Below are positions 1 to 46,493 of a stretch of 46,493 nt of DNA, in pieces (positions within the stretch are counted from its first letter, which is position 1; each line of letters begins with the position of its first letter). Origin of the DNA: a virus. A model generated the notes under the pieces. That model ran no database searches, was not told where the DNA came from, and saw only the letters and a program-made list of their open reading frames with translations. The stretch spans positions 1 to 46,493 of the IMG/VR virus record IMGVR_UViG_3300022707_002337; one strand, given 5' to 3'. The translations under genes were made by a program, and so were the position numbers.

Positions 1-132
1 CATTGGAAATCTAGACATCACCTCAATCAAACTATGAAATTTTAATGTCAGCAACTCAGTCAATACACCATTCGTCATTAACGCAATGCCCGATGCGTCA
101 ACGTGCGGATATATACCAATTCTCTGTGTCAT
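1..132 (-). CDS. RuvC-like protein, N-terminal fragment
   Basis: An open frame starts with ATG at 132 and runs off the window after 44 residues. Its ATGA start overlaps the stop of the upstream gene, as in a translationally coupled operon. The start (MTQRIGIYPHVDASGIALM) follows the IGIDPxxxxSGxAL pattern of the first strand of phage RuvC-like resolvases, which resolve branched DNA before packaging. The usual first catalytic Asp is Tyr here, with Asp three residues later, so the assignment is tentative. If the window ends were joined directly, the frame would stop after three more codons, so the gene is either truncated or continues outside. Confidence 0.4.
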   Translation of the reverse strand, partial: MTQRIGIYPHVDASGIALMTNGVLTELLTLKFHSLIEVMSRFPM

Positions 133-314
133 TTCACCACCATTTGTATTTTTGCATATTCGTGAGCCAATTCAATGCCATCTGATTTCCGAAACTCCCT
201 ATTAAGATCACCTATAATAATTGTAGTTTCGTTAACGTGCTCGACCCGTTCACAGCGATCATTCACAATAACGCGATCTCCCACTTCAACTTCTTCTAAC
301 AGCTTGCGCATCAT
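129..314 (-). CDS. small hypothetical protein, 61 aa
   Basis: A short, charged, soluble-looking protein with no membrane segment. The centre has beta-like alternation (GDRVIV, TTIIIGD) that could suit a small SH3-like or modifier-type fold, but no family is recognised. ATG at 314 (or 311) follows a GGGAGGGTG Shine-Dalgarno stretch. The start overlaps the stop of the upstream gene and the stop overlaps the start of the RuvC-like gene, so it sits tightly within the leftward early operon. Confidence 0.65.
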   Translation of the reverse strand: MMRKLLEEVEVGDRVIVNDRCERVEHVNETTIIIGDLNREFRKSDGIELAHEYAKIQMVVK

Positions 315-553
315 TCACCCTCCCCATTATTAGCACTAGACAATGTGTGTCCTAAATAAATCCTACTATATTGAATTTGCCCACCTATTTTTTTATTAAA
401 ATCAGGTATAATTTTAATGTTATGTGCCAACTGTTCTTTTTTGGTACGCGGCGAATCCCTATCGTGTTGCCAGACAATAACGAACTTGGATTTACTAACT
501 ATTCTTGTTTTGAAACTGCCCAATATTCCATTTATATCAGTCACAATTTTCAT
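311..553 (-). CDS. small hypothetical protein, 80 aa
   Basis: I place the start at ATG 553 (MKIVTDINGI) because the longer frame to 589 would translate a tandem heptamer repeat. The repeat upstream supplies G-rich Shine-Dalgarno-like motifs. The protein is basic in the middle (KKEQLAHNIK) and has no recognised domain or membrane segment. The stop overlaps the next gene (ATGA type). Function unknown. Confidence 0.5.
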   Translation of the reverse strand: MKIVTDINGILGSFKTRIVSKSKFVIVWQHDRDSPRTKKEQLAHNIKIIPDFNKKIGGQIQYSRIYLGHTLSSANNGEGE

Positions 554-555
554 AA

Positions 556-591
556 CCCCAATCCCCAATCCCCAATCCTCAATCCTCAATC
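556..591 (+). repeat. tandem heptamer repeat between two genes
   Basis: About five copies of a 7-base unit, CCCAATC changing to CTCAATC; on the minus strand this reads GATTGGG/GATTGAG. It spans the stop codon of the upstream minus-strand gene (586) and the region just before ATG 553. Each minus-strand unit holds a G-rich stretch that could act as a Shine-Dalgarno, so copy number could change the leader length of the downstream gene. Confidence 0.8.
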
Positions 592-1320
592 AAATAAATT
601 AAGTCTTTTCTTTTGGAATAACAAAGCTTTAAAATAAATTTCAGGCATTTGTTTTCGTATTTTATTAACAGCTGGCCTAAGCCACGGTGTCGGTTTAATA
701 TTCACGCTCTGATTAGATAGATCATATAACATTCGTATTTTTGCGCCCTTTGGCCAACCCCTTTTAAACTTCTTTGATCCACCTTTTACCCTAAAGATAC
801 CTTTCGTTTTACCCAGCTCTAAAAATATAACACGCTTACCTGTCATGACCGCGTCCTGCACAGCAAAAACGTTCGCTTGCTTAGTACTTTTAGCTGCTCG
901 TTTGCGCTTAGTAGACAATTTAATCTTACGTAATTTATTCCTAGCCCTAGGTAAACGTGTCCTTTTTTTATTGCCCAATCCCTCACCAGACGCCACCGTG
1001 GTTGGTAACGGTACACCGTGCTTGCCCCGTGACATCTTGATGCCGCCAAACTCTTGATCCTCCATATAGTCTTCAGTCGAGCCGACGAACGCGGCTTGAC
1101 GCTCAATCTGAAGTGATTTTGACAGCTCAAACTGAATCGATCTCTCAGTAAATTTATTTCTTAAAATCATTTTTTCACGCAAATCGGTTCGAATTATTTT
1201 CTGAGTCTCAAAAACGCCCGTATTGATTGCACTACGATTAGCAAAATTAACAGCTCTTGATGCGAATAATTTCAAATCGCTCTCAAGTTTATTAATGTCT
1301 TTGTGTATAAATTCAAACAT
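586..1320 (-). CDS. putative tail completion/minor tail protein (gpZ-like), uncertain
   Basis: 244 aa starting at ATG 1320, after AAGGAG at a spacing of 6. The first third is helical (residues about 8-60). It is followed by a GSTEDYMEDQEFGG segment of the kind seen in phage minor-tail/virion morphogenesis proteins of the gpZ type, then a very basic linker and a C-terminal PTPWLRPAV motif typical of HK97 gp10/gpZ-like tail-completion proteins. If correct, it would act at the head-tail junction or tail end. It sits among early and small unknown genes rather than in the structural block, which is odd. Family assignment rests on motif resemblance only. Confidence 0.4.
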   Translation of the reverse strand: MFEFIHKDINKLESDLKLFASRAVNFANRSAINTGVFETQKIIRTDLREKMILRNKFTERSIQFELSKSLQIERQAAFVGSTEDYMEDQEFGGIKMSRGKHGVPLPTTVASGEGLGNKKRTRLPRARNKLRKIKLSTKRKRAAKSTKQANVFAVQDAVMTGKRVIFLELGKTKGIFRVKGGSKKFKRGWPKGAKIRMLYDLSNQSVNIKPTPWLRPAVNKIRKQMPEIYFKALLFQKKRLNLFD

Positions 1321-1529
1321 CACATTCTCCTTAACGCTTCCGATACACTATCGAACTTTGCAACAAGATGCTCGACAGTCACATCGTCATTATTTGGGAA
1401 ATCTTTTCTCAACACGGTATCCATCACATAATACAAAATAGATATCCCCATGATATACCCCCTTTTACTTACATAATCCCTAATAATCTTTCTAAAAATC
1501 CAAAGCTTTATTTTATCCATTCCATTCAT
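1320..1529 (-). CDS. small hypothetical protein, 69 aa
   Basis: ATG at 1529 (or 1520), preceded by GGGGATG. The N-terminal half has a basic amphipathic stretch (KIKLWIFRKIIRDYV) and then a hydrophobic GISILYYVM segment, so loose membrane association is possible. The C-terminal half is acidic and helical. Its start overlaps the upstream stop and its own stop overlaps the next ATG. No recognised family. Confidence 0.55.
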   Translation of the reverse strand: MNGMDKIKLWIFRKIIRDYVSKRGYIMGISILYYVMDTVLRKDFPNNDDVTVEHLVAKFDSVSEALRRM

Positions 1530-1777
1530 AATTTTTCATCCCCGTATAATCTAGCCCTAATAGGTCGAGTGGCCATAACCTCATCCGTGTAATATGCCCA
1601 TTGTTCGTAATCCGCTTCAGCGATTAAATCAGCTTTTGCCTGAGCTACGTGAATATTATAAAATTGATATAACTCGTTATTATTATTGCATAGCCATTTT
1701 TTCGCAACAGAATCATATATACCATAAATCTTTTCTTTACTACTTAATTGAGTTCCACAAACATCTTCGATTGACAC
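1526..1777 (-). CDS. paralogue of the C-terminal domain of the adjacent ASCH-like protein
   Basis: About 83 aa. I favour GTG 1777 because GGAGGT lies 6 bases upstream; GTG 1780 is the alternative. From about residue 18 it matches the C-terminal half of the upstream gene: YGIYD, W-C-NN-LYQF, IHVAQAKAD and the ending RPIRARLYG are shared. The pair therefore arose by duplication, with this copy lacking the DUF3850 part. The shared domain has one conserved Cys and an Asn/Tyr-rich core; its function is unknown. The gene overlaps the upstream one by 34 bases. Confidence 0.6.
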   Translation of the reverse strand: MSIEDVCGTQLSSKEKIYGIYDSVAKKWLCNNNNELYQFYNIHVAQAKADLIAEADYEQWAYYTDEVMATRPIRARLYGDEKL

Positions 1778-2229
1778 CACTCTACCTCCCCATATAATCT
1801 TGCCCTAATCGGTCGATCAGACACATTCTTTTCCCTATTAAACGAAAATTGTGCGTGCCTGAATGCAGCAATTACATCAGCCTGCGCTTGAGCTACATGA
1901 ATATCAGAAAATTGATATAACCGGCTATTATTCTCACATACCCATTCATCAAACTCATAATCATACACGCCGTAAACTTGCTTAGTCCTACGTCTAGTAC
2001 CTAATATACCATACCCCTCGCGCATACCATCGAGATCGCATATGATACATTCGATAACAACAGTCAGTGTCCTACCTGTGGGTTCACAATTATCGTCAAT
2101 ATCAATCAAATGTAGCATGTCACCAACCCTAAAACCCAGGTCCATTTTTCTATATTCAAAATTTTTCACACCAGCTTTTTGCTGATCAAAATGTTTTAAT
2201 TCTGTTTTCAACATATGTGTCTTAACCAT
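1744..2229 (-). CDS. DUF3850/ASCH-like protein with duplicated C-terminal domain
   Basis: 161 aa from ATG 2229, chosen because GGAGGT lies 7 bases upstream. Residues about 6-80 follow the DUF3850 pattern: HMLKTELKHFDQ, then GVKNFEYRK, GFRVGDMLHLID and a GRTLTVVI strand. DUF3850 belongs to the ASCH/PUA-like fold, generally thought to bind RNA or modified nucleotides. Residues about 85-155 form a separate module (YGVYD, LYQFSDIHVAQAQAD, RPIRARLYG) that is repeated in the next gene. The role may be in RNA-level regulation of infection, by analogy only. Confidence 0.6.
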   Translation of the reverse strand: MVKTHMLKTELKHFDQQKAGVKNFEYRKMDLGFRVGDMLHLIDIDDNCEPTGRTLTVVIECIICDLDGMREGYGILGTRRRTKQVYGVYDYEFDEWVCENNSRLYQFSDIHVAQAQADVIAAFRHAQFSFNREKNVSDRPIRARLYGEVEWCQSKMFVELN

Positions 2230-2230
2230 T

Positions 2231-2875
2231 TTAAGCACCTCCGACCAGTTTTCTCCACATCTTGCTGACATACCTAGCTTGATGTATCGCATCACCTAAC
2301 GCGTTATGCTCTTTAGCACCCATAACGCCCAATCCCGCAATACTACTTTGATACATATCCAAAATTGTCCTGCAGTCTCTGATATTCCAAAATTTCCAAG
2401 GAATATCAATTTTATCGTCGTCTGACAACTTTATGTTTAACCTTCGATATGCATTTTCTAAAATGCAAATATCAAATGTCGCGCCATTTCCCCAAACTCT
2501 ACAAGCTTTTGGCAACCATGCTGCCAATTCAGCCAGGGCGTCCACAAGGCTTGTCACGCCCGTTAAACACGTTCTTGCGTCATACGATTGTTTATCCCAC
2601 CATTTTTGCGTGTCGGGGTCTATGCGACGATTTTGACACCTCCAAGCTAGCTCTCTATAAAACGCCTCATCGGTTTTTTGTATGACACCGCTCACAGGAT
2701 CAAACATCACAGCTCCGATTGCAACAATCGCAGAATTCGGGGTTGTGCCCATCGTTTCGATATCGATCATGCAATGCCTAAATTTCATTTTAATTTTAAC
2801 GTTAACTTTATCAATAACTTTTAATTTGTATTGCACTTGATACTTTGCCCCTTTAGCTTTAGTTTTTGTTTGCAT
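2231..2875 (-). CDS. DEDDh 3'-5' exonuclease (Rv2179c/ExoVIII-like)
   Basis: Single-strand-specific 3'-5' exonuclease of the DnaQ-like fold. The start is ATG 2875, with GAGGGAG upstream; the longer frame to 2923 lacks a Shine-Dalgarno. Residues 1-30 are a lysine-rich extension. Motif ExoI is MIDIETMG (D38, E40), ExoII lies in GATFDICILE, and ExoIII is the H..LGDA segment near the C-terminus, giving the DEDDh set. The spacing IVAIGAVMFDP with a W-W element (QKWWDKQ) is typical of phage Rv2179c-type exonucleases. It lies directly downstream of the origin-like region and primase-helicase, consistent with a replication or repair role. Confidence 0.85.
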   Translation of the reverse strand: MQTKTKAKGAKYQVQYKLKVIDKVNVKIKMKFRHCMIDIETMGTTPNSAIVAIGAVMFDPVSGVIQKTDEAFYRELAWRCQNRRIDPDTQKWWDKQSYDARTCLTGVTSLVDALAELAAWLPKACRVWGNGATFDICILENAYRRLNIKLSDDDKIDIPWKFWNIRDCRTILDMYQSSIAGLGVMGAKEHNALGDAIHQARYVSKMWRKLVGGA

Positions 2876-3447
2876 TTTTAACTCCCTCTTACAAGTTTTG
2901 AATAAAAAACCACAAAATTTCATTTTTTAAAACTTTATTTTTTAAACCACTTTTTTAGTAACTTTAGTAACTATTTCATCGGAGTTATTAAAGTTACTAA
3001 AAACAGCGTATATACCACCTACATATATAAAAAAATTTATTTACTATTTTTTTATTCTACCTACATTACCCTATAGTACTTATAGTAACTCTAGTAACTG
3101 TGTGCATTACTTACTATTCTGAATGTAAATAAAACCTAAATTTCATTAAAAAAATCTATTTTGGTATTAATAGGTACTCAATTATGTAAACTATTGCCCA
3201 AAAAGATTAAGCTTTGATCAAAATCAAGAGTTACTAAAGTTAAAGGCCATTTTAACTAAAGTAACTATCGTTTAAAAATTGTACAGCGTTTTTTACGAAA
3301 AAAACTCAAAAAAAATAAATAAAAAATAAAAATGAAAAAAAATGAAAATAAGTTAGTGTTCACTAACAAAATAGTTACTAAAGTTAAAACGGGGTTTTAA
3401 GGAAAGTAACTCTCAAAATACATAAAAACTACTCTTTTTTAAAAAAA
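2876..3447. other. candidate replication origin with iteron-like repeats
   Basis: A 572-base gap without a credible gene. It is very AT-rich, with A-tracts at about 3290-3355 and T-rich stretches at about 3030-3060. Variants of AGTTACTAAAGTTA recur in both orientations at about 2956-2973, 2983-3000, 3082-3099, 3229-3244, 3252-3267, 3373-3388 and 3403-3413. Two pairs form imperfect inverted repeats (3229-3267 and 3373-3413). It lies directly downstream of the primase-polymerase/helicase gene and upstream of the exonuclease. Iterated short repeats beside an AT-rich stretch and a replication initiator are the usual form of a phage or plasmid origin. No clear DnaA box was seen. It must also carry the leader of the exonuclease gene. 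Confidence 0.6.
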
Positions 3448-5970
3448 TTAATCGTTTTTGAAAAAATTATCATCAAATTTTTCATCAATTTCGAAATCTT
3501 CGCAGACTTCTGCTGCCAATTTAATCTTGTAAAAGCCGTTTTTATTGCCAGCTAATTTGCCATAATTGAGACCCAACGCTTCTAAATCTGATCTCAATCT
3601 TTGCTTTGTATGCACCCTGATAATCCCGTGTTGAGCGCACCATCTCGTATACCTTATATAGACATTTCCCAGCAGTGTATTGTGTGTGTCATCAATTTGA
3701 ATGCAGTCACGCTTAAACAGAGCAATCGTATTACTCTCGGCAAGCCATGTTTCCTTAGCAATCTCACAAGATAATGGTTCTTTAAAATCCCCGCGTTCTC
3801 GAACGCGCTGTAATCCCTGTAGAGCACGATTAAGCACCCCCGACAACTCAGCATTAATGATCTTATCACCTAGCCCGCGTATCATGTCGCTGTCGTTATG
3901 AAATCCTCTGGAAAACGGAATCACTGCAGCTCTTCGTCGGAATCCCTCGCTTAAATCTTTTGTCTTTGGATATGCATTGGATAACATCGCCACTGTACAC
4001 ACACGGGTAAATCTAAATGCAGGATATCCTTTTGGATTGGCAGTACTTTCGCCATCCTCACTGAGCTTTTTTAGTACACCATCCGGTAATAACATGTTGG
4101 CGTCGAGATCATCATCATAGACCAGCAACTTACCGACAAGATTTGCACTAGCGTGATTGTCGCCACTCTGCCCATTTTTAAATTTATCGATGCTCTCTGG
4201 CAACATTGCATTTTTAAGCAACGCGCAAAGTATCAACATCAATGTCGTTTTGCCATCGCCGCCTGGTCCATTTAACAACCACCATTTCGCGGGCTGTTTG
4301 CGCGGGTATAACACGTAGCCCATAAATTCTTCGAAGTGTCGCACTAAATCTTCGGTGTCTTCAAAATCAGAAAATGTGCCTCTTATGGCTTTGTCAAAAA
4401 TTGGGCATTGGGCATCAGGTTCGTAGTCAGTTTCAATGATTTGTAGTAAGTAACTTTTATAGTGATGCCTTTTTAATTTCACCTCACCCGCATCATTAAT
4501 CCAAAGCTCGCCGTTTTTACAGTTGATAACCGCGTACGGCATTTCCCGCATCCGCAATACATCGTCACATGTCGCTGCTAATCGTCCTATTATAGATAAT
4601 GACTCGTTGACAAGCGTGTCCTCTTTAACATCTATGTCAGTTGAGCATCGCATTTCGTCAAGCGTTTCTGTAATTTTTTGACCCACATATTTTTGATGCA
4701 CAGTGCGCCAAAATTCCCCGTTATACATCCAAAATTGGCCGTTCTCGGCAAACACCAATCCGTTTTTGTTGTGAAATTTGTCAACCAATGTTTTCTCGGC
4801 TAGCTCACGTCCAATATCTAATACTATATGCTCTTTAACTTGCTTGACTACGTCGTTGAGTCTGCCTTTTTGCCAGCCCAGCGTTTTACGTATTGTCTCA
4901 AGCGCCCTGGCCCTGTTAATAGCATCAGTATGCAGTGCTGCCCTGATAGCTTTGATAATATCCTCATCACTTGAGTCAAGTGCTAATGCATCGGCCCGCT
5001 TTGTTGCTATGTTCTCTTTCGGTTCTTTATTTGATGTACTATCTATATAGTCATTAAAATCTTCACTTGCTGTCGCTACTTTGATAGAGCCTCCGTTTTT
5101 CATCACTTCATCGTAAAGGGTCCTATCAGTGATCATAGTTTCTTTTTCGTGCAGTGCGTGCCAAGTCTTACTGACCGCATCGGACCATGTTGCATATTCA
5201 GGATTACCAGCCGACCATGCTATTGCTTCAGAGATTCCAGTGCCACCAGTCGCGTGATGGCTTGCGCAAATAATCTTAAACCAATCCACGTATTCAGCGT
5301 AATCAGTAATAGGTAACTGTGTTAAAAGTCTGTGTAATTGTATGTTAGTGATGGTGCCAGCGGGATTTGTGTTTTTAATTGGCTTGTATTTGAGTATTTT
5401 TAATAATTTTTTTGGTAGTTTGGGTTGTTCACCGAGCGTTGGCGCGAAATCATCCCATTCGTAATAATTGCCATTCGGGTGCTTACTGCCTGCGCAAACT
5501 ATTTGAGTGCCTTTTGTTTTAAATTCGATACCTGGGAATTCTGGGATCTCATGGCGTATGTTTGCACCGGTCGGATGTTTTAAATAATAATGATGTCCTC
5601 CCGATCCTGTTATGACTGTGGGGCAATACTCAGCTAAATCTTTAATACCCAAAAACGACAGCAATTTTTGTAAAGAATTTACACCGTCTTTATAGTTGCG
5701 GGGATCATCATCGATTATTATTTCACCTTCAGGTATGCGATAACCAACGTTATTGCCTTCTTTTACGTATTTAAGTGTATTATTTACATCAATGTTCGCT
5801 ATCGACCAATTTTTGTGAATAGGTGCCTTTCCCATCGGTACAGGTTTGCCGACTTTATTTGTAATAGTTTCGCCAGTTGTGCTTTTCTTAACTTTATTCC
5901 ATTTAAAAAGCGGTATTAAGTCCGCTTTTATGTGTAAGTATGGTTTTAGTTGTTCTTTTTTAACAATCAC
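3448..5970 (-). CDS. primase-polymerase / SF3 helicase (P4 alpha/D5-like)
   Basis: 840 aa replication initiator that combines primer synthesis with DNA unwinding. The N-terminal prim-pol (AEP) domain spans about residues 10-180, with catalytic EIIIDDDPRN (D87, D89), the nucleotide-binding TGSGGHHYYL (H126) and a GIEFKTKGTQIVCAGS strand. A PriCT-like helical segment follows at about 215-300 (GISEAIAWSAGNP), then a D5-N region at about 410-540. The SF3 helicase has Walker A GPGGDGKTT at about 567-575 and Walker B LLVYDDDLD at about 613-621. ATG 5970 is the only plausible start; the gene is preceded by an AT-rich leader. It likely acts at the repeat-rich region just downstream. Length and domain order fit large phage and plasmid primase-helicases. 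Confidence 0.92.
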   Translation of the reverse strand: MIVKKEQLKPYLHIKADLIPLFKWNKVKKSTTGETITNKVGKPVPMGKAPIHKNWSIANIDVNNTLKYVKEGNNVGYRIPEGEIIIDDDPRNYKDGVNSLQKLLSFLGIKDLAEYCPTVITGSGGHHYYLKHPTGANIRHEIPEFPGIEFKTKGTQIVCAGSKHPNGNYYEWDDFAPTLGEQPKLPKKLLKILKYKPIKNTNPAGTITNIQLHRLLTQLPITDYAEYVDWFKIICASHHATGGTGISEAIAWSAGNPEYATWSDAVSKTWHALHEKETMITDRTLYDEVMKNGGSIKVATASEDFNDYIDSTSNKEPKENIATKRADALALDSSDEDIIKAIRAALHTDAINRARALETIRKTLGWQKGRLNDVVKQVKEHIVLDIGRELAEKTLVDKFHNKNGLVFAENGQFWMYNGEFWRTVHQKYVGQKITETLDEMRCSTDIDVKEDTLVNESLSIIGRLAATCDDVLRMREMPYAVINCKNGELWINDAGEVKLKRHHYKSYLLQIIETDYEPDAQCPIFDKAIRGTFSDFEDTEDLVRHFEEFMGYVLYPRKQPAKWWLLNGPGGDGKTTLMLILCALLKNAMLPESIDKFKNGQSGDNHASANLVGKLLVYDDDLDANMLLPDGVLKKLSEDGESTANPKGYPAFRFTRVCTVAMLSNAYPKTKDLSEGFRRRAAVIPFSRGFHNDSDMIRGLGDKIINAELSGVLNRALQGLQRVRERGDFKEPLSCEIAKETWLAESNTIALFKRDCIQIDDTHNTLLGNVYIRYTRWCAQHGIIRVHTKQRLRSDLEALGLNYGKLAGNKNGFYKIKLAAEVCEDFEIDEKFDDNFFKND

Positions 5971-6040
5971 ATTGTTAACCTCTTATAAAATAAACTCTTA
6001 TAAAAAATCAAAATAAAATGAAAATTTAATTTATTTTATT

Positions 6041-6080
6041 AATTTTTATTAAATTTTATTGAATTTTATTGAATTTTATT
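6041..6080 (+). repeat. AT-rich decamer tandem repeat
   Basis: Four adjacent copies of a GAATTTTATT-like 10-base unit lie between the repressor-like gene and the primase-helicase. On the minus strand they form part of the primase-helicase leader. The unit could ease strand opening or simply be a slippage product. Confidence 0.7.
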
Positions 6081-6081
6081 A

Positions 6082-6315
6082 CTAAAATTTATCCGGTCGT
6101 AAGTCTTTCGCTTTAAAGAATTTACCCAATGTTTCATGTTTTTCAACCATCCTTGCGCCGGCAGGGCTGATTTGTTTTCGCACTTCCCAACCGTGTACTT
6201 TCGAATATTCGAGGTCGAGCATTTTAGATAAGTGATTGATTCCACCTGCTTTTTCTATCAGCAAAGTTAATTGTTCCAACTTTGCTAGGTTTAATTCTTC
6301 TAACAATAATTTCAT
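6082..6315 (-). CDS. YdaS/Cro-like transcriptional regulator
   Basis: 77 aa helix-turn-helix protein. Residues about 16-55 show the Cro/YdaS pattern: LIEKAGGINHLSKMLDL, then YSKVHGWEVRKQISPAGA, ending in the characteristic LRPD near the C-terminus. Start ATG 6315 follows GGGAG at a spacing of 9. It is the first gene of the leftward arm and diverges from the rightward early genes across a 235-base region holding repeated operator-like motifs. It probably binds there and sets the balance between the two arms. YdaS proteins are called antitoxins in some annotations, but no toxin partner is visible here. Confidence 0.75.
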   Translation of the reverse strand: MKLLLEELNLAKLEQLTLLIEKAGGINHLSKMLDLEYSKVHGWEVRKQISPAGARMVEKHETLGKFFKAKDLRPDKF

Positions 6316-6380
6316 TTCTTACAACTCCCATATGTGAGCTATTAAATATAGTTAGTTTTATAGTATAAAGCAAGTCATAA

Positions 6381-6464
6381 ATAAAGTTAGAATTTAATTT
6401 ACTATTTAATTCGAATATTATTTATAATATAGTTAAAATTTAATTCGAATAAAGTTAGAATTTA
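6381..6464. promoter_or_regulatory. iterated operator-like motifs in the divergent control region
   Basis: Three copies of AGTTA(G/A)AATTTA lie at 6385-6396, 6431-6442 and 6453-6464. Two copies of TTTAATTCGAATA, with an ATTCGAAT palindromic core, lie at 6405-6417 and 6439-6451. The longer 16-mer ATAAAGTTAGAATTTA is exact at 6381-6396 and 6449-6464. They sit between the leftward regulator gene and the first rightward gene, the expected place for Cro/CI-type operators. No strong consensus sigma70 promoter was identified; TATACT at 6488-6493 is a possible rightward -10. Confidence 0.6.
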
Positions 6465-6550
6465 CTATACTTTTCCATTTCTGGGGGTATACTTAACTTC
6501 ATGGTAATCGCCATATGCAAATTAATTTTATAAAAACGAGGACAAAAACA

Positions 6551-7267
6551 ATGCACAACATACAAGTAACATTTGATATAAAGGGTGATGATATAAAACA
6601 AATCGCGTTGCTGAGTAGCATCATGCTTAATATGTCTAAAACGGCAGGTGGACCGATTACGGGCAACGAAGTGATTGGTGCTGTATTAGGTAACGACGGC
6701 ACGGTCGCTAAAACCGAAGAGCCTGAGGAGCCTGAGAAAATTGATACAGATGATGCAAATGTAGTGGTGAACAGATTTGCGGAATTTAGACGTGCTTATA
6801 AGAATACTAAAAAAAGGGTAAGTGAAAGTTTTGTAAATGGTATTTTAAGTGATAACGGTATAACAATTCTACCGGGACAAGGCAAATTACTTGCATCTGT
6901 GCCAGAAGCTTTATACAGCACTCTAATAAAGCGGTTTTTAACGAGTGACACAGCTGAAGAGGACGCTTTTACAGCAACAACGATTGATCCTAAGGCTGGA
7001 ACCGTTAAATCGGATGACGATGAATTTGAAGAGAATTTTATCGAGGCAATGGCTGATGAGCTAGACGACACTGAAGAAAGCGCGCCAATCGATCCGGATA
7101 AAGTGATAAAAGCACTCAAAGCTGGCGTCAAAGAATACGATAGAGACACGATTAAGGAACTTATGGCTACATATAAATGCAAAAACTTAGCAGATGTTAG
7201 CAAATTATCAAATGGTAAATTACTGCAAATAATGACTGATCTGGACGATCTTGGAGAGATCGCTTAA
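6551..7267 (+). CDS. first rightward early gene, unknown acidic protein, 238 aa
   Basis: ATG 6551 is preferred over 6515 because a CGAGGA Shine-Dalgarno lies about 9 bases upstream. The protein is acidic with low-complexity linkers (EEPEEPEK about residues 58-66, DDDEFEEN about 160-168). It has an N-terminal beta-like strand (NIQVTFDIKGDDI) and a C-terminal helical segment ending LQIMTDLDDLGEIA. No known family is recognised. It is followed by a strong terminator, so it may be expressed as a separate early transcript. Confidence 0.75.
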   Translation: MHNIQVTFDIKGDDIKQIALLSSIMLNMSKTAGGPITGNEVIGAVLGNDGTVAKTEEPEEPEKIDTDDANVVVNRFAEFRRAYKNTKKRVSESFVNGILSDNGITILPGQGKLLASVPEALYSTLIKRFLTSDTAEEDAFTATTIDPKAGTVKSDDDEFEENFIEAMADELDDTEESAPIDPDKVIKALKAGVKEYDRDTIKELMATYKCKNLADVSKLSNGKLLQIMTDLDDLGEIA

Positions 7268-7280
7268 ACGAGTTTACCCC

Positions 7281-7331
7281 GATGCCGAGAGGCATCACTT
7301 TCCGTGCGGCATTGGGTCGCACGGTTTTTTT
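7281..7331 (+). terminator. rho-independent terminator with preceding hairpin (possible attenuator)
   Basis: The stem CCGTGCG/CGCACGG (7302-7308 and 7318-7324) has a 9-base loop and is followed by seven T (7325-7331), the classic intrinsic terminator form. Just upstream, GATGCC-GAGA-GGCATC (7281-7296) makes a second tight hairpin. The GATGCC strand could also pair with GGCATT in the terminator loop, so alternative folds are possible. It lies between the stop at 7267 and ATG 7350 and should reduce read-through into the coiled-coil cluster. Confidence 0.85.
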
Positions 7332-7349
7332 AAATCAAAGGAATGCGAC

Positions 7350-7568
7350 ATGGAAAAGTTAACTAGAGCTATTGTTATTAAAATGTTCAACTCGCTAACG
7401 ATTGAATTAAATAAATGCAACAAGGATAATAAAGCTAAGTACTCAGCAATGACCAGACTTAAGGGTCATTTACGAGACGTTATGGACAATCAGGGCAGGA
7501 TTAAAAACGGGCGGGAAATGATAGGTAAATTGCAACAACGCTATCAAAAGTGTTATTACGCTAAGTAA
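7350..7568 (+). CDS. small basic hypothetical protein, 72 aa
   Basis: ATG 7350 follows AAAGGAATG. The longer frame to 7251 would run through the terminator hairpins and is rejected. The protein is lysine/arginine-rich, helical and without membrane segments or a recognised family. It lies between two strong hairpins (7281-7331 and 7590-7615), so its expression may depend on read-through. Confidence 0.6.
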   Translation: MEKLTRAIVIKMFNSLTIELNKCNKDNKAKYSAMTRLKGHLRDVMDNQGRIKNGREMIGKLQQRYQKCYYAK

Positions 7569-7589
7569 TAATTATTTAACAACACTAAG

Positions 7590-7615
7590 CATGAGCCAAT
7601 TGACGTTGGCTCATG
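7590..7615 (+). terminator. perfect 10-bp hairpin after 7568
   Basis: CATGAGCCAA and TTGGCTCATG pair exactly around a 6-base loop. There is no T-tract after the stem, so it may be an RNA-stabilising 3' structure or a weak terminator rather than a classic intrinsic terminator. Confidence 0.55.
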
Positions 7616-7646
7616 TAACTAAAATTAAAAAATAAGGGTAAACATC

Positions 7647-7904
7647 ATGCATAGTTCCGCACAAGCTGAAAAAAGCCAATTGGATGTAATTGAAGACAAA
7701 TACGAAGATTTAACTAATAAATACGACATGCTCAATGCCGAATATGCAGCGATTAAAATCATGTTGCTACAAGACCTCCCTAACAAAAAAGAGTTTAAAA
7801 AAACGTGGCAACGTTTTGAGGATTTTAGACACATGACTGCGCAAAGTCTGTATTCGATATTGAGAGATTTACCCAAAAATGAACAAACAAGGGGTGAAAC
7901 GTGA
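7647..7904 (+). CDS. coiled-coil hypothetical protein, 85 aa
   Basis: ATG 7647 follows AAGGGT. Residues about 5-45 have heptad-like spacing of Ile/Leu/Tyr with charged residues (QLDVIEDKYEDLTNKYDML), predicting a short coiled coil. The C-terminal half carries LPNKKEFKKTW. It is the first of a run of seven helical or coiled-coil proteins that continues to 10817. The stop overlaps the next start (TGATG). Function unknown. Confidence 0.65.
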   Translation: MHSSAQAEKSQLDVIEDKYEDLTNKYDMLNAEYAAIKIMLLQDLPNKKEFKKTWQRFEDFRHMTAQSLYSILRDLPKNEQTRGET

Positions 7905-8203
7905 TGACAATGCTGACAATAGATAAGAGGGCCGCTATAAATTTACCGATTGAAGTGCTACTTAATTTAGACGTAGAAGATATGCATGACGAGGCAAAAA
8001 GTGAAATCATACGCCACTTGCAATGTTCGGCTAAAACGGTTTTCGGTATAAACAGTAATGTGATGTGCGAAAATATGTCTCTATGTTCAGAACTCGCTGA
8101 TGTAAAAAGTGAACTTAGTACAGTCAAGACTTCGCACGAAATACTTGAAGCTAAATATAACGCGCTGCAAAACGCACGAACAGGGTCGAATCGTGATGAC
8201 TAA
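7904..8203 (+). CDS. hypothetical protein with C-terminal coiled coil, 99 aa
   Basis: ATG 7904 lies in the TGATG overlap with the previous stop; GGGGTG upstream can serve as the ribosome site. The N-terminal 50 residues look globular (RAAINLPIEVLLNLDVEDM). From about residue 65 onward a coiled coil appears (SELADVKSELSTVKTSHEIL) of the same style as the next gene. The stop overlaps the start of the long coiled-coil protein. Confidence 0.65.
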   Translation: MTMLTIDKRAAINLPIEVLLNLDVEDMHDEAKSEIIRHLQCSAKTVFGINSNVMCENMSLCSELADVKSELSTVKTSHEILEAKYNALQNARTGSNRDD

Positions 8204-9422
8204 ATACAGCAGATATGAAGATCTTAAAGCCAGTTACCAAGTGCTTAAACAATGCTACGACAGTTTACAAATTAAATTTGATGAATCTAAAGATGATCTC
8301 CATGAGATACACAAATCTCATGACGCACTCATTGTTAGGCGTCATAATCTCGTATTTAACTATGAAGAACTTAAAAAAGATTATCGAACCCTTGTTAGCG
8401 CGCATGCCAAATTATGCAATGAATCCGAAGTACGAATTCATTGCGACCAGGACGATGATGCTAAAAAAGCTGAAGATGCGCACGATTTGATTAAAGTTAA
8501 TTACGGTAATCTTAAAAAAGAACATGAAGAACTTAAAAAAGATTATCAAGACCTTGAAAAGGATCATGACAAATTGTGCCATGAATGCGAAGTACGAATT
8601 CATTGCGACCAGGATGATGCTGCTAAAAAAGCTCATGAGCTTGGTAAAATTAAGTACGCGCACGATTTGATTAAAGTTAATTACGAAGACCTTAAAAAAG
8701 AACATGAAGAGCTTAAGAACGAACGCAACATACTAATATGCTGTAGCAATGACAAAAGAGCTGAGCTTGATGAAATACATAGCTTATATAATTCGCTCAC
8801 TGTCAGTCATGATAATCTTAAAAAAGAACATGCAGAACTTGAAAAAGTCTATGCAAGACTCAAAAATGAATGCGATAATATACGCATTCATTCTCAAAAA
8901 AAGATCGACGAATTTAAAAACGCACATCGAAATCTTGAAAATGACCGCTATATGTGGAACGAAAGATATAAGGATCTTGATATTTTATACATCGAGTTGC
9001 GCACCGAAAAAAATATCTTAGTGGAAGAATGCGAGTTTGAAAAAACTCGCCGCGAGCTGCTAAAAGACGAATACAAAAAGATTGTAGATGATTGTGAAAA
9101 TAGAATTCAATGTTGGATTGAAGAGGTTGATGAACTTAAATCGCATAAAGAAAATTATATAAAAGGCGTCAAGAAATCGCGTCACTTTAAATATGATACG
9201 CTTAGATTTAAATACGATAAACTTAAGTTAATAAACGAAACATTGCATCATAATTTATGCACAGCCGATCAATGTATACGTGGATGTAAAAGTGCGCACG
9301 ACGCGCTATTTTTAAGTAAAGAACAGGTGCTAGCGGCTCTCGTGTATATGGAATCTGTTAATAAGTCATTAATAGAAACCAACAATAGACTGTACAAAGA
9401 GGAAAGCAACAATGAAGCTTAA
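8196..9422 (+). CDS. long coiled-coil protein with internal repeats, 408 aa
   Basis: ATG 8196 is chosen because it overlaps the previous stop and follows an AGGG stretch; the upstream extension to 8109 reads the previous gene out of frame. Almost the whole length is predicted coiled coil, with heptads such as LKKEHEELKKDYQDLEK. A segment with SEVRIHCDQDD and AHDLIKVNY occurs twice (about residues 72-114 and 126-174) owing to DNA duplication, and a degraded third copy of the EC..IRIHS motif appears near residue 228. It resembles SMC-like rods or filament proteins only in composition; no ATPase head is present. Likely a structural or scaffolding role during infection. Confidence 0.75.
   Translation: MTKYSRYEDLKASYQVLKQCYDSLQIKFDESKDDLHEIHKSHDALIVRRHNLVFNYEELKKDYRTLVSAHAKLCNESEVRIHCDQDDDAKKAEDAHDLIKVNYGNLKKEHEELKKDYQDLEKDHDKLCHECEVRIHCDQDDAAKKAHELGKIKYAHDLIKVNYEDLKKEHEELKNERNILICCSNDKRAELDEIHSLYNSLTVSHDNLKKEHAELEKVYARLKNECDNIRIHSQKKIDEFKNAHRNLENDRYMWNERYKDLDILYIELRTEKNILVEECEFEKTRRELLKDEYKKIVDDCENRIQCWIEEVDELKSHKENYIKGVKKSRHFKYDTLRFKYDKLKLINETLHHNLCTADQCIRGCKSAHDALFLSKEQVLAALVYMESVNKSLIETNNRLYKEESNNEA
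8409..8716 (+). repeat. internal direct duplication in the coiled-coil gene
   Basis: 8409-8537 is repeated at 8571-8716, about 162 bases on. The second copy carries an 18-base in-frame insertion. Long exact stretches, including the segment encoding EVRIHCDQDD, show the duplication is recent. Both copies keep the reading frame. Confidence 0.85.
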
Positions 9423-9585
9423 ATTAGGATTAGAAGACGTGTTGCCAAAAGGTCATCGCAAGGGTGAGCAAATCGAGGATGTCATTGAAGATGATCCCGA
9501 ACTCATAGCGTATTGGTATGAAAACGATATTGCAACTTTTGATCATGAAGTTATTAAATTACTCGAAGCTAAAAAGATAATATGA
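9412..9585 (+). CDS. small ExoX-C/DUF3820-like protein, 57 aa
   Basis: ATG 9412 after GAGGAAAG overlaps the end of the coiled-coil gene, and its TGA overlaps the next ATG. The pattern LPKGHRKGEQIEDVIEDDPE then IAYWYEND resembles the GKHKGKTxEEVxxxDPxYLxWL motif of the small ExoX-like C-terminal/DUF3820 family found in exonucleases and as stand-alone phage proteins. The family is thought to bind nucleic acid or nucleotide. Alignment by eye only. Confidence 0.6.
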   Translation: MKLKLGLEDVLPKGHRKGEQIEDVIEDDPELIAYWYENDIATFDHEVIKLLEAKKII

Positions 9586-9779
9586 AAAGGCTCGCTAAAT
9601 TGAGAGTATGCGCGTCTTGTGAATGGGTATTTGATGACGGGATAACCTGCCCTAAGTGTCAATTTGGATCATACGGGGCTTATCGTACTCATGGTAAACA
9701 AGCTTACAGATTTAAAATAACACAGAGGCCGTGGTTATCGTGCAAAGCGCGCAGGTATATAGATTACAAGCTGAAATAG
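9582..9779 (+). CDS. small zinc-ribbon-like protein, 65 aa
   Basis: Two CxxC pairs, CASC at residues 10-13 and CPKC at 24-27, separated by ten residues, form a plausible zinc knuckle. The rest is strongly basic (RPWLSCKARRYIDYKLK), suggesting nucleic-acid binding. The start overlaps the previous stop (ATGA). No enzymatic residues are visible. Confidence 0.65.
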   Translation: MKRLAKLRVCASCEWVFDDGITCPKCQFGSYGAYRTHGKQAYRFKITQRPWLSCKARRYIDYKLK

Positions 9780-9815
9780 ATAAATTAAAACCACCAAACT
9801 ATTGGAGTTAATATA

Positions 9816-10148
9816 ATGTTCGGCCTGATGTTCGAAAAGAATTGTAAAGCCTCGCATAGAAGGTTTGACAAAATGTATGTAGCTCTCGCAGATAAAACAG
9901 ATGATTTAGAAAAGTTAGAAAGCCTTATCGGTGCATACAAATTCAAAGGAGAAGCTCTCGCTACTAAAAACAGACGCTTGGAAAACTCATTAAAATGTTT
10001 GAAACTAATAAATGAAGATCTGATAGCAGCTTACACACTGTTACTAAGAGAAAATGAAAATTTAAAATATATAAACAATGAAAGACAAATGGAAGAATTG
10101 AGACTCAAACGCTCGCTCATAGAGGGTATAAAACCATGTTCGGATTAA
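9816..10148 (+). CDS. MFGLMF-family coiled-coil protein 1, 110 aa
   Basis: First of four consecutive genes whose products begin MFGLMF(E/K)K followed by a Cys. TTGGAG lies before ATG 9816. The N-terminal MFGLMFEKNC is a short hydrophobic/amphipathic leader. The remaining residues form a coiled coil with charged heptads (LENSLKCLKLINEDLIAAY). This copy is the longest and most diverged. No known family is recognised; the leader could be a membrane or partner anchor. Confidence 0.65.
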   Translation: MFGLMFEKNCKASHRRFDKMYVALADKTDDLEKLESLIGAYKFKGEALATKNRRLENSLKCLKLINEDLIAAYTLLLRENENLKYINNERQMEELRLKRSLIEGIKPCSD

Positions 10149-10351
10149 TGTTTAAAAAAGATTGCGATTGTCCGCAATTAAAACGGTCGTATCATACGCT
10201 TTGTGTAGATCTAAAAACTATAAGATATGTGAGAGACGAGTTTAAAAAGAAGAACGAAAATTTGATAAGAGAAAATCAAAAATTATTAAAAGAAAACAAT
10301 GATTTAAAATTTTATCAATCACCTGGTTCGTTTTTAAAGGATACAACCTGA
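10136..10351 (+). CDS. MFGLMF-family coiled-coil protein 2, 71 aa
   Basis: Begins MFGLMFKKDCDCPQLKRS, with AGAGGGT before ATG 10136, which overlaps the previous gene by 13 bases. The CDC motif (residues 10-12) could bind metal or form a disulphide. The following 50 residues are helical and charged. It is nearly the same as the next gene over its first 44 bases and highly similar along its length, showing recent tandem duplication. Confidence 0.7.
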   Translation: MFGLMFKKDCDCPQLKRSYHTLCVDLKTIRYVRDEFKKKNENLIRENQKLLKENNDLKFYQSPGSFLKDTT

Positions 10352-10566
10352 TGTTCGGATTAATGTTTAAAAAAGATTGCGATTGTCCGCAATTGGAACG
10401 GTCGTGTCATACACTTTGTGTGCATCTAAAGATCATTAGATATGTGGGAGATGAGTTTAAAAAGGCGAATGATATTTTAATAATTGAAAATCAAAAGTTA
10501 ATAAAAGAAAACAATGATTTAAAAATTCATCAACACCCCGCAATATTTCTAAGGGACGTAAACTAA
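10351..10566 (+). CDS. MFGLMF-family coiled-coil protein 3, 71 aa
   Basis: Tandem copy of the previous gene, with identical length and an identical first 17 codons except late substitutions. AAAGGA precedes ATG 10351, which overlaps the upstream stop by one base. The body differs by scattered conservative changes and ends with a short variable tail (HPAIFLRDVN). Selection has kept the leader, the CDC motif and a central KENNDLK motif. Confidence 0.7.
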   Translation: MFGLMFKKDCDCPQLERSCHTLCVHLKIIRYVGDEFKKANDILIIENQKLIKENNDLKIHQHPAIFLRDVN

Positions 10567-10817
10567 TGTTCGGATTAATGTTTAAAAAAAATTGCGATTG
10601 TGACGGCGCGCATTTAGAATATACTGAACTTCTTGCTGAGTACAATCATGTTGAACACTTAAGAAGTTCGCTGGCTAGGCAACTTGTCCGTTACGAAAAA
10701 AATATAAATAAGTTGCTAAGATCTATTAAAGATTCGAAGCGAGATATTAAAGAATTAGACCAAAACGCACATGAAGAAATTAATCGTTTGAAACAAGAAA
10801 TTAAAGGTATGCGATAA
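10566..10817 (+). CDS. MFGLMF-family coiled-coil protein 4, 83 aa
   Basis: Shares the leader MFGLMFKKNCDC with its neighbours, but the remainder is a different coiled coil (KNINKLLRSIKDSKRDIKEL), so the leader is joined to a new body. AAGGGA precedes ATG 10566. The stop overlaps the start of the DUF2800 nuclease gene (TAATG), placing the family in one operon with replication genes. Confidence 0.7.
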   Translation: MFGLMFKKNCDCDGAHLEYTELLAEYNHVEHLRSSLARQLVRYEKNINKLLRSIKDSKRDIKELDQNAHEEINRLKQEIKGMR

Positions 10818-12013
10818 TGTATAAACTACGTCCAAGTGCCGCCGATAGATGGACAGTTTGTCACGGATCGGAACGCCTCATTGCAAAACAAAATGTCACT
10901 GAAAAGTCGCAACTATACACACATGAGGGGACGGTCGCTCACATGTTATGTGAAACAGCACTCAGTAAACGTATTGATCCCAGTGAATTTTTAAATAATG
11001 TTTACTTATCGGGCGGTTTTAAAATTGTAGCCGACCAAGAAATGATCGATGCCGTTAAAGTTTATGTTGATTATATTTTAAATGATATTGTCAGAAACTA
11101 CAAAAAGGAGCGTGTTTATTTTATAGAATCTTATGCGTCACTTGAACCAATGGGTGTCGGTGGATTGAAAGGTGGTACAGCTGATTTTAAATCAATAAAT
11201 CGTGAGTATAAAATAATACATATTGTGGATTATAAACACGGTAAAGGTATTGCTGTTGAAATCGAAATGAACAAACAATTGTTATTATATGCATTGGCAG
11301 CATTGATAAAAGAAGATCCCCGACACACTCAAAAATGGAGAATAGTTTATACGATAGTGCAACCTAGAGCTATCCATCGCAACGGCCCGATACGCACATC
11401 AGGAATGACATCAGCATGTTTACATCAATGGTTCGATGACGTCATCAGACCAGCAGCTAAGTCCGTCAACAGCGTTGACGCGATATTACACCCATCAGTA
11501 ACGACTTGTCGCTTTTGTACGGTATCAGGCGATTGTACGGCTCAAAATGCGAATACATTAAATGCTTTGGCATTAGATGGTAACAACATGCCAATTGAAC
11601 CAAATCTATTAACAACTGCCCAGAAAAAATTTATCATGGAAAATCTAGATATGATAAATGGTTATCTTAAAAAAGTGAAAAATAAAGTACATGCGGAAAT
11701 GCACAGAGGATCAACAGCGTACGATGGCATATTAAAATTAGTCAAGAAAAAATCAAATAGAGTCATTAATAACTACGCACTTGACCCTGACTTGTCTGAG
11801 CTACTAGACCACATTGAGGAAGCTGAATTTTTAACAAAAGTTCCTAGAAAATTATCAGAAATTGAACGTAATCTTAAAAAAGTATTGGACAAAAAAGACA
11901 CCGTTATAGTTATGAAATCAATAACTCATAAACCAGACAATGGGCTGACTGTTGCATCACTGAAAGACACACGCAAAGCGTGCAGCATAGACCCCGCCGC
12001 AGATTTTAAATAG
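10817..12013 (+). CDS. DUF2800 PD-(D/E)XK nuclease, Cas4/AddB-like with Fe-S cysteines
   Basis: 398 aa. DUF2800 proteins are phage-encoded RecB/Cas4-superfamily nucleases found in replication modules. Visible features are RLRPSAADRW-type opening, HEGTVAH at about 36-42, GGTADF with D123, VDYKHGKG with D138 and K140, and the helix NKQLLLYAL. C15 together with C231, C234 and C240 (CRFCTVSGDC) gives the one-plus-three cysteine set that holds a 4Fe-4S cluster in Cas4 and AddB nucleases. It lies upstream of the DUF2815 SSB and polymerase, the usual context. AAAGG precedes ATG 10817. It likely processes DNA ends for recombination or replication. Confidence 0.85.
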   Translation: MYKLRPSAADRWTVCHGSERLIAKQNVTEKSQLYTHEGTVAHMLCETALSKRIDPSEFLNNVYLSGGFKIVADQEMIDAVKVYVDYILNDIVRNYKKERVYFIESYASLEPMGVGGLKGGTADFKSINREYKIIHIVDYKHGKGIAVEIEMNKQLLLYALAALIKEDPRHTQKWRIVYTIVQPRAIHRNGPIRTSGMTSACLHQWFDDVIRPAAKSVNSVDAILHPSVTTCRFCTVSGDCTAQNANTLNALALDGNNMPIEPNLLTTAQKKFIMENLDMINGYLKKVKNKVHAEMHRGSTAYDGILKLVKKKSNRVINNYALDPDLSELLDHIEEAEFLTKVPRKLSEIERNLKKVLDKKDTVIVMKSITHKPDNGLTVASLKDTRKACSIDPAADFK

Positions 12014-12024
12014 GGAGTAGTGAC

Positions 12025-12216
12025 ATGAGGCAAGACGAATTTATCAGTGCCAGTAACATGTCTAAAATTAGCATAGCGCTTGGGGTTTTACGTACAATCG
12101 TACCGGACGAAACTAAAGGGGGCGTCACGTTCATTGAGTGCGATATGCTGATACAGGCATTGGCAGAAATAGAAGAGCGTGTGGCGCTCTATACAATAGA
12201 TCGACTGAGCAATTGA
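12025..12216 (+). CDS. small hypothetical protein, 63 aa
   Basis: ATG 12025 follows AGGGAG. The protein looks fully helical apart from GGVTFIECD; no cysteine pair, membrane segment or known family is seen. It starts 11 bases after the nuclease stop and precedes a small Cys-containing gene, so it belongs to the same transcript. Confidence 0.6.
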   Translation: MRQDEFISASNMSKISIALGVLRTIVPDETKGGVTFIECDMLIQALAEIEERVALYTIDRLSN

Positions 12217-12226
12217 GAGGTCCATC

Positions 12227-12514
12227 ATGGGTATTATATATAGCATAGCTTGCAAGACATGCAAAGTAACGAGAGATTTGGATAAATTCTCTTCTAGCGA
12301 AATTGGAACAAAAGTTTTTAATAGAGATGACGCGATGATGTTCGCTGAAAAAATGAAACATGAGTCTTTTCGAGCGGGGCTTCTGATTTCATTTTTAGCA
12401 ATACACAATGGTCATGACTGTATATTTTTTGATGAGTACACATCGTTAGAATCAAAGTTGAACCCTCATCATGATCACAATAATTTTGTACAAGACCATA
12501 ATTTTTGGAAATAA
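12227..12514 (+). CDS. small CxxC and His-rich protein, 95 aa
   Basis: ATG 12227 follows GAGAGG. Residues 9-12 are CKTC, and the C-terminus is His-rich (HHDHNN), so metal binding is possible. The ACKTCKVTRDLDK opening resembles small phage zinc-ribbon proteins. The segment FRAGLLISFLAIHNGHDC has a hydrophobic stretch. Function unknown. Confidence 0.6.
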   Translation: MGIIYSIACKTCKVTRDLDKFSSSEIGTKVFNRDDAMMFAEKMKHESFRAGLLISFLAIHNGHDCIFFDEYTSLESKLNPHHDHNNFVQDHNFWK

Positions 12515-12529
12515 ATTAAGAGGTTCATC

Positions 12530-12766
12530 ATGTTTAAAGTTATATACCATGCGTCTGTGCTGTCGTATTTAGCTGTGACGGTGTCATTATCTTACGGATT
12601 ATATAGCATGAGTTGGGAAAGTATGAATGCCGTATTAAATTGCATATTATACTATTTTTTATCTAACTTTATTTTAATATCAATATTGTATATCAGAAAT
12701 TGGCCCGTCGATAGATTTAAAAATAAAGACGTAATTCAAGATGAAATTCAATGGGATCGTAAATAA
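12530..12766 (+). CDS. small membrane protein, 78 aa
   Basis: AGAGG precedes ATG 12530. Two hydrophobic segments are visible: about residues 8-27 (VLSYLAVTVSLSYGLYSM) and about 38-58 (CILYYFLSNFILISILYI). A charged C-terminal tail follows. It opens a run of five small membrane proteins. Candidate roles are superinfection exclusion, holin/antiholin or membrane anchoring of replication, none shown by sequence. Confidence 0.65.
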   Translation: MFKVIYHASVLSYLAVTVSLSYGLYSMSWESMNAVLNCILYYFLSNFILISILYIRNWPVDRFKNKDVIQDEIQWDRK

Positions 12767-12767
12767 T

Positions 12768-12869
12768 ATGATGGGAATACGACGAAAAGATATACCATTA
12801 TTGATACTTATGATAGTCATTGGCGCGGGGGTTCCGTTTATATTGATCGCGCATCTTTTGGGAATATAA
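12768..12869 (+). CDS. single-span membrane microprotein, 33 aa
   Basis: ATG 12768 lies immediately after the previous stop. A basic start (MMGIRRKD) is followed by one hydrophobic span (IPLLILMIVIGAGVPFILIA) to the C-terminus. No clear Shine-Dalgarno is present, so it may rely on re-initiation. Short length keeps confidence low, but its position in a tight chain of similar genes supports it. Confidence 0.45.
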   Translation: MMGIRRKDIPLLILMIVIGAGVPFILIAHLLGI

Positions 12870-12872
12870 ATT

Positions 12873-13010
12873 ATGAAATCAAATGATGACGAAATTGGAC
12901 CAAGTAGCTTGCTTGTACTGCATTTACTGTTTGTAGCAGTAATGATTGAAGCGTTAATTGTGATGGACATGATAATTTTAACGGTAGGTAGCGCGTTGGG
13001 AATAATATGA
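12873..13010 (+). CDS. single-span membrane microprotein, 45 aa
   Basis: Starts three bases after the previous stop. An acidic N-terminus (MKSNDDEIGP) precedes a long hydrophobic segment (LLVLHLLFVAVMIEALIV) reaching to the end. The TGA overlaps the next ATG (ATGA). Charge distribution is opposite to the preceding microprotein, so they could pair in the membrane; this is inference. Confidence 0.45.
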   Translation: MKSNDDEIGPSSLLVLHLLFVAVMIEALIVMDMIILTVGSALGII

Positions 13011-13147
13011 AAAAATTTAAAGGAACATTTTGGGGTGATGAGTTAAACATATTTGATAAAATATCCAATATAACAGTAGCGGTTATTGTAACTCTGGGGT
13101 GTATTATAATCGCACAACTTATAGCAGCCCAGCCATTATTTGCATGA
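13007..13147 (+). CDS. single-span membrane microprotein, 46 aa
   Basis: ATG overlaps the previous stop. The first 22 residues are polar (MKKFKGTFWGDELNIFDKI), followed by a transmembrane segment of about 20 residues (ITVAVIVTLGCIIIAQLIAA). A possible in-membrane Cys is present. Function unknown. Confidence 0.45.
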   Translation: MKKFKGTFWGDELNIFDKISNITVAVIVTLGCIIIAQLIAAQPLFA

Positions 13148-13193
13148 ATATAGCATTTATTATAATTGGATGTAAAACGGTGTAATATAAATT

Positions 13194-13487
13194 ATGAATC
13201 TACCACAAATGTACTTGATAAAATATATTTTCGATAACACTGATAAATTACCAGAATCAGAACATATTTTTATATACGATATGTACCACACTGATACGAA
13301 TTATATATTATCACAAGACGAAATGAACAAGCTCAACGGTTATTTAACCGAATTACAAAAAACCCAAAGACCGATTTACACAGAAACCAATCGCGTGGTT
13401 GATCGATGTGCAATAGGATTTTCTATAGTGACGGGTTCTATACTGATATGCATGGCTATTTACAAAATATTTTTTAAACCAATGTAA
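13194..13487 (+). CDS. C-terminally anchored membrane protein, 97 aa
   Basis: Residues 1-70 are soluble, acidic and tyrosine-rich; residues about 74-93 form one hydrophobic span (GFSIVTGSILICMAIYKIFF), giving a tail-anchored topology. No strong Shine-Dalgarno precedes ATG 13194. Last of the small membrane genes before the SSB gene. No known family. Confidence 0.6.
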   Translation: MNLPQMYLIKYIFDNTDKLPESEHIFIYDMYHTDTNYILSQDEMNKLNGYLTELQKTQRPIYTETNRVVDRCAIGFSIVTGSILICMAIYKIFFKPM

Positions 13488-13519
13488 AACGATTTAACAT
13501 TAAACTAAAGGAGTAAGTA

Positions 13520-14107
13520 ATGACAAAAGTACTATTGAAAGACGTTAGATGCACGTATATATTTTTAAAAGAGCCGCGTGATGGTAAATATGGTTTGCAA
13601 ATCATACAACCAAAAAATCACCCACAAGTGCCCTTACTTAAAAAGATGATGAAAGCTGTATTAATCGATGAGGTTGGGGAAAAGATGGCTAGTAAGAAAG
13701 GGAAATTCCGTAACCCATTACGCAACGGCGATGAAGAACGCGACGAAGAACACTATGAAAATGCATACTTTATGAATGTGAGTAATAAGGACAAGCCCGG
13801 TGTGGTAGATCAATACGGAGCTACAATACCCGATAGTAAAATACAAGAGATATGTTTTTGGGGGGCAATGTATCATGTATCAATTGACGTTTATTATTTT
13901 AAAGGTGGAGTTAGTGAGGACGGCAAACCGTACCCTGGTGGAATAGGTGCTGGATTAAATAATGTTATGTTTCGTAGCGAAGCCGATAAGTTAGGTGGTA
14001 GGGTGATTGTACCCGCTGAAAATGAATTTGCCAACTATGCAGACGCTTCGGATAAAGACGATGGCATCGATGATTTCGATGACGACGATGATGATATTTC
14101 GTTCTGA
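13520..14107 (+). CDS. DUF2815 single-strand DNA-binding protein
   Basis: 195 aa. DUF2815 proteins are phage single-strand DNA-binding proteins with a gp2.5-like OB fold. The conserved start (DVRCTYIFLKEPR), the AYFMNV segment near residues 91-96, the Y-G-VS-DVYYF strand and the glycine-rich GGIGAGLNNVMF loop are visible. The C-terminus is a run of Asp ending in Ile-Ser-Phe, the acidic tail used by SSBs to contact replication partners. AAAGGAG precedes ATG 13520. Pairing with DUF2800 and a polymerase is typical. Confidence 0.88.
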   Translation: MTKVLLKDVRCTYIFLKEPRDGKYGLQIIQPKNHPQVPLLKKMMKAVLIDEVGEKMASKKGKFRNPLRNGDEERDEEHYENAYFMNVSNKDKPGVVDQYGATIPDSKIQEICFWGAMYHVSIDVYYFKGGVSEDGKPYPGGIGAGLNNVMFRSEADKLGGRVIVPAENEFANYADASDKDDGIDDFDDDDDDISF

Positions 14108-14134
14108 TAATTTTTATTATAAATTATAAATTAT

Positions 14135-14167
14135 GAATTATCGCTCTGTTTGACGGGGCGATAATTC
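14135..14167 (+). terminator. 10-bp hairpin after the SSB gene
   Basis: GAATTATCGC and GCGATAATTC pair exactly with a 13-base loop that starts TCTGTTTGACG. An AT-rich stretch but no clean T-tract follows. It may partly terminate or stabilise the abundant SSB message before the polymerase operon. Confidence 0.6.
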
Positions 14168-14198
14168 AATTAAATTAAATTTAATTGAGGATTTTAAA

Positions 14199-14447
14199 AT
14201 GAAAATGACAGAAAAAGATGAACTTTTTTATTTTATTGACGAATACAAATCGCATTTTAAAGACATAATGCAAGCTACATTTAAAACTAAAGTCCTCGCT
14301 GACATTGAAAGACTTAAGTCACTTTGTGAATCACATAAAGACACGGCATTGACGGTTTACTATAATATAAAACAACGGGAGGCCGATGAAGTTAAAGAGA
14401 AAATGAAATTTGAGAAGGCAATGCGTATAATAGGTGAGAGTGATTAA
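14199..14447 (+). CDS. small charged helical protein, 82 aa
   Basis: TTGAGG precedes ATG 14199. The whole product is predicted helical and highly charged (KQREADEVKEKMKFEKAM near the C-terminus). It ends one base before the polymerase ATG and probably shares its transcript. No family recognised. Confidence 0.6.
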   Translation: MKMTEKDELFYFIDEYKSHFKDIMQATFKTKVLADIERLKSLCESHKDTALTVYYNIKQREADEVKEKMKFEKAMRIIGESD

Positions 14448-14448
14448 A

Positions 14449-16236
14449 ATGGATGAGAGCAAATTAGTTGCATTAGATATTGAATGTTATCAAAATTATT
14501 TATTGATAATGTTTAAAAAACTAGCAAGTGGCAAAGTAATTTACTTTGATATGCATAATGATTCTAAACTCAATACAAAACCCATTTTAAAAATATTAAA
14601 TGACTACACGATAACAACGTTTAATGGTATAGGGTACGACAAACTTATACTAGACGCGGCGCTATCGAATTTTTCAAATAGAAATATCTATCGAGTCAGT
14701 TGCGCAATAATAAAAGAACGACGTATGTCGTGGGATATAATGAAAGACCACGGCATAACTGAACACAAATTTAATCACATTGATGTAATGAATATTGCCC
14801 CGCTTAAAGCTTCATTAAAAATTTATAGCGGTCGAATTCATTGCTGTAAAATGCAAGATTTACCCATTGAACCCGACGAAATTATAAAAGTAGATCATCA
14901 AATTGTCGATTTAATAGAATACTGTGAAAATGATTTAGATAATACAATTTCGCTATATGATGAACTATTACCGTCTATATCACTACGTATACTCATGTCT
15001 AAAAAATACGGTATTGATATGCGGTCAATGTCGGATGCTCAAATCGCTGAAGCCATTTTTAAACATGAGTTAGAAAAAACATATGGGATGACATTAAATA
15101 AAGTTAAATTACAGGATGATATTACATATCAATATAAAGCCCCCAACAATTTGAAATTCAAATCTTTAAAACTAAAAGATTTGTTAGCAATGTTTCAGTC
15201 AATAAAATTTAAGTTAGATTATAGCGGGCATATAATAGCGCCCGATGAATTAAAAAATCTACATTTAAAAATAGGTGCTACGTCATACTCACTCGGCGTC
15301 GGCGGCTTGCACAGTCGTGAAAAAAAGAGAAGTTGCTTTAGTGACAACGATTACATATTACGTGATTACGATGTAGCCGCGTATTACCCTAATATTATTA
15401 TTAACAACAAGCTCGCACCCGCTCACCTGGGCGAGCCTTTTAGACAAATTTATGCGGGAATAGTCAGAGAACGGCTTGCTGCTAAAAAAAGAAAAGATGT
15501 ACCTGCGGATAAATGTCTAAAGATTGTAATTAACGGGACGTTTGGGAAACTTGGTTCGAAATGGTCTAAAATTTATGCACCGGAATTAATGTTGATGACA
15601 ACGTTAACGGGTCAATTGACATTATTAATGCTGATAGAACGATTGGAATTAAAAGGGGTTAATGTAATCAGTGGCAACACAGATGGTATCATTGTAAAAA
15701 TGCGACCGAACCAAATCGACCTCGTCGAAAGTATGATTGCGGATTGGGAATTAGACACCGATTATTATATGGACTCAACTGATTATATAAGCATCCACAA
15801 TCGCAGTGTTAATGATTATTTTGCATTAACTAAAAATGGTATCAAAGCAAAGGGCGCGACTTACGGCGAACCGGCTCTATCTAAAAATCCATCAAATATT
15901 ATTTGCGCTGAAGCTGTGAAACAATATGTAATCGATGGTACACCAATTTTTGAAACTGTAAAAACTTGCAAAGACATTCGAAAATTTGTGACAATCCGAA
16001 CTGTAAAAGGCGGGGCGGTAAAAGACGGTGTATTGATCGGTAAAGCGATCAGATGGTATTATGGTAGCAATGAGCTAGACGCTATCTTTTATCGCAAGAA
16101 CGACAACATAGTGCCGAGAACGGCTGGCGCTGTGCCGATTATGCAACTGCCTGACACATTGCCCGATGATTTAGATTACGATTGGTATATCAAAGAGTGT
16201 AATAAAATGTTAACTGATATTGGTTATCATAACTAA
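14449..16236 (+). CDS. family B DNA polymerase with 3'-5' exonuclease domain
   Basis: 595 aa replicative polymerase; ATG 14449 is chosen because GGTGAGAG precedes it, rather than GTG 14434. The exonuclease has ExoI LDIEC (D10, E12), ExoII FNGIGYD (N59, D64) and ExoIII Y158-CENDLD (D162). Polymerase motif A is DYDVAAYYPN (catalytic D308), motif B KIVINGTFGKLG (358-369), and motif C is SGNTDGI (N410, D412) where DTDS is usual. The second Asp, the metal ligand, remains. It is short for the family and lacks an obvious N-terminal extension, fitting compact phage enzymes. It sits between SSB and nuclease/helicase genes. Confidence 0.88.
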   Translation: MDESKLVALDIECYQNYLLIMFKKLASGKVIYFDMHNDSKLNTKPILKILNDYTITTFNGIGYDKLILDAALSNFSNRNIYRVSCAIIKERRMSWDIMKDHGITEHKFNHIDVMNIAPLKASLKIYSGRIHCCKMQDLPIEPDEIIKVDHQIVDLIEYCENDLDNTISLYDELLPSISLRILMSKKYGIDMRSMSDAQIAEAIFKHELEKTYGMTLNKVKLQDDITYQYKAPNNLKFKSLKLKDLLAMFQSIKFKLDYSGHIIAPDELKNLHLKIGATSYSLGVGGLHSREKKRSCFSDNDYILRDYDVAAYYPNIIINNKLAPAHLGEPFRQIYAGIVRERLAAKKRKDVPADKCLKIVINGTFGKLGSKWSKIYAPELMLMTTLTGQLTLLMLIERLELKGVNVISGNTDGIIVKMRPNQIDLVESMIADWELDTDYYMDSTDYISIHNRSVNDYFALTKNGIKAKGATYGEPALSKNPSNIICAEAVKQYVIDGTPIFETVKTCKDIRKFVTIRTVKGGAVKDGVLIGKAIRWYYGSNELDAIFYRKNDNIVPRTAGAVPIMQLPDTLPDDLDYDWYIKECNKMLTDIGYHN

Positions 16237-16248
16237 AGGGGTAATACA

Positions 16249-16749
16249 ATGGATGATATAACAGATAGATCTTATATAAAAGTTGAAGTTTACGATGGAA
16301 CTGATTCGAAGGGAAAGCCTAAGCTACAAATAACTACATTCGCCAACAGTCTCGGAGACATGCGTTTTGGAAAAATAAACCAATTTATTCAAAAATCTAT
16401 TCGCGAGGCTTGTGATTTCAATGAAACGAAAAAACGTAATATCACAATAGACAAACTAACAGAAATAGAAAAAATCATCGAAGCTCGCGAACTTGAAATT
16501 AAAACTTTAGAAGAGTTAAGATTTTGGGCAAGCAATGTTATGTGCAAACTTGGATTTGTGATTAAAAATGATGGCAGCTTTGAATGTTGCGCGTATGATC
16601 TAGACACCGATGAAAAAAATTATGCTTGTAAAAAGCACTTAGCATTAGATGACTGTGTAGAAGCCTCTAAATCGCAACTCGCGCTATTATACAAACATAA
16701 ATCAAATTTAGAGATTGAATTGGAGATGTATCATAATGAGCATGTTTGA
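16249..16749 (+). CDS. hypothetical protein, tandem paralogue A, 166 aa
   Basis: AAAGGGG precedes ATG 16249. Helical, with a central NVMCKLGFVIK strand, a Cys pair (ECCAYD) and C-terminal DDCVEASKSQL helix. The order LxxLRxWASNVMC, then DTDEKNYACKKH, then DDCVE matches the next gene (NKACNVLC, TADEYEAVKKY, EDCVKLAEEAL), so the two are diverged duplicates. Their position after the polymerase suggests a replication accessory role, without further evidence. Confidence 0.65.
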   Translation: MDDITDRSYIKVEVYDGTDSKGKPKLQITTFANSLGDMRFGKINQFIQKSIREACDFNETKKRNITIDKLTEIEKIIEARELEIKTLEELRFWASNVMCKLGFVIKNDGSFECCAYDLDTDEKNYACKKHLALDDCVEASKSQLALLYKHKSNLEIELEMYHNEHV

Positions 16750-17236
16750 TTATACGTATGTTACAGTATGCGACATTTTTCAGTGTGAGATACCAGACAG
16801 ACCCGATGAGTTTTTGAAATTTTGGGAAGAAAAAATAAAATTAATTCCTAAAGAATTTAAAGACATCACGCGCATTGATTTAGATATGAATGAATGTGAT
16901 ATTGGTTATCGTGTACCAAATCCCATTAAAACTGACAAACAATATAAACTTGAAGCTGCGCATAGCGCTCTACAAAATATTATCGAAGACGGCGAACATA
17001 CAGTTTGTTTTTTAACAAATATTAAAAATAAGGCTTGTAATGTTTTGTGTGAAATGGAAATAGAAGTTGATATCGTAGATGACGAGGAAACATATACTAC
17101 AAACACTGCAGACGAATATGAAGCTGTTAAAAAATATACAACGGCTGAAGACTGTGTAAAACTTGCTGAGGAAGCGCTCGAAAGTTTTGAACTTGATTTG
17201 CAAAAAATTGAAAACGAATTCAAAAAATCGTCATGA
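16736..17236 (+). CDS. hypothetical protein, tandem paralogue B, 166 aa
   Basis: ATG 16736, overlapping the previous gene by 14 bases and following GGAGATG, is preferred over the upstream start at 16715. The acidic N-terminal part (PDEFLKFWEEKIKLIPKEF) is unlike paralogue A. From about residue 80 the two genes share the NV(M/L)C core, an acidic loop, and a final (D/E)DCV helix. No enzyme motif is visible. Confidence 0.65.
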   Translation: MSMFDYTYVTVCDIFQCEIPDRPDEFLKFWEEKIKLIPKEFKDITRIDLDMNECDIGYRVPNPIKTDKQYKLEAAHSALQNIIEDGEHTVCFLTNIKNKACNVLCEMEIEVDIVDDEETYTTNTADEYEAVKKYTTAEDCVKLAEEALESFELDLQKIENEFKKSS

Positions 17237-17252
17237 CTAAGGGGTAATACAC

Positions 17253-17606
17253 ATGCTTAAATCTGAAAAAACATTCTTAAAATTAGCGACTAACCGCGTT
17301 AACAAAAGTAATGAAATTACAGAAAAGGAAATAGAAACCGCTTTTGTAAAATATGCTGAAAGCAAAGGCTGCGAAGCTTTAAAGTTAGTTTTCTTACGTT
17401 TAAAAGGGTTCCCCGATCGTTCAGTTTTGTGTAAAAACGGAGAAACTTTTTACATCGAATTTAAACGTAAAGGCAAAAAGTTAACAGATCTTCAAATCAA
17501 AGTTAGAAATATGTTAGAAACATACGGGTTTGAATATCACGTATGCGATGAAATTGGACAAGCTGAAGAAATTTTAGATGAAGTACTGAGTTGGCATTCG
17601 TCGTGA
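17253..17606 (+). CDS. VRR-NUC domain nuclease
   Basis: 117 aa stand-alone VRR-NUC nuclease of the PD-(D/E)XK superfamily. Visible signature: E26 in the first helix, KGFPDR (D55), FYIEFKRKGKK (E69, K71), and Q81 in the following helix. AAGGGG precedes ATG 17253. Stand-alone phage VRR-NUC proteins cut branched or flapped DNA and usually sit beside an SF2 helicase, as here; the stop overlaps the helicase start (GTGA). Confidence 0.9.
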   Translation: MLKSEKTFLKLATNRVNKSNEITEKEIETAFVKYAESKGCEALKLVFLRLKGFPDRSVLCKNGETFYIEFKRKGKKLTDLQIKVRNMLETYGFEYHVCDEIGQAEEILDEVLSWHSS

Positions 17607-19066
17607 AATGGATACCTCGCGACTATCAAAAAACGGCAATCAAATACCTATTGAAAAACCCACAGTCAGGTTTGTTTTTAGACCCGGGGTTAGGTAAAAC
17701 ATCGATCACTCTTGCTACAATAAAAATATTAAAATCAAAATCTAAAATCAAAAGGGTCTTATTAATCGCTCCGCTCCGTGTTATTTATTCGGTTTGGCCA
17801 GGTGAGATAAAAAAATGGTCAAACTTTAATGATATTTCATACGTCATTTTGCATAAAAAGGGTAAACAATCTTTGCGTGCTTCTCAGAAAGATTTGTATT
17901 TAATAAACCCAGAAGGGCTAGCGTGGCTGCATACAAAACTGCTATTTGATTTAAAGCATGGTGATTCGTTTCCATTCGACACATTATGGATCGATGAAAG
18001 TACTAGATTTAAAAACGCTCTGTCGAGTCGCTTTGGACTAATCTCTGACATGCTACCTCTTTTTAAACGTAAACACATCATGACCGGTACGCCCGCGCCA
18101 AAGGGGCTAATGGGTCTTTGGTCGCAATGCTACTTGTTAGATTCTGGTAAAACGTTCGGTAAAAACTTTTACAGTTTCAGAAGCGAATATTTTCAGGCGA
18201 ATGATTGGAATAAACATAACTGGCAATTAAAAGATTTTTCAGACGAATTAATCCATCGCAAAATCAGCCCCTTGGTTTTGGAAATGTCAGCTGAAAATTA
18301 TTTGGATATGCCGCCCTTACAATACAATTATATTGAAGTCGAGTTGTCAAAAAACGAAATGAAACTGTATAAAAAAATGGAGAGAGTAGCGTTTGCAAAA
18401 TTAGATGGAATGAAAACGTATAATGAAGAAAGCATAGCGCTTGACAACAAATCTGTGAGCGCTCAAGCCGCAGCTCAAGTTACACTTAAATGTCACCAGA
18501 TGGCCAACGGCCGCATTTACGAAGACATCCCAGAAGATCTAGACGACGATCGAATGAAAGCGTTTAAAAAGCAACGTAAACGTATAATAGTACACGATGC
18601 TAAAGAGCTCGCTTTGATCGATTTGGTTGACGAACTTAACGGTAAACCTCTACTAATAGCGTATCAATTTAGACACGATTTAGAAGCGATTAGAAATGTT
18701 CTCGGTAAAAACATAGCCCACATTGGGGCGGGGGTGAGCATAGAACGCGGGCTGTATCTGGAAAAACGTTGGAACGCTCGCGAACTTGCTATTTTGGCAG
18801 GTCATCCTGCTAGTATGGCCCATGGCCTCAACTTACAAGATGGCGGCAATGACATATGCTTTTATAGTGTAAATTGGAATCTGGACGAATACATGCAGTA
18901 TATAAGACGCATATACCGCAGCGGTGTGAACGGCTCTGTGCGAGTACATCATCTAATTGCTAAGGGCACTATAGATGAGGCTATTGTCAGCCGACTAGGT
19001 GAGCGCGCGGCTGAACAGTCAGATTTACGCGTTGCGATACGGCGCTATCGTTTAGATTTAGACTAA
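17603..19066 (+). CDS. SNF2/DEAD-like SF2 helicase
   Basis: 487 aa phage helicase. I use GTG 17603, which overlaps the nuclease stop and gives the usual MKWIPRDYQ start; TTG 17591 is an alternative. The Q-like DYQKTAI motif comes first, then Walker A DPGLGKT (27-33), LLIAPLRV (motif Ia), Walker B IDESTRFKN (131-138), TGTP motif III (161-164), and C-terminal Q-Y-RRIYRSG (motif VI-like) with SVNWNLDEYMQ. It probably remodels DNA or removes proteins during replication, with the adjacent VRR-NUC enzyme. Confidence 0.9.
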   Translation: MKWIPRDYQKTAIKYLLKNPQSGLFLDPGLGKTSITLATIKILKSKSKIKRVLLIAPLRVIYSVWPGEIKKWSNFNDISYVILHKKGKQSLRASQKDLYLINPEGLAWLHTKLLFDLKHGDSFPFDTLWIDESTRFKNALSSRFGLISDMLPLFKRKHIMTGTPAPKGLMGLWSQCYLLDSGKTFGKNFYSFRSEYFQANDWNKHNWQLKDFSDELIHRKISPLVLEMSAENYLDMPPLQYNYIEVELSKNEMKLYKKMERVAFAKLDGMKTYNEESIALDNKSVSAQAAAQVTLKCHQMANGRIYEDIPEDLDDDRMKAFKKQRKRIIVHDAKELALIDLVDELNGKPLLIAYQFRHDLEAIRNVLGKNIAHIGAGVSIERGLYLEKRWNARELAILAGHPASMAHGLNLQDGGNDICFYSVNWNLDEYMQYIRRIYRSGVNGSVRVHHLIAKGTIDEAIVSRLGERAAEQSDLRVAIRRYRLDLD

Positions 19067-19148
19067 TTTCAGTTTAGTTATTATTTCCATAAAATAATTC
19101 AAAAATAGACTTGACGGTGGCGCGCCACCTGCTATAATTACTTTAACA
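19065..19148 (+). repeat. 84-bp perfect direct repeat carrying a promoter (copy 1)
   Basis: 19065-19148 is identical to 19527-19610, an offset of 462 bases. Each copy contains an AT-rich upstream stretch, a sigma70-like promoter and a GC-rich palindrome. The copies flank one small gene, so homologous recombination between them could delete or duplicate it. Confidence 0.9.
19111..19138 (+). promoter_or_regulatory. promoter-operator copy 1
   Basis: The -35 TTGACG (19111-19116) and -10 TATAAT (19133-19138) are separated by 16 bases. A 14-base perfect palindrome GGTGGCGCGCCACC (19116-19129) lies between them, where a repressor would block RNA polymerase. The AT-rich stretch upstream resembles an UP element. 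Drives the gene at 19218. Confidence 0.85.
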
Positions 19149-19153
19149 TCAAG

Positions 19154-19195
19154 ACAAACACAAACACAAACACAAACACAAACACAAACACAAAC
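19154..19195 (+). repeat. hexamer microsatellite in a 5' leader
   Basis: Seven perfect copies of ACAAAC in the leader between promoter copy 1 and ATG 19218. The motif resumes just after the start codon. It would give a long, G-free, unstructured leader, and copy number could vary by slippage. Confidence 0.9.
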
Positions 19196-19217
19196 AAAAA
19201 CTTAAAGGGTGAACAAA

Positions 19218-19484
19218 ATGACAAACACAAACACAATCGGAACAACAAAAAGCTTCGAAATCATAAAATCAGAAACTACAGAAGTAATCAAAACAAAAAT
19301 CAGAGATAACAGATTCGGAGCGGCATTCGACGAATTAGAAGATTCGATTCGATATGGAAAAAAAGTTGAAAGAGTTTTCTACACTGAATCTGAAATGAAA
19401 GAATTACGAGAATTGATTATAGCAGCTAAAAAAGCTTACAATCCAGCTAACACCGGCGCTATAGTCCCAGCTGTTATATTATAA
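19218..19484 (+). CDS. accessory cassette gene 1, 88 aa
   Basis: ATG 19218 is preferred to GTG 19209 because AAAGGGTG precedes it and the same leader is used before other cassette genes. The N-terminus is Thr/Asn-rich (TNTNTIGTTK), from the hexamer repeat entering the coding sequence; the remainder is helical and charged (ESEMKELRELIIAAKKAY). No family recognised. Flanked by the two 84-bp repeats. Confidence 0.65.
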   Translation: MTNTNTIGTTKSFEIIKSETTEVIKTKIRDNRFGAAFDELEDSIRYGKKVERVFYTESEMKELRELIIAAKKAYNPANTGAIVPAVIL

Positions 19485-19491
19485 ACATCAA

Positions 19492-19521
19492 CACTCGCCA
19501 CCTCTTCGGAGGTGGCGAGTG
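19492..19521 (+). terminator. 13-bp UUCG hairpin
   Basis: CACTCGCCACCTC and GAGGTGGCGAGTG pair exactly around a TTCG tetraloop, a very stable RNA hairpin. It directly follows the cassette 1 gene and precedes the second promoter. No long T-run follows. The arms contain CGCCACC and GGTGGCG, the half-sites of the promoter palindrome, arranged outward. Confidence 0.8.
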
Positions 19522-19526
19522 GCAAC

Positions 19527-19610
19527 AATTTCAGTTTAGTTATTATTTCCATAAAATAATTCAAAAATAGACTTGACGGTGGCGCGCCACCTGCTATAAT
19601 TACTTTAACA
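19527..19610 (+). repeat. 84-bp perfect direct repeat carrying a promoter (copy 2)
   Basis: Exact copy of 19065-19148. It begins six bases after the UUCG hairpin, so hairpin plus promoter may form a movable or duplicable unit. Confidence 0.9.
19573..19600 (+). promoter_or_regulatory. promoter-operator copy 2
   Basis: TTGACG (19573-19578), 16-base spacer, TATAAT (19595-19600), with the 14-base palindrome at 19578-19591. Identical to copy 1. Drives the gene at 19648 through a short leader ending CTAAAGGGTGAACAAA. Confidence 0.85.
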
Positions 19611-19647
19611 ACAGCGAAACACTAACAAAAACTAAAGGGTGAACAAA

Positions 19648-19905
19648 ATGCAAATTACAGAAATTCAAATATTCAAATACGAAGATGAATTATGCAGCGC
19701 CAACATCATAATAGATGATTTATTTATGATACAACTTGGCAATGACGGTAAATTTTCCATACCCTTGCCAAATGATAGTTTTTGGATTGATGAAGACATC
19801 CAAGAACAAGCTTGCGCGGAATTCAACGTTGACGAAATTGTTGAAACATTAAACATACCAGCAGGCTCAGAACTAGAAGCCATGCCAATGGCCCACGTAA
19901 TTTAA
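19648..19905 (+). CDS. accessory cassette gene 2, 85 aa
   Basis: ATG 19648 follows AAAGGGTG, the cassette leader. The product is acidic with an N-terminal beta-like part (QITEIQIFKYEDELCSANII) and an Asp/Glu-rich C-terminal half (FWIDEDIQEQACAEF). No known domain. The whole gene with its promoter is a compact unit like its neighbours. Confidence 0.65.
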   Translation: MQITEIQIFKYEDELCSANIIIDDLFMIQLGNDGKFSIPLPNDSFWIDEDIQEQACAEFNVDEIVETLNIPAGSELEAMPMAHVI

Positions 19906-19923
19906 AAATAATTTAAAAAAGAC

Positions 19924-19951
19924 TTGACAGTGGCGCGCCACCTGTTACAAT
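19924..19951 (+). promoter_or_regulatory. promoter-operator copy 3
   Basis: TTGACA (19924-19929), 16-base spacer, TACAAT (19946-19951). The palindrome is GTGGCGCGCCAC (19930-19941), 12 bases, with the outer pair changed relative to copies 1 and 2. Preceded by an AT-rich tract; followed by a leader nearly identical to copy 4. Confidence 0.85.
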
Positions 19952-19998
19952 TGCTACGAGATCGACGAAACACTAACTAAATGCTAAAGGTGATCAAA

Positions 19999-20277
19999 AT
20001 GTACACATACAAAATAAAGGGACGAGTATCATATCCCGGTGATCAAGGAGATGGCTACGAGCTTATATCAATAGACATAAATGAAACTGTCGAAGTCGAA
20101 GAAATGGGCGCAGAAGAGGCATTTTGGACGTGGTTAGACAAAGACGAGCAAGAAGAATGCCAATTTTTTGGGCGTTTGACAACTTGCGATGCGAAGACAT
20201 ACGGAAAGAAAGGAGCTACACTCATAGATCAAAACGAAGAGCAGACGATTGACGTTGAGCTACAAACAGTTGACTAA
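19999..20277 (+). CDS. accessory cassette gene 3 (paralogue pair, first), 92 aa
   Basis: ATG 19999 follows AAAGGTG; the frame to 19981 has no ribosome site. Sequence opens MYTYKIKGRVSYPGDQGDG, a beta-like start, followed by an acidic stretch (NETVEVEEMGAEEAFW) and a conserved LTTCDAKTYGK. Clearly related to the next gene along the full length. Very acidic overall, which is common for phage DNA-mimic and inhibitor proteins, but no specific match is recognised. Confidence 0.7.
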   Translation: MYTYKIKGRVSYPGDQGDGYELISIDINETVEVEEMGAEEAFWTWLDKDEQEECQFFGRLTTCDAKTYGKKGATLIDQNEEQTIDVELQTVD

Positions 20278-20317
20278 CTACAACATCAAGACAAACATAA
20301 AACTAACTAAAACTAAA

Positions 20318-20587
20318 ATGGTGATCAAAACGTACACATACACAATCAGAGGGCAGGTGTCCTATAACGATGCAGAAAGCGGGTTTATAACGGTGGAGAT
20401 CGATCAACTTTTTGAGATAGATGAAATGTCAGCTGACGCGGCGAAGCAGAGATTTTTTGCAGAAAATGGGCAATGGGAATTTCAGGGCTTGCTGCAAACT
20501 TGCGATGCCGAAACGGGCGGTAAGTGCTGGGCGTCGTATCTGGATTTGGGCGAAGGACAAACACTTGATGTGAGGCTAGCTAACTAG
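20318..20587 (+). CDS. accessory cassette gene 4 (paralogue pair, second), 89 aa
   Basis: Duplicate of the upstream gene: YTYTIRGQVSY, EIDEMSADAA and LLQTCDAETGGK match it. The leader is also duplicated, but the ancestral ATG has become ACG (20330) and AAAGGTG has become AAATGGTG, creating ATG 20318 four codons upstream with no Shine-Dalgarno of its own. Initiation may therefore be weak or use ACG. No separate promoter copy lies before it, so it is co-transcribed. Confidence 0.6.
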   Translation: MVIKTYTYTIRGQVSYNDAESGFITVEIDQLFEIDEMSADAAKQRFFAENGQWEFQGLLQTCDAETGGKCWASYLDLGEGQTLDVRLAN

Positions 20588-20610
20588 CTAAAACTTAAAT
20601 GGTGAGCAAA

Positions 20611-20892
20611 ATGAATACAGTAACAATATTTAAAATGACAGACATACATGACGTAACTCTATCAGGTACTAGCAACTACTTACTTGAGCCATGGCCGCTC
20701 GCTGTAGAAGACGACGGCGGCAAACTGTATCAGCTACCAGAGGGGTATACGCTGGAGTCTAATGTGGACGGCCAGCCCACTATTTATGACAACTACGGCG
20801 AGCCTTGTAGTATATTTAATCACCCACCTACACACCGGCCGCAGCTTTCATCGTCATCTAACAAAATGCCGGTGCTGAAATTGGCCGCGTAA
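20611..20892 (+). CDS. accessory cassette gene 5, 93 aa
   Basis: ATG 20611 is preferred to ATG 20599 because GGTGAG lies before it as in the cassette leaders. The product has a conserved-looking core with Pro and Gly (LLEPWPLAVEDDGGKLYQL) and a Pro/His-rich C-terminal tail (NHPPTHRPQLSSSSNK). Composition of the tail differs from the acidic neighbours. No family recognised. Confidence 0.6.
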   Translation: MNTVTIFKMTDIHDVTLSGTSNYLLEPWPLAVEDDGGKLYQLPEGYTLESNVDGQPTIYDNYGEPCSIFNHPPTHRPQLSSSSNKMPVLKLAA

Positions 20893-20917
20893 TTTAAAAT
20901 AATTTAAAAAAAAAGAC

Positions 20918-20945
20918 TTGACAGTGGCGCGCCACCTGTTACAAT
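20918..20945 (+). promoter_or_regulatory. promoter-operator copy 4
   Basis: TTGACA (20918-20923), 16-base spacer, TACAAT (20940-20945), palindrome GTGGCGCGCCAC (20924-20935). The surrounding sequence from the AT-rich tract to the leader GAAACACTAAC is nearly identical to copy 3. Drives the gene at 20995. Confidence 0.85.
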
Positions 20946-20994
20946 TGCTACGAGATCGACGAAACACTAACAAAAACTTAAACGGGTAAACATC

Positions 20995-21390
20995 ATGAAT
21001 AATCAAATATCAAAAATAGCTAAACTAATACAATCGACAGATTTTGAATATTACGGACTACGACAAATACCATTTGATCAAAATCCAGCTATAGGAAGCG
21101 TGTTAGAGGCGTCGTGTCAATGGGTCAACGAAGAGCCTACAGATTACAAACTTGATGGTACAAGCGCTATGCATATCAACACTGATCTCGATCGTCTTGA
21201 GATGGGCATTGTAGAGTCTGCTAAAAAATTAGGATTTACCGCTTGTGAGATATTGGGTGTTGATACGCGCGGGATATTCCATTGTTATGAAGGTACTAGA
21301 TTAGCGCTTTGTGGTAGCGAGTTTGCGTCGTCACCTGACGACGACGGTGAAATGATATTATGTGATGCCATCGTTTTAGATGTTATGTAA
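20995..21390 (+). CDS. accessory cassette gene 6, 131 aa
   Basis: ATG 20995 follows ACGGGTAAACATC. Soluble, acidic, with three scattered cysteines and a C-terminal DDDGEMILCDAIVLDVM. The middle contains a beta-alpha-like stretch (ESAKKLGFTACEILGVD). No known family; length and a short start region (KIAKLIQSTDFEYYG) give no clear hint. Confidence 0.65.
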   Translation: MNNQISKIAKLIQSTDFEYYGLRQIPFDQNPAIGSVLEASCQWVNEEPTDYKLDGTSAMHINTDLDRLEMGIVESAKKLGFTACEILGVDTRGIFHCYEGTRLALCGSEFASSPDDDGEMILCDAIVLDVM

Positions 21391-21420
21391 TAATTTAAAA
21401 AAACTAAAGGGGTAAAAATA

Positions 21421-21828
21421 ATGCGAGTAAAAAGATTGTTTGAAAGTTACGACTCACGTCAATACGGTATTCCCTGGGGTGCAAAAATCACATTTAATGG
21501 TACTGAGCCTGTGTATAATTTTATTGGCGAATTTTTAGGTGACCCTCGCACGGGGAGCGCTGGCATTGTTGCAATAGAAGCCGAGACAAACGATATAGTT
21601 GCGTTTGGTCAAAAAGATAACGACTGGGATAAGACAGCTCAATACTGGTATGTTGTCAGTAAGACAGGTACGCTACTAAAGACAACACATCAAGCCGCGT
21701 TAAATCGTCAAGTCGCAATGATTATTGACGCTCTCAAAAAATTACAAAAAGAACATGATATTTTGCATGACGATTATCGAAAATTAAACAAGGCTTATGT
21801 AACGTTAAAAAATGAACGGGATGAATAG
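21421..21828 (+). CDS. hypothetical protein with C-terminal coiled coil, 135 aa
   Basis: AAAGGGG precedes ATG 21421. Residues 1-85 look like a beta-rich domain (GAKITFNGTEPVYNFIGEF) and residues about 98-135 form a coiled coil (KKLQKEHDILHDDYRKLNKAY) of the same style as the 7647-10817 cluster. This joins the two unknown gene groups in style. Function unknown. Confidence 0.65.
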   Translation: MRVKRLFESYDSRQYGIPWGAKITFNGTEPVYNFIGEFLGDPRTGSAGIVAIEAETNDIVAFGQKDNDWDKTAQYWYVVSKTGTLLKTTHQAALNRQVAMIIDALKKLQKEHDILHDDYRKLNKAYVTLKNERDE

Positions 21829-21829
21829 C

Positions 21830-22147
21830 ATGAATACGTTAACTAACTTAAAAAGAGGCCAACTAGTAAAATTAGTTGGCTATGCTAAAGTAGTCGACTT
21901 AAGCGAAAACCCCGAAACGATGACACAACGCTGGTCAAGATTCGTTTGCAGAGAATGTTGGGCCTTGCAATCATTTGGTAAAACTAAAAGCGGTCAAAAA
22001 TATATGATATCAGCTGTATGCTATCAGAGAACGTCTAACATACGGGGCAAAGGTTACGACAATTCAAAAAAAATGAATGATTTAGAATGGACAATACATC
22101 ATTACGAGTATAAAGAGTTGCCCCATTACTATCGACTAACTAAATAA
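21830..22147 (+). CDS. hypothetical protein with CxxC, 105 aa
   Basis: Three in-frame ATGs lie close together (21812, 21821, 21830); 21830 best fits the ACGGGA ribosome site and lies just after the previous stop. Contains CRECW at about residues 38-42, a possible half zinc knuckle, and a basic centre (GKTKSGQKYM). An inverted repeat lies within the first codons and may affect translation. No known family. Confidence 0.6.
   Translation: MNTLTNLKRGQLVKLVGYAKVVDLSENPETMTQRWSRFVCRECWALQSFGKTKSGQKYMISAVCYQRTSNIRGKGYDNSKKMNDLEWTIHHYEYKELPHYYRLTK
21858..21880 (+). promoter_or_regulatory. inverted repeat in the start region of a gene
   Basis: GCCAACTA (21858-21865) and TAGTTGGC (21873-21880) pair exactly around a 7-base loop, 28 bases after ATG 21830. 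It could be a protein-binding operator or an RNA hairpin that slows early elongation. Confidence 0.5.
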
Positions 22148-22168
22148 ATTATGAAATAGGCACTTGAG

Positions 22169-22393
22169 ATGAACGATGAAAACAAAGAAGAGATTATGGA
22201 AGTCGATCCGAAATATAAACGATACAAAATCAATGCGATTGAAAACAAAGGCCCTGAAATACGAGGATTGCGTGTGCCGAAAGAATATCATGACGCAATT
22301 AAAAGTATAATCAGAAAATTATTTGCAGGAACCGTCACACCTAAACGCATTAACAGTGCGACCAATGCATTGATTATCGAATTATTAAAATAA
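22169..22393 (+). CDS. small hypothetical protein, 74 aa
   Basis: A weak AGG lies before ATG 22169. The centre (RGLRVPKEYHDAIKSII) has a short strand followed by a helix as in ribbon-helix-helix proteins, and the whole is basic, so DNA binding is possible. It lies immediately upstream of the XRE regulator. Family not recognised. Confidence 0.55.
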   Translation: MNDENKEEIMEVDPKYKRYKINAIENKGPEIRGLRVPKEYHDAIKSIIRKLFAGTVTPKRINSATNALIIELLK

Positions 22394-22408
22394 TATAAGG
22401 CGCGGATA

Positions 22409-22783
22409 ATGTTAAATAAGCCAGTTGAAGAATTTGGAAAATCTTTAATAAAAGCCCGTAAAAAAGCAGGATTGACGCAACTAGTACTCGGCATTAGGTG
22501 TGGATTATCATCGAGTTATATAAGTTATTACGAAAACTCAGAACATTTTCCATCTTTAGAAAGTGCTATAAAAGTGGCTGAATTTTTAGAAATGACGGTA
22601 GGTGAAATGTTAGGAGAAGCCACCGTCAAATCAAAAATTGAAATAAAATACAATTGTTTATCGCATGATAATAGAGAATTAGTCATGTTATTTATAGAGA
22701 TGTTATCACACAGACTTAAACAAAAAATACCAATTAAAAGGACTCGAAAAACTAGGAGAACTAAAAATGATCGAACTACATAA
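22409..22783 (+). CDS. XRE-family helix-turn-helix regulator
   Basis: 124 aa. Residues about 8-65 form the classic XRE/HTH_3 domain: LIKARKKAGLTQLVLGIRCG, then SSSYISYYENSEHFPSLESA. The C-terminal part is helical with a strongly basic end (KRTRKTRRTKNDR). AAGG precedes ATG 22409. It is the last substantial gene of the rightward arm and a candidate binder of the palindromic operators at 19111-20945. No LexA/CI-type peptidase domain is present, so RecA-induced cleavage is not expected. Confidence 0.85.
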   Translation: MLNKPVEEFGKSLIKARKKAGLTQLVLGIRCGLSSSYISYYENSEHFPSLESAIKVAEFLEMTVGEMLGEATVKSKIEIKYNCLSHDNRELVMLFIEMLSHRLKQKIPIKRTRKTRRTKNDRTT

Positions 22784-22847
22784 CGGCAAATCTTATATAA
22801 TGGCGCAATCATTTATAGTTGGTCTACGAAACAAATTAACAAAATAA
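22767..22847 (+). CDS. possible microprotein, 26 aa
   Basis: ATG 22767 follows AGGAG at a spacing of 8 and overlaps the XRE gene end; the frame stops at the arm junction. The product MIELHNGKSYIMAQSF... has no recognisable feature. The ribosome site is the main support. Confidence 0.3.
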   Translation: MIELHNGKSYIMAQSFIVGLRNKLTK

Positions 22848-22848
22848 C

Positions 22849-23247
22849 TCATTTAGATTTAACTATTGCAGTGCCGACAATAGTTAAAATGATAGTACTT
22901 ACCGCTAATATTATTTGCCAAATGCGCGATGTTGAGAATGTATTTTTAGCAACTTTTGATTCTAAATATGGTATCTTTTCAGTCTGTATTATTAATAATT
23001 TGGCACTTGTTTCTGTAATCAAATCGAAAAGTTTCTCAATTTGATTATTAACATTTGTAAATTTTTCATCATTCAATTTTGTTTCAGATTGCATATAAGC
23101 CATGGCCAATTTACTTTGCGTTGTAGATTCGTTCAGCGCGGTTGCCATCATCTCAACTGTATCTGTCAGCTTTATCAAGCCAGCCTCAAGAGTTTTATTA
23201 CCCATAATAACTATCTCGTTGATTTCGCTACGCGTTAAATAATCCAT
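22849..23247 (-). CDS. C-terminally anchored coiled-coil protein, possible XhlA-like lysis factor
   Basis: 132 aa. Residues about 35-100 form a coiled coil; residues about 109-128 are one transmembrane helix (IWQIILAVSTIILTIVGTAI) followed by a lysine tail. This layout is shared with haemolysin XhlA-type proteins that work with holins. It is the last gene of the late arm, downstream of the amidase, so a lysis role is reasonable. ATG 23247 starts MDYLTRSEINEI; no typical multi-span holin is seen nearby. Confidence 0.55.
   Translation of the reverse strand: MDYLTRSEINEIVIMGNKTLEAGLIKLTDTVEMMATALNESTTQSKLAMAYMQSETKLNDEKFTNVNNQIEKLFDLITETSAKLLIIQTEKIPYLESKVAKNTFSTSRIWQIILAVSTIILTIVGTAIVKSK
22858..22888. 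terminator. 11-bp inverted repeat at the convergent junction
   Basis: TTTAACTATTG (22858-22868) and CAATAGTTAAA (22878-22888) pair exactly around 9 bases, inside the 3' end of the minus-strand gene. Its position where both arms converge, and its symmetry, suit a bidirectional terminator, though the stem is AT-rich and may be weak. Confidence 0.5.
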
Positions 23248-23297
23248 ATCATTACCTATCCGTCATTATAAACTAACAAAGCGTTATTGTCACACTA

Positions 23298-23462
23298 TTA
23301 TTTTGTAAAGATGTGACATTCTACCATCGCCCAATCCGGTATTGTGCCGTCAAATAAGTTTGTTATTACGGCTGCACCAGCTGACTCACAACTTGCAAGT
23401 GTATCATAATTTGTTGTGTCTACTTGAGTAAATAATATAACAAAAAGTACATATTGCATCAT
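23298..23462 (-). CDS. small exported-looking protein, 54 aa
   Basis: ATG 23462 overlaps the amidase stop (ATGA). The first 13 residues are hydrophobic (MMQYVLFVILFTQ), like a short signal or anchor; the rest is polar with two Cys, as in SCESAGAA and VECHIF. No lipobox Cys is present at the expected place, so it is not a clear Rz1-like outer-membrane spanin. Position between amidase and the XhlA-like gene supports a lysis role. Confidence 0.5.
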   Translation of the reverse strand: MMQYVLFVILFTQVDTTNYDTLASCESAGAAVITNLFDGTIPDWAMVECHIFTK

Positions 23463-23953
23463 TTAATAACACCCCTTGTACTAAATCGTATATCACTCAC
23501 AAATTTTCCCCAAGGGAACCCTTTGCCAGGGTCAATTTTTCTATCGGGTGATAGATCGCTATGTCGTGTTAGTTTATTTATGTCGTGCATTTCAAACCAT
23601 TCTAAAATTTGGTCTAAACCTATTTTATATTGGCAGTCTGATAAATAATCTTTGTTCTGTATCGTGTCAATGAAGCTTGCATAATCGTGTTCGCCCTTAA
23701 CTAAAAATTCAATTCCTAAACTATTTTTGTTATGACCCAAGGCGTGATAAGCGCCCTGGTCATCTTCGCGACATCTAAAAATAGTCCCATTGGGCGCTAT
23801 AAAACTATGTGCTGAAAGTCCAATCTCATCTAAATAATCAACGGCGTGTACAACTCTTTTATCAAATTTAATGTACTCAGCCATTGCATGCACAACAATT
23901 AAATTTGGAGTTTGGAAATCCGCGCCGTCACCTAAATGGTTATACTCAATCAT
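23459..23953 (-). CDS. N-acetylmuramoyl-L-alanine amidase (endolysin)
   Basis: 164 aa amidase_2/PGRP-type endolysin that cuts the amide bond between muramic acid and the stem peptide. ATG 23953 overlaps the upstream stop (TAATG). Zinc ligands are visible: H22 in IVVHAMAEY, H131 in TRHSDLSP, D141 in KIDPGKGFPW, with K139 near the site. There is no signal peptide or cell-wall binding domain, so it needs a membrane lesion made by another protein. Domain-only amidases of this size are typical of phages of Gram-negative hosts. Confidence 0.88.
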   Translation of the reverse strand: MIEYNHLGDGADFQTPNLIVVHAMAEYIKFDKRVVHAVDYLDEIGLSAHSFIAPNGTIFRCREDDQGAYHALGHNKNSLGIEFLVKGEHDYASFIDTIQNKDYLSDCQYKIGLDQILEWFEMHDINKLTRHSDLSPDRKIDPGKGFPWGKFVSDIRFSTRGVIK

Positions 23954-24942
23954 TATGCGCCTATGAAACCTTTTAAAACTAAACTTAAATCTTCGGTTGT
24001 GGAGTTTGAATTTTCCCATCTTACATCAAATCTACCTTCAGAATCGAGCGGTACAAACGCGAGAACAGAAAGAGCCGTCGATGATATAAAATCATCAAAA
24101 GCTACCTGAAAAAATCCTATTCGCGTGAAAAGCCCCGCCGACGCCGAACTTCCCGTTTGTCTCGCAAAAATCTCGACAGTAGCCGTACGATCTGGTCCTG
24201 TAGGTGTAAATAATATGTGCACGTTCACAATAGCTATTTTACTACCTGCTGGTATAGCTTCCATGGCAGTCCAAATAGTATCAGGACTCGACGCTGCATC
24301 ACCAATCGATTCCCAAGTGTCGACAACAACTTGGGATTCTATACTCAATGAAGTCGGGTGTCCCCCGTCTACATCTAGATAAGTTTTTGTTGCTGAAACA
24401 TAATCTGTAACTTCGGTGTTACTTGGCGTTAAATCTATATCAAACGTAGCCCCGTTATAAACAAATTCAACTTTACGGCCAGCAACAATTGTATTAGCTT
24501 CGGCGGTGTTAGCTATTGTTTTTACACCTAAGCCATTAACATCCACAGTCGATGTTGTTGTATTTGAAAAGAGTGGTATAAACGATACTCGAAAGCCAGT
24601 AAAATAACTTCTTGCACCAAATTGATTTGTCTCAGGATCAATAACAAAAACATCAGCCCCAGCACTATTATCATCATAAGTCACAGCGCGACCTGATGAT
24701 AATTCGGCAAGTCCTTCTAAATAATCGGACACCAATGCCGTGTCAGCTGTGCCGCTGGGTACGATACTCGCTAAAGTTAATATAGCCTGCTGCATTCCAA
24801 AAATATCATTACCGCGTGCCAATTCATACGGTGTACCATCGTCTGCACCAGGTGATGTCTCATTTTTAACACTTCCGTACGGATACGCTGCACTTGGTGC
24901 TGTGATACGTGGCGTATACTGTGTGTTTGGATTAATAGCCAT
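23953..24942 (-). CDS. tail fibre protein
   Basis: 329 aa. The N-terminal region (SAAYPYGSVKNETSPGADDG, then GNDIFGMQQAILTLASIVPSG) has the pattern shared by phage tail fibre attachment regions. The rest is beta-rich, with an ADVFVIDP segment, and ends in a region (about residues 190-329) that looks like a compact receptor-binding head. Directly follows the gp48-like baseplate gene, the standard fibre location. No separate chaperone gene is seen. Confidence 0.75.
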   Translation of the reverse strand: MAINPNTQYTPRITAPSAAYPYGSVKNETSPGADDGTPYELARGNDIFGMQQAILTLASIVPSGTADTALVSDYLEGLAELSSGRAVTYDDNSAGADVFVIDPETNQFGARSYFTGFRVSFIPLFSNTTTSTVDVNGLGVKTIANTAEANTIVAGRKVEFVYNGATFDIDLTPSNTEVTDYVSATKTYLDVDGGHPTSLSIESQVVVDTWESIGDAASSPDTIWTAMEAIPAGSKIAIVNVHILFTPTGPDRTATVEIFARQTGSSASAGLFTRIGFFQVAFDDFISSTALSVLAFVPLDSEGRFDVRWENSNSTTEDLSLVLKGFIGA

Positions 24943-24954
24943 TTTAATAACTCC

Positions 24955-25752
24955 TTATGTATAATCGACTAGTACGCCAATCCACAATTGGGTTGGGCAT
25001 ATTTTTAAACACAACGTTTCAAATTCATTGCGTCGGGATTGTAAAACTGTTGCATGGTCTGGAAAAGTTTCTGCGCCAATATATATAAAAAATGGGAAAA
25101 AAGCGGGATCGGTTGGTAAAATATATTGGCGCTCAATATAAATCGTACCTCCGTCTTGAGCGTCTTCGCCCCCATCTTGCATTCCGGCCGACCCGTCACC
25201 CAATGCACCACTAAACGGAATTAACACTTTATTAACAAGTGGATACCCAGTAGGATTTGGTGAAAAGCCATCTTGAGCTTCGGCGTCCCCGTCTTGCATT
25301 TCCGAACCGCCGTCTTGCGATTGGATCACAACAATACCGTCTGCTAAATAAATAGCGGGATCTCTCGCCGTGGCCGCAGCACTTACATCAATTGCGGCCT
25401 CGCTACCAGGCACCCACCAATCATGTACAAAAACATTAAACCCTGCATTTTGCAGAGTGTCTTGTATGTACCTAGGTGATTGGCCGCCCAACGCTTTCCA
25501 TCGAGCTTCAAGTCTGTCTCGCCTTTCCTGCAAATCAATTAGCGTATTAGGTAATGCAAATTGCGTTTCCCACAATTGTATTTCACGGGTTTTTTGTGGA
25601 TCTAAATCATTCATAACTCCATCGGAAAAATCACTTGCGTCCTCACCTATACCCGATAATCCATCAAGATATTGACGCAATTGTTTATCGGACGTCGTTC
25701 TAAACGCTTTTGAATTTGGAAATAAATGTTGAAGCATTCTTAAAAAAATCAT
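24955..25752 (-). CDS. baseplate/tail-end protein, Mu gp48 (DUF2313)-like
   Basis: 265 aa. N-terminal helices (LRQYLDGLSGIGEDASDFSD) and the LWETQFALPNT...RDRLEARW segment match the Mu gp48/YmfQ family that caps the baseplate and binds fibres. A low-complexity insertion around residues 147-203 repeats MQDGG and AQDGG five times, seen in several members of the family. ATG 25752 overlaps the gp47-like stop. Follows gp47 as in Mu. Confidence 0.82.
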   Translation of the reverse strand: MIFLRMLQHLFPNSKAFRTTSDKQLRQYLDGLSGIGEDASDFSDGVMNDLDPQKTREIQLWETQFALPNTLIDLQERRDRLEARWKALGGQSPRYIQDTLQNAGFNVFVHDWWVPGSEAAIDVSAAATARDPAIYLADGIVVIQSQDGGSEMQDGDAEAQDGFSPNPTGYPLVNKVLIPFSGALGDGSAGMQDGGEDAQDGGTIYIERQYILPTDPAFFPFFIYIGAETFPDHATVLQSRRNEFETLCLKICPTQLWIGVLVDYT

Positions 25753-26954
25753 GTGAATGACACCGTGGTTTCTAACTTAGCTTTCTCACCAATTTGCAAA
25801 ACATAAAGTGGTATGGCAATTCCCAAACCTGTTTCGCTAAACGTCACAGTTGTGAAAGTGCCGTTTGCAGCCGCGACAATATCATCAACAAGTCCGATCA
25901 ATGAAGAGCTTGTAATGCGATCTTGTCGAGGTGGTATTGTTAAACCATCGATAAAAGGTTGTGCGTCTAGAAAAAATTCAACGACAGCGTCATCTATTTG
26001 GGCTTGTACCGCTGCGAGATTATCAACAACCAAATCTGTCACCGTTACATCAAAACCTTTACGTGTAATTCCAAAAGTATTTACCAATGCACCTGCAGGA
26101 CGTCTGGAATTTAGCCCATTTAAATCTAAAAAAATAGAATCTAAAACAGCTTGCAATTGAGCCAATGTAGGTATGCCATCAGGATCTCCCGAGCTTTCGG
26201 GTGTAGCCTCAACAAACACATCAACTTGACCAGGGTTGGCGCTGGTATACGGATAAATATTAATAATACCAGCGACTTCTTCACCCCATATTTCATAATC
26301 TGCATATGCTCCACCTTGGGGTGGTTTTTGAAATCTGTCTATAATTCTTTGTCGATAGACTTCAGTGGCTTCAGCATTTGCCCCTGTGATCGTTTGTGAA
26401 TCCACAACTGTTTCACGCGCCACATTTGCCAAAGAATTCGCAAATGACACGATGTCACCGGGATTTAAATTCCCAATCACACCCGCGCCACCGCCACCAG
26501 CTTGATCACTCACAGCTCTTATTGTTGCTTGCACAATCGGCGAATCTAAAAGCACAGCACCAATAGTAATATAAGTGACACCGTTCGTAACACCTACAAG
26601 TTGACTGTTGTTGGGTAAACTACCCACTTGATTAGTCACTGTTATATCAATTATTAATTCAGCGTTGGTAGCCGCCACTGGTTTACCAACGCCGATCAAC
26701 ACACCCCAAAATTCAAGGGGATTAAAAACAATACCAAAAACTGTGGTGTCTTTATGCGATGCTGTTTGCACAAACATATTTAAAAATATTGATCCGGTGT
26801 ATTTATATAATATGACAAATACACCGGAAAATACTTTAGCCAAAGTGCGATTAAACGCTACGGGTAAAAGTGGAATAGTTTGATTGAGAGCTGCTTCCAG
26901 TTGCGCGATTATGTTATCGCTTAATTCTTTCGTTGTGGGTGTCGTTAAACTCAT
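25749..26954 (-). CDS. baseplate J-like protein, Mu gp47-like
   Basis: 401 aa wedge protein of contractile baseplates. ATG 26954 is chosen because GGAAGGTG precedes it and it overlaps the upstream stop. Typical features are the N-terminal helical start (LTTPTTKELSDNIIAQLEAAL), the GVTYITIGAVLL segment, the VDSQTITGANAEATEVYRQR element that marks baseplate_J, and RIIDRFQKPPQGGAYADYE. Gene order gp46-gp47-gp48 is as in Mu. Confidence 0.9.
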   Translation of the reverse strand: MSLTTPTTKELSDNIIAQLEAALNQTIPLLPVAFNRTLAKVFSGVFVILYKYTGSIFLNMFVQTASHKDTTVFGIVFNPLEFWGVLIGVGKPVAATNAELIIDITVTNQVGSLPNNSQLVGVTNGVTYITIGAVLLDSPIVQATIRAVSDQAGGGGAGVIGNLNPGDIVSFANSLANVARETVVDSQTITGANAEATEVYRQRIIDRFQKPPQGGAYADYEIWGEEVAGIINIYPYTSANPGQVDVFVEATPESSGDPDGIPTLAQLQAVLDSIFLDLNGLNSRRPAGALVNTFGITRKGFDVTVTDLVVDNLAAVQAQIDDAVVEFFLDAQPFIDGLTIPPRQDRITSSSLIGLVDDIVAAANGTFTTVTFSETGLGIAIPLYVLQIGEKAKLETTVSFT

Positions 26955-27403
26955 GTTCGCACCTTCCAATTTTCTATAAATTCAAATTCGGATTCTTCAC
27001 CAACAGCGTTAATTGCGGTAACTATTTTAACTCTATTTAACGCGGGTATAGTTACAACAACATCAATTGATGTGGCAATATTATCAGTCAATAAAAAATT
27101 TAAATCACTTTTAACAGCGTCATTTACAAGTAATAAATTGTTTGTAGTTTGAGGTAACGATTGTAATGCGTGTTGGGTCTTGCTTCTTAAATGTCGACTC
27201 TTATCAAGCTCATCAATGTTTCCCCAATAACTAAATTTACTATTAGCGCTGCCATCGTCATCCTCGTTACCGCCAAACAAAGCCATATAAACAAGCGTGG
27301 GTAAACCACCTGACATTTCCGTAAGGCCATTAACAACTCTTATATTACCGTCATCATCAGTTTGGAATAATAATACGTCACCTTGTCCGATTAATATTGT
27401 CAT
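26951..27403 (-). CDS. baseplate protein, Mu gp46-like
   Basis: 150 aa. DVLLFQTDDDGNIRVVNG, then GLPTLVYMALFGGNEDDDG and YWGNIDELDKSRHLRSKTQ match the GP46 family, related to the gp25/W wedge protein. ATG 27403 overlaps the upstream stop (ATGA). It contributes to the inner baseplate ring. Confidence 0.88.
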   Translation of the reverse strand: MTILIGQGDVLLFQTDDDGNIRVVNGLTEMSGGLPTLVYMALFGGNEDDDGSANSKFSYWGNIDELDKSRHLRSKTQHALQSLPQTTNNLLLVNDAVKSDLNFLLTDNIATSIDVVVTIPALNRVKIVTAINAVGEESEFEFIENWKVRT

Positions 27404-27915
27404 GACATCGGCCCGCCTGTAGGTTCTTCGGTATCGCCATCGCTATCATTCGGCTGATTATGAAAATGCGTATCAAAAATAACGCCATTAATATTAAAAT
27501 CGCCATCGGTTTGCAGCTCATAAAAACCATTGCTATTACTACCTTTGATCGATCCCGCCGCGCTAATTTCCAACGTGGCATTATCATTTGATATCACTAT
27601 CGACCCATCATTTTTAAGCCAGACTTGATTAACTGTGGTGCCATTGGCTTGCCGTCCATAGATGCGTTTATCGCCTTCTAACGCCACGGGCGCACTAATC
27701 GGATCACCATATGCTATCGCCGATTCGCCACCCTCACGACCATTTGATACTAAAAAAGCCCTATCTGTTTTCAATGGATACGAATCGTCACCAGGCAACG
27801 AAAAATCCTCAACTGTTTTATTAGCACCGCCACCGGGATTAACGCGCACATCTGAAACATTCGCACCATTTTTAACAGTGCGCGTAAAATCTAATATCTC
27901 AGCTATTCGTCCCAT
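27400..27915 (-). CDS. baseplate spike protein V, Mu gp45-like
   Basis: 171 aa tail spike/puncturing protein. The first half is an OB-like domain (VRVNPGGGANKTVEDFSLPG, then RAFLVSNGREGGESAIAYGD). Its C-terminus, with a Asn/Gly/Asp-rich run, forms the beta-helix spike that pierces the outer membrane, with HFHNQPNDSDGDTEEPTGGP near the end, and the His residues may bind iron at the tip. GGAG precedes ATG 27915, which overlaps the hub gene. Confidence 0.85.
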   Translation of the reverse strand: MGRIAEILDFTRTVKNGANVSDVRVNPGGGANKTVEDFSLPGDDSYPLKTDRAFLVSNGREGGESAIAYGDPISAPVALEGDKRIYGRQANGTTVNQVWLKNDGSIVISNDNATLEISAAGSIKGSNSNGFYELQTDGDFNINGVIFDTHFHNQPNDSDGDTEEPTGGPMS

Positions 27916-29144
27916 GGCATCGACTCCGGTACTTCACCACTAAACGTTCCTGGCAAAACTAAATTCAAAATTGCGGTTTGCGAATCACTATCCTGCTGAA
28001 ACCTAACTGCCCTAATAATAAATTCATAATTGTTATATATCATAGCGTTGGGCGCTTGCAATATTATCGTAGTGTTGGGTGTCCATAATTCACCTTTCGA
28101 ATCTCGCCACGTAGAAAGCTCAACGGTATAAAACACAGTGTTGCCAAACATCCTTCCTATCTTGGCTTTAACAGCTATTGACACTTCGCCCTCAAAACTA
28201 TCAGGTACGTTAAAAGTAAACGGCCTTATAACGCCATCAATCCTTTCATTTTTTACAGTGAATTTCGAACCGCCTAATCCTAGTTGCATACTTTCAATGC
28301 CTGTTATGTGACTAAAATATTCTTGGGGATTGAAAATTGGTAACACTGATATTAACGGGGAATTACCTTGATTTAAAATAGCAACCGGTTTACCCGTTGC
28401 TATTTCTTGTTGCAATAATAACGCGCCGTCACTCGTACTTGCTACGATTAGATTACGTTGCTTAGCCAAAGCTATAATAAATTGCAAAACTTTTTTGCTC
28501 GTCTCCATCGTCACATCTTCAAAAACAGCACCCGCTTGCGCTGTGAAACTTACGTCCAAACCAAAGGGTGCCGCTAACTTTTGTGTAATCTGGCGTAAAT
28601 CTTGATCTGCAAAATCTAATGGGTACGAACCCGCCGACGCATTACAATCATTAAGCACCCCAGGTAATGAATAACCTCTTACAAAAACAGTTTGCCCATC
28701 ATTTGCCAATTTAGGATCGGGTGTTAACATCGTGCCTGTGAATAAAGGTTTGTCCCCAACTGTGACAACTACAGATTTAAAACTCATAGGTCTAAACTTC
28801 TCACGCAAATCTGATGACTCTGGATCAAAAGGCGAATCGAATTCTAGCGTGTCCATGGAATCAATAGATCTCGATATGCTTATATTAGTCCACAACCTGT
28901 ATCTTTTATTTTGATTACCAATTAACAACGCTGTTTCATTAGGTTGTTCCGCGTCCGTGTTTTGCTGTAAATTTTTTGGTGCACCAGATAAATCAGGTAT
29001 AACAATAGTTAATCCGGCAACAAACGGCGATATCACACCGGGATTAGCACTGGCTATCACAGTCGAGCCACTTGTTATCCCGTACACTTTTGCTGATATT
29101 TTTACAAAGGTGTCGCCTTCAATTGTTTCATATGTAGTAGACAA
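27903..29144 (-). CDS. baseplate hub protein, Mu gp44-like, with N-terminal LysM-like domain
   Basis: About 413 aa. I prefer the TTG at 29144 because GAGGGG lies 8 bases upstream; GTG 29183 is the longer alternative. Residues about 5-50 (TIEGDTFVKISAKVYG, SANPGVISPFVAGLTIVIPD) look like a LysM fold that would bind peptidoglycan or link to the tube. The rest follows the gp44/gpD hub pattern (LEFDSPFDPESSDLREKF, VRGYSLPGVLNDC). It joins tail tube and spike. Overlaps the gp43-like gene by 17 bases. Confidence 0.82.
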   Translation of the reverse strand: MSTTYETIEGDTFVKISAKVYGITSGSTVIASANPGVISPFVAGLTIVIPDLSGAPKNLQQNTDAEQPNETALLIGNQNKRYRLWTNISISRSIDSMDTLEFDSPFDPESSDLREKFRPMSFKSVVVTVGDKPLFTGTMLTPDPKLANDGQTVFVRGYSLPGVLNDCNASAGSYPLDFADQDLRQITQKLAAPFGLDVSFTAQAGAVFEDVTMETSKKVLQFIIALAKQRNLIVASTSDGALLLQQEIATGKPVAILNQGNSPLISVLPIFNPQEYFSHITGIESMQLGLGGSKFTVKNERIDGVIRPFTFNVPDSFEGEVSIAVKAKIGRMFGNTVFYTVELSTWRDSKGELWTPNTTIILQAPNAMIYNNYEFIIRAVRFQQDSDSQTAILNLVLPGTFSGEVPESMPWDE

Positions 29145-30381
29145 TTTCACGACCCCTCGGTAATTCTTTAATTTCCGCTCCACTTAAATCATTGGACGTG
29201 ATAAAAAAATCATATTGCGCATCAGTTTCTTGATACAATTCACCGACCAAATCGATAAAAGTACGAGGTCTATCTAACGTCAAACGTCGCTCTTGTTTTA
29301 AAGTAAATGATATCTGTACCAAAAATCCAGCTGCAATTGCGACAGCCTCTTGCAATTTTTGATAAGATCCGCCCGTGTCAATTTCAGATAACGATAAAAA
29401 ATTATCATCTCTCCACACCACAACATCATCAAACAAACTGATAATTGCATCAGCCGCTTCCAATACATCGGTTTTAGTTATAAACTCATTGTTCACAACT
29501 GATAAAATTTGACCTGTGATATAAGTCGATACATACAAATCATCATTATGGAAATTATTAGACACCCTCGAATCATTTTCAATACCAGGTATCGCTATTG
29601 CATTGGCTGATGTAATTATATCGTTAACTAGATTTTTGTACCCGTCCAAACGAGCCGTGATACTTGTCAAAGCTCGCGCGGGTGATTGCAAAAAAATAAC
29701 AGTCTCAAAAGCTAACGTCAAGGGATCGTTTATAAAAGTATCTATGCTAGCATTAATCGAATCGTATATAGCATCAAATTGTTGCTTGACATCATCTTGT
29801 GTGTCAGCAATAGTTTGCAATCCGTTTTTAGTCACATCTAAAATTTTTTGATATGAATTTTTAAGAGTCGCTTGCTCAACGACAGAATCAACATCAATAA
29901 CTTCTTCAAAATCTTCAGCTTTCTTCGTATTATATTCAACGACAGCGTTAACAACTTCGGCACCAGGATCAACTTGCGACGCTGGGAATAACAAATCAAT
30001 CGTTGTCCAAAACGTCAATTCGATAATAGCTTGATTACCTGCTGTTTTTAATTTGTCAAGTTGGGTTATTGCGCCGAAAGGTACAACGTCAATAGCGCCG
30101 TCAATGGGGTGAGTAAGTATGCCAATACCATTTTCATGCAACAATTTATCAAAAGCTTTGGCTTCCAAGTCGTAATTATTGCCCCAAAAAAATATGCGTA
30201 ATGGATATTGACGGCCTGAATTTCTTGTCTGTTGAATGAACGTGCCTTCAGCATCGGGGAATTCAAAAGCGGTGCCTTTTTTTGTAAACGTTTTGCGCAT
30301 GTCTTCGAAATCAAACGTTTGCGTTGTCTTGGTTTCTGGCGACGTGTACGAGGCTTGTCTAAGTCTATCTTGCCATGCCAT
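29128..30381 (-). CDS. tail/DNA circularization protein, Mu gp43 (gpN)-like
   Basis: 417 aa. The N-terminus MAWQDRLRQASYTSPE and IFFWGNNYDLEAKAFDKLL with GIGILTHPIDG is the DNA_circ_N domain pattern. In Mu this protein is a baseplate/tail component, and the old name refers to DNA circularization. The centre is helical, the C-terminus acidic. It lies between tape measure and hub genes as in Mu. Confidence 0.88.
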   Translation of the reverse strand: MAWQDRLRQASYTSPETKTTQTFDFEDMRKTFTKKGTAFEFPDAEGTFIQQTRNSGRQYPLRIFFWGNNYDLEAKAFDKLLHENGIGILTHPIDGAIDVVPFGAITQLDKLKTAGNQAIIELTFWTTIDLLFPASQVDPGAEVVNAVVEYNTKKAEDFEEVIDVDSVVEQATLKNSYQKILDVTKNGLQTIADTQDDVKQQFDAIYDSINASIDTFINDPLTLAFETVIFLQSPARALTSITARLDGYKNLVNDIITSANAIAIPGIENDSRVSNNFHNDDLYVSTYITGQILSVVNNEFITKTDVLEAADAIISLFDDVVVWRDDNFLSLSEIDTGGSYQKLQEAVAIAAGFLVQISFTLKQERRLTLDRPRTFIDLVGELYQETDAQYDFFITSNDLSGAEIKELPRGREIVYYI

Positions 30382-32160
30382 CTAGAATGCCCCCGACTCT
30401 GTTAAAGTTAAGCCTGAAGCCAATGCGTTGCCTACAATACGTGCTGCCAGACCTTCGCCCGTGGTTATCTCAACTTGGTTTTTGGTCGTTTGTATTTTTT
30501 CATCGACCTGTCTTAATACCCTCTCGTTAACGCCTTCAATCGGAGGCAAATTAGCACCGCCCGCTGCCCCGTTTTCGTTATCGTCTTTACCGCCACCAAA
30601 AAAATCGACTATCTTACCGCCAAAAGCAAACACGCCCCCTATACCTTTTTTAACAAGTTTTATAAGGTCTAAAAATTTACGCCATGGCGTTATAATAAAT
30701 TTAATTATTGCAGGCATCTTGCCAAGTTTCTCAGATATTTCATCAACCCAAGTGACAAGTGCTATAAATCCCGCAACCAATGCTACCGCTGCTATAACCA
30801 TTAAAGCTAATGGATTTAATGCCATTAAAAAATTAACCACAATTAGAGCAGCTGCTAAGGTTTTTAACACAGTGCTAAAAACAATAAAAATAGCAACAGC
30901 TTTTGCAACAAATACAACTGTGTCTTTAATTTTTTCAATATTGTTAATAATTTTTAATAAAAATTCGCCTATTTTTGTTGCTAACATTTTTTCATTAACT
31001 CTTAACCAATCTGTCCACCTGTCGATCATATCTTTTAAAGGCCCTTCGTTAAGCTCAAAAATAGACAGTTTGACGCCCTCTATAGCCGACTTTAAACTGT
31101 CAATACTACCCTTAACATCGTTTCTAATAAAAGCCGCAACACGCTTACTTGTACCACCCGCTTTTTGCAATTCTTCACGAAATTCTCTAACAGATTTACC
31201 GGACTCAGCCAATAGTTTAGATGCTGCTGCTATTGGTATTTTACCAAAAATGGCTTGTATAATAGAAACTTTTTGTTTAGTTCCCAACGGTTTTAATTTT
31301 TCGCGCAACTCATCCAATACGTCAAACTGATCGCGTAAATCACCGTTAGAATCCGCAAGATTTATTCCTAGTTTTTTAAACGTCGCTGCTGCTTTGTTAC
31401 CAACGCCAGCTAATGCTAACGTTATGTTTTTGGCCGCAATACCAGCCTTCGCGCCTTTTATACTACTGTTAGCTAAAAATCCCATTATCGCTGAAAAACT
31501 TTCAATGTCAGATCCAGCTGTAGTAAAAATAGCGCCCCCTCCTTTTATCGATTCGAACAATTCGGCTATAGTAACGTTCGATGAATTTGCGGTCTTACTC
31601 ATCACATCCATCACTCTCTGCATACCACCTATACCTAATTCAAACGCGCCAATAGTATCAGACGCGACATCTGCGGCCTCTGCAAACTCAATTTCAGAGG
31701 CCGTGGCAAAATCTATTATCGACGGTAAAGCTGCCATGGCGTCCTTCGCACTAAATCCTGCCTTAGCTAAAAAATTCAGCCCTTGAGCGGCTTGCGTAGA
31801 CGTGAATTCAGTGGTCGATCCGACTTTCCTAGCTGTTTCTTCAAGTTCTTTAAACGCATCAGTGCCGCGTTGTATCTGCTCTGGAAATTTAGCAGCGGCC
31901 GATCCGATCGCGCGACCAAAATCGGCACCCGTCACTATCAAATCTTTAATAACAAAACCCATTGCAGCAAAGGCAACCACGCCTTTTGTCCCAATATTTC
32001 TAAGAGTTTGACCGAATTTACTAGCGACCCTATTTAATGAACGAAAACCCGCCTTCGCTTTACGGGTGAATTTACTAATTCTATTTTGCATTTTCGTCAC
32101 GGGCGCTGTTATAGCATCGATGCCTTTGAACACAGCTTGAACACTAAATCTACCTGCCAT
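30382..32160 (-). CDS. tail tape measure protein (TP901 type)
   Basis: 592 aa. The TP901-core region at about residues 90-330 has typical signatures: TEFTSTQAAQGLNFLAKAGF, MAALPSIIDFATASEIE, GAIFTTAGSDIESFSAIMGF. Two or three hydrophobic segments follow (about 425-475). Length is on the short side for a tape measure, implying a rather short tail. ATG 30382-side end abuts the gp43-like gene by one base, and it follows the frameshifted chaperone gene as in other long-tailed phages. Confidence 0.9.
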   Translation of the reverse strand: MAGRFSVQAVFKGIDAITAPVTKMQNRISKFTRKAKAGFRSLNRVASKFGQTLRNIGTKGVVAFAAMGFVIKDLIVTGADFGRAIGSAAAKFPEQIQRGTDAFKELEETARKVGSTTEFTSTQAAQGLNFLAKAGFSAKDAMAALPSIIDFATASEIEFAEAADVASDTIGAFELGIGGMQRVMDVMSKTANSSNVTIAELFESIKGGGAIFTTAGSDIESFSAIMGFLANSSIKGAKAGIAAKNITLALAGVGNKAAATFKKLGINLADSNGDLRDQFDVLDELREKLKPLGTKQKVSIIQAIFGKIPIAAASKLLAESGKSVREFREELQKAGGTSKRVAAFIRNDVKGSIDSLKSAIEGVKLSIFELNEGPLKDMIDRWTDWLRVNEKMLATKIGEFLLKIINNIEKIKDTVVFVAKAVAIFIVFSTVLKTLAAALIVVNFLMALNPLALMVIAAVALVAGFIALVTWVDEISEKLGKMPAIIKFIITPWRKFLDLIKLVKKGIGGVFAFGGKIVDFFGGGKDDNENGAAGGANLPPIEGVNERVLRQVDEKIQTTKNQVEITTGEGLAARIVGNALASGLTLTESGAF

Positions 32161-32173
32161 AGCAACGCCTATT

Positions 32174-32389
32174 TTATTTGTAAGATTTTTTCAAACTAGG
32201 TCTAAGCCCGTCATAAAAAAATCTAATTTGATGCATTTTCATTTCATTAATGGGTGGTAAACAATTGTAGTCCCTGCATATTTGTAACAACATTGTTACA
32301 TAAACGTTGCCAAAAATATGTAACTTCCCTCTTAACTTTTCATCCGCACCGTTGACTACTAACGGGGTGCAGACTAATCCATTAAAAGC
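32174..32389 (-). CDS. -1 frame extension of the tail assembly chaperone (gpGT-like)
   Basis: The -1 frame continues from the slippery site for 71 residues (AFNGLVCTPLVVNGADEK onward) to a stop at 32174, just before the tape measure gene. Joined to the first 132 residues of the zero-frame product it gives a 203-aa fusion. Reading alone from ATG 32407 would lack a ribosome site, so it is interpreted as the T part of a G-GT pair, which binds the tape measure and recruits tube subunits in lambda. Confidence 0.82.
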   Translation of the reverse strand, partial: AFNGLVCTPLVVNGADEKLRGKLHIFGNVYVTMLLQICRDYNCLPPINEMKMHQIRFFYDGLRPSLKKSYK

Positions 32390-32784
32390 AAAAAAATCGA
32401 CTCGCAAGTTTTTAGATCGACACCTTTTAATTTAAAAATTGTTCTGGAATGCACTTTTGTCATAGCTGCCATGACTACATAAGTTTTCAATACGTCATGG
32501 CCTTTTTTCTTATTATCCATTGCTGTAAGCATATCGGCCTCGCGTTCATAAAAAGTCAAGGGATCGTCTACCTTAGATTTGACAGGAGTATAAACAGCTT
32601 CGCAATTGTCATTGATAACTAACGAGCCTTTTCGCATCGCTTTTATAAGTCTTCGCTTATGCTTTTCAAGTGATGCCGTATCTTCATCATCCATATACTT
32701 AGTATCAACTTCTATATCCATGCCTTCTGCGAATCTTTCAAACTCTTTTTCGCAAACCTCGATAGCAACCACTTCCTCAACCAT
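32374..32784 (-). CDS. tail assembly chaperone, zero-frame product (gpG-like)
   Basis: 136 aa, helical and charged, positioned between tube and tape measure, the standard site for the gpG-like chaperone that coats the tape measure during tail assembly. The frame ends soon after a TTTTTTG slippery sequence, giving the short product. ATG 32784 follows AAGGAGAAGG. Part of ribosomes should shift to the overlapping -1 frame. Confidence 0.82.
   Translation of the reverse strand: MVEEVVAIEVCEKEFERFAEGMDIEVDTKYMDDEDTASLEKHKRRLIKAMRKGSLVINDNCEAVYTPVKSKVDDPLTFYEREADMLTAMDNKKKGHDVLKTYVVMAAMTKVHSRTIFKLKGVDLKTCESIFLLLMD
32389..32395 (-). promoter_or_regulatory. programmed -1 ribosomal frameshift site
   Basis: On the minus strand the heptamer T TTT TTG lies in the zero frame (codons ATT TTT TTG), within a run of seven T. 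This matches X_XXY_YYZ, and tRNA Phe/Leu can re-pair in the -1 frame. The location in the tail chaperone gene is where such shifts are conserved in phages. Confidence 0.85.
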
Positions 32785-32816
32785 GATCCTTCTCCTTAAT
32801 TAAAAATAAAAAACAC

Positions 32817-33200
32817 TTACTGTTTTGTCAATATTCCCGGTCCTGAAAACGTTACAGAAGCCGTCGCGCTTTGACTACTGGCTTGAAAATCACCTGTGAT
32901 TTGCACTGATCCTTGATAAACTGCACCAGACGCATATGTTATATTCATAGTGACAAAGTCATTCATATTTGCGACGTCTTGCAAAAATTCTTGATCCCCT
33001 TTGTCGTCATCAATTTCAGTTGTTAAACCGTCAATTAGCAACGGCATCCTAGTTTTTATCAACCTTGCTGTCGAATTACCATTGGCCAAAACCTCATTTT
33101 CAAAGCCGCCTAATTTGCGCTGTGATTCAGCATCCGCTGCAACTACAAATTCCCGACCAATCAACGTGTATGAATCAATACTACCGCCTACCGCTGCCAT
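32817..33200 (-). CDS. tail tube protein, Mu gpM-like
   Basis: 127 aa. SYTLIGREFVVAADAESQRK, then FENEVLANGNSTARLIKTRM and GLTTEIDDDKGDQEFLQ match the Mu-like tube family (phage tail tube, FluMu gpM). It forms the inner tube within the sheath. GGGGGAG precedes ATG 33200. Follows the sheath gene as in Mu. Confidence 0.88.
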   Translation of the reverse strand: MAAVGGSIDSYTLIGREFVVAADAESQRKLGGFENEVLANGNSTARLIKTRMPLLIDGLTTEIDDDKGDQEFLQDVANMNDFVTMNITYASGAVYQGSVQITGDFQASSQSATASVTFSGPGILTKQ

Positions 33201-33249
33201 AACTCCCCCTAATGTATCGATTTACAATACAATAAATATTACTTTTAAA

Positions 33250-34749
33250 TTAAACTATCACCGCCGTCGTGCCAAAGAAAAAACCAAAATTAAAATCAAT
33301 TGATTTGATATTTGTATTACCGCTAAGCTGCGCAGTAAAAGCGATATCTAAACGCTTTGGATTTGTTGAACTAATTTGAGCTTGTATACTGGCTTTAACC
33401 GCTTCTGGATCACTGATAATTGCCGCTAATGCCAAGTTATCGATCACAGTACTTATTGCAGATACAGCCGATTTTGGTTTTTTAGCAGCGGGATTGTTTG
33501 TGGCCTGACTATCAGGTATAAGCGGCGCACCGTCCCATTCTTTTGTCGCAAAAATTAAATCAAGGTTAAATAAAATGTTTTGAATTCTGACAATATCTAC
33601 AACGTAACGATATGCGGGAATGGGATCTCCATCTGGATGAAAAAACGTGACGACGTCTGAAATATTTATAACACCATCTTTGACCTCAATCGTTGAACTT
33701 CCTTTTTTAACAGCATCATCCCTTTCAACGTAATCCCATTGCTCAGCATCGGTGCCTGGTACTAAGCCAGTGGCATCTTGTGACCCGTAGTCATGCGGTG
33801 GATTGTTACTAGCCAGCACAGCTATCCTAGCCACTTGTCTGGCCGCAATAACAAATGGTAAATTATTAGACCCCGGTGCTACTAATTGGCAATTGACCCT
33901 GTCAGTTTTACGACCATCTGGAACTGTCGTAGCTGTTGCAACGCTCGCTACATTTTGGCCAGAAAAAACAATTAATGGCTTTCTCACCAACGCGCCATAC
34001 CGACCTTCACCGAAATCTGAATATGCAGTCAAAGCTGTAGAATCGGCTGTATCTAAACAATTTATCATCATCGATTCCCAAATGTTGCCGACTTGATCTA
34101 ACGCTGTTGTGACATCGGGATTACCCGATCCGCCGACGGGTTGAGTTATTGCAAACGATACCCCCGCATCAGTCGGTCCAATAATTTCAATAAATAAATC
34201 ATTGGCACTTTCGCCTTCCCATTTTGACGTTACGTCACATACTGTTGTGCTATCAGTCGCAATCATCGGTATCGGCAATATTGCATTAATCGCATCAGTG
34301 ATTAACGTGACGATTGCTGCCACTGTTGCGCTAACTGGGATAATAAAAGATTCGGAATCTATCTCATTGATACGTACTAGAAAACTTGCTGCGACGGTAG
34401 GTGTTCCCGACGGTGTTATATCGCCATCAGCGGCATCACTGCCCCCGTCTGATGCAGCTAATGGATAAAACGTTGCGTCAAGCGTGCCGATACCGTCTCC
34501 ATTGACCGGAAATAATTGTTGTGAAACTAAATGCAAAGGTGAGCCAAAACCTACAGCATTACCGACAGCCACCGCATCCGTAAATTGAACTTTAGTCGTT
34601 GCATAAGTTGCTGTCGTTGAACCCTGCCCTACGATTGCAATGCGTTGTGGTAAATTCAAAATAGAATTGGTTCGCAAATCTTTGAAAGCCGTTTTTATAC
34701 CCAGTACTCGTGCTACCGCACCCGCGTCCACCGCTGTAGAAATAGCCAT
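33250..34749 (-). CDS. contractile tail sheath protein, Mu gpL-like
   Basis: 499 aa. The N-terminal ILNLPQRIAIVGQGST, the central DPLIVFSG-like segment (RKPLIVFSGQNVASVAT), and the C-terminal SSTNPKRLDIAFTAQLSGNT region follow the Mu gpL sheath pattern. The presence of a sheath defines the virion as a myovirus. AGGAG precedes ATG 34749. Residues about 105-215 form an insertion typical of surface-exposed sheath domains. Confidence 0.92.
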   Translation of the reverse strand: MAISTAVDAGAVARVLGIKTAFKDLRTNSILNLPQRIAIVGQGSTTATYATTKVQFTDAVAVGNAVGFGSPLHLVSQQLFPVNGDGIGTLDATFYPLAASDGGSDAADGDITPSGTPTVAASFLVRINEIDSESFIIPVSATVAAIVTLITDAINAILPIPMIATDSTTVCDVTSKWEGESANDLFIEIIGPTDAGVSFAITQPVGGSGNPDVTTALDQVGNIWESMMINCLDTADSTALTAYSDFGEGRYGALVRKPLIVFSGQNVASVATATTVPDGRKTDRVNCQLVAPGSNNLPFVIAARQVARIAVLASNNPPHDYGSQDATGLVPGTDAEQWDYVERDDAVKKGSSTIEVKDGVINISDVVTFFHPDGDPIPAYRYVVDIVRIQNILFNLDLIFATKEWDGAPLIPDSQATNNPAAKKPKSAVSAISTVIDNLALAAIISDPEAVKASIQAQISSTNPKRLDIAFTAQLSGNTNIKSIDFNFGFFFGTTAVIV

Positions 34750-34779
34750 TTTAAACTCCTATTTTATTTCAAAAACAAA

Positions 34780-36150
34780 TTAAAACCATTTTGATAGCAA
34801 ACTTGCACTTATGGTACTAATATCAGCCTGTAATAATATTCTGTTGTACACAAGTATTTCGCCGATATTGCCATCAAATGACAATGTTGTGTCGTCGTTA
34901 CTACCTATTAATAAATCGACCCCGTCATTACTTACCGCGTTACCGACCGGTGTCGATAACGTCATGCTATTAATACTCGTACCATTTACATAAAACACCG
35001 CTGTGTTAGCAACGTCGGAACTATCATATGTGATTGTTAAAATTTTTACGAAAGCATCAGATATAGCCAATTCACTTGTTCGAAAAATCCCGTCATTGCC
35101 GTCAAACTTTTTAAATAGTTTTAAATGATTTTTACCGCCCGATGGATCCGACAACCCTATAAACATATTATCACCTACACTAATAATACGTCCATTGCCA
35201 GTTTCACCCGCTGAAAAAGTTCTAACGACAAAAAACATTGTCCCGCCATTATCAAAAATATTACACAACGTACAACCGGTCTCTACAGTTAAATAGTCGT
35301 TATCGCCGTCAAAGGTTAATACGTTTAACGAGTTGAGAGTGTCCACACCTGTGGCGGGTCGGTTAGGCACTAAGCATTGTGTAGCATTATTTGCAGTACC
35401 ACTTATATCACGCCATTCTGATACAAAACTAGAATCTGTTATAGTGCTTGTATCATCGGCTTGGAGATGCAACATCAACGTCTCGCTAGCTAGATAATCA
35501 GCCTCAACTAAAATTTCCCCGTTCTCTGCTCTTAAAATATCTATAGATAATAAATCAAGGCTGCAAGGCTCAAACTGTGGCGATAACTCGTTAAAATGTA
35601 CTCCAAATTCAATTCTCGCAGCAACAACTTGTTGCACTTTGCGATTATCAATTTGCATTTCAAAAGCACGAATTGATCTAATAAAACGGGACCAAACTGT
35701 ACCGCGCGGTAAATCTAAATATGTGTATATTGACGCCATTAAAATGTTGCGAACTAATCTCACACATCGCTGAGCTTCAAACGACGCCTCACGATCACCT
35801 GGATCGTGACCTCCCCCGTCTACATCTGTACTTTTTCCGAAACCATAACAATCTATATTATAAATTGTTTCTGATTTTTGACGTGACATCACATTAGATG
35901 CGCTCAAATCAAATGTAGAATTATCATACCAAATATTCACAAGAGGGCTTGTATCGGTAGGGTCGTTTTCGTATTCTGAAAACGGGTTAGATCTCTCTGT
36001 AAATATTCTTAATTTCCAATCTGCCGGATCTTTGCATTGCTCTGTTGCAAGCGCTTGTTGACTAACTGTTTCGGTCGCTAAAATAAGAGCGATTTGATCA
36101 CGTATGATCTCAAAATTATCTAATTTATCTATTAGCGTTGTGATGCTCAT
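34780..36150 (-). CDS. tail terminator-like protein fused to a LamG/concanavalin-like domain
   Basis: 456 aa, about twice the size expected at this position. Residues 1-215 resemble head-tail or tail terminator proteins: LIDKLDNFEIIRDQIALILA, a conserved IYNIDCYGFGKS and VVAARIEFGVHFNE strand. Residues about 230-456 form a second domain with LamG features: MLHLQADDTSTI, WRDISGTANNATQ, LTFDGDNDYLTV, FFVVRTFS, FYVNGTSIN, and ending DGNIGEILVYNR. LamG-like folds bind carbohydrates. The fusion would place a lectin-like domain near the virion neck. ATG overlaps the upstream stop. Confidence 0.78.
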   Translation of the reverse strand: MSITTLIDKLDNFEIIRDQIALILATETVSQQALATEQCKDPADWKLRIFTERSNPFSEYENDPTDTSPLVNIWYDNSTFDLSASNVMSRQKSETIYNIDCYGFGKSTDVDGGGHDPGDREASFEAQRCVRLVRNILMASIYTYLDLPRGTVWSRFIRSIRAFEMQIDNRKVQQVVAARIEFGVHFNELSPQFEPCSLDLLSIDILRAENGEILVEADYLASETLMLHLQADDTSTITDSSFVSEWRDISGTANNATQCLVPNRPATGVDTLNSLNVLTFDGDNDYLTVETGCTLCNIFDNGGTMFFVVRTFSAGETGNGRIISVGDNMFIGLSDPSGGKNHLKLFKKFDGNDGIFRTSELAISDAFVKILTITYDSSDVANTAVFYVNGTSINSMTLSTPVGNAVSNDGVDLLIGSNDDTTLSFDGNIGEILVYNRILLQADISTISASLLSKWF

Positions 36151-36527
36151 TGATACAATTCCAACATGCAGACTACCATCCCTAATGATCTATCAGGTTT
36201 GGCTTCGCTAACTTTAAACAAATATGAGTTACCATTAATATCATCAAATGCTATACGCCAAGGTTTCAAACTTGCATCACTAATATTAGTGGGTAAACCT
36301 AAGCCACCTGCTGTTAACACTGATATACGCAACGCTACCGAGGCAACACGAGCTGATACAGCTTGACCTGTGTCGGGATCAATAAACTCACTGACATCGT
36401 TCGAAAAGCCCTTCATTGCCAACACAACATTCGCGGGATCGGTTACAATAATATCAAAACCAAAACCGTAGACATCATCCTCTAATATAGAACCTAAATC
36501 AGTCTCAGCTAATTGACGTAATCCCAC
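36147..36527 (-). CDS. head-tail connector/closure protein
   Basis: 126 aa. MGLRQLAETDLGSILEDD, GFGFDIIVTDP, EFIDPDTGQAVSARVASVAL and the end KPDRSLGMVVCMLELY follow a pattern I associate with phage head-completion proteins located between the capsid and tail terminator genes. Probably seals the portal. GGG precedes ATG 36527. Exact family name not certain. Confidence 0.7.
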   Translation of the reverse strand: MGLRQLAETDLGSILEDDVYGFGFDIIVTDPANVVLAMKGFSNDVSEFIDPDTGQAVSARVASVALRISVLTAGGLGLPTNISDASLKPWRIAFDDINGNSYLFKVSEAKPDRSLGMVVCMLELYQ

Positions 36528-36529
36528 TT

Positions 36530-36916
36530 TTATGCACCTTCAATAAAACCTTTCTTTAAAAAATTATCGAAACTTTGTTCTGAAGCAAAATCTGAACTAG
36601 AAACCGAATCACCATCTGACAAAACACCTCGGCGTGTCGTAATGGCTTTGCCCATGCAAATTTTAAACACAACACTTTTACTCGCAATCGGTTGTTCGTC
36701 GGCATCGTCATCGGCGTCATCGTCAGAATCTAATCCATCATCAGAATTCAATTCATCGTCCAAATCTAATTCATCTAACCCATCGGAATCATCCGATGGG
36801 TTAGCAGCTCGTAATTTTTCAAGTAAAGTTGATAAACCTTTTTTATCTAGACCCTGATAATCAACATCAGGGTCTAATTTTAAAATAGATTTACGCAAAC
36901 TTTTTACCGTCGACAT
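36530..36916 (-). CDS. acidic head-associated protein with HeH/SAP-like start
   Basis: 128 aa. The N-terminus (LRKSILKLDPDVDYQGLDKKG, LSTLLEKL) fits a small HeH/SAP-like helical motif, which occurs in Mu gp35-like proteins. A long Asp/Ser run (about residues 42-75, DELDLDDELNSDDGLDSDDD) separates it from a C-terminal region RGVLSDGDSVSSSDF. AAGGGG precedes ATG 36916. Likely a minor head or completion protein. Confidence 0.6.
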   Translation of the reverse strand: MSTVKSLRKSILKLDPDVDYQGLDKKGLSTLLEKLRAANPSDDSDGLDELDLDDELNSDDGLDSDDDADDDADEQPIASKSVVFKICMGKAITTRRGVLSDGDSVSSSDFASEQSFDNFLKKGFIEGA

Positions 36917-36954
36917 TACATTCCCCTTAAATTAAAATTCTAAAAAATATAAAA

Positions 36955-38049
36955 TTATGTAGTTGTGTCAATACACCCGTAGGTATCAATAGCAACTGGT
37001 ATCATAAGCGGCCGTGATCCCACACCACCAAACAATTGTTCACCATCTTGCGACAACCAAATGTTTGTAAACAAATCAATATTGCGCTCAGTACTGCTTA
37101 ATCGACTGGGTAATTCCGGCACCAATGCTGCCCCTGTGATGCCCAGCTCAGCACCGATATTAGGGATGGCTCCAAAAGACGCATCCATTCGACCGCTGCT
37201 TGCTCTCACGATCACTTTATCGGTATCTAAAAATTGAGTTTTAGTACCAGTTTGAGGATGATTGAAACGCCCGCCGTATGTCCAAATATCATAACGATAA
37301 TTCCCAACCTCAACGACACCCCTAAAATTACCGCCATTGCCACGCATTTGCATATTAGAAATGGTGCCCTGATCAATACGCCGATTATCATAATGCGCTT
37401 GTACAGAATCGTCTTTTAAAAATTCTATAAATGCAGTCGAACCCATTATTAATTGATCGGGGTCATCTAACCCGTCATTTCGGATCACTTCAGCGACAGA
37501 ATTAATATCAGCAAGCGGATCAGCACCCACTGACCCCCATGACGTGCCAACAGTTGGGAAATGCGATGATTTAGGCTTGTAGTCAATTGTATAAACTGTA
37601 TTACCAGACCCATCAACCAACGTAACAACACCCGTTTGTAAAACTTGTGACGCCTGCCACTCCATCGCTCGCTTTATTTTAGCCTCAACTTTAGTCATGC
37701 CAGTGAATAACTTAGCAATTACATTGGCCCTAAAATCAGGCTGTTGAAAAGGATTCTGTCCAGGCATTCTCTTGATTAAATCCGTAGAATTTAATGCAAT
37801 CGCTTCTTTGTGAATGGGTGGCTTAAAGTTTTTATTCGTATAAATATCTGTGGCATTCATACGATAGCCAACTGTCAAATCCTGTATTGCAACGGATACT
37901 TCCTCATCCGTTCGAATAACATCGATTTCAACGGTTTCGGAACTATGGAAACTTGCCGACGTTGTCTGAAAAAACCCCGATAAAAACAACGTGGGCGTAC
38001 TCATTTGCTCATACAGCGGTAATAGATTAATAGTGTTTTCGTTACTCAT
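36955..38049 (-). CDS. major capsid protein (phage capsid E family)
   Basis: 364 aa, HK97-fold shell protein of the lambda gpE family. Typical features: start LLPLYEQMSTPTLFLSGFF, VEIDVIRTDEEVSVAIQD, FKPPIHKEAIALNSTDLIKR, and the C-terminal AGALV-type segment AALVPELPSRLSSTERN. The preceding decoration gene and protease fit the lambda order. AGGGGGC precedes ATG 38049. Length matches lambda gpE. Confidence 0.93.
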   Translation of the reverse strand: MSNENTINLLPLYEQMSTPTLFLSGFFQTTSASFHSSETVEIDVIRTDEEVSVAIQDLTVGYRMNATDIYTNKNFKPPIHKEAIALNSTDLIKRMPGQNPFQQPDFRANVIAKLFTGMTKVEAKIKRAMEWQASQVLQTGVVTLVDGSGNTVYTIDYKPKSSHFPTVGTSWGSVGADPLADINSVAEVIRNDGLDDPDQLIMGSTAFIEFLKDDSVQAHYDNRRIDQGTISNMQMRGNGGNFRGVVEVGNYRYDIWTYGGRFNHPQTGTKTQFLDTDKVIVRASSGRMDASFGAIPNIGAELGITGAALVPELPSRLSSTERNIDLFTNIWLSQDGEQLFGGVGSRPLMIPVAIDTYGCIDTTT

Positions 38050-38121
38050 GTTAGCCCCCTGCCTTCATCGGCATTTATTTAAAATTACTTAATATTTAAA
38101 TGTAAATATTTAAATATAAAA

Positions 38122-38523
38122 TTACGCGTTATCTAAAATGTTAAGTTCTTCAACATCAGCTGCTATCAAAGAATAATCCCGCAGCTCATCTAAAACTACA
38201 GCATCAACATTACTACCATCGCCATCAGCATCGATTATCAAACGCTCTTTGCGTACCGTACCTGCCACCATAGCTCGTATTGGCTCATCACCTGCGCCCG
38301 TCACTGTGACCTCATATGTCAAAATAGCTTTGGGTATACCGTTTTCGTTGGTCGCGCCGCCTTTTACAAAAAGTACTAATAAATCTGACACCGAATCACG
38401 CGCTAAAATAGTGCCCTCTGCGATTACATCAGCCCCCGCAAGTGTCAACTCTTCATCCCGAAACTCAGCATCGCTGAAAATGACACTACCACTGTCATTA
38501 TTTGTGATTGTTAAATTAGCCAT
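38122..38523 (-). CDS. head decoration protein (lambda gpD-like)
   Basis: 133 aa. AGADVIAEGTILARDSVSD, followed by YEVTVTGAGDEPIRAMVAGT and RKERLII, is the HDPD pattern of trimeric decoration proteins that stabilise the expanded shell. AAGGGG precedes ATG 38523. Placed between protease/scaffold and capsid genes as in lambda. Confidence 0.9.
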   Translation of the reverse strand: MANLTITNNDSGSVIFSDAEFRDEELTLAGADVIAEGTILARDSVSDLLVLFVKGGATNENGIPKAILTYEVTVTGAGDEPIRAMVAGTVRKERLIIDADGDGSNVDAVVLDELRDYSLIAADVEELNILDNA

Positions 38524-38541
38524 AACTTTTAATCCCCTTTT

Positions 38542-38584
38542 ACAAAAATACTATTCACAAAATACTATTCACAAAAATACTATT
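38542..38584 (+). repeat. tandem 14-15-base repeat upstream of the decoration gene
   Basis: Three copies of ACAAAAATACTATTC (the middle one lacks an A) in the leader of the decoration gene. On the minus strand each reads GAATAGTATTTTTGT and contains a TAGTAT element resembling a -10 box. It may set expression of the highly produced decoration and capsid proteins, or be simple slippage. Confidence 0.75.
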
Positions 38585-38600
38585 TATACAATTTAATAAT

Positions 38601-38954
38601 TTATACTTTCTTTCCCAACTTTTCAGCAACTAAAGCCACCATATCCACACCAGAATTACTAGAAACGTTTGACTGTCCAGATAAAACCTTGCCCGTGCCA
38701 TCATCTTCAGAATTTCGGGCATCCAGATCCGCTTTATTAATCGAAGCTGACAAATACTGAGCATTCAAAGTGGCTGTCATACCCGCGCCGTCTTTAATAG
38801 CGCCCATTGCTGTTTTCATATCGCCAGAAGATTCACCCATAACTAAATGAGCTGTCACACGATCCCGTTCCGTCGCACAACCTTCTTGCGCGCCTATTGC
38901 TACAACCGCATTATATATACTCAAATGTTTTTCTTTCAGTTCGTTAACATCCAT
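38601..38954 (-). CDS. scaffold from internal in-frame start (Nu3-like)
   Basis: Within the protease gene, ATG 38954 (Met271, MDVNELKEKHLS) is preceded by AGAGAGGTGAG, a strong ribosome site at good spacing. In-frame initiation would yield a 117-aa scaffold without the protease domain, exactly as Nu3 is made inside lambda gene C. The site falls at the boundary between the two domains. Confidence 0.78.
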   Translation of the reverse strand: MDVNELKEKHLSIYNAVVAIGAQEGCATERDRVTAHLVMGESSGDMKTAMGAIKDGAGMTATLNAQYLSASINKADLDARNSEDDGTGKVLSGQSNVSSNSGVDMVALVAEKLGKKV

Positions 38955-39764
38955 CGCGCTCACCTCTCTATTACTGCTTAATTTGGCTGTTAAGCCCCCG
39001 TTCGAAACCGCTAATGCATTAATTTGTATTGCATCAATCAATCCCATTTTTTTAGCCTTTTCAGCCAACATTGTTCCGCCCTGACCAAAATTTGCATTAA
39101 CTTTTTCAACCGTTATGCCCCTACCAGTGGCTATCATCTCGGCAAAAAGATCATGCGCTTCATTCAATTCTGTTTTGACAGCTTTGATACCTTTTTTAGT
39201 AGTCACATCAGGTGCTTTATTCGGAGCATCATCACTTGTTATAGTGACCTCATTGTCGTCTATCGCAATTTTTGTTAAGACGCCGACCGACCCAAACACA
39301 CTACCTCTATTTGTCGCAATAATTTCATCAGCTTGTGCTGCTATACCAAATGCAGCCGATGCAGCCATGCCAGATACAACAGCTTTCGTGGGTTTTTCAA
39401 CGGCTTGCAAAGTTTCTAATAATTCAATCAAGCCTCCCATTTGACCGCCAGGACTATCGATATTTAAAACTATGTTATCAACTTTGCTATTATCTTCAGC
39501 TGCCATCACGGCATCTGTGATTTGAGAATGTGTTACGTTTGAACCCGTCATAAAAAACATCATAAAACTGGGTCGAGTAGTTATAATGCCTTGAATATTT
39601 ATACTAGCAGTGCCCTCGACAATATCCATGATCGCGGAAATGCCTTCACTACCTTCGCCCAACATTCTCGCTTCAAATTCACGCTGTTGTTCTGCATCTG
39701 GATTAAACCCAGAATTATAAAAGGTTTCTACTTGTTTTTTCGCTTCGCTTTCTAATAACCACAT
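38601..39764 (-). CDS. head maturation protease with scaffold domain (S49 family, gpC-like)
   Basis: 387 aa. Residues about 50-240 form the SppA/S49 ClpP-like fold with NIDSPGGQMG (102-110), catalytic Ser136 in SGMAASAAFG, and GSVFGSVGV (154-162). Residues about 271-387 are a hydrophilic scaffold region with low complexity near the end (GQSNVSSNSG). As in lambda C/Nu3, the protease cleaves scaffold during prohead maturation. ATG 39764 lies just downstream of the twin virion protein genes. Confidence 0.92.
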   Translation of the reverse strand: MWLLESEAKKQVETFYNSGFNPDAEQQREFEARMLGEGSEGISAIMDIVEGTASINIQGIITTRPSFMMFFMTGSNVTHSQITDAVMAAEDNSKVDNIVLNIDSPGGQMGGLIELLETLQAVEKPTKAVVSGMAASAAFGIAAQADEIIATNRGSVFGSVGVLTKIAIDDNEVTITSDDAPNKAPDVTTKKGIKAVKTELNEAHDLFAEMIATGRGITVEKVNANFGQGGTMLAEKAKKMGLIDAIQINALAVSNGGLTAKLSSNREVSAMDVNELKEKHLSIYNAVVAIGAQEGCATERDRVTAHLVMGESSGDMKTAMGAIKDGAGMTATLNAQYLSASINKADLDARNSEDDGTGKVLSGQSNVSSNSGVDMVALVAEKLGKKV

Positions 39765-39780
39765 TTAATTTATTCCTAAA

Positions 39781-40572
39781 TTAAAAAGTTAAATTTGATT
39801 CACACAATCGGCCTTCGACGACAGTATGCGCAAATACATCCTGCGCCGCCGTGTGAAAAGCAGCTACTTTAATATCAAATGGCCCCTGAGTTACGAACGG
39901 GCGTTTTGGTAAATACTGAAGCGATGATGTACCGATTCCCTGCAAAGAAACTGTAAATTCTTCGGTCCACAATGTATTCCCAAATGCTCTAGTCAAATAA
40001 TCAGCCCGTACAAACGCATCAGCGACAGATTCCTTATCAGCCGTTATCATCATCGAATCGAGATAAAAAAACCTGGTATCAGGCACCGAAATTAACGCAT
40101 GTTGTGATATTTGCCTACCGCTTTCAATCTCAATAAACGTTGTTCCACCACCTGCTTGCCTAATAATAATTTCACCAACCGAACTCTTACCTGGCAAAAT
40201 ATAAGATTTATTAACCCTGGAAATATTAGTTGGAAAAACTACCGGCGTCATACCATCACTACCGTCTAGTTGTATGACAAATACATTTTGCGGTTGACCT
40301 GCTACTTTGACAATATCAGTGCCGTCTGGACCCAACATTGTTACAGCTACAAATACATCTGTATCAGCCGCGTTATTACTAAGTATTTCTAAAGATTCAC
40401 CCGCGTCGAGCGGCAATGGTATAGTAGTCACCGGTAATGATGTTAAATCTGTAAGAGATGATTGCGTTAATATCGTCGACCCTGTCGCAAAGGCAGGAAC
40501 ACATCCTGTAACGGACTCTATTGCTAACGCAATGTCATAGCCGCTGTCTTGATCGTTCGAATACTTAGCCAT
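39781..40572 (-). CDS. beta-rich virion protein, twin 2, 263 aa
   Basis: Diverged copy of the upstream gene: both start MAKYS, share an L..PLDAGESLEILS segment, a VTMLGPDGTDI strand, QLDGSDGMTPVVFPTNISRV, SVGEIIIRQAGGGTTF, a W-T-EF-SLQ-GTSS element and a similar C-terminus. The pattern (SLEILSNNAADTDVFVAV then LGPDGTD) resembles beta-sandwich domains in marine phage structural proteins. Location between portal and protease suggests a head or neck surface protein. No lambda equivalent. Confidence 0.65.
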   Translation of the reverse strand: MAKYSNDQDSGYDIALAIESVTGCVPAFATGSTILTQSSLTDLTSLPVTTIPLPLDAGESLEILSNNAADTDVFVAVTMLGPDGTDIVKVAGQPQNVFVIQLDGSDGMTPVVFPTNISRVNKSYILPGKSSVGEIIIRQAGGGTTFIEIESGRQISQHALISVPDTRFFYLDSMMITADKESVADAFVRADYLTRAFGNTLWTEEFTVSLQGIGTSSLQYLPKRPFVTQGPFDIKVAAFHTAAQDVFAHTVVEGRLCESNLTF

Positions 40573-40590
40573 TAATTAACTCTCCATGTT

Positions 40591-41388
40591 TTAAACTATA
40601 ACCGTCGATGTTTGGCAGAACAGGCCTTCGGCTCTGGAACTTGCGACTGGGTTCTGTGTAGATTCAGTCGAAGCTGATATTTTAAAATCGGCTGGTCCCG
40701 TAAATACTTGAGGATGTTCGACTTTATAGTTAAACGTAGATGTACCGTTACGTTGTAAACCAAATTCAAAGCCGCGTGTCCACATCGATGCACCAAAAAA
40801 TTTAAGCTGAGCAATAATTAAAACAGCAGTATCAGCCCCTCCAACTTTTTCTAATGATCCCGATATCGCTGCTATTTTGAAAACATTAGTTAGGGACAAC
40901 GAAATCAAAGAATGATTTGATGATTGCAAAAATTGTTCAATTAACAAAAAAACTGTACCGCCTCCGACTTGCTGTATCCTTATATCGCCAACGGAACTTT
41001 TAAGACTTATTACAAAACCGTTAGTGACTCTTGATAAATTTGTCGGGAAAGGCACCGGTGTGGTTCCGTCGCTCGAATCCAATTGCATTAGCACAGAATT
41101 TTGAGGCAACCCAGGTACAGAATCTACGTCTACACCATCTGGTCCCAACGTCATTATCAAAACTTGTATATCTGTATCGAGCGAACTTGTACTAACAATT
41201 TCCAAAGCCTCGCCATTGTCAGCAGGTAATGGAATTACATCAACGCCCAAATTTGTTAAATCCATAACCACATTAGGTGACGTTAATGTAACGCGACCCA
41301 GGGTGGATACGTTGGAACACCCGTTAATTAAACCTAACGCCAATGCTAAACTAAAATTACTATTAAGTGAGGCCGAATATTTTGCCAT
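40591..41388 (-). CDS. beta-rich virion protein, twin 1, 265 aa
   Basis: Partner of the next gene, with the same domain order: ADNGEALEIVSTSSLDTDI, IMTLGPDGVDV, QLDSSDGTTPVPFPTNLSR, SSVGDIRIQQVGGGTVF, MWTRGFEFGLQRNGTSTFNY. The stop/start with the portal gene overlaps by one base, so it is a true part of the head operon. Divergence between the twins suggests different surface or binding roles, perhaps a heteromeric collar or fibre base. Confidence 0.65.
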   Translation of the reverse strand: MAKYSASLNSNFSLALALGLINGCSNVSTLGRVTLTSPNVVMDLTNLGVDVIPLPADNGEALEIVSTSSLDTDIQVLIMTLGPDGVDVDSVPGLPQNSVLMQLDSSDGTTPVPFPTNLSRVTNGFVISLKSSVGDIRIQQVGGGTVFLLIEQFLQSSNHSLISLSLTNVFKIAAISGSLEKVGGADTAVLIIAQLKFFGASMWTRGFEFGLQRNGTSTFNYKVEHPQVFTGPADFKISASTESTQNPVASSRAEGLFCQTSTVIV

Positions 41389-43097
41389 TAATTAACCCTT
41401 GGCTCGCTCATGTCATCAATCTTATCTGTAAGCTCATCCAACGCGTCAACAACACCCTCGTTGTTCGCTGTGATTCCAAATCCACCCATGGCCTGTACAG
41501 TTTCGGAATTAGAAAATTCCTTTTCAATTTCCAATAGCGGCCGCATTGCATCAGCTTTTTGTTCGTTCTCACGTTTTAATCGTTTAATATTTCTTGAAAA
41601 TTTAGTTCCTGACATGCCCCGCGCTTCCCTTGCATTCGTAGACCAGCCCTCTTTAATTCTCAATTGCCCAGCTTTTGCTTGCTTAACACCGTCTATTGAC
41701 GGCTTAATTGTCCCGTACCATTCCGATGCCGTCCATGCTCCGAAAATATCGTATTGTTTTGGATCGCGCCACGCCACCAACAATCCAGGCGCTTTAATTT
41801 TTTGCGTCAACGTCTCATTAATAAGCCACTCAGTATAAACAGGTGCACATAATTGCTCGGCAAGTCTCGCCCATGCGTAATTCAAATAAATAATAAATTC
41901 GCTACTTGCTGCCTGACTAGCACTGTAATTGCTAGAAAAAGCGAGTTTTAAAATCTCACCAGGCATTTGTACACACCACGCGATCGATTCAATAATCGCA
42001 GCTTCAAAAACTGGAAAATTTATGTCCGTGCCAGCCGAACTATATGGCACCGGTTCCTCGCCCTCTTGCAGTTCGTCTATCACAACGCCTGGAATATAAT
42101 TGGCAATGTTAAAACTACGAGTTGTGCCATCGCCGTCAGTTACAGAAGCACTATTTTTTCTAACAGCGCCACCTTGCATCGGTAAACTACCAGGTTTATC
42201 TGACGTTTTTTTAACAAACAAAGCTAAAATTGAATTTACTACGGCTTTGCGTTGTGCCGAATCACGATACCTGTCTATTTCTTTCAACGATTGCAAGACC
42301 ACTGCCAGTAATGGCTGTCCTCTCACTTCATCAAGTCGTTTTTCGGTCCCGTACATCAACCACGCCACACGTCGTCCTGTCTTTTCGCCAAATGCCGGTA
42401 AACGTTTACTAGACCTATCTTTTTGAGTAACCCAAAAAGCTACAATCCTACCAGACGAATCTTGTTCAACGCCGTGTCTAACAGTGTTACCATTGCGTAT
42501 CTGTGCCTTCCCGCCAAGCGGGGTTTGTACTTTATTTCCGCTCACCAATTCAATAGATGGCGTATTAGTGCGGGTATTAACACGCATCACAATAAGTACG
42601 TCACCGCTCACAAGAGATTCTAAAAGCGCTTGTCTTTCTATCTCAGCAAACGTACTAACACGATGCCAATCGCACGCTTGGGGACTCTTGGACCACACTG
42701 AAAACCTAGTTTCAACAAGTTCTGACCAGTCAGCCAATGACCCCTCTGGCACCCCTAAAATGATTTCTTCAGGCGTTGATTCTGGAAATACACCCGTGTT
42801 AACAATGTTTGTAATTAATCGACGAATTAAACCTTTCGCATACAAATTATCATTAAAAAACTCACTCGACCTATGTCGCAAAGTCCAATAATCAATTTGT
42901 TGTAATTGTGTTGCGCCCAATCCGCCTGAAAATTTAGAGCCGTCAAAAATAGAACGTTGCCAACCAGCTACACCAGTTTGTCCAGCGTACGCAAGAGGAT
43001 TAAACGGGTCCATATCATCGACTGATATAACCTGTTCAGCCGGTTTATCCTCGTTTTTGCTAAAAATATTTTTGAATTTATCAAAAAGTTTCACCAT
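41388..43097 (-). CDS. portal protein (lambda gpB family)
   Basis: 569 aa dodecameric portal. Lambda-type pattern: DYWTLRHRSSEFFNDNLYAK, LIRRLITNIVNTGVFPES, LLESLVSGDVLIVMRVNT, the GEEPVPYSSAGTDINFPVFE segment, and SIAWCVQMPGEILKLAFSSNYSAS near residues 380-405. The C-terminal 60 residues are acidic. It follows the small joining protein gene, with a 7-base overlap. Confidence 0.93.
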   Translation of the reverse strand: MVKLFDKFKNIFSKNEDKPAEQVISVDDMDPFNPLAYAGQTGVAGWQRSIFDGSKFSGGLGATQLQQIDYWTLRHRSSEFFNDNLYAKGLIRRLITNIVNTGVFPESTPEEIILGVPEGSLADWSELVETRFSVWSKSPQACDWHRVSTFAEIERQALLESLVSGDVLIVMRVNTRTNTPSIELVSGNKVQTPLGGKAQIRNGNTVRHGVEQDSSGRIVAFWVTQKDRSSKRLPAFGEKTGRRVAWLMYGTEKRLDEVRGQPLLAVVLQSLKEIDRYRDSAQRKAVVNSILALFVKKTSDKPGSLPMQGGAVRKNSASVTDGDGTTRSFNIANYIPGVVIDELQEGEEPVPYSSAGTDINFPVFEAAIIESIAWCVQMPGEILKLAFSSNYSASQAASSEFIIYLNYAWARLAEQLCAPVYTEWLINETLTQKIKAPGLLVAWRDPKQYDIFGAWTASEWYGTIKPSIDGVKQAKAGQLRIKEGWSTNAREARGMSGTKFSRNIKRLKRENEQKADAMRPLLEIEKEFSNSETVQAMGGFGITANNEGVVDALDELTDKIDDMSEPRVN

Positions 43098-43342
43098 GCT
43101 GGCTTCGCCAATATTGACGCTCCATTTAATCTAGCCTCAAACATCGCGCATCTGTTATACAAACTATCGAGTGTTCTGTTCAACCCGACTAAATCTAATC
43201 GGGTCACAGTTTGTGCGGATTGACCCGTATCAAGTTTATAGCTTTGTATACCCGCTGTGCCCAACGCAAGTATCGCCGCCTCATAAACTAAGATCATAGC
43301 TTCAGTTGCGTCAATTCGAGCTTGAATTAAAGACGTCTTCAT
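43091..43342 (-). CDS. small head-tail joining protein (gpW/DUF6148-like)
   Basis: 83 aa. N-terminal helices (LIQARIDATEAMILVYEAAI), then YKLDTGQSAQTVTRLDLVGL and NRTLDSLYNRCAMFEARLNG, follow the pattern of small proteins found between terminase and portal genes in lambda-like phages. Probably completes the head before tail joining. ATG 43342 follows AAAGG weakly. Confidence 0.72.
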   Translation of the reverse strand: MKTSLIQARIDATEAMILVYEAAILALGTAGIQSYKLDTGQSAQTVTRLDLVGLNRTLDSLYNRCAMFEARLNGASILAKPAW

Positions 43343-43566
43343 AAAGGAATATTCTGTGAGAAATAACTAAAGAGTACGGCAAGACTGGATTAATAACAAC
43401 TGATTTAAAAATGATTTTATTTTACATTTTTATTTTTATTTTTTGAATTATTTAATTTAATATTTAATTTAATATTTAATTTTTTATTTAATTTTTTATT
43501 TTTTAATTAAGTTTGGACCCTGTTTTAATTTGGGCCCAAACTTTTAAACCTAATACTATCATACAC
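43343..43566. other. AT-rich spacer with strong hairpin between large terminase and joining gene
   Basis: 224 bases without a credible gene. About 43430-43508 is a degenerate tandem array of TTTAATTTAATA/TTTTTTATTT units. At 43509-43543, AAGTTTGGACCC and GGGCCCAAACTT form a hairpin (11 of 12 pairs) with an 11-base loop. Long gaps are rare in this packed late arm. It may hold a terminator, an internal late promoter, or a lost gene. Confidence 0.65.
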
Positions 43567-45609
43567 TTACGTGACTTTTTTAGGTGTTCTACAAAAAACA
43601 GCATCATTTGAAGATTCGGCTACATATTCCCAAAAACAAGGCCAATCGACGTTTTCAAGTTCGAAAAATTGAATACAAATATTCCACGCCATAATCTCAA
43701 CGCCAGCGTGTCCATACACTAATAAATCCCATAATGTATTATCTTTGTTACCTGGTCTATGCCAAAAATATGTTATTACGCCATTATCATCGACTTTTTC
43801 AAAACGCGTTTCCACGGTCAATTCTTTAAGCTGTTTAGTAGTGATATCGATGGGAGTATTAAAATGATGCATTTTTTGCTGGCCAGCCCCTTCGCCCCAC
43901 TCTCTACGTAAAACAGGGGACAACCTATCCTTATAATGATCGACTAAAATCCTATAACCGATAGTACCATCTTGGGTTTTAAATTCCGCAAACTCTTTTA
44001 TTGTTTGATTTTTAGCTGTACGGTCTCTTCCTAAAATCGGAAAAACAGCTTCGGCGTATTCTCCACAAAATGATGTCACAGTCGCGTTACAATATCCAGC
44101 ATCCACAAGGGTCATCGCGATTTTATACCTAACTCCATTGTCAGCTATATATTCTTTATCCTCAATCAAATCTCTTAACTTTTGCCAAACTGGCGATGTT
44201 ATTTCGTCGCAAAACGGTTCTGTACCCTTAACTTCATATCGCCAATAATCAATCACATAGCTACATTGATCTTGTGTCCACCCCATTACGCTAACGCCTA
44301 AATTGCGTTTATGCACATCAACCTGACATGTTAAAAATAAAATAGGAGATCCCGAATATTGTTTTGCATATGCGTTGGGGATCTGACCGAAACGATAAAC
44401 CGGTCGACGATGGAAAGAAACTTGATCAATTCTTACTTTTGTGCCTGTACGACGATACGGCAAACCTAATCTGTTATTATAAAAATTTTGCAACAAATTA
44501 TCATTTTTAGCGGTTTTTGTCACCGTGTCCCATGCCTCTAACCATTCTAATACGATGGCGCTCCAGGGAAACATCCCAATAGGCGAATACAACGCGTTTA
44601 TATGATATGAGCGATGTTCAGGTGTTCGCGCCTTTGATGTAGGCACCCACTCGCCCCTTGGTAACATCCAAATTTTGTCAGAATTCCTATGTGCGTGTCC
44701 ACAATGTTTACAAATATACCTGACAGAATCGGGAATTAATATTTCACCATCCAATTCCCAAACTAAACCATAAACTAATCCATTTTCTTTATTTTCACCA
44801 CTAAATCTAAGTTCTTGTTTCACTTTACAGGATTTACATGGAACTAAATATTTCCTTTGATCACCCTTTTCGTACCCTTTTGTGATCCGGCTTGAACCTT
44901 TAATCAAGGGTGTCGATATTCTCAATATTTTACGAGTTTCATGATACGCCGTAGTTCTGGCTTCCACTAATTTTTGAGGATCACCATCTTTACCGACTTT
45001 CGCGGGATATGCATCAATTTCGTCTTCTAACAAAAATCTAATTGAAAAAGAGCGTAATGTATCGGCGTTTTGAGCGCCCATCGGTAATAAATAACCGCCG
45101 CCCACCCATTCTATCTTTTTATCAGTTAAGCCTGTTTTCCGAGCACTGCGAAAATCAGAAGACGTAATTAAATCATATAATTCAGAATGTAATAGCATGG
45201 GAATAATATTAGATTCCACTCGCCGTTTAGCCAAACCCCCGTCTGCTGTAAGAAAAATTGCAGGTGCGGATTTGACATGATCAATGAGATACCCAATTGT
45301 ATTTTCGAGCACGCCGACCGTCGCACCAACTTGCGCAGCCTTCATAAAATCGACTTCCTGAATACGCGATGTTATAGACATGCAATTAGCTATTTCCTTC
45401 AAATACGGTGCCACACCAAAGCTATAGTAACCTTCCATCGATGTGACTTGTGCAGGTAAATACCGTTTTTCTTCAGCCCACTCACTAACTGTGATATTGA
45501 TCTGACAATCTACAATATTTAATATTTGATCAGTTAACCACTCGCAATCATCATTTTGTAAACGATGATCGGATTCGCCGGAATTATAATTAATTTGTGC
45601 GTATTGCAT
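43567..45609 (-). CDS. terminase large subunit (GpA family)
   Basis: 680 aa packaging motor. AGGAGG precedes ATG 45609, nine bases away, so I choose it over TTG 45618. N-terminal ATPase: MKAAQVGATVG (Walker A-like, about 89-99) and FLLEDEIDAYP (Walker B, E at about 197). A zinc ribbon follows with CKSCK and CKHCG. The C-terminal nuclease region includes LTCQVDVHKRNLGVSVMGW and VDAGY. Acts with the adjacent small terminase at the portal. GpA-type terminases typically cut cos sites, so cos packaging is likely. Confidence 0.94.
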   Translation of the reverse strand: MQYAQINYNSGESDHRLQNDDCEWLTDQILNIVDCQINITVSEWAEEKRYLPAQVTSMEGYYSFGVAPYLKEIANCMSITSRIQEVDFMKAAQVGATVGVLENTIGYLIDHVKSAPAIFLTADGGLAKRRVESNIIPMLLHSELYDLITSSDFRSARKTGLTDKKIEWVGGGYLLPMGAQNADTLRSFSIRFLLEDEIDAYPAKVGKDGDPQKLVEARTTAYHETRKILRISTPLIKGSSRITKGYEKGDQRKYLVPCKSCKVKQELRFSGENKENGLVYGLVWELDGEILIPDSVRYICKHCGHAHRNSDKIWMLPRGEWVPTSKARTPEHRSYHINALYSPIGMFPWSAIVLEWLEAWDTVTKTAKNDNLLQNFYNNRLGLPYRRTGTKVRIDQVSFHRRPVYRFGQIPNAYAKQYSGSPILFLTCQVDVHKRNLGVSVMGWTQDQCSYVIDYWRYEVKGTEPFCDEITSPVWQKLRDLIEDKEYIADNGVRYKIAMTLVDAGYCNATVTSFCGEYAEAVFPILGRDRTAKNQTIKEFAEFKTQDGTIGYRILVDHYKDRLSPVLRREWGEGAGQQKMHHFNTPIDITTKQLKELTVETRFEKVDDNGVITYFWHRPGNKDNTLWDLLVYGHAGVEIMAWNICIQFFELENVDWPCFWEYVAESSNDAVFCRTPKKVT

Positions 45610-45610
45610 T

Positions 45611-46381
45611 TTAATCAACCTCCTCTAATTTGCTAGTTTCAGACAAACCTTTTTTCAACACGTTAGTTTTAATAACAGTTTCTTTCGTTTTCTTTAAAAT
45701 TTTTCCTATGCCAGTCCTTATCAACTCTTCGCACTCTATTGTCGCATCCGACCCCTCACTTTCAATTAACGCCACAATTTCTTTTATCACAGCCGAGGGA
45801 AAACCCGTCACTAATCGTTTGTATGCAACGTCAATTAATGCTAAAACAGACTTGAACACTAACTCCCTGTCTATTAAAGTGCCCCTTTGCTCTTGTATTT
45901 TTAAATCTCTAAAATTATAATCAGCAATGCCCTTAAGCGAATCTACAAAACGTTTAAAACCATCAATTGATCCGTATCTCATTACAACCTGTTTAATTGT
46001 TAAATCTTCGATATCTTCTATTGTAAAATCGTCATTTATTGAAATAGACATTGATGTGAGGTCTTTATCAGCGTCAACATAGACTTCCTTAGATTTTTTC
46101 AGTGCCTTACTTAATTTTTTAGGTTTTTTATTAGACGTACCTACATCTATCAAGTGATCTTCCTTGGTTTTTTCTGCTAAGTACGCGACCACAATATGAT
46201 GCGCCGCATTTATTTTTTTACCGACCACGGCATCAGCTAACGCGTTATCAGCAGCTTGAGTTATTGCACCCATTGTGACACCCGCACGCAAAGACAATTC
46301 TTTTCTTGTGATCAATTCTAATTTTATTTTTTTCACAGTTTTGATTTTTTTCACAGTTTTCATTTTTTTCACAGTTTTCAT
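45611..46381 (-). CDS. terminase small subunit (Nu1-like)
   Basis: 256 aa DNA-recognition subunit. The N-terminal winged-helix part LITRKELSLRAGVTMGAIT, then VGKKINAAHHIVVAYL (about residues 23-75), follows the Nu1/gpNu1 pattern. Further regions are helical, with a Lys-rich linker KKPKKLSKALKKSKE. The first 18 residues are three tandem copies of a KTVKK unit from an 18-base DNA repeat. ATG 46381 follows ACGGAG; ATG 46363 is the repeated alternative. First gene of the late operon. Confidence 0.85.
   Translation of the reverse strand: MKTVKKMKTVKKIKTVKKIKLELITRKELSLRAGVTMGAITQAADNALADAVVGKKINAAHHIVVAYLAEKTKEDHLIDVGTSNKKPKKLSKALKKSKEVYVDADKDLTSMSISINDDFTIEDIEDLTIKQVVMRYGSIDGFKRFVDSLKGIADYNFRDLKIQEQRGTLIDRELVFKSVLALIDVAYKRLVTGFPSAVIKEIVALIESEGSDATIECEELIRTGIGKILKKTKETVIKTNVLKKGLSETSKLEEVD
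45655..45701 (+). repeat. 47-bp inverted repeat partner inside the small terminase gene
   Basis: This segment is the exact reverse complement of the last 47 bases of the window (46447-46493). Here it encodes the C-terminal KKTKETVIKTNVL region of the small terminase. Confidence 0.95.
46328..46381 (-). repeat. 18-bp tandem repeat at the start of the small terminase gene
   Basis: Three copies of an 18-base, six-codon unit encoding (M/I)KTVKK, including the start codon. Repeat contraction or expansion would keep frame and start, only changing the length of a basic N-terminal tail placed before the DNA-binding domain. Confidence 0.9.
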
Positions 46382-46446
46382 TTTTTTCTCCGTTTAAATA
46401 AAATAAAAAAATCTGGCCGTACTGAACTTTAGGTCAAAAAATGATC

Positions 46447-46493
46447 AATTTTAAAGAAAACGAAAGAAACTGTTATTAAAACTAACGTGTTGA
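46447..46493 (+). repeat. 47-bp inverted repeat at the right end of the window
   Basis: Exact reverse complement of 45655-45701. It starts at 46447 and reaches the very last base, so its end coincides with the sequence end. Bases 46382-46446 between it and the small terminase gene hold no gene. This could be a true inverted repeat or an artefact from assembly. Confidence 0.95.

Follow-up and report, generated by a model that had tools for sequence, protein, structure and literature searches.

For most tailed phages the replication origin is unknown, and sequence conservation fails to reveal such origins because the letters of their repeats change. The locus described here raises the question of whether a repeat-filled gap next to a prim-pol/SF3 helicase gene is an origin of this kind, and of which protein would bind it. 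The window (the whole stretch of DNA analysed, an IMG/VR virus record of 46,493 bases) carries late genes for terminase, portal, protease, capsid, sheath, tape measure and baseplate, and is, judged by these genes, a full-size contractile-tailed phage. We consider it very probable that this gap serves the phage as its replication origin, to which the phage's own prim-pol/SF3 helicase would bind in cis through its C-terminal winged helix. The basis of this reading is computed, and comprises the repeats, their grammar, their conservation 3' of the initiator gene, and predicted folds.

Repeat sites and easily melted DNA in the gap

The gap (2924-3447) extends from the prim-pol stop codon to the exonuclease start codon, and comprises 524 bp with 77% A+T. 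As the sequence-only reading had it, the gap adjoins the prim-pol/helicase gene (3448-5970), on the 3' side, that gene being on the minus strand; it also lies directly 5' of the exonuclease gene (2231-2923, minus strand). The same reading had called it the only long gene-free gap; it is the longest, but not the only one, a gap of 427 bp at 12767-13193 coming next.

At least seven iteron-like repeats in both orientations had been noted, and we find seven AGTTACT-type sites, A to G, among them the inverted pairs A/B, D/E and F/G. Pair A (2957-2972, minus strand, AGTTACTAAAGTTACT) consists of two AGTTACT units, and pair B (2983-2998, plus strand, AGTTATTAAAGTTACT) is inverted relative to A, with 10 nt between the arms. 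Array C (3075-3099, minus strand) comprises two exact AGTTACT units (3084-3099) and, 9 bp beyond them, a degenerate third unit. The unit-to-unit spacing inside A, B and C is 9 bp. Pair D (3229-3242, plus strand, AGTTACTAAAGTTA) is faced by pair E (3253-3266, minus strand, AGTTACTTTAGTTA), and this module is duplicated as F/G, in which F (3373-3386, plus strand) is a copy of D 144 bp away, and G (3398-3411, minus strand), an imperfect copy of E 145 bp away, faces F.

The repeats are concentrated in the gap. AGTTACT occurs ten times in the 46.5-kb window, nine of them inside the 524 bp, and no 7-mer was counted more than 6 times when the gap was dinucleotide-shuffled (0/2000 shuffles reaching the observed 9). 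All six sites in the window that match AGTTACTAAAGTTA at 12 or more of 14 positions lie in the gap, as do 10 of the 16 matches to AGTTACTNNAGTTA with up to two mismatches, for which 5.1 matches are expected from whole-window shuffles (maximum 12 in 100). Two stretches of easily melted DNA, at 3019-3098 and, as A/T-tract DNA between modules D/E and F/G, at 3308-3387, rank among the window's six weakest 80-bp duplex segments, and are candidate unwinding elements.

Composition gave no marker of its own. The whole-genome skew turns near 5-6 kb but is uninformative on the origin because it tracks gene direction, and GC skew was rejected as an origin marker on that ground; third-position skew per gene was too noisy. 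Five scattered matches to DnaA boxes were found in the window, none of them in the gap.

The initiator and its predicted origin-binding domain

The initiator gene (3448-5970, minus strand) encodes 840 residues, arranged as Prim-Pol (PF09250), PriCT_2, a D5_N/DUF5906 SF3 helicase and a C-terminal winged helix, and the primase part has the pRN1 prim-pol fold in the structure match. The full-length model (mean pLDDT 79) is matched by the SaPI5 primase-helicase (SaPI5 Rep; 7ola, Z 26.5; 7om0, Z 25.8, aligned to residue 822), the closest solved helicase, by the C-terminal region (CTR) of NrS-1 (Z 18), and by the pRN1 prim-pol (Z 13.8). Folded alone, the C-terminal 144 residues match the P4 origin-binding domain 1ka8 with a Z of 8.9 (rmsd 2.3, 77 of 100 residues), as against 6.3 or less for unrelated rows; the RFX winged helix and the C-terminal domain of ASFV PrimPol are also matched. 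The prim-pol C-terminus is thus predicted to fold like the P4 origin-binding domain, and the predicted origin-binding winged helix itself (residues 745-824) is encoded at 3499-3738, on the minus strand.

Binding, melting, priming and two-way forks are steps that we infer. The C-terminal winged helix would bind the AGTTACT half-sites, in tandem pairs 9 bp apart. On the facing pairs D/E and F/G, and on the inverted A/B, two initiator assemblies would be able to load pointing in opposite directions. The A/T-rich DNA that separates or adjoins these pairs would be melted by the SF3 helicase. The first primers would come from the N-terminal prim-pol, and could be taken up by the DNA polymerase, SSB and SNF2-type helicase that the phage itself encodes.

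Position and spacing of the repeats in other genomes

Seven contigs encode prim-pols about 50% identical to that of the window, and relatives at this distance also have repeats there, on the 3' side of the gene, spelled in different letters: GTTAAGAAGGTTA in L006, GGTTAAATGGTTA in L007, L010 and L011, and GTAACTAATGTAAC in L012. Among further relatives, L014 has GATAACTTT in threes, as (GATAACTTT)n, L015 has GTAACTTTTGTAACATTTGTAAC, and in L040, a GC-rich Sphingomonadales genome, GGCGGTCAGGGCGGTCAGGGC faces GCCCTGACCGCCTCGACCGCCC. Thus the letters drift, and the position, the spacing (9 bp, sometimes 8) and the facing orientation persist. An exact search of IMG/VR for a facing pair of the window's own half-sites returned no match, which fits a fast turnover of the repeat letters. 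In L023, a full-length relative, no repeats were found in the 149 nt between the gene and the contig end, so that either the origin is absent there or the contig stops too early. In L022 the prim-pol frame ends prematurely (around 3279-3700), and what follows the stop resembles the missing C-terminus, which suggests a frameshift or an assembly error.

The spacing is also seen when no motif is given. We took the 450 nt on the 3' side of the gene and counted 7-mer self-matches separately for every lag between 4 and 40. Twelve close loci gave 21 matches at lag 9, versus 0.7 in shuffles (0/200), and none in the sequence 5' of the gene; 14 remote loci gave 9, versus 0.4 in shuffles, and 8 on the 5' side as well. 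In an independent survey, 398 genomes were searched with phrog_1156 and 29 loci were taken as they came; the 650 nt 3' of the gene gave 39 matches at lag 9, versus 1.7 in shuffles (maximum 6) and an average of 3.4 at the other lags on that side, with one match at lag 9 inside the gene and five upstream. Lag 9 is present 3' of the gene in 15 of the 29 survey loci, and the signal is missing there in the other 14, as it is 3' of the gene in several phages (L052, L053, L059, L060 and L062) in which the next gene abuts the primase gene; for these reasons the 9-bp rule is common, not universal.

With a looser word, facing copies are found in 39 loci, and the intervening DNA is A+T-richer than the locus in 35 of them, with a median excess of 0.11. 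The AT content between arrays is 77%, as against 62%. The named phages Mallos, AAT-1, PaMx74 and ZQG1 have the 9-bp layout, AchV4 has the same layout at 8 bp, and QDWS359 reads as 9 bp by eye and as lag 8 in the count. The satellite phage Javan397 has a weak spacing of 8 to 11 bp, and pRN2 and pDL10 look 9-bp-like by eye, with no lag-9 matches in the count.

Known replicons and competing explanations

The reading as a candidate replication origin gains from characterised origins of self-loading SF3 initiators, with which position, repeat grammar and initiator type agree, and from the relatives, in which the layout is kept though the repeat letters differ. In PICI origins, which are located 3' of rep, two iteron sets enclose an AT-rich core (PMC6092414), and the repeats bound by SaPI Rep and SCCmec Cch2 begin shortly beyond the 3' ends of the respective genes (PMC7581432). 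The window likewise has iteron sets that flank an AT-rich region and lie immediately 3' of the prim-pol gene. However, the window is a full contractile-tailed phage and not a satellite, and classification as a PICI element was rejected in view of its terminase, portal, capsid, sheath, tape measure and baseplate genes; it would be an exception to the statement that the PICI organisation is shared by no other known bacterial replicon (PMC6092414).

The crr region of P4 resembles the gap in lying directly 3' of the initiator gene alpha, in repeats 9 bp apart (the type 1 repeats, which alpha binds, are annotated from 4314 and 4323) and in facing copies, in a module that is present twice (120-bp repeats 180 bp apart in P4, copies 144 bp apart in the window). 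P4 alpha has a C-terminal winged helix of the same fold as that predicted in the window. The P4 repeat is TGTTCACC-like, unlike that of the window, and P4 has a second repeat cluster at ori (9.1-9.8 kb), whereas the window, which may be an incomplete contig, has one cluster only. P4 alpha has a Toprim-type primase (PMC4234260), as opposed to the archaeo-eukaryotic prim-pol of the window, and the window initiator, being without a Toprim primase domain, is not filed as a P4 alpha. The best reading is an origin of the PICI/P4-crr kind in a full-size contractile-tailed phage.

With its archaeo-eukaryotic primase, SF3 helicase and C-terminal winged helix, the window initiator has the protein architecture of the pRN1/BIP-1 type. 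The pRN1 family (orf904) shares with the window this combination of domains, a small DNA-binding gene 5', and a cis region 3' of the gene; pRN1 has pRN1_helical where the window has PriCT_2. The origin of this archaeal plasmid was mapped by deletion and relocation to a 100-nt stem-loop 3' of the prim-pol/helicase gene, and replication requires the intact stem (PMC4234260). Its arms have one pair each and are described as a stem-loop, not as iterons, unlike the window's sites. The arms read TGTCCATAGTGTCCAAC, and contain two units, TGTCCATAG/TGTCCAAC, 9 bp apart and facing. The Bordetella phage BPP-1 is nearly identical to BIP-1, whose primase, bbp29, has the same domain order as the window initiator; a repeat search in BIP-1 found none that was origin-like, and a stem-loop was proposed as the putative origin (PMC4234260). 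In BPP-1 we find TTTGCCTCGTTTGCCTCGTTTC facing GAAACGAGGCAAACGAGGCAAGC about 470-580 nt 3' of the gene, with lag 9 by far the strongest; this distance, about 470 nt past the stop codon, differs from the window. NrS-1 also combines prim-pol and SF3 domains, and its prim-pol primes on the template TTTGGTTA (PMC8718748), a word without an exact match in the window; it is close to the GGTTA half-sites of L007, L010 and L011, a likeness that may be chance, the recognition being of a single-stranded template.

These cases bear on the explanation that the cruciform or stem-loop itself is the signal, as proposed for pRN1 and BIP-1, in place of protein-binding iterons, which we regard as unlikely. The inverted arms are strong (A/B, 21 nt, 95% complementary, with a 10-nt loop; A and F, 18 nt, perfect, 392 nt apart), and the stem requirement of pRN1 points the same way. 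Yet the inverted arms of the window are several, redundant and far apart, and L012, L015, L022 and L030 have tandem 9-bp units without an inverted partner. Moreover, since the pRN1 arms themselves hold 9-bp tandem units, mutations of the symmetry would also hit binding sites, and the stem-loop and iteron ideas may both be partly true.

A second candidate binder of the repeats is the product of a conserved small HTH gene (6082-6315, minus strand), which, in the window and its close relatives, immediately precedes the initiator gene on the 5' side and is YdaS-like. That the sites are operators through which this protein regulates the exonuclease operon, with replication starting elsewhere, is improbable, even though the gap immediately precedes the exonuclease gene: an autoregulator would be expected to have operators 5' of its own gene, and no AGTTACT is present in that region of the HTH gene, and the same spacing occurs in the proven replication cis regions of P4 (crr) and pRN1. 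In other clades the small gene is HTH_17-like (L040, L042) or, by eye, ribbon-helix-helix-like (L055, L057, L030), yet the 9-bp repeats stay 3' of the prim-pol gene. Because the small protein changes fold while the repeats stay, the initiator is, on this comparison of genomes, the more likely of the two to bind them. For the small protein the probable role is control of expression or of copy number, resembling that annotated for ORF56 of pRN1.

The expression signals of the exonuclease operon must also sit in the gap, and the repeats could serve those too, which counts against the origin reading. It is nevertheless very improbable that they are promoter or terminator repeats of that operon with no role in replication, as sites resembling promoters or terminators are about as frequent in the surroundings as chance would give, and relatives differ in the downstream gene but keep the repeats on the 3' side of the initiator. 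An attP with integrase arm sites, or a partition site, is scarcely credible: such sites are also short repeats in both orientations, and P4 has arm repeats beside crr, but the large ORFs scanned include no integrase or partition protein, and the repeats track the prim-pol gene across genomes.

Returning to the origin bound by its own initiator, we lean, with less assurance, towards a wider statement: self-loading D5-type SF3 initiators of archaeal plasmids, P4, PICIs and full-size phages would share one origin grammar, in which the initiator gene is followed on its 3' side by meltable DNA, enclosed by facing sets of half-sites about 9 bp apart, and the letters turn over freely. The 'stem-loop' origins of pRN1 and BIP-1 would then be iteron origins read as hairpins, and hundreds of phage origins would be predictable from spacing alone. 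The shared grammar appears to be new, in that we found no earlier statement of it, older subscription literature on P4 and SaPI origins aside. The 9-bp spacing across P4, pRN1, BPP-1 and many prim-pol phages looks like a more valuable result than the single origin; it offers a quick origin predictor, and questions the published views that the layout is confined to PICIs and that origins of the BIP-1/pRN1 type are stem-loops without iterons.

Several minor features were observed along the way. Between the prim-pol and HTH genes, 6012-6091 is very A/T-rich, with 10-bp tandem units TTTTATTGAA, and is the window's second weakest duplex stretch; it is a candidate for curved DNA or for a second unwinding element. 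At 6377-6456, 5' of the YdaS-like gene, repeated ATAAAGTTAGAATTTA / ATTTAATTCGAATA words, which differ from the iterons, are likely to be operators in a switch region. The contig ends with 47 bases (46447-46493) that are the exact reverse complement of 45655-45701, 800 bp upstream within the last gene; this is probably an artefact of assembly at the contig end, and possibly an inversion boundary. In the middle of the gap (3060-3079, minus strand), on the initiator's strand, lies an (AT)AGGGTA(A)TGTA element that is common to the window, L007, L009, L010, L006, L013 and L051. AGGGTA, picked after looking, occurs between the arrays in 8 of 12 loci, versus a shuffle mean of 2.3 and a maximum of 6, and the shared element is a lead only, towards a possible priming or promoter element.

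Follow-up and report, generated by a model that had tools for sequence, protein, structure and literature searches.

In the Bacillus prophage SPbeta, several phage genes, most of them functionally uncharacterized, have in their promoter regions a repeated element named SPBRE (a 15-bp MEME motif), which is bound by one phage-encoded repressor, the tyrosine-recombinase-like protein MrpR, with ten ChAP-seq peaks across the prophage (PMC10516654). The PeSLs of T4-type phages (Arbiol 2010 and Comeau 2014, cited in PMC4503421) are repeated promoter/stem-loop cassettes that precede small orphan genes in a variable region and are likely substrates for recombination. The SAS/ESAS sequences of the cluster K mycobacteriophages (13-bp GGGATAGGAGCCC and 17-bp imperfect inverted repeats) are associated with translation starts at many small genes and are suspected to have a role in translation (PMC3203893). 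Multiple sites for one repressor, the early lytic promoters among them, are also found per genome in the mycobacteriophages with stoperators and operators of the L5 type (PMC9283540).

Here we describe four repeated promoter regions, hereafter called headers, that precede small genes in one block of a phage genome; the window analyzed is a whole IMG/VR virus record of 46.5 kb. The headers work like all four of the systems above, and they lack the features that define PeSLs, SAS/ESAS and stoperators. As with SPBRE, a single element recurs in the promoter regions of several genes, most of them without a known function. However, the peaks of SPBRE are distributed over the prophage and MrpR is its established binder, whereas the element described here is a GC-rich palindrome of 12-14 bp in the promoter spacer, present in four copies within one block, and its binder is a candidate only. 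The repeated promoters before small orphan genes, the variable region and the likely use as recombination substrates are shared with the PeSLs; unlike in the PeSLs, a stem-loop adjoins header 2 only, instead of accompanying the promoter at each copy, and the putative palindromic operator is inside the promoter. Likewise, the phage is not of the T4 type, its terminase being nearest to those of Shewanella phage SppYZU01 (54%) and Acinetobacter phage Scuro (50%), neither of which is T4-like. The SAS sequence, with 3 mismatches, gave 3 matches in the window against 2.8 expected, none of them in the headers. The stoperators differ in that the site is asymmetric, present in many copies and also acts to stop elongation. 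The L5 stoperator consensus is GGTGGMTGTCAAG, which with 3 mismatches gave 20 matches against 11.4 expected, none at the headers. The arrangement is thus of a known kind. Particular to this phage are the palindrome that fills the spacer and the duplication of the header in its entirety, and the palindrome-promoter sequence has no match anywhere else that was searched.

Genomic setting of the block

The phage is contractile-tailed, with genes for a tail sheath, tape measure, baseplate, terminase, DNA polymerase, primase and SNF2-type helicase; no integrase or recombinase family was recognized among the proteins scanned, which are a subset of the ORFs. The rightward early genes end at the helicase (19066), the leftward lysis/tail genes begin near 22849, and the orphan block of 3.8 kb is placed between the SNF2-type helicase gene and these convergent genes (Table 1). 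In three related contigs (L005, L006 and L007) the block is absent from the junction and the end of the helicase gene either touches a leftward gene or extends into it, for which reason we regard it as an accessory insert. Repeated promoters of the header kind were not found in the related phages examined.

Table 1. Coordinates of the headers, promoters, genes and hairpin in the orphan block
Feature	Position	Strand	Description
Header 1	19065-19217	+	AT-rich stretch, P1, leader with tandem ACAAAC repeat, ribosome site
P1	-35 19111-19116, -10 19133-19138	+	14-bp palindrome 19116-19129
Gene 1	19218-19484	+	88 aa, orphan, pI 7.9
Hairpin	19492-19521		strong 13-bp stem, 4-base loop; terminator-like, scored on minus strand
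Header 2	19527-19647	+	near-identical to header 1 (87-nt repeat, alignment)
P2	-35 19573-19578, -10 19595-19600	+	palindrome 19578-19591
Gene 2	19648-19905	+	85 aa, acidic orphan
Header 3	19903-19998	+	P3: -35 19924-19929, -10 19946-19951, palindrome 19930-19941
Gene 3	19999-20277	+	92 aa, acidic orphan
Gene 4	20318-20587	+	89 aa, paralogue of gene 3 (45% identical); copied leader, no promoter
Gene 5	20611-20892	+	93 aa, orphan; leader/ribosome site related to headers
Header 4	20895-20994	+	near-identical to header 3
P4	-35 20918-20923, -10 20940-20945	+	palindrome 20924-20935
Gene 6	20995-21390	+	131 aa, phrog_18666 (unknown function)
Genes 7-9	21421-22393	+	unit 4; 135, 111 and 74 aa; no confident family
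XRE gene	22409-22783	+	124 aa, last gene of unit 4; XRE-family helix-turn-helix protein, HTH_3 5.6e-09

Four promoters with an embedded palindrome

Four promoter-like sites of the form TTGAC(G/A)-GTGGCGCGCCACCTG(C/T)-TA(T/C)AAT, with a 16-bp spacer (GTGGCGCGCCACCTGC/T), are present exactly where the preliminary description had located them, at 19111, 19573, 19924 and 20918. All four have hexamers near TTGACA/TATAAT within the 16-18 bp spacing of sigma70-type promoters and score 11/12 against this consensus, each with an extended -10 TG, a score that is reached by about 8 sites in the whole window. The palindromes of 12-14 bases previously reported between the -35 and -10 boxes are perfect dyads, of 14 bp (GGTGGCGCGCCACC) in the first pair of sites (19111-19138 and 19573-19600, TTGACG/TATAAT) and of 12 bp (GTGGCGCGCCAC) in the second pair (19924-19951 and 20918-20945, TTGACA/TACAAT). 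A repeated perfect dyad in this position occurs at these four sites only. Furthermore, the window contains 4 copies of GGCGCGCC where 0.23 would be expected, a search for GGTGGCGCGCCACC that tolerated up to 3 mismatches found nothing but these four sites in the 46.5-kb record, and only one other of the 298 promoter-like sites that score at least 9/12 contains a 12-bp palindrome, which is pure A/T. The chance of a perfect palindrome of at least 12 bp in a random 18-base stretch of the same composition is 0.0026, and that of a GC-rich one is about 3e-5 per random spacer; the GC content of the phage is about 38%, with which the GC-rich palindrome contrasts.

Several other roles were considered for these elements and rejected. 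A hairpin terminator was ruled out, since the plus strand has no T tract and the minus-strand matches are weak. The dyad has no loop and no RNA polymerase family was seen among the proteins scanned, which argues against a hairpin promoter for a phage RNA polymerase, and GCGC and CGCG occur at the expected frequency in the phage, which speaks against a restriction-site or methylation signal. An RNA element in the leader was likewise dismissed, since the Rfam search returned no family and the leaders overall, leader 1 included, are predicted to be essentially unstructured. As a separate observation, a plus-strand site with a 12/12 sigma70 consensus (TTGACA-16-TATAAT) is located at 1771-1798 within leftward genes (1526-2295); it has no notable rightward gene downstream and may be an antisense promoter or a chance match.

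Duplication of the headers

The repeat had been described as a promoter-operator, and a promoter with a palindrome is indeed part of it, but the repeated unit of about 100 bp also takes in an AT-rich stretch upstream, the leader, the ribosome site and the ATG. Headers 1 and 2 are 99% identical over 87 nt, headers 3 and 4 show no difference between the -35 region and a point well inside the leader, and the identity between the two pairs is about 80% over 98 nt. Judging from these alignments, the four sites are two near-identical pairs that descend as copies from one ancestral header. The fourfold recurrence of the architecture is thus real, but its independence is not; since the block grew by duplication, the palindrome does not represent four independent events, and the recurrence, being largely explained in this way, speaks less strongly for selection on the palindrome than had been assumed.

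When the pairs are compared without gaps, 31/36 nt of the promoter core are kept, as opposed to 14/41 nt upstream and 4/10 of the first 10 nt downstream. Both promoter classes are therefore intact, the core having been retained while the flanks diverged. The 12 bases of the palindrome are unchanged between the pairs; the chance that 4 core changes all miss them is 0.18, so that the extra conservation of the palindrome over the rest of the 36-nt core is not significant.

The tandem ACAAAC repeat of leader 1 (19149-19235) extends beyond the start codon into the reading frame of gene 1 (MTNTNT...), and the stem of the hairpin that follows this gene holds the palindrome half-site GGTGGCG/CGCCACC in inverted order. 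Tandem copies of small coding segments are also found at 8362-8859, 10128-10601 and 1539-1946 (72-97% identity), and duplication is therefore frequent in this phage genome.

Searches in other genomes

The preliminary description had proposed that the palindrome be sought between -35 and -10 boxes in related phages, but the layout was not found among 2.9 million viral contigs; the single looser match (L063), which falls within a gene in a GC-rich phage, is attributed to chance. A search for the promoter layout at fixed spacing in about 85,000 bacterial and archaeal species gave 54 matches, none of which has GTGGCGCGCCAC in a species set that may not include the host of the phage. These matches are mostly promoter-like sites in Clostridia, Chloroflexi and Selenomonas, with flanks that differ from those in the phage. 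In two Clostridia genomes (L043, 915, plus strand; L053, 4665, plus strand), 18-bp perfect palindromes centred on GGCGCGCC sit between consensus -35 and -10 boxes, and here too the flanks are unlike those of the phage. When the header DNA was compared with phages and plasmids, any matches were short and AT-rich, and the palindrome string returned two matches in open-access papers, both irrelevant. We favor a phage-encoded over a host-encoded binder because the palindrome-promoter is absent from the other viral contigs and from the bacterial matches.

Candidate regulators

The leading candidate for a binder of the palindrome is the XRE protein, to judge from the gene order and the helix-turn-helix match. 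Among solved structures it has two matches, one being the Csp231I C protein (1.4e-04), and the Csp231I controller protein is a known transcription regulator. The place of the XRE gene as the last gene of the fourth unit makes its product a reasonable candidate. From P4 to this gene, the genes overlap or are separated by short gaps (15-30 nt) throughout, and no plus-strand terminator was found between the two. The XRE gene itself has no palindrome directly in front of it, and the viral contigs yielded no relatives of the protein with which to compare the co-occurrence of the two.

A YdaS/Cro-like protein at 6082 (phrog_2856, 1e-05; Pfam YdaS, 3.5e-05) is a weaker and less likely candidate, since the repeats upstream of its own gene are AT-rich and unlike the palindrome. 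These are three AT-rich direct repeats (AATAAAGTTAGAATTTA) at 6316-6514, accompanied by ATTCGAAT motifs, and they are likely the gene's own operators. Other small phage proteins or a host protein could also be the binder.

A model for the four units and its alternatives

We hypothesize that each header would provide a near-consensus promoter of the host sigma70 type with a perfect palindromic operator in its 16-bp spacer, an unstructured leader and a ribosome site, and that the accessory block at the helicase-lysis/tail junction, with its small orphan genes, was built by duplication of the header and of genes. The palindrome would be bound by a dimeric regulator encoded by the phage, with the XRE protein as the most likely one, which would exclude RNA polymerase and thereby repress all four promoters. 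Expression of the four units would then begin jointly early in infection and cease jointly with the build-up of the regulator, and with the XRE gene at the end of the P4 unit this could form a negative-feedback loop on the four promoters. Repression would be the simplest action of a protein bound to the palindrome, because near-consensus promoters are expected to be active unaided and the palindrome lies under the polymerase. In its entirety, this model is in our view about evenly balanced between being right and being wrong. That the four units are under a shared switch is likely; a shared promoter-operator switch had been suggested before, and near-consensus promoters with an embedded palindrome keep it as the best reading, even if the recurrence that had pointed to it stems largely from duplication.

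The same headers could also be bound by a host regulator, in which case the phage would have captured the operator and the orphan block would be tied to host physiology. The host sigma70 type of the promoters and a GC-rich palindrome in an AT-rich phage (about 38% GC) are consistent with such an origin, but the absence of GTGGCGCGCCAC from the 54 matches in about 85,000 species, at fixed spacing and with a host perhaps outside the set, makes it rather unlikely. Another thought is that there is no operator at all, the palindrome being incidental or tuning promoter melting and recurring solely through header duplication. Although the collapse of the four sites to two pairs with one ancestor, and the lack of significant conservation beyond the core (P = 0.18), could be explained in this manner, it is improbable that a spacer should exactly enclose a GC-rich palindrome of 12 bp (about 3e-5 per spacer), and the palindrome is still perfect in two diverged copies, so that we find this distinctly unlikely.

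The palindrome might also be bound by an activator or a dual repressor/activator, such as the YdaS/Cro-like protein at 6082 that the phage encodes, but promoters so close to the consensus are expected to work without an activator. Activation of the MerR type uses a long spacer, which the 16-bp spacer is not, and the repeats upstream of 6082 are different and AT-rich; we consider activation very unlikely. It is highly improbable that the headers are chiefly recombination modules for the gain, loss and shuffling of small genes, in the manner of the T4 cassettes, with regulation being secondary. Long near-identical direct repeats do flank gene 1 and genes 3-5, the block is absent in relatives and a stem-loop precedes one header; however, this would leave the embedded palindrome unexplained, the stem-loop is present at only one of the four headers, and no second phage with shuffled cassettes was seen among those searched.

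The genes of the cassette

A tentative and somewhat doubtful extension of the repression model is that the header is portable and self-contained, and has been copied in front of newly gained orphan genes to place them in one early regulon with its regulator in the same block. If the repression model is correct, the phage would show how the copying of a complete regulated header can bring recently gained orphan genes under an existing regulon, and would supply a compact, testable pair of operator and regulator. The co-regulated orphan genes would then be sensible candidates for putative early host-directed functions.

The cassette proteins had been characterized as small acidic proteins of unknown family. 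None of them matched a named family in the family searches, in agreement with this, but the acidic character applies to genes 2-6 (pI 4.1-4.7) and not to gene 1 or the distal genes of unit 4 (pI 6.8-9.7). The structure models were poor (pLDDT 60 for gene 3 and 40 for gene 6), and the fold search with the gene 3 model gave weak matches alone, mostly to uncharacterised phage proteins. The role in host takeover or anti-defence that the preliminary description had suggested finds no support in these searches and models. No relatives of gene 6 or of genes 3/4 were found among the viral contigs. In the related phages examined, there were no relatives of the cassette proteins except for that of gene 6 in Mannheimia phage 3927AP2, which is encoded directly ahead of genes for an HTH_XRE protein and a Mor activator. 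Genes 4 and 5 are preceded by copies of the leader and ribosome site without a promoter. Gene 4 apparently starts at ATGGTGATCAAAACG (20318-20335) and has ACG at the codon that aligns with the first codon of gene 3, its paralogue; by this alignment, the start of gene 4 seems to have moved upstream.
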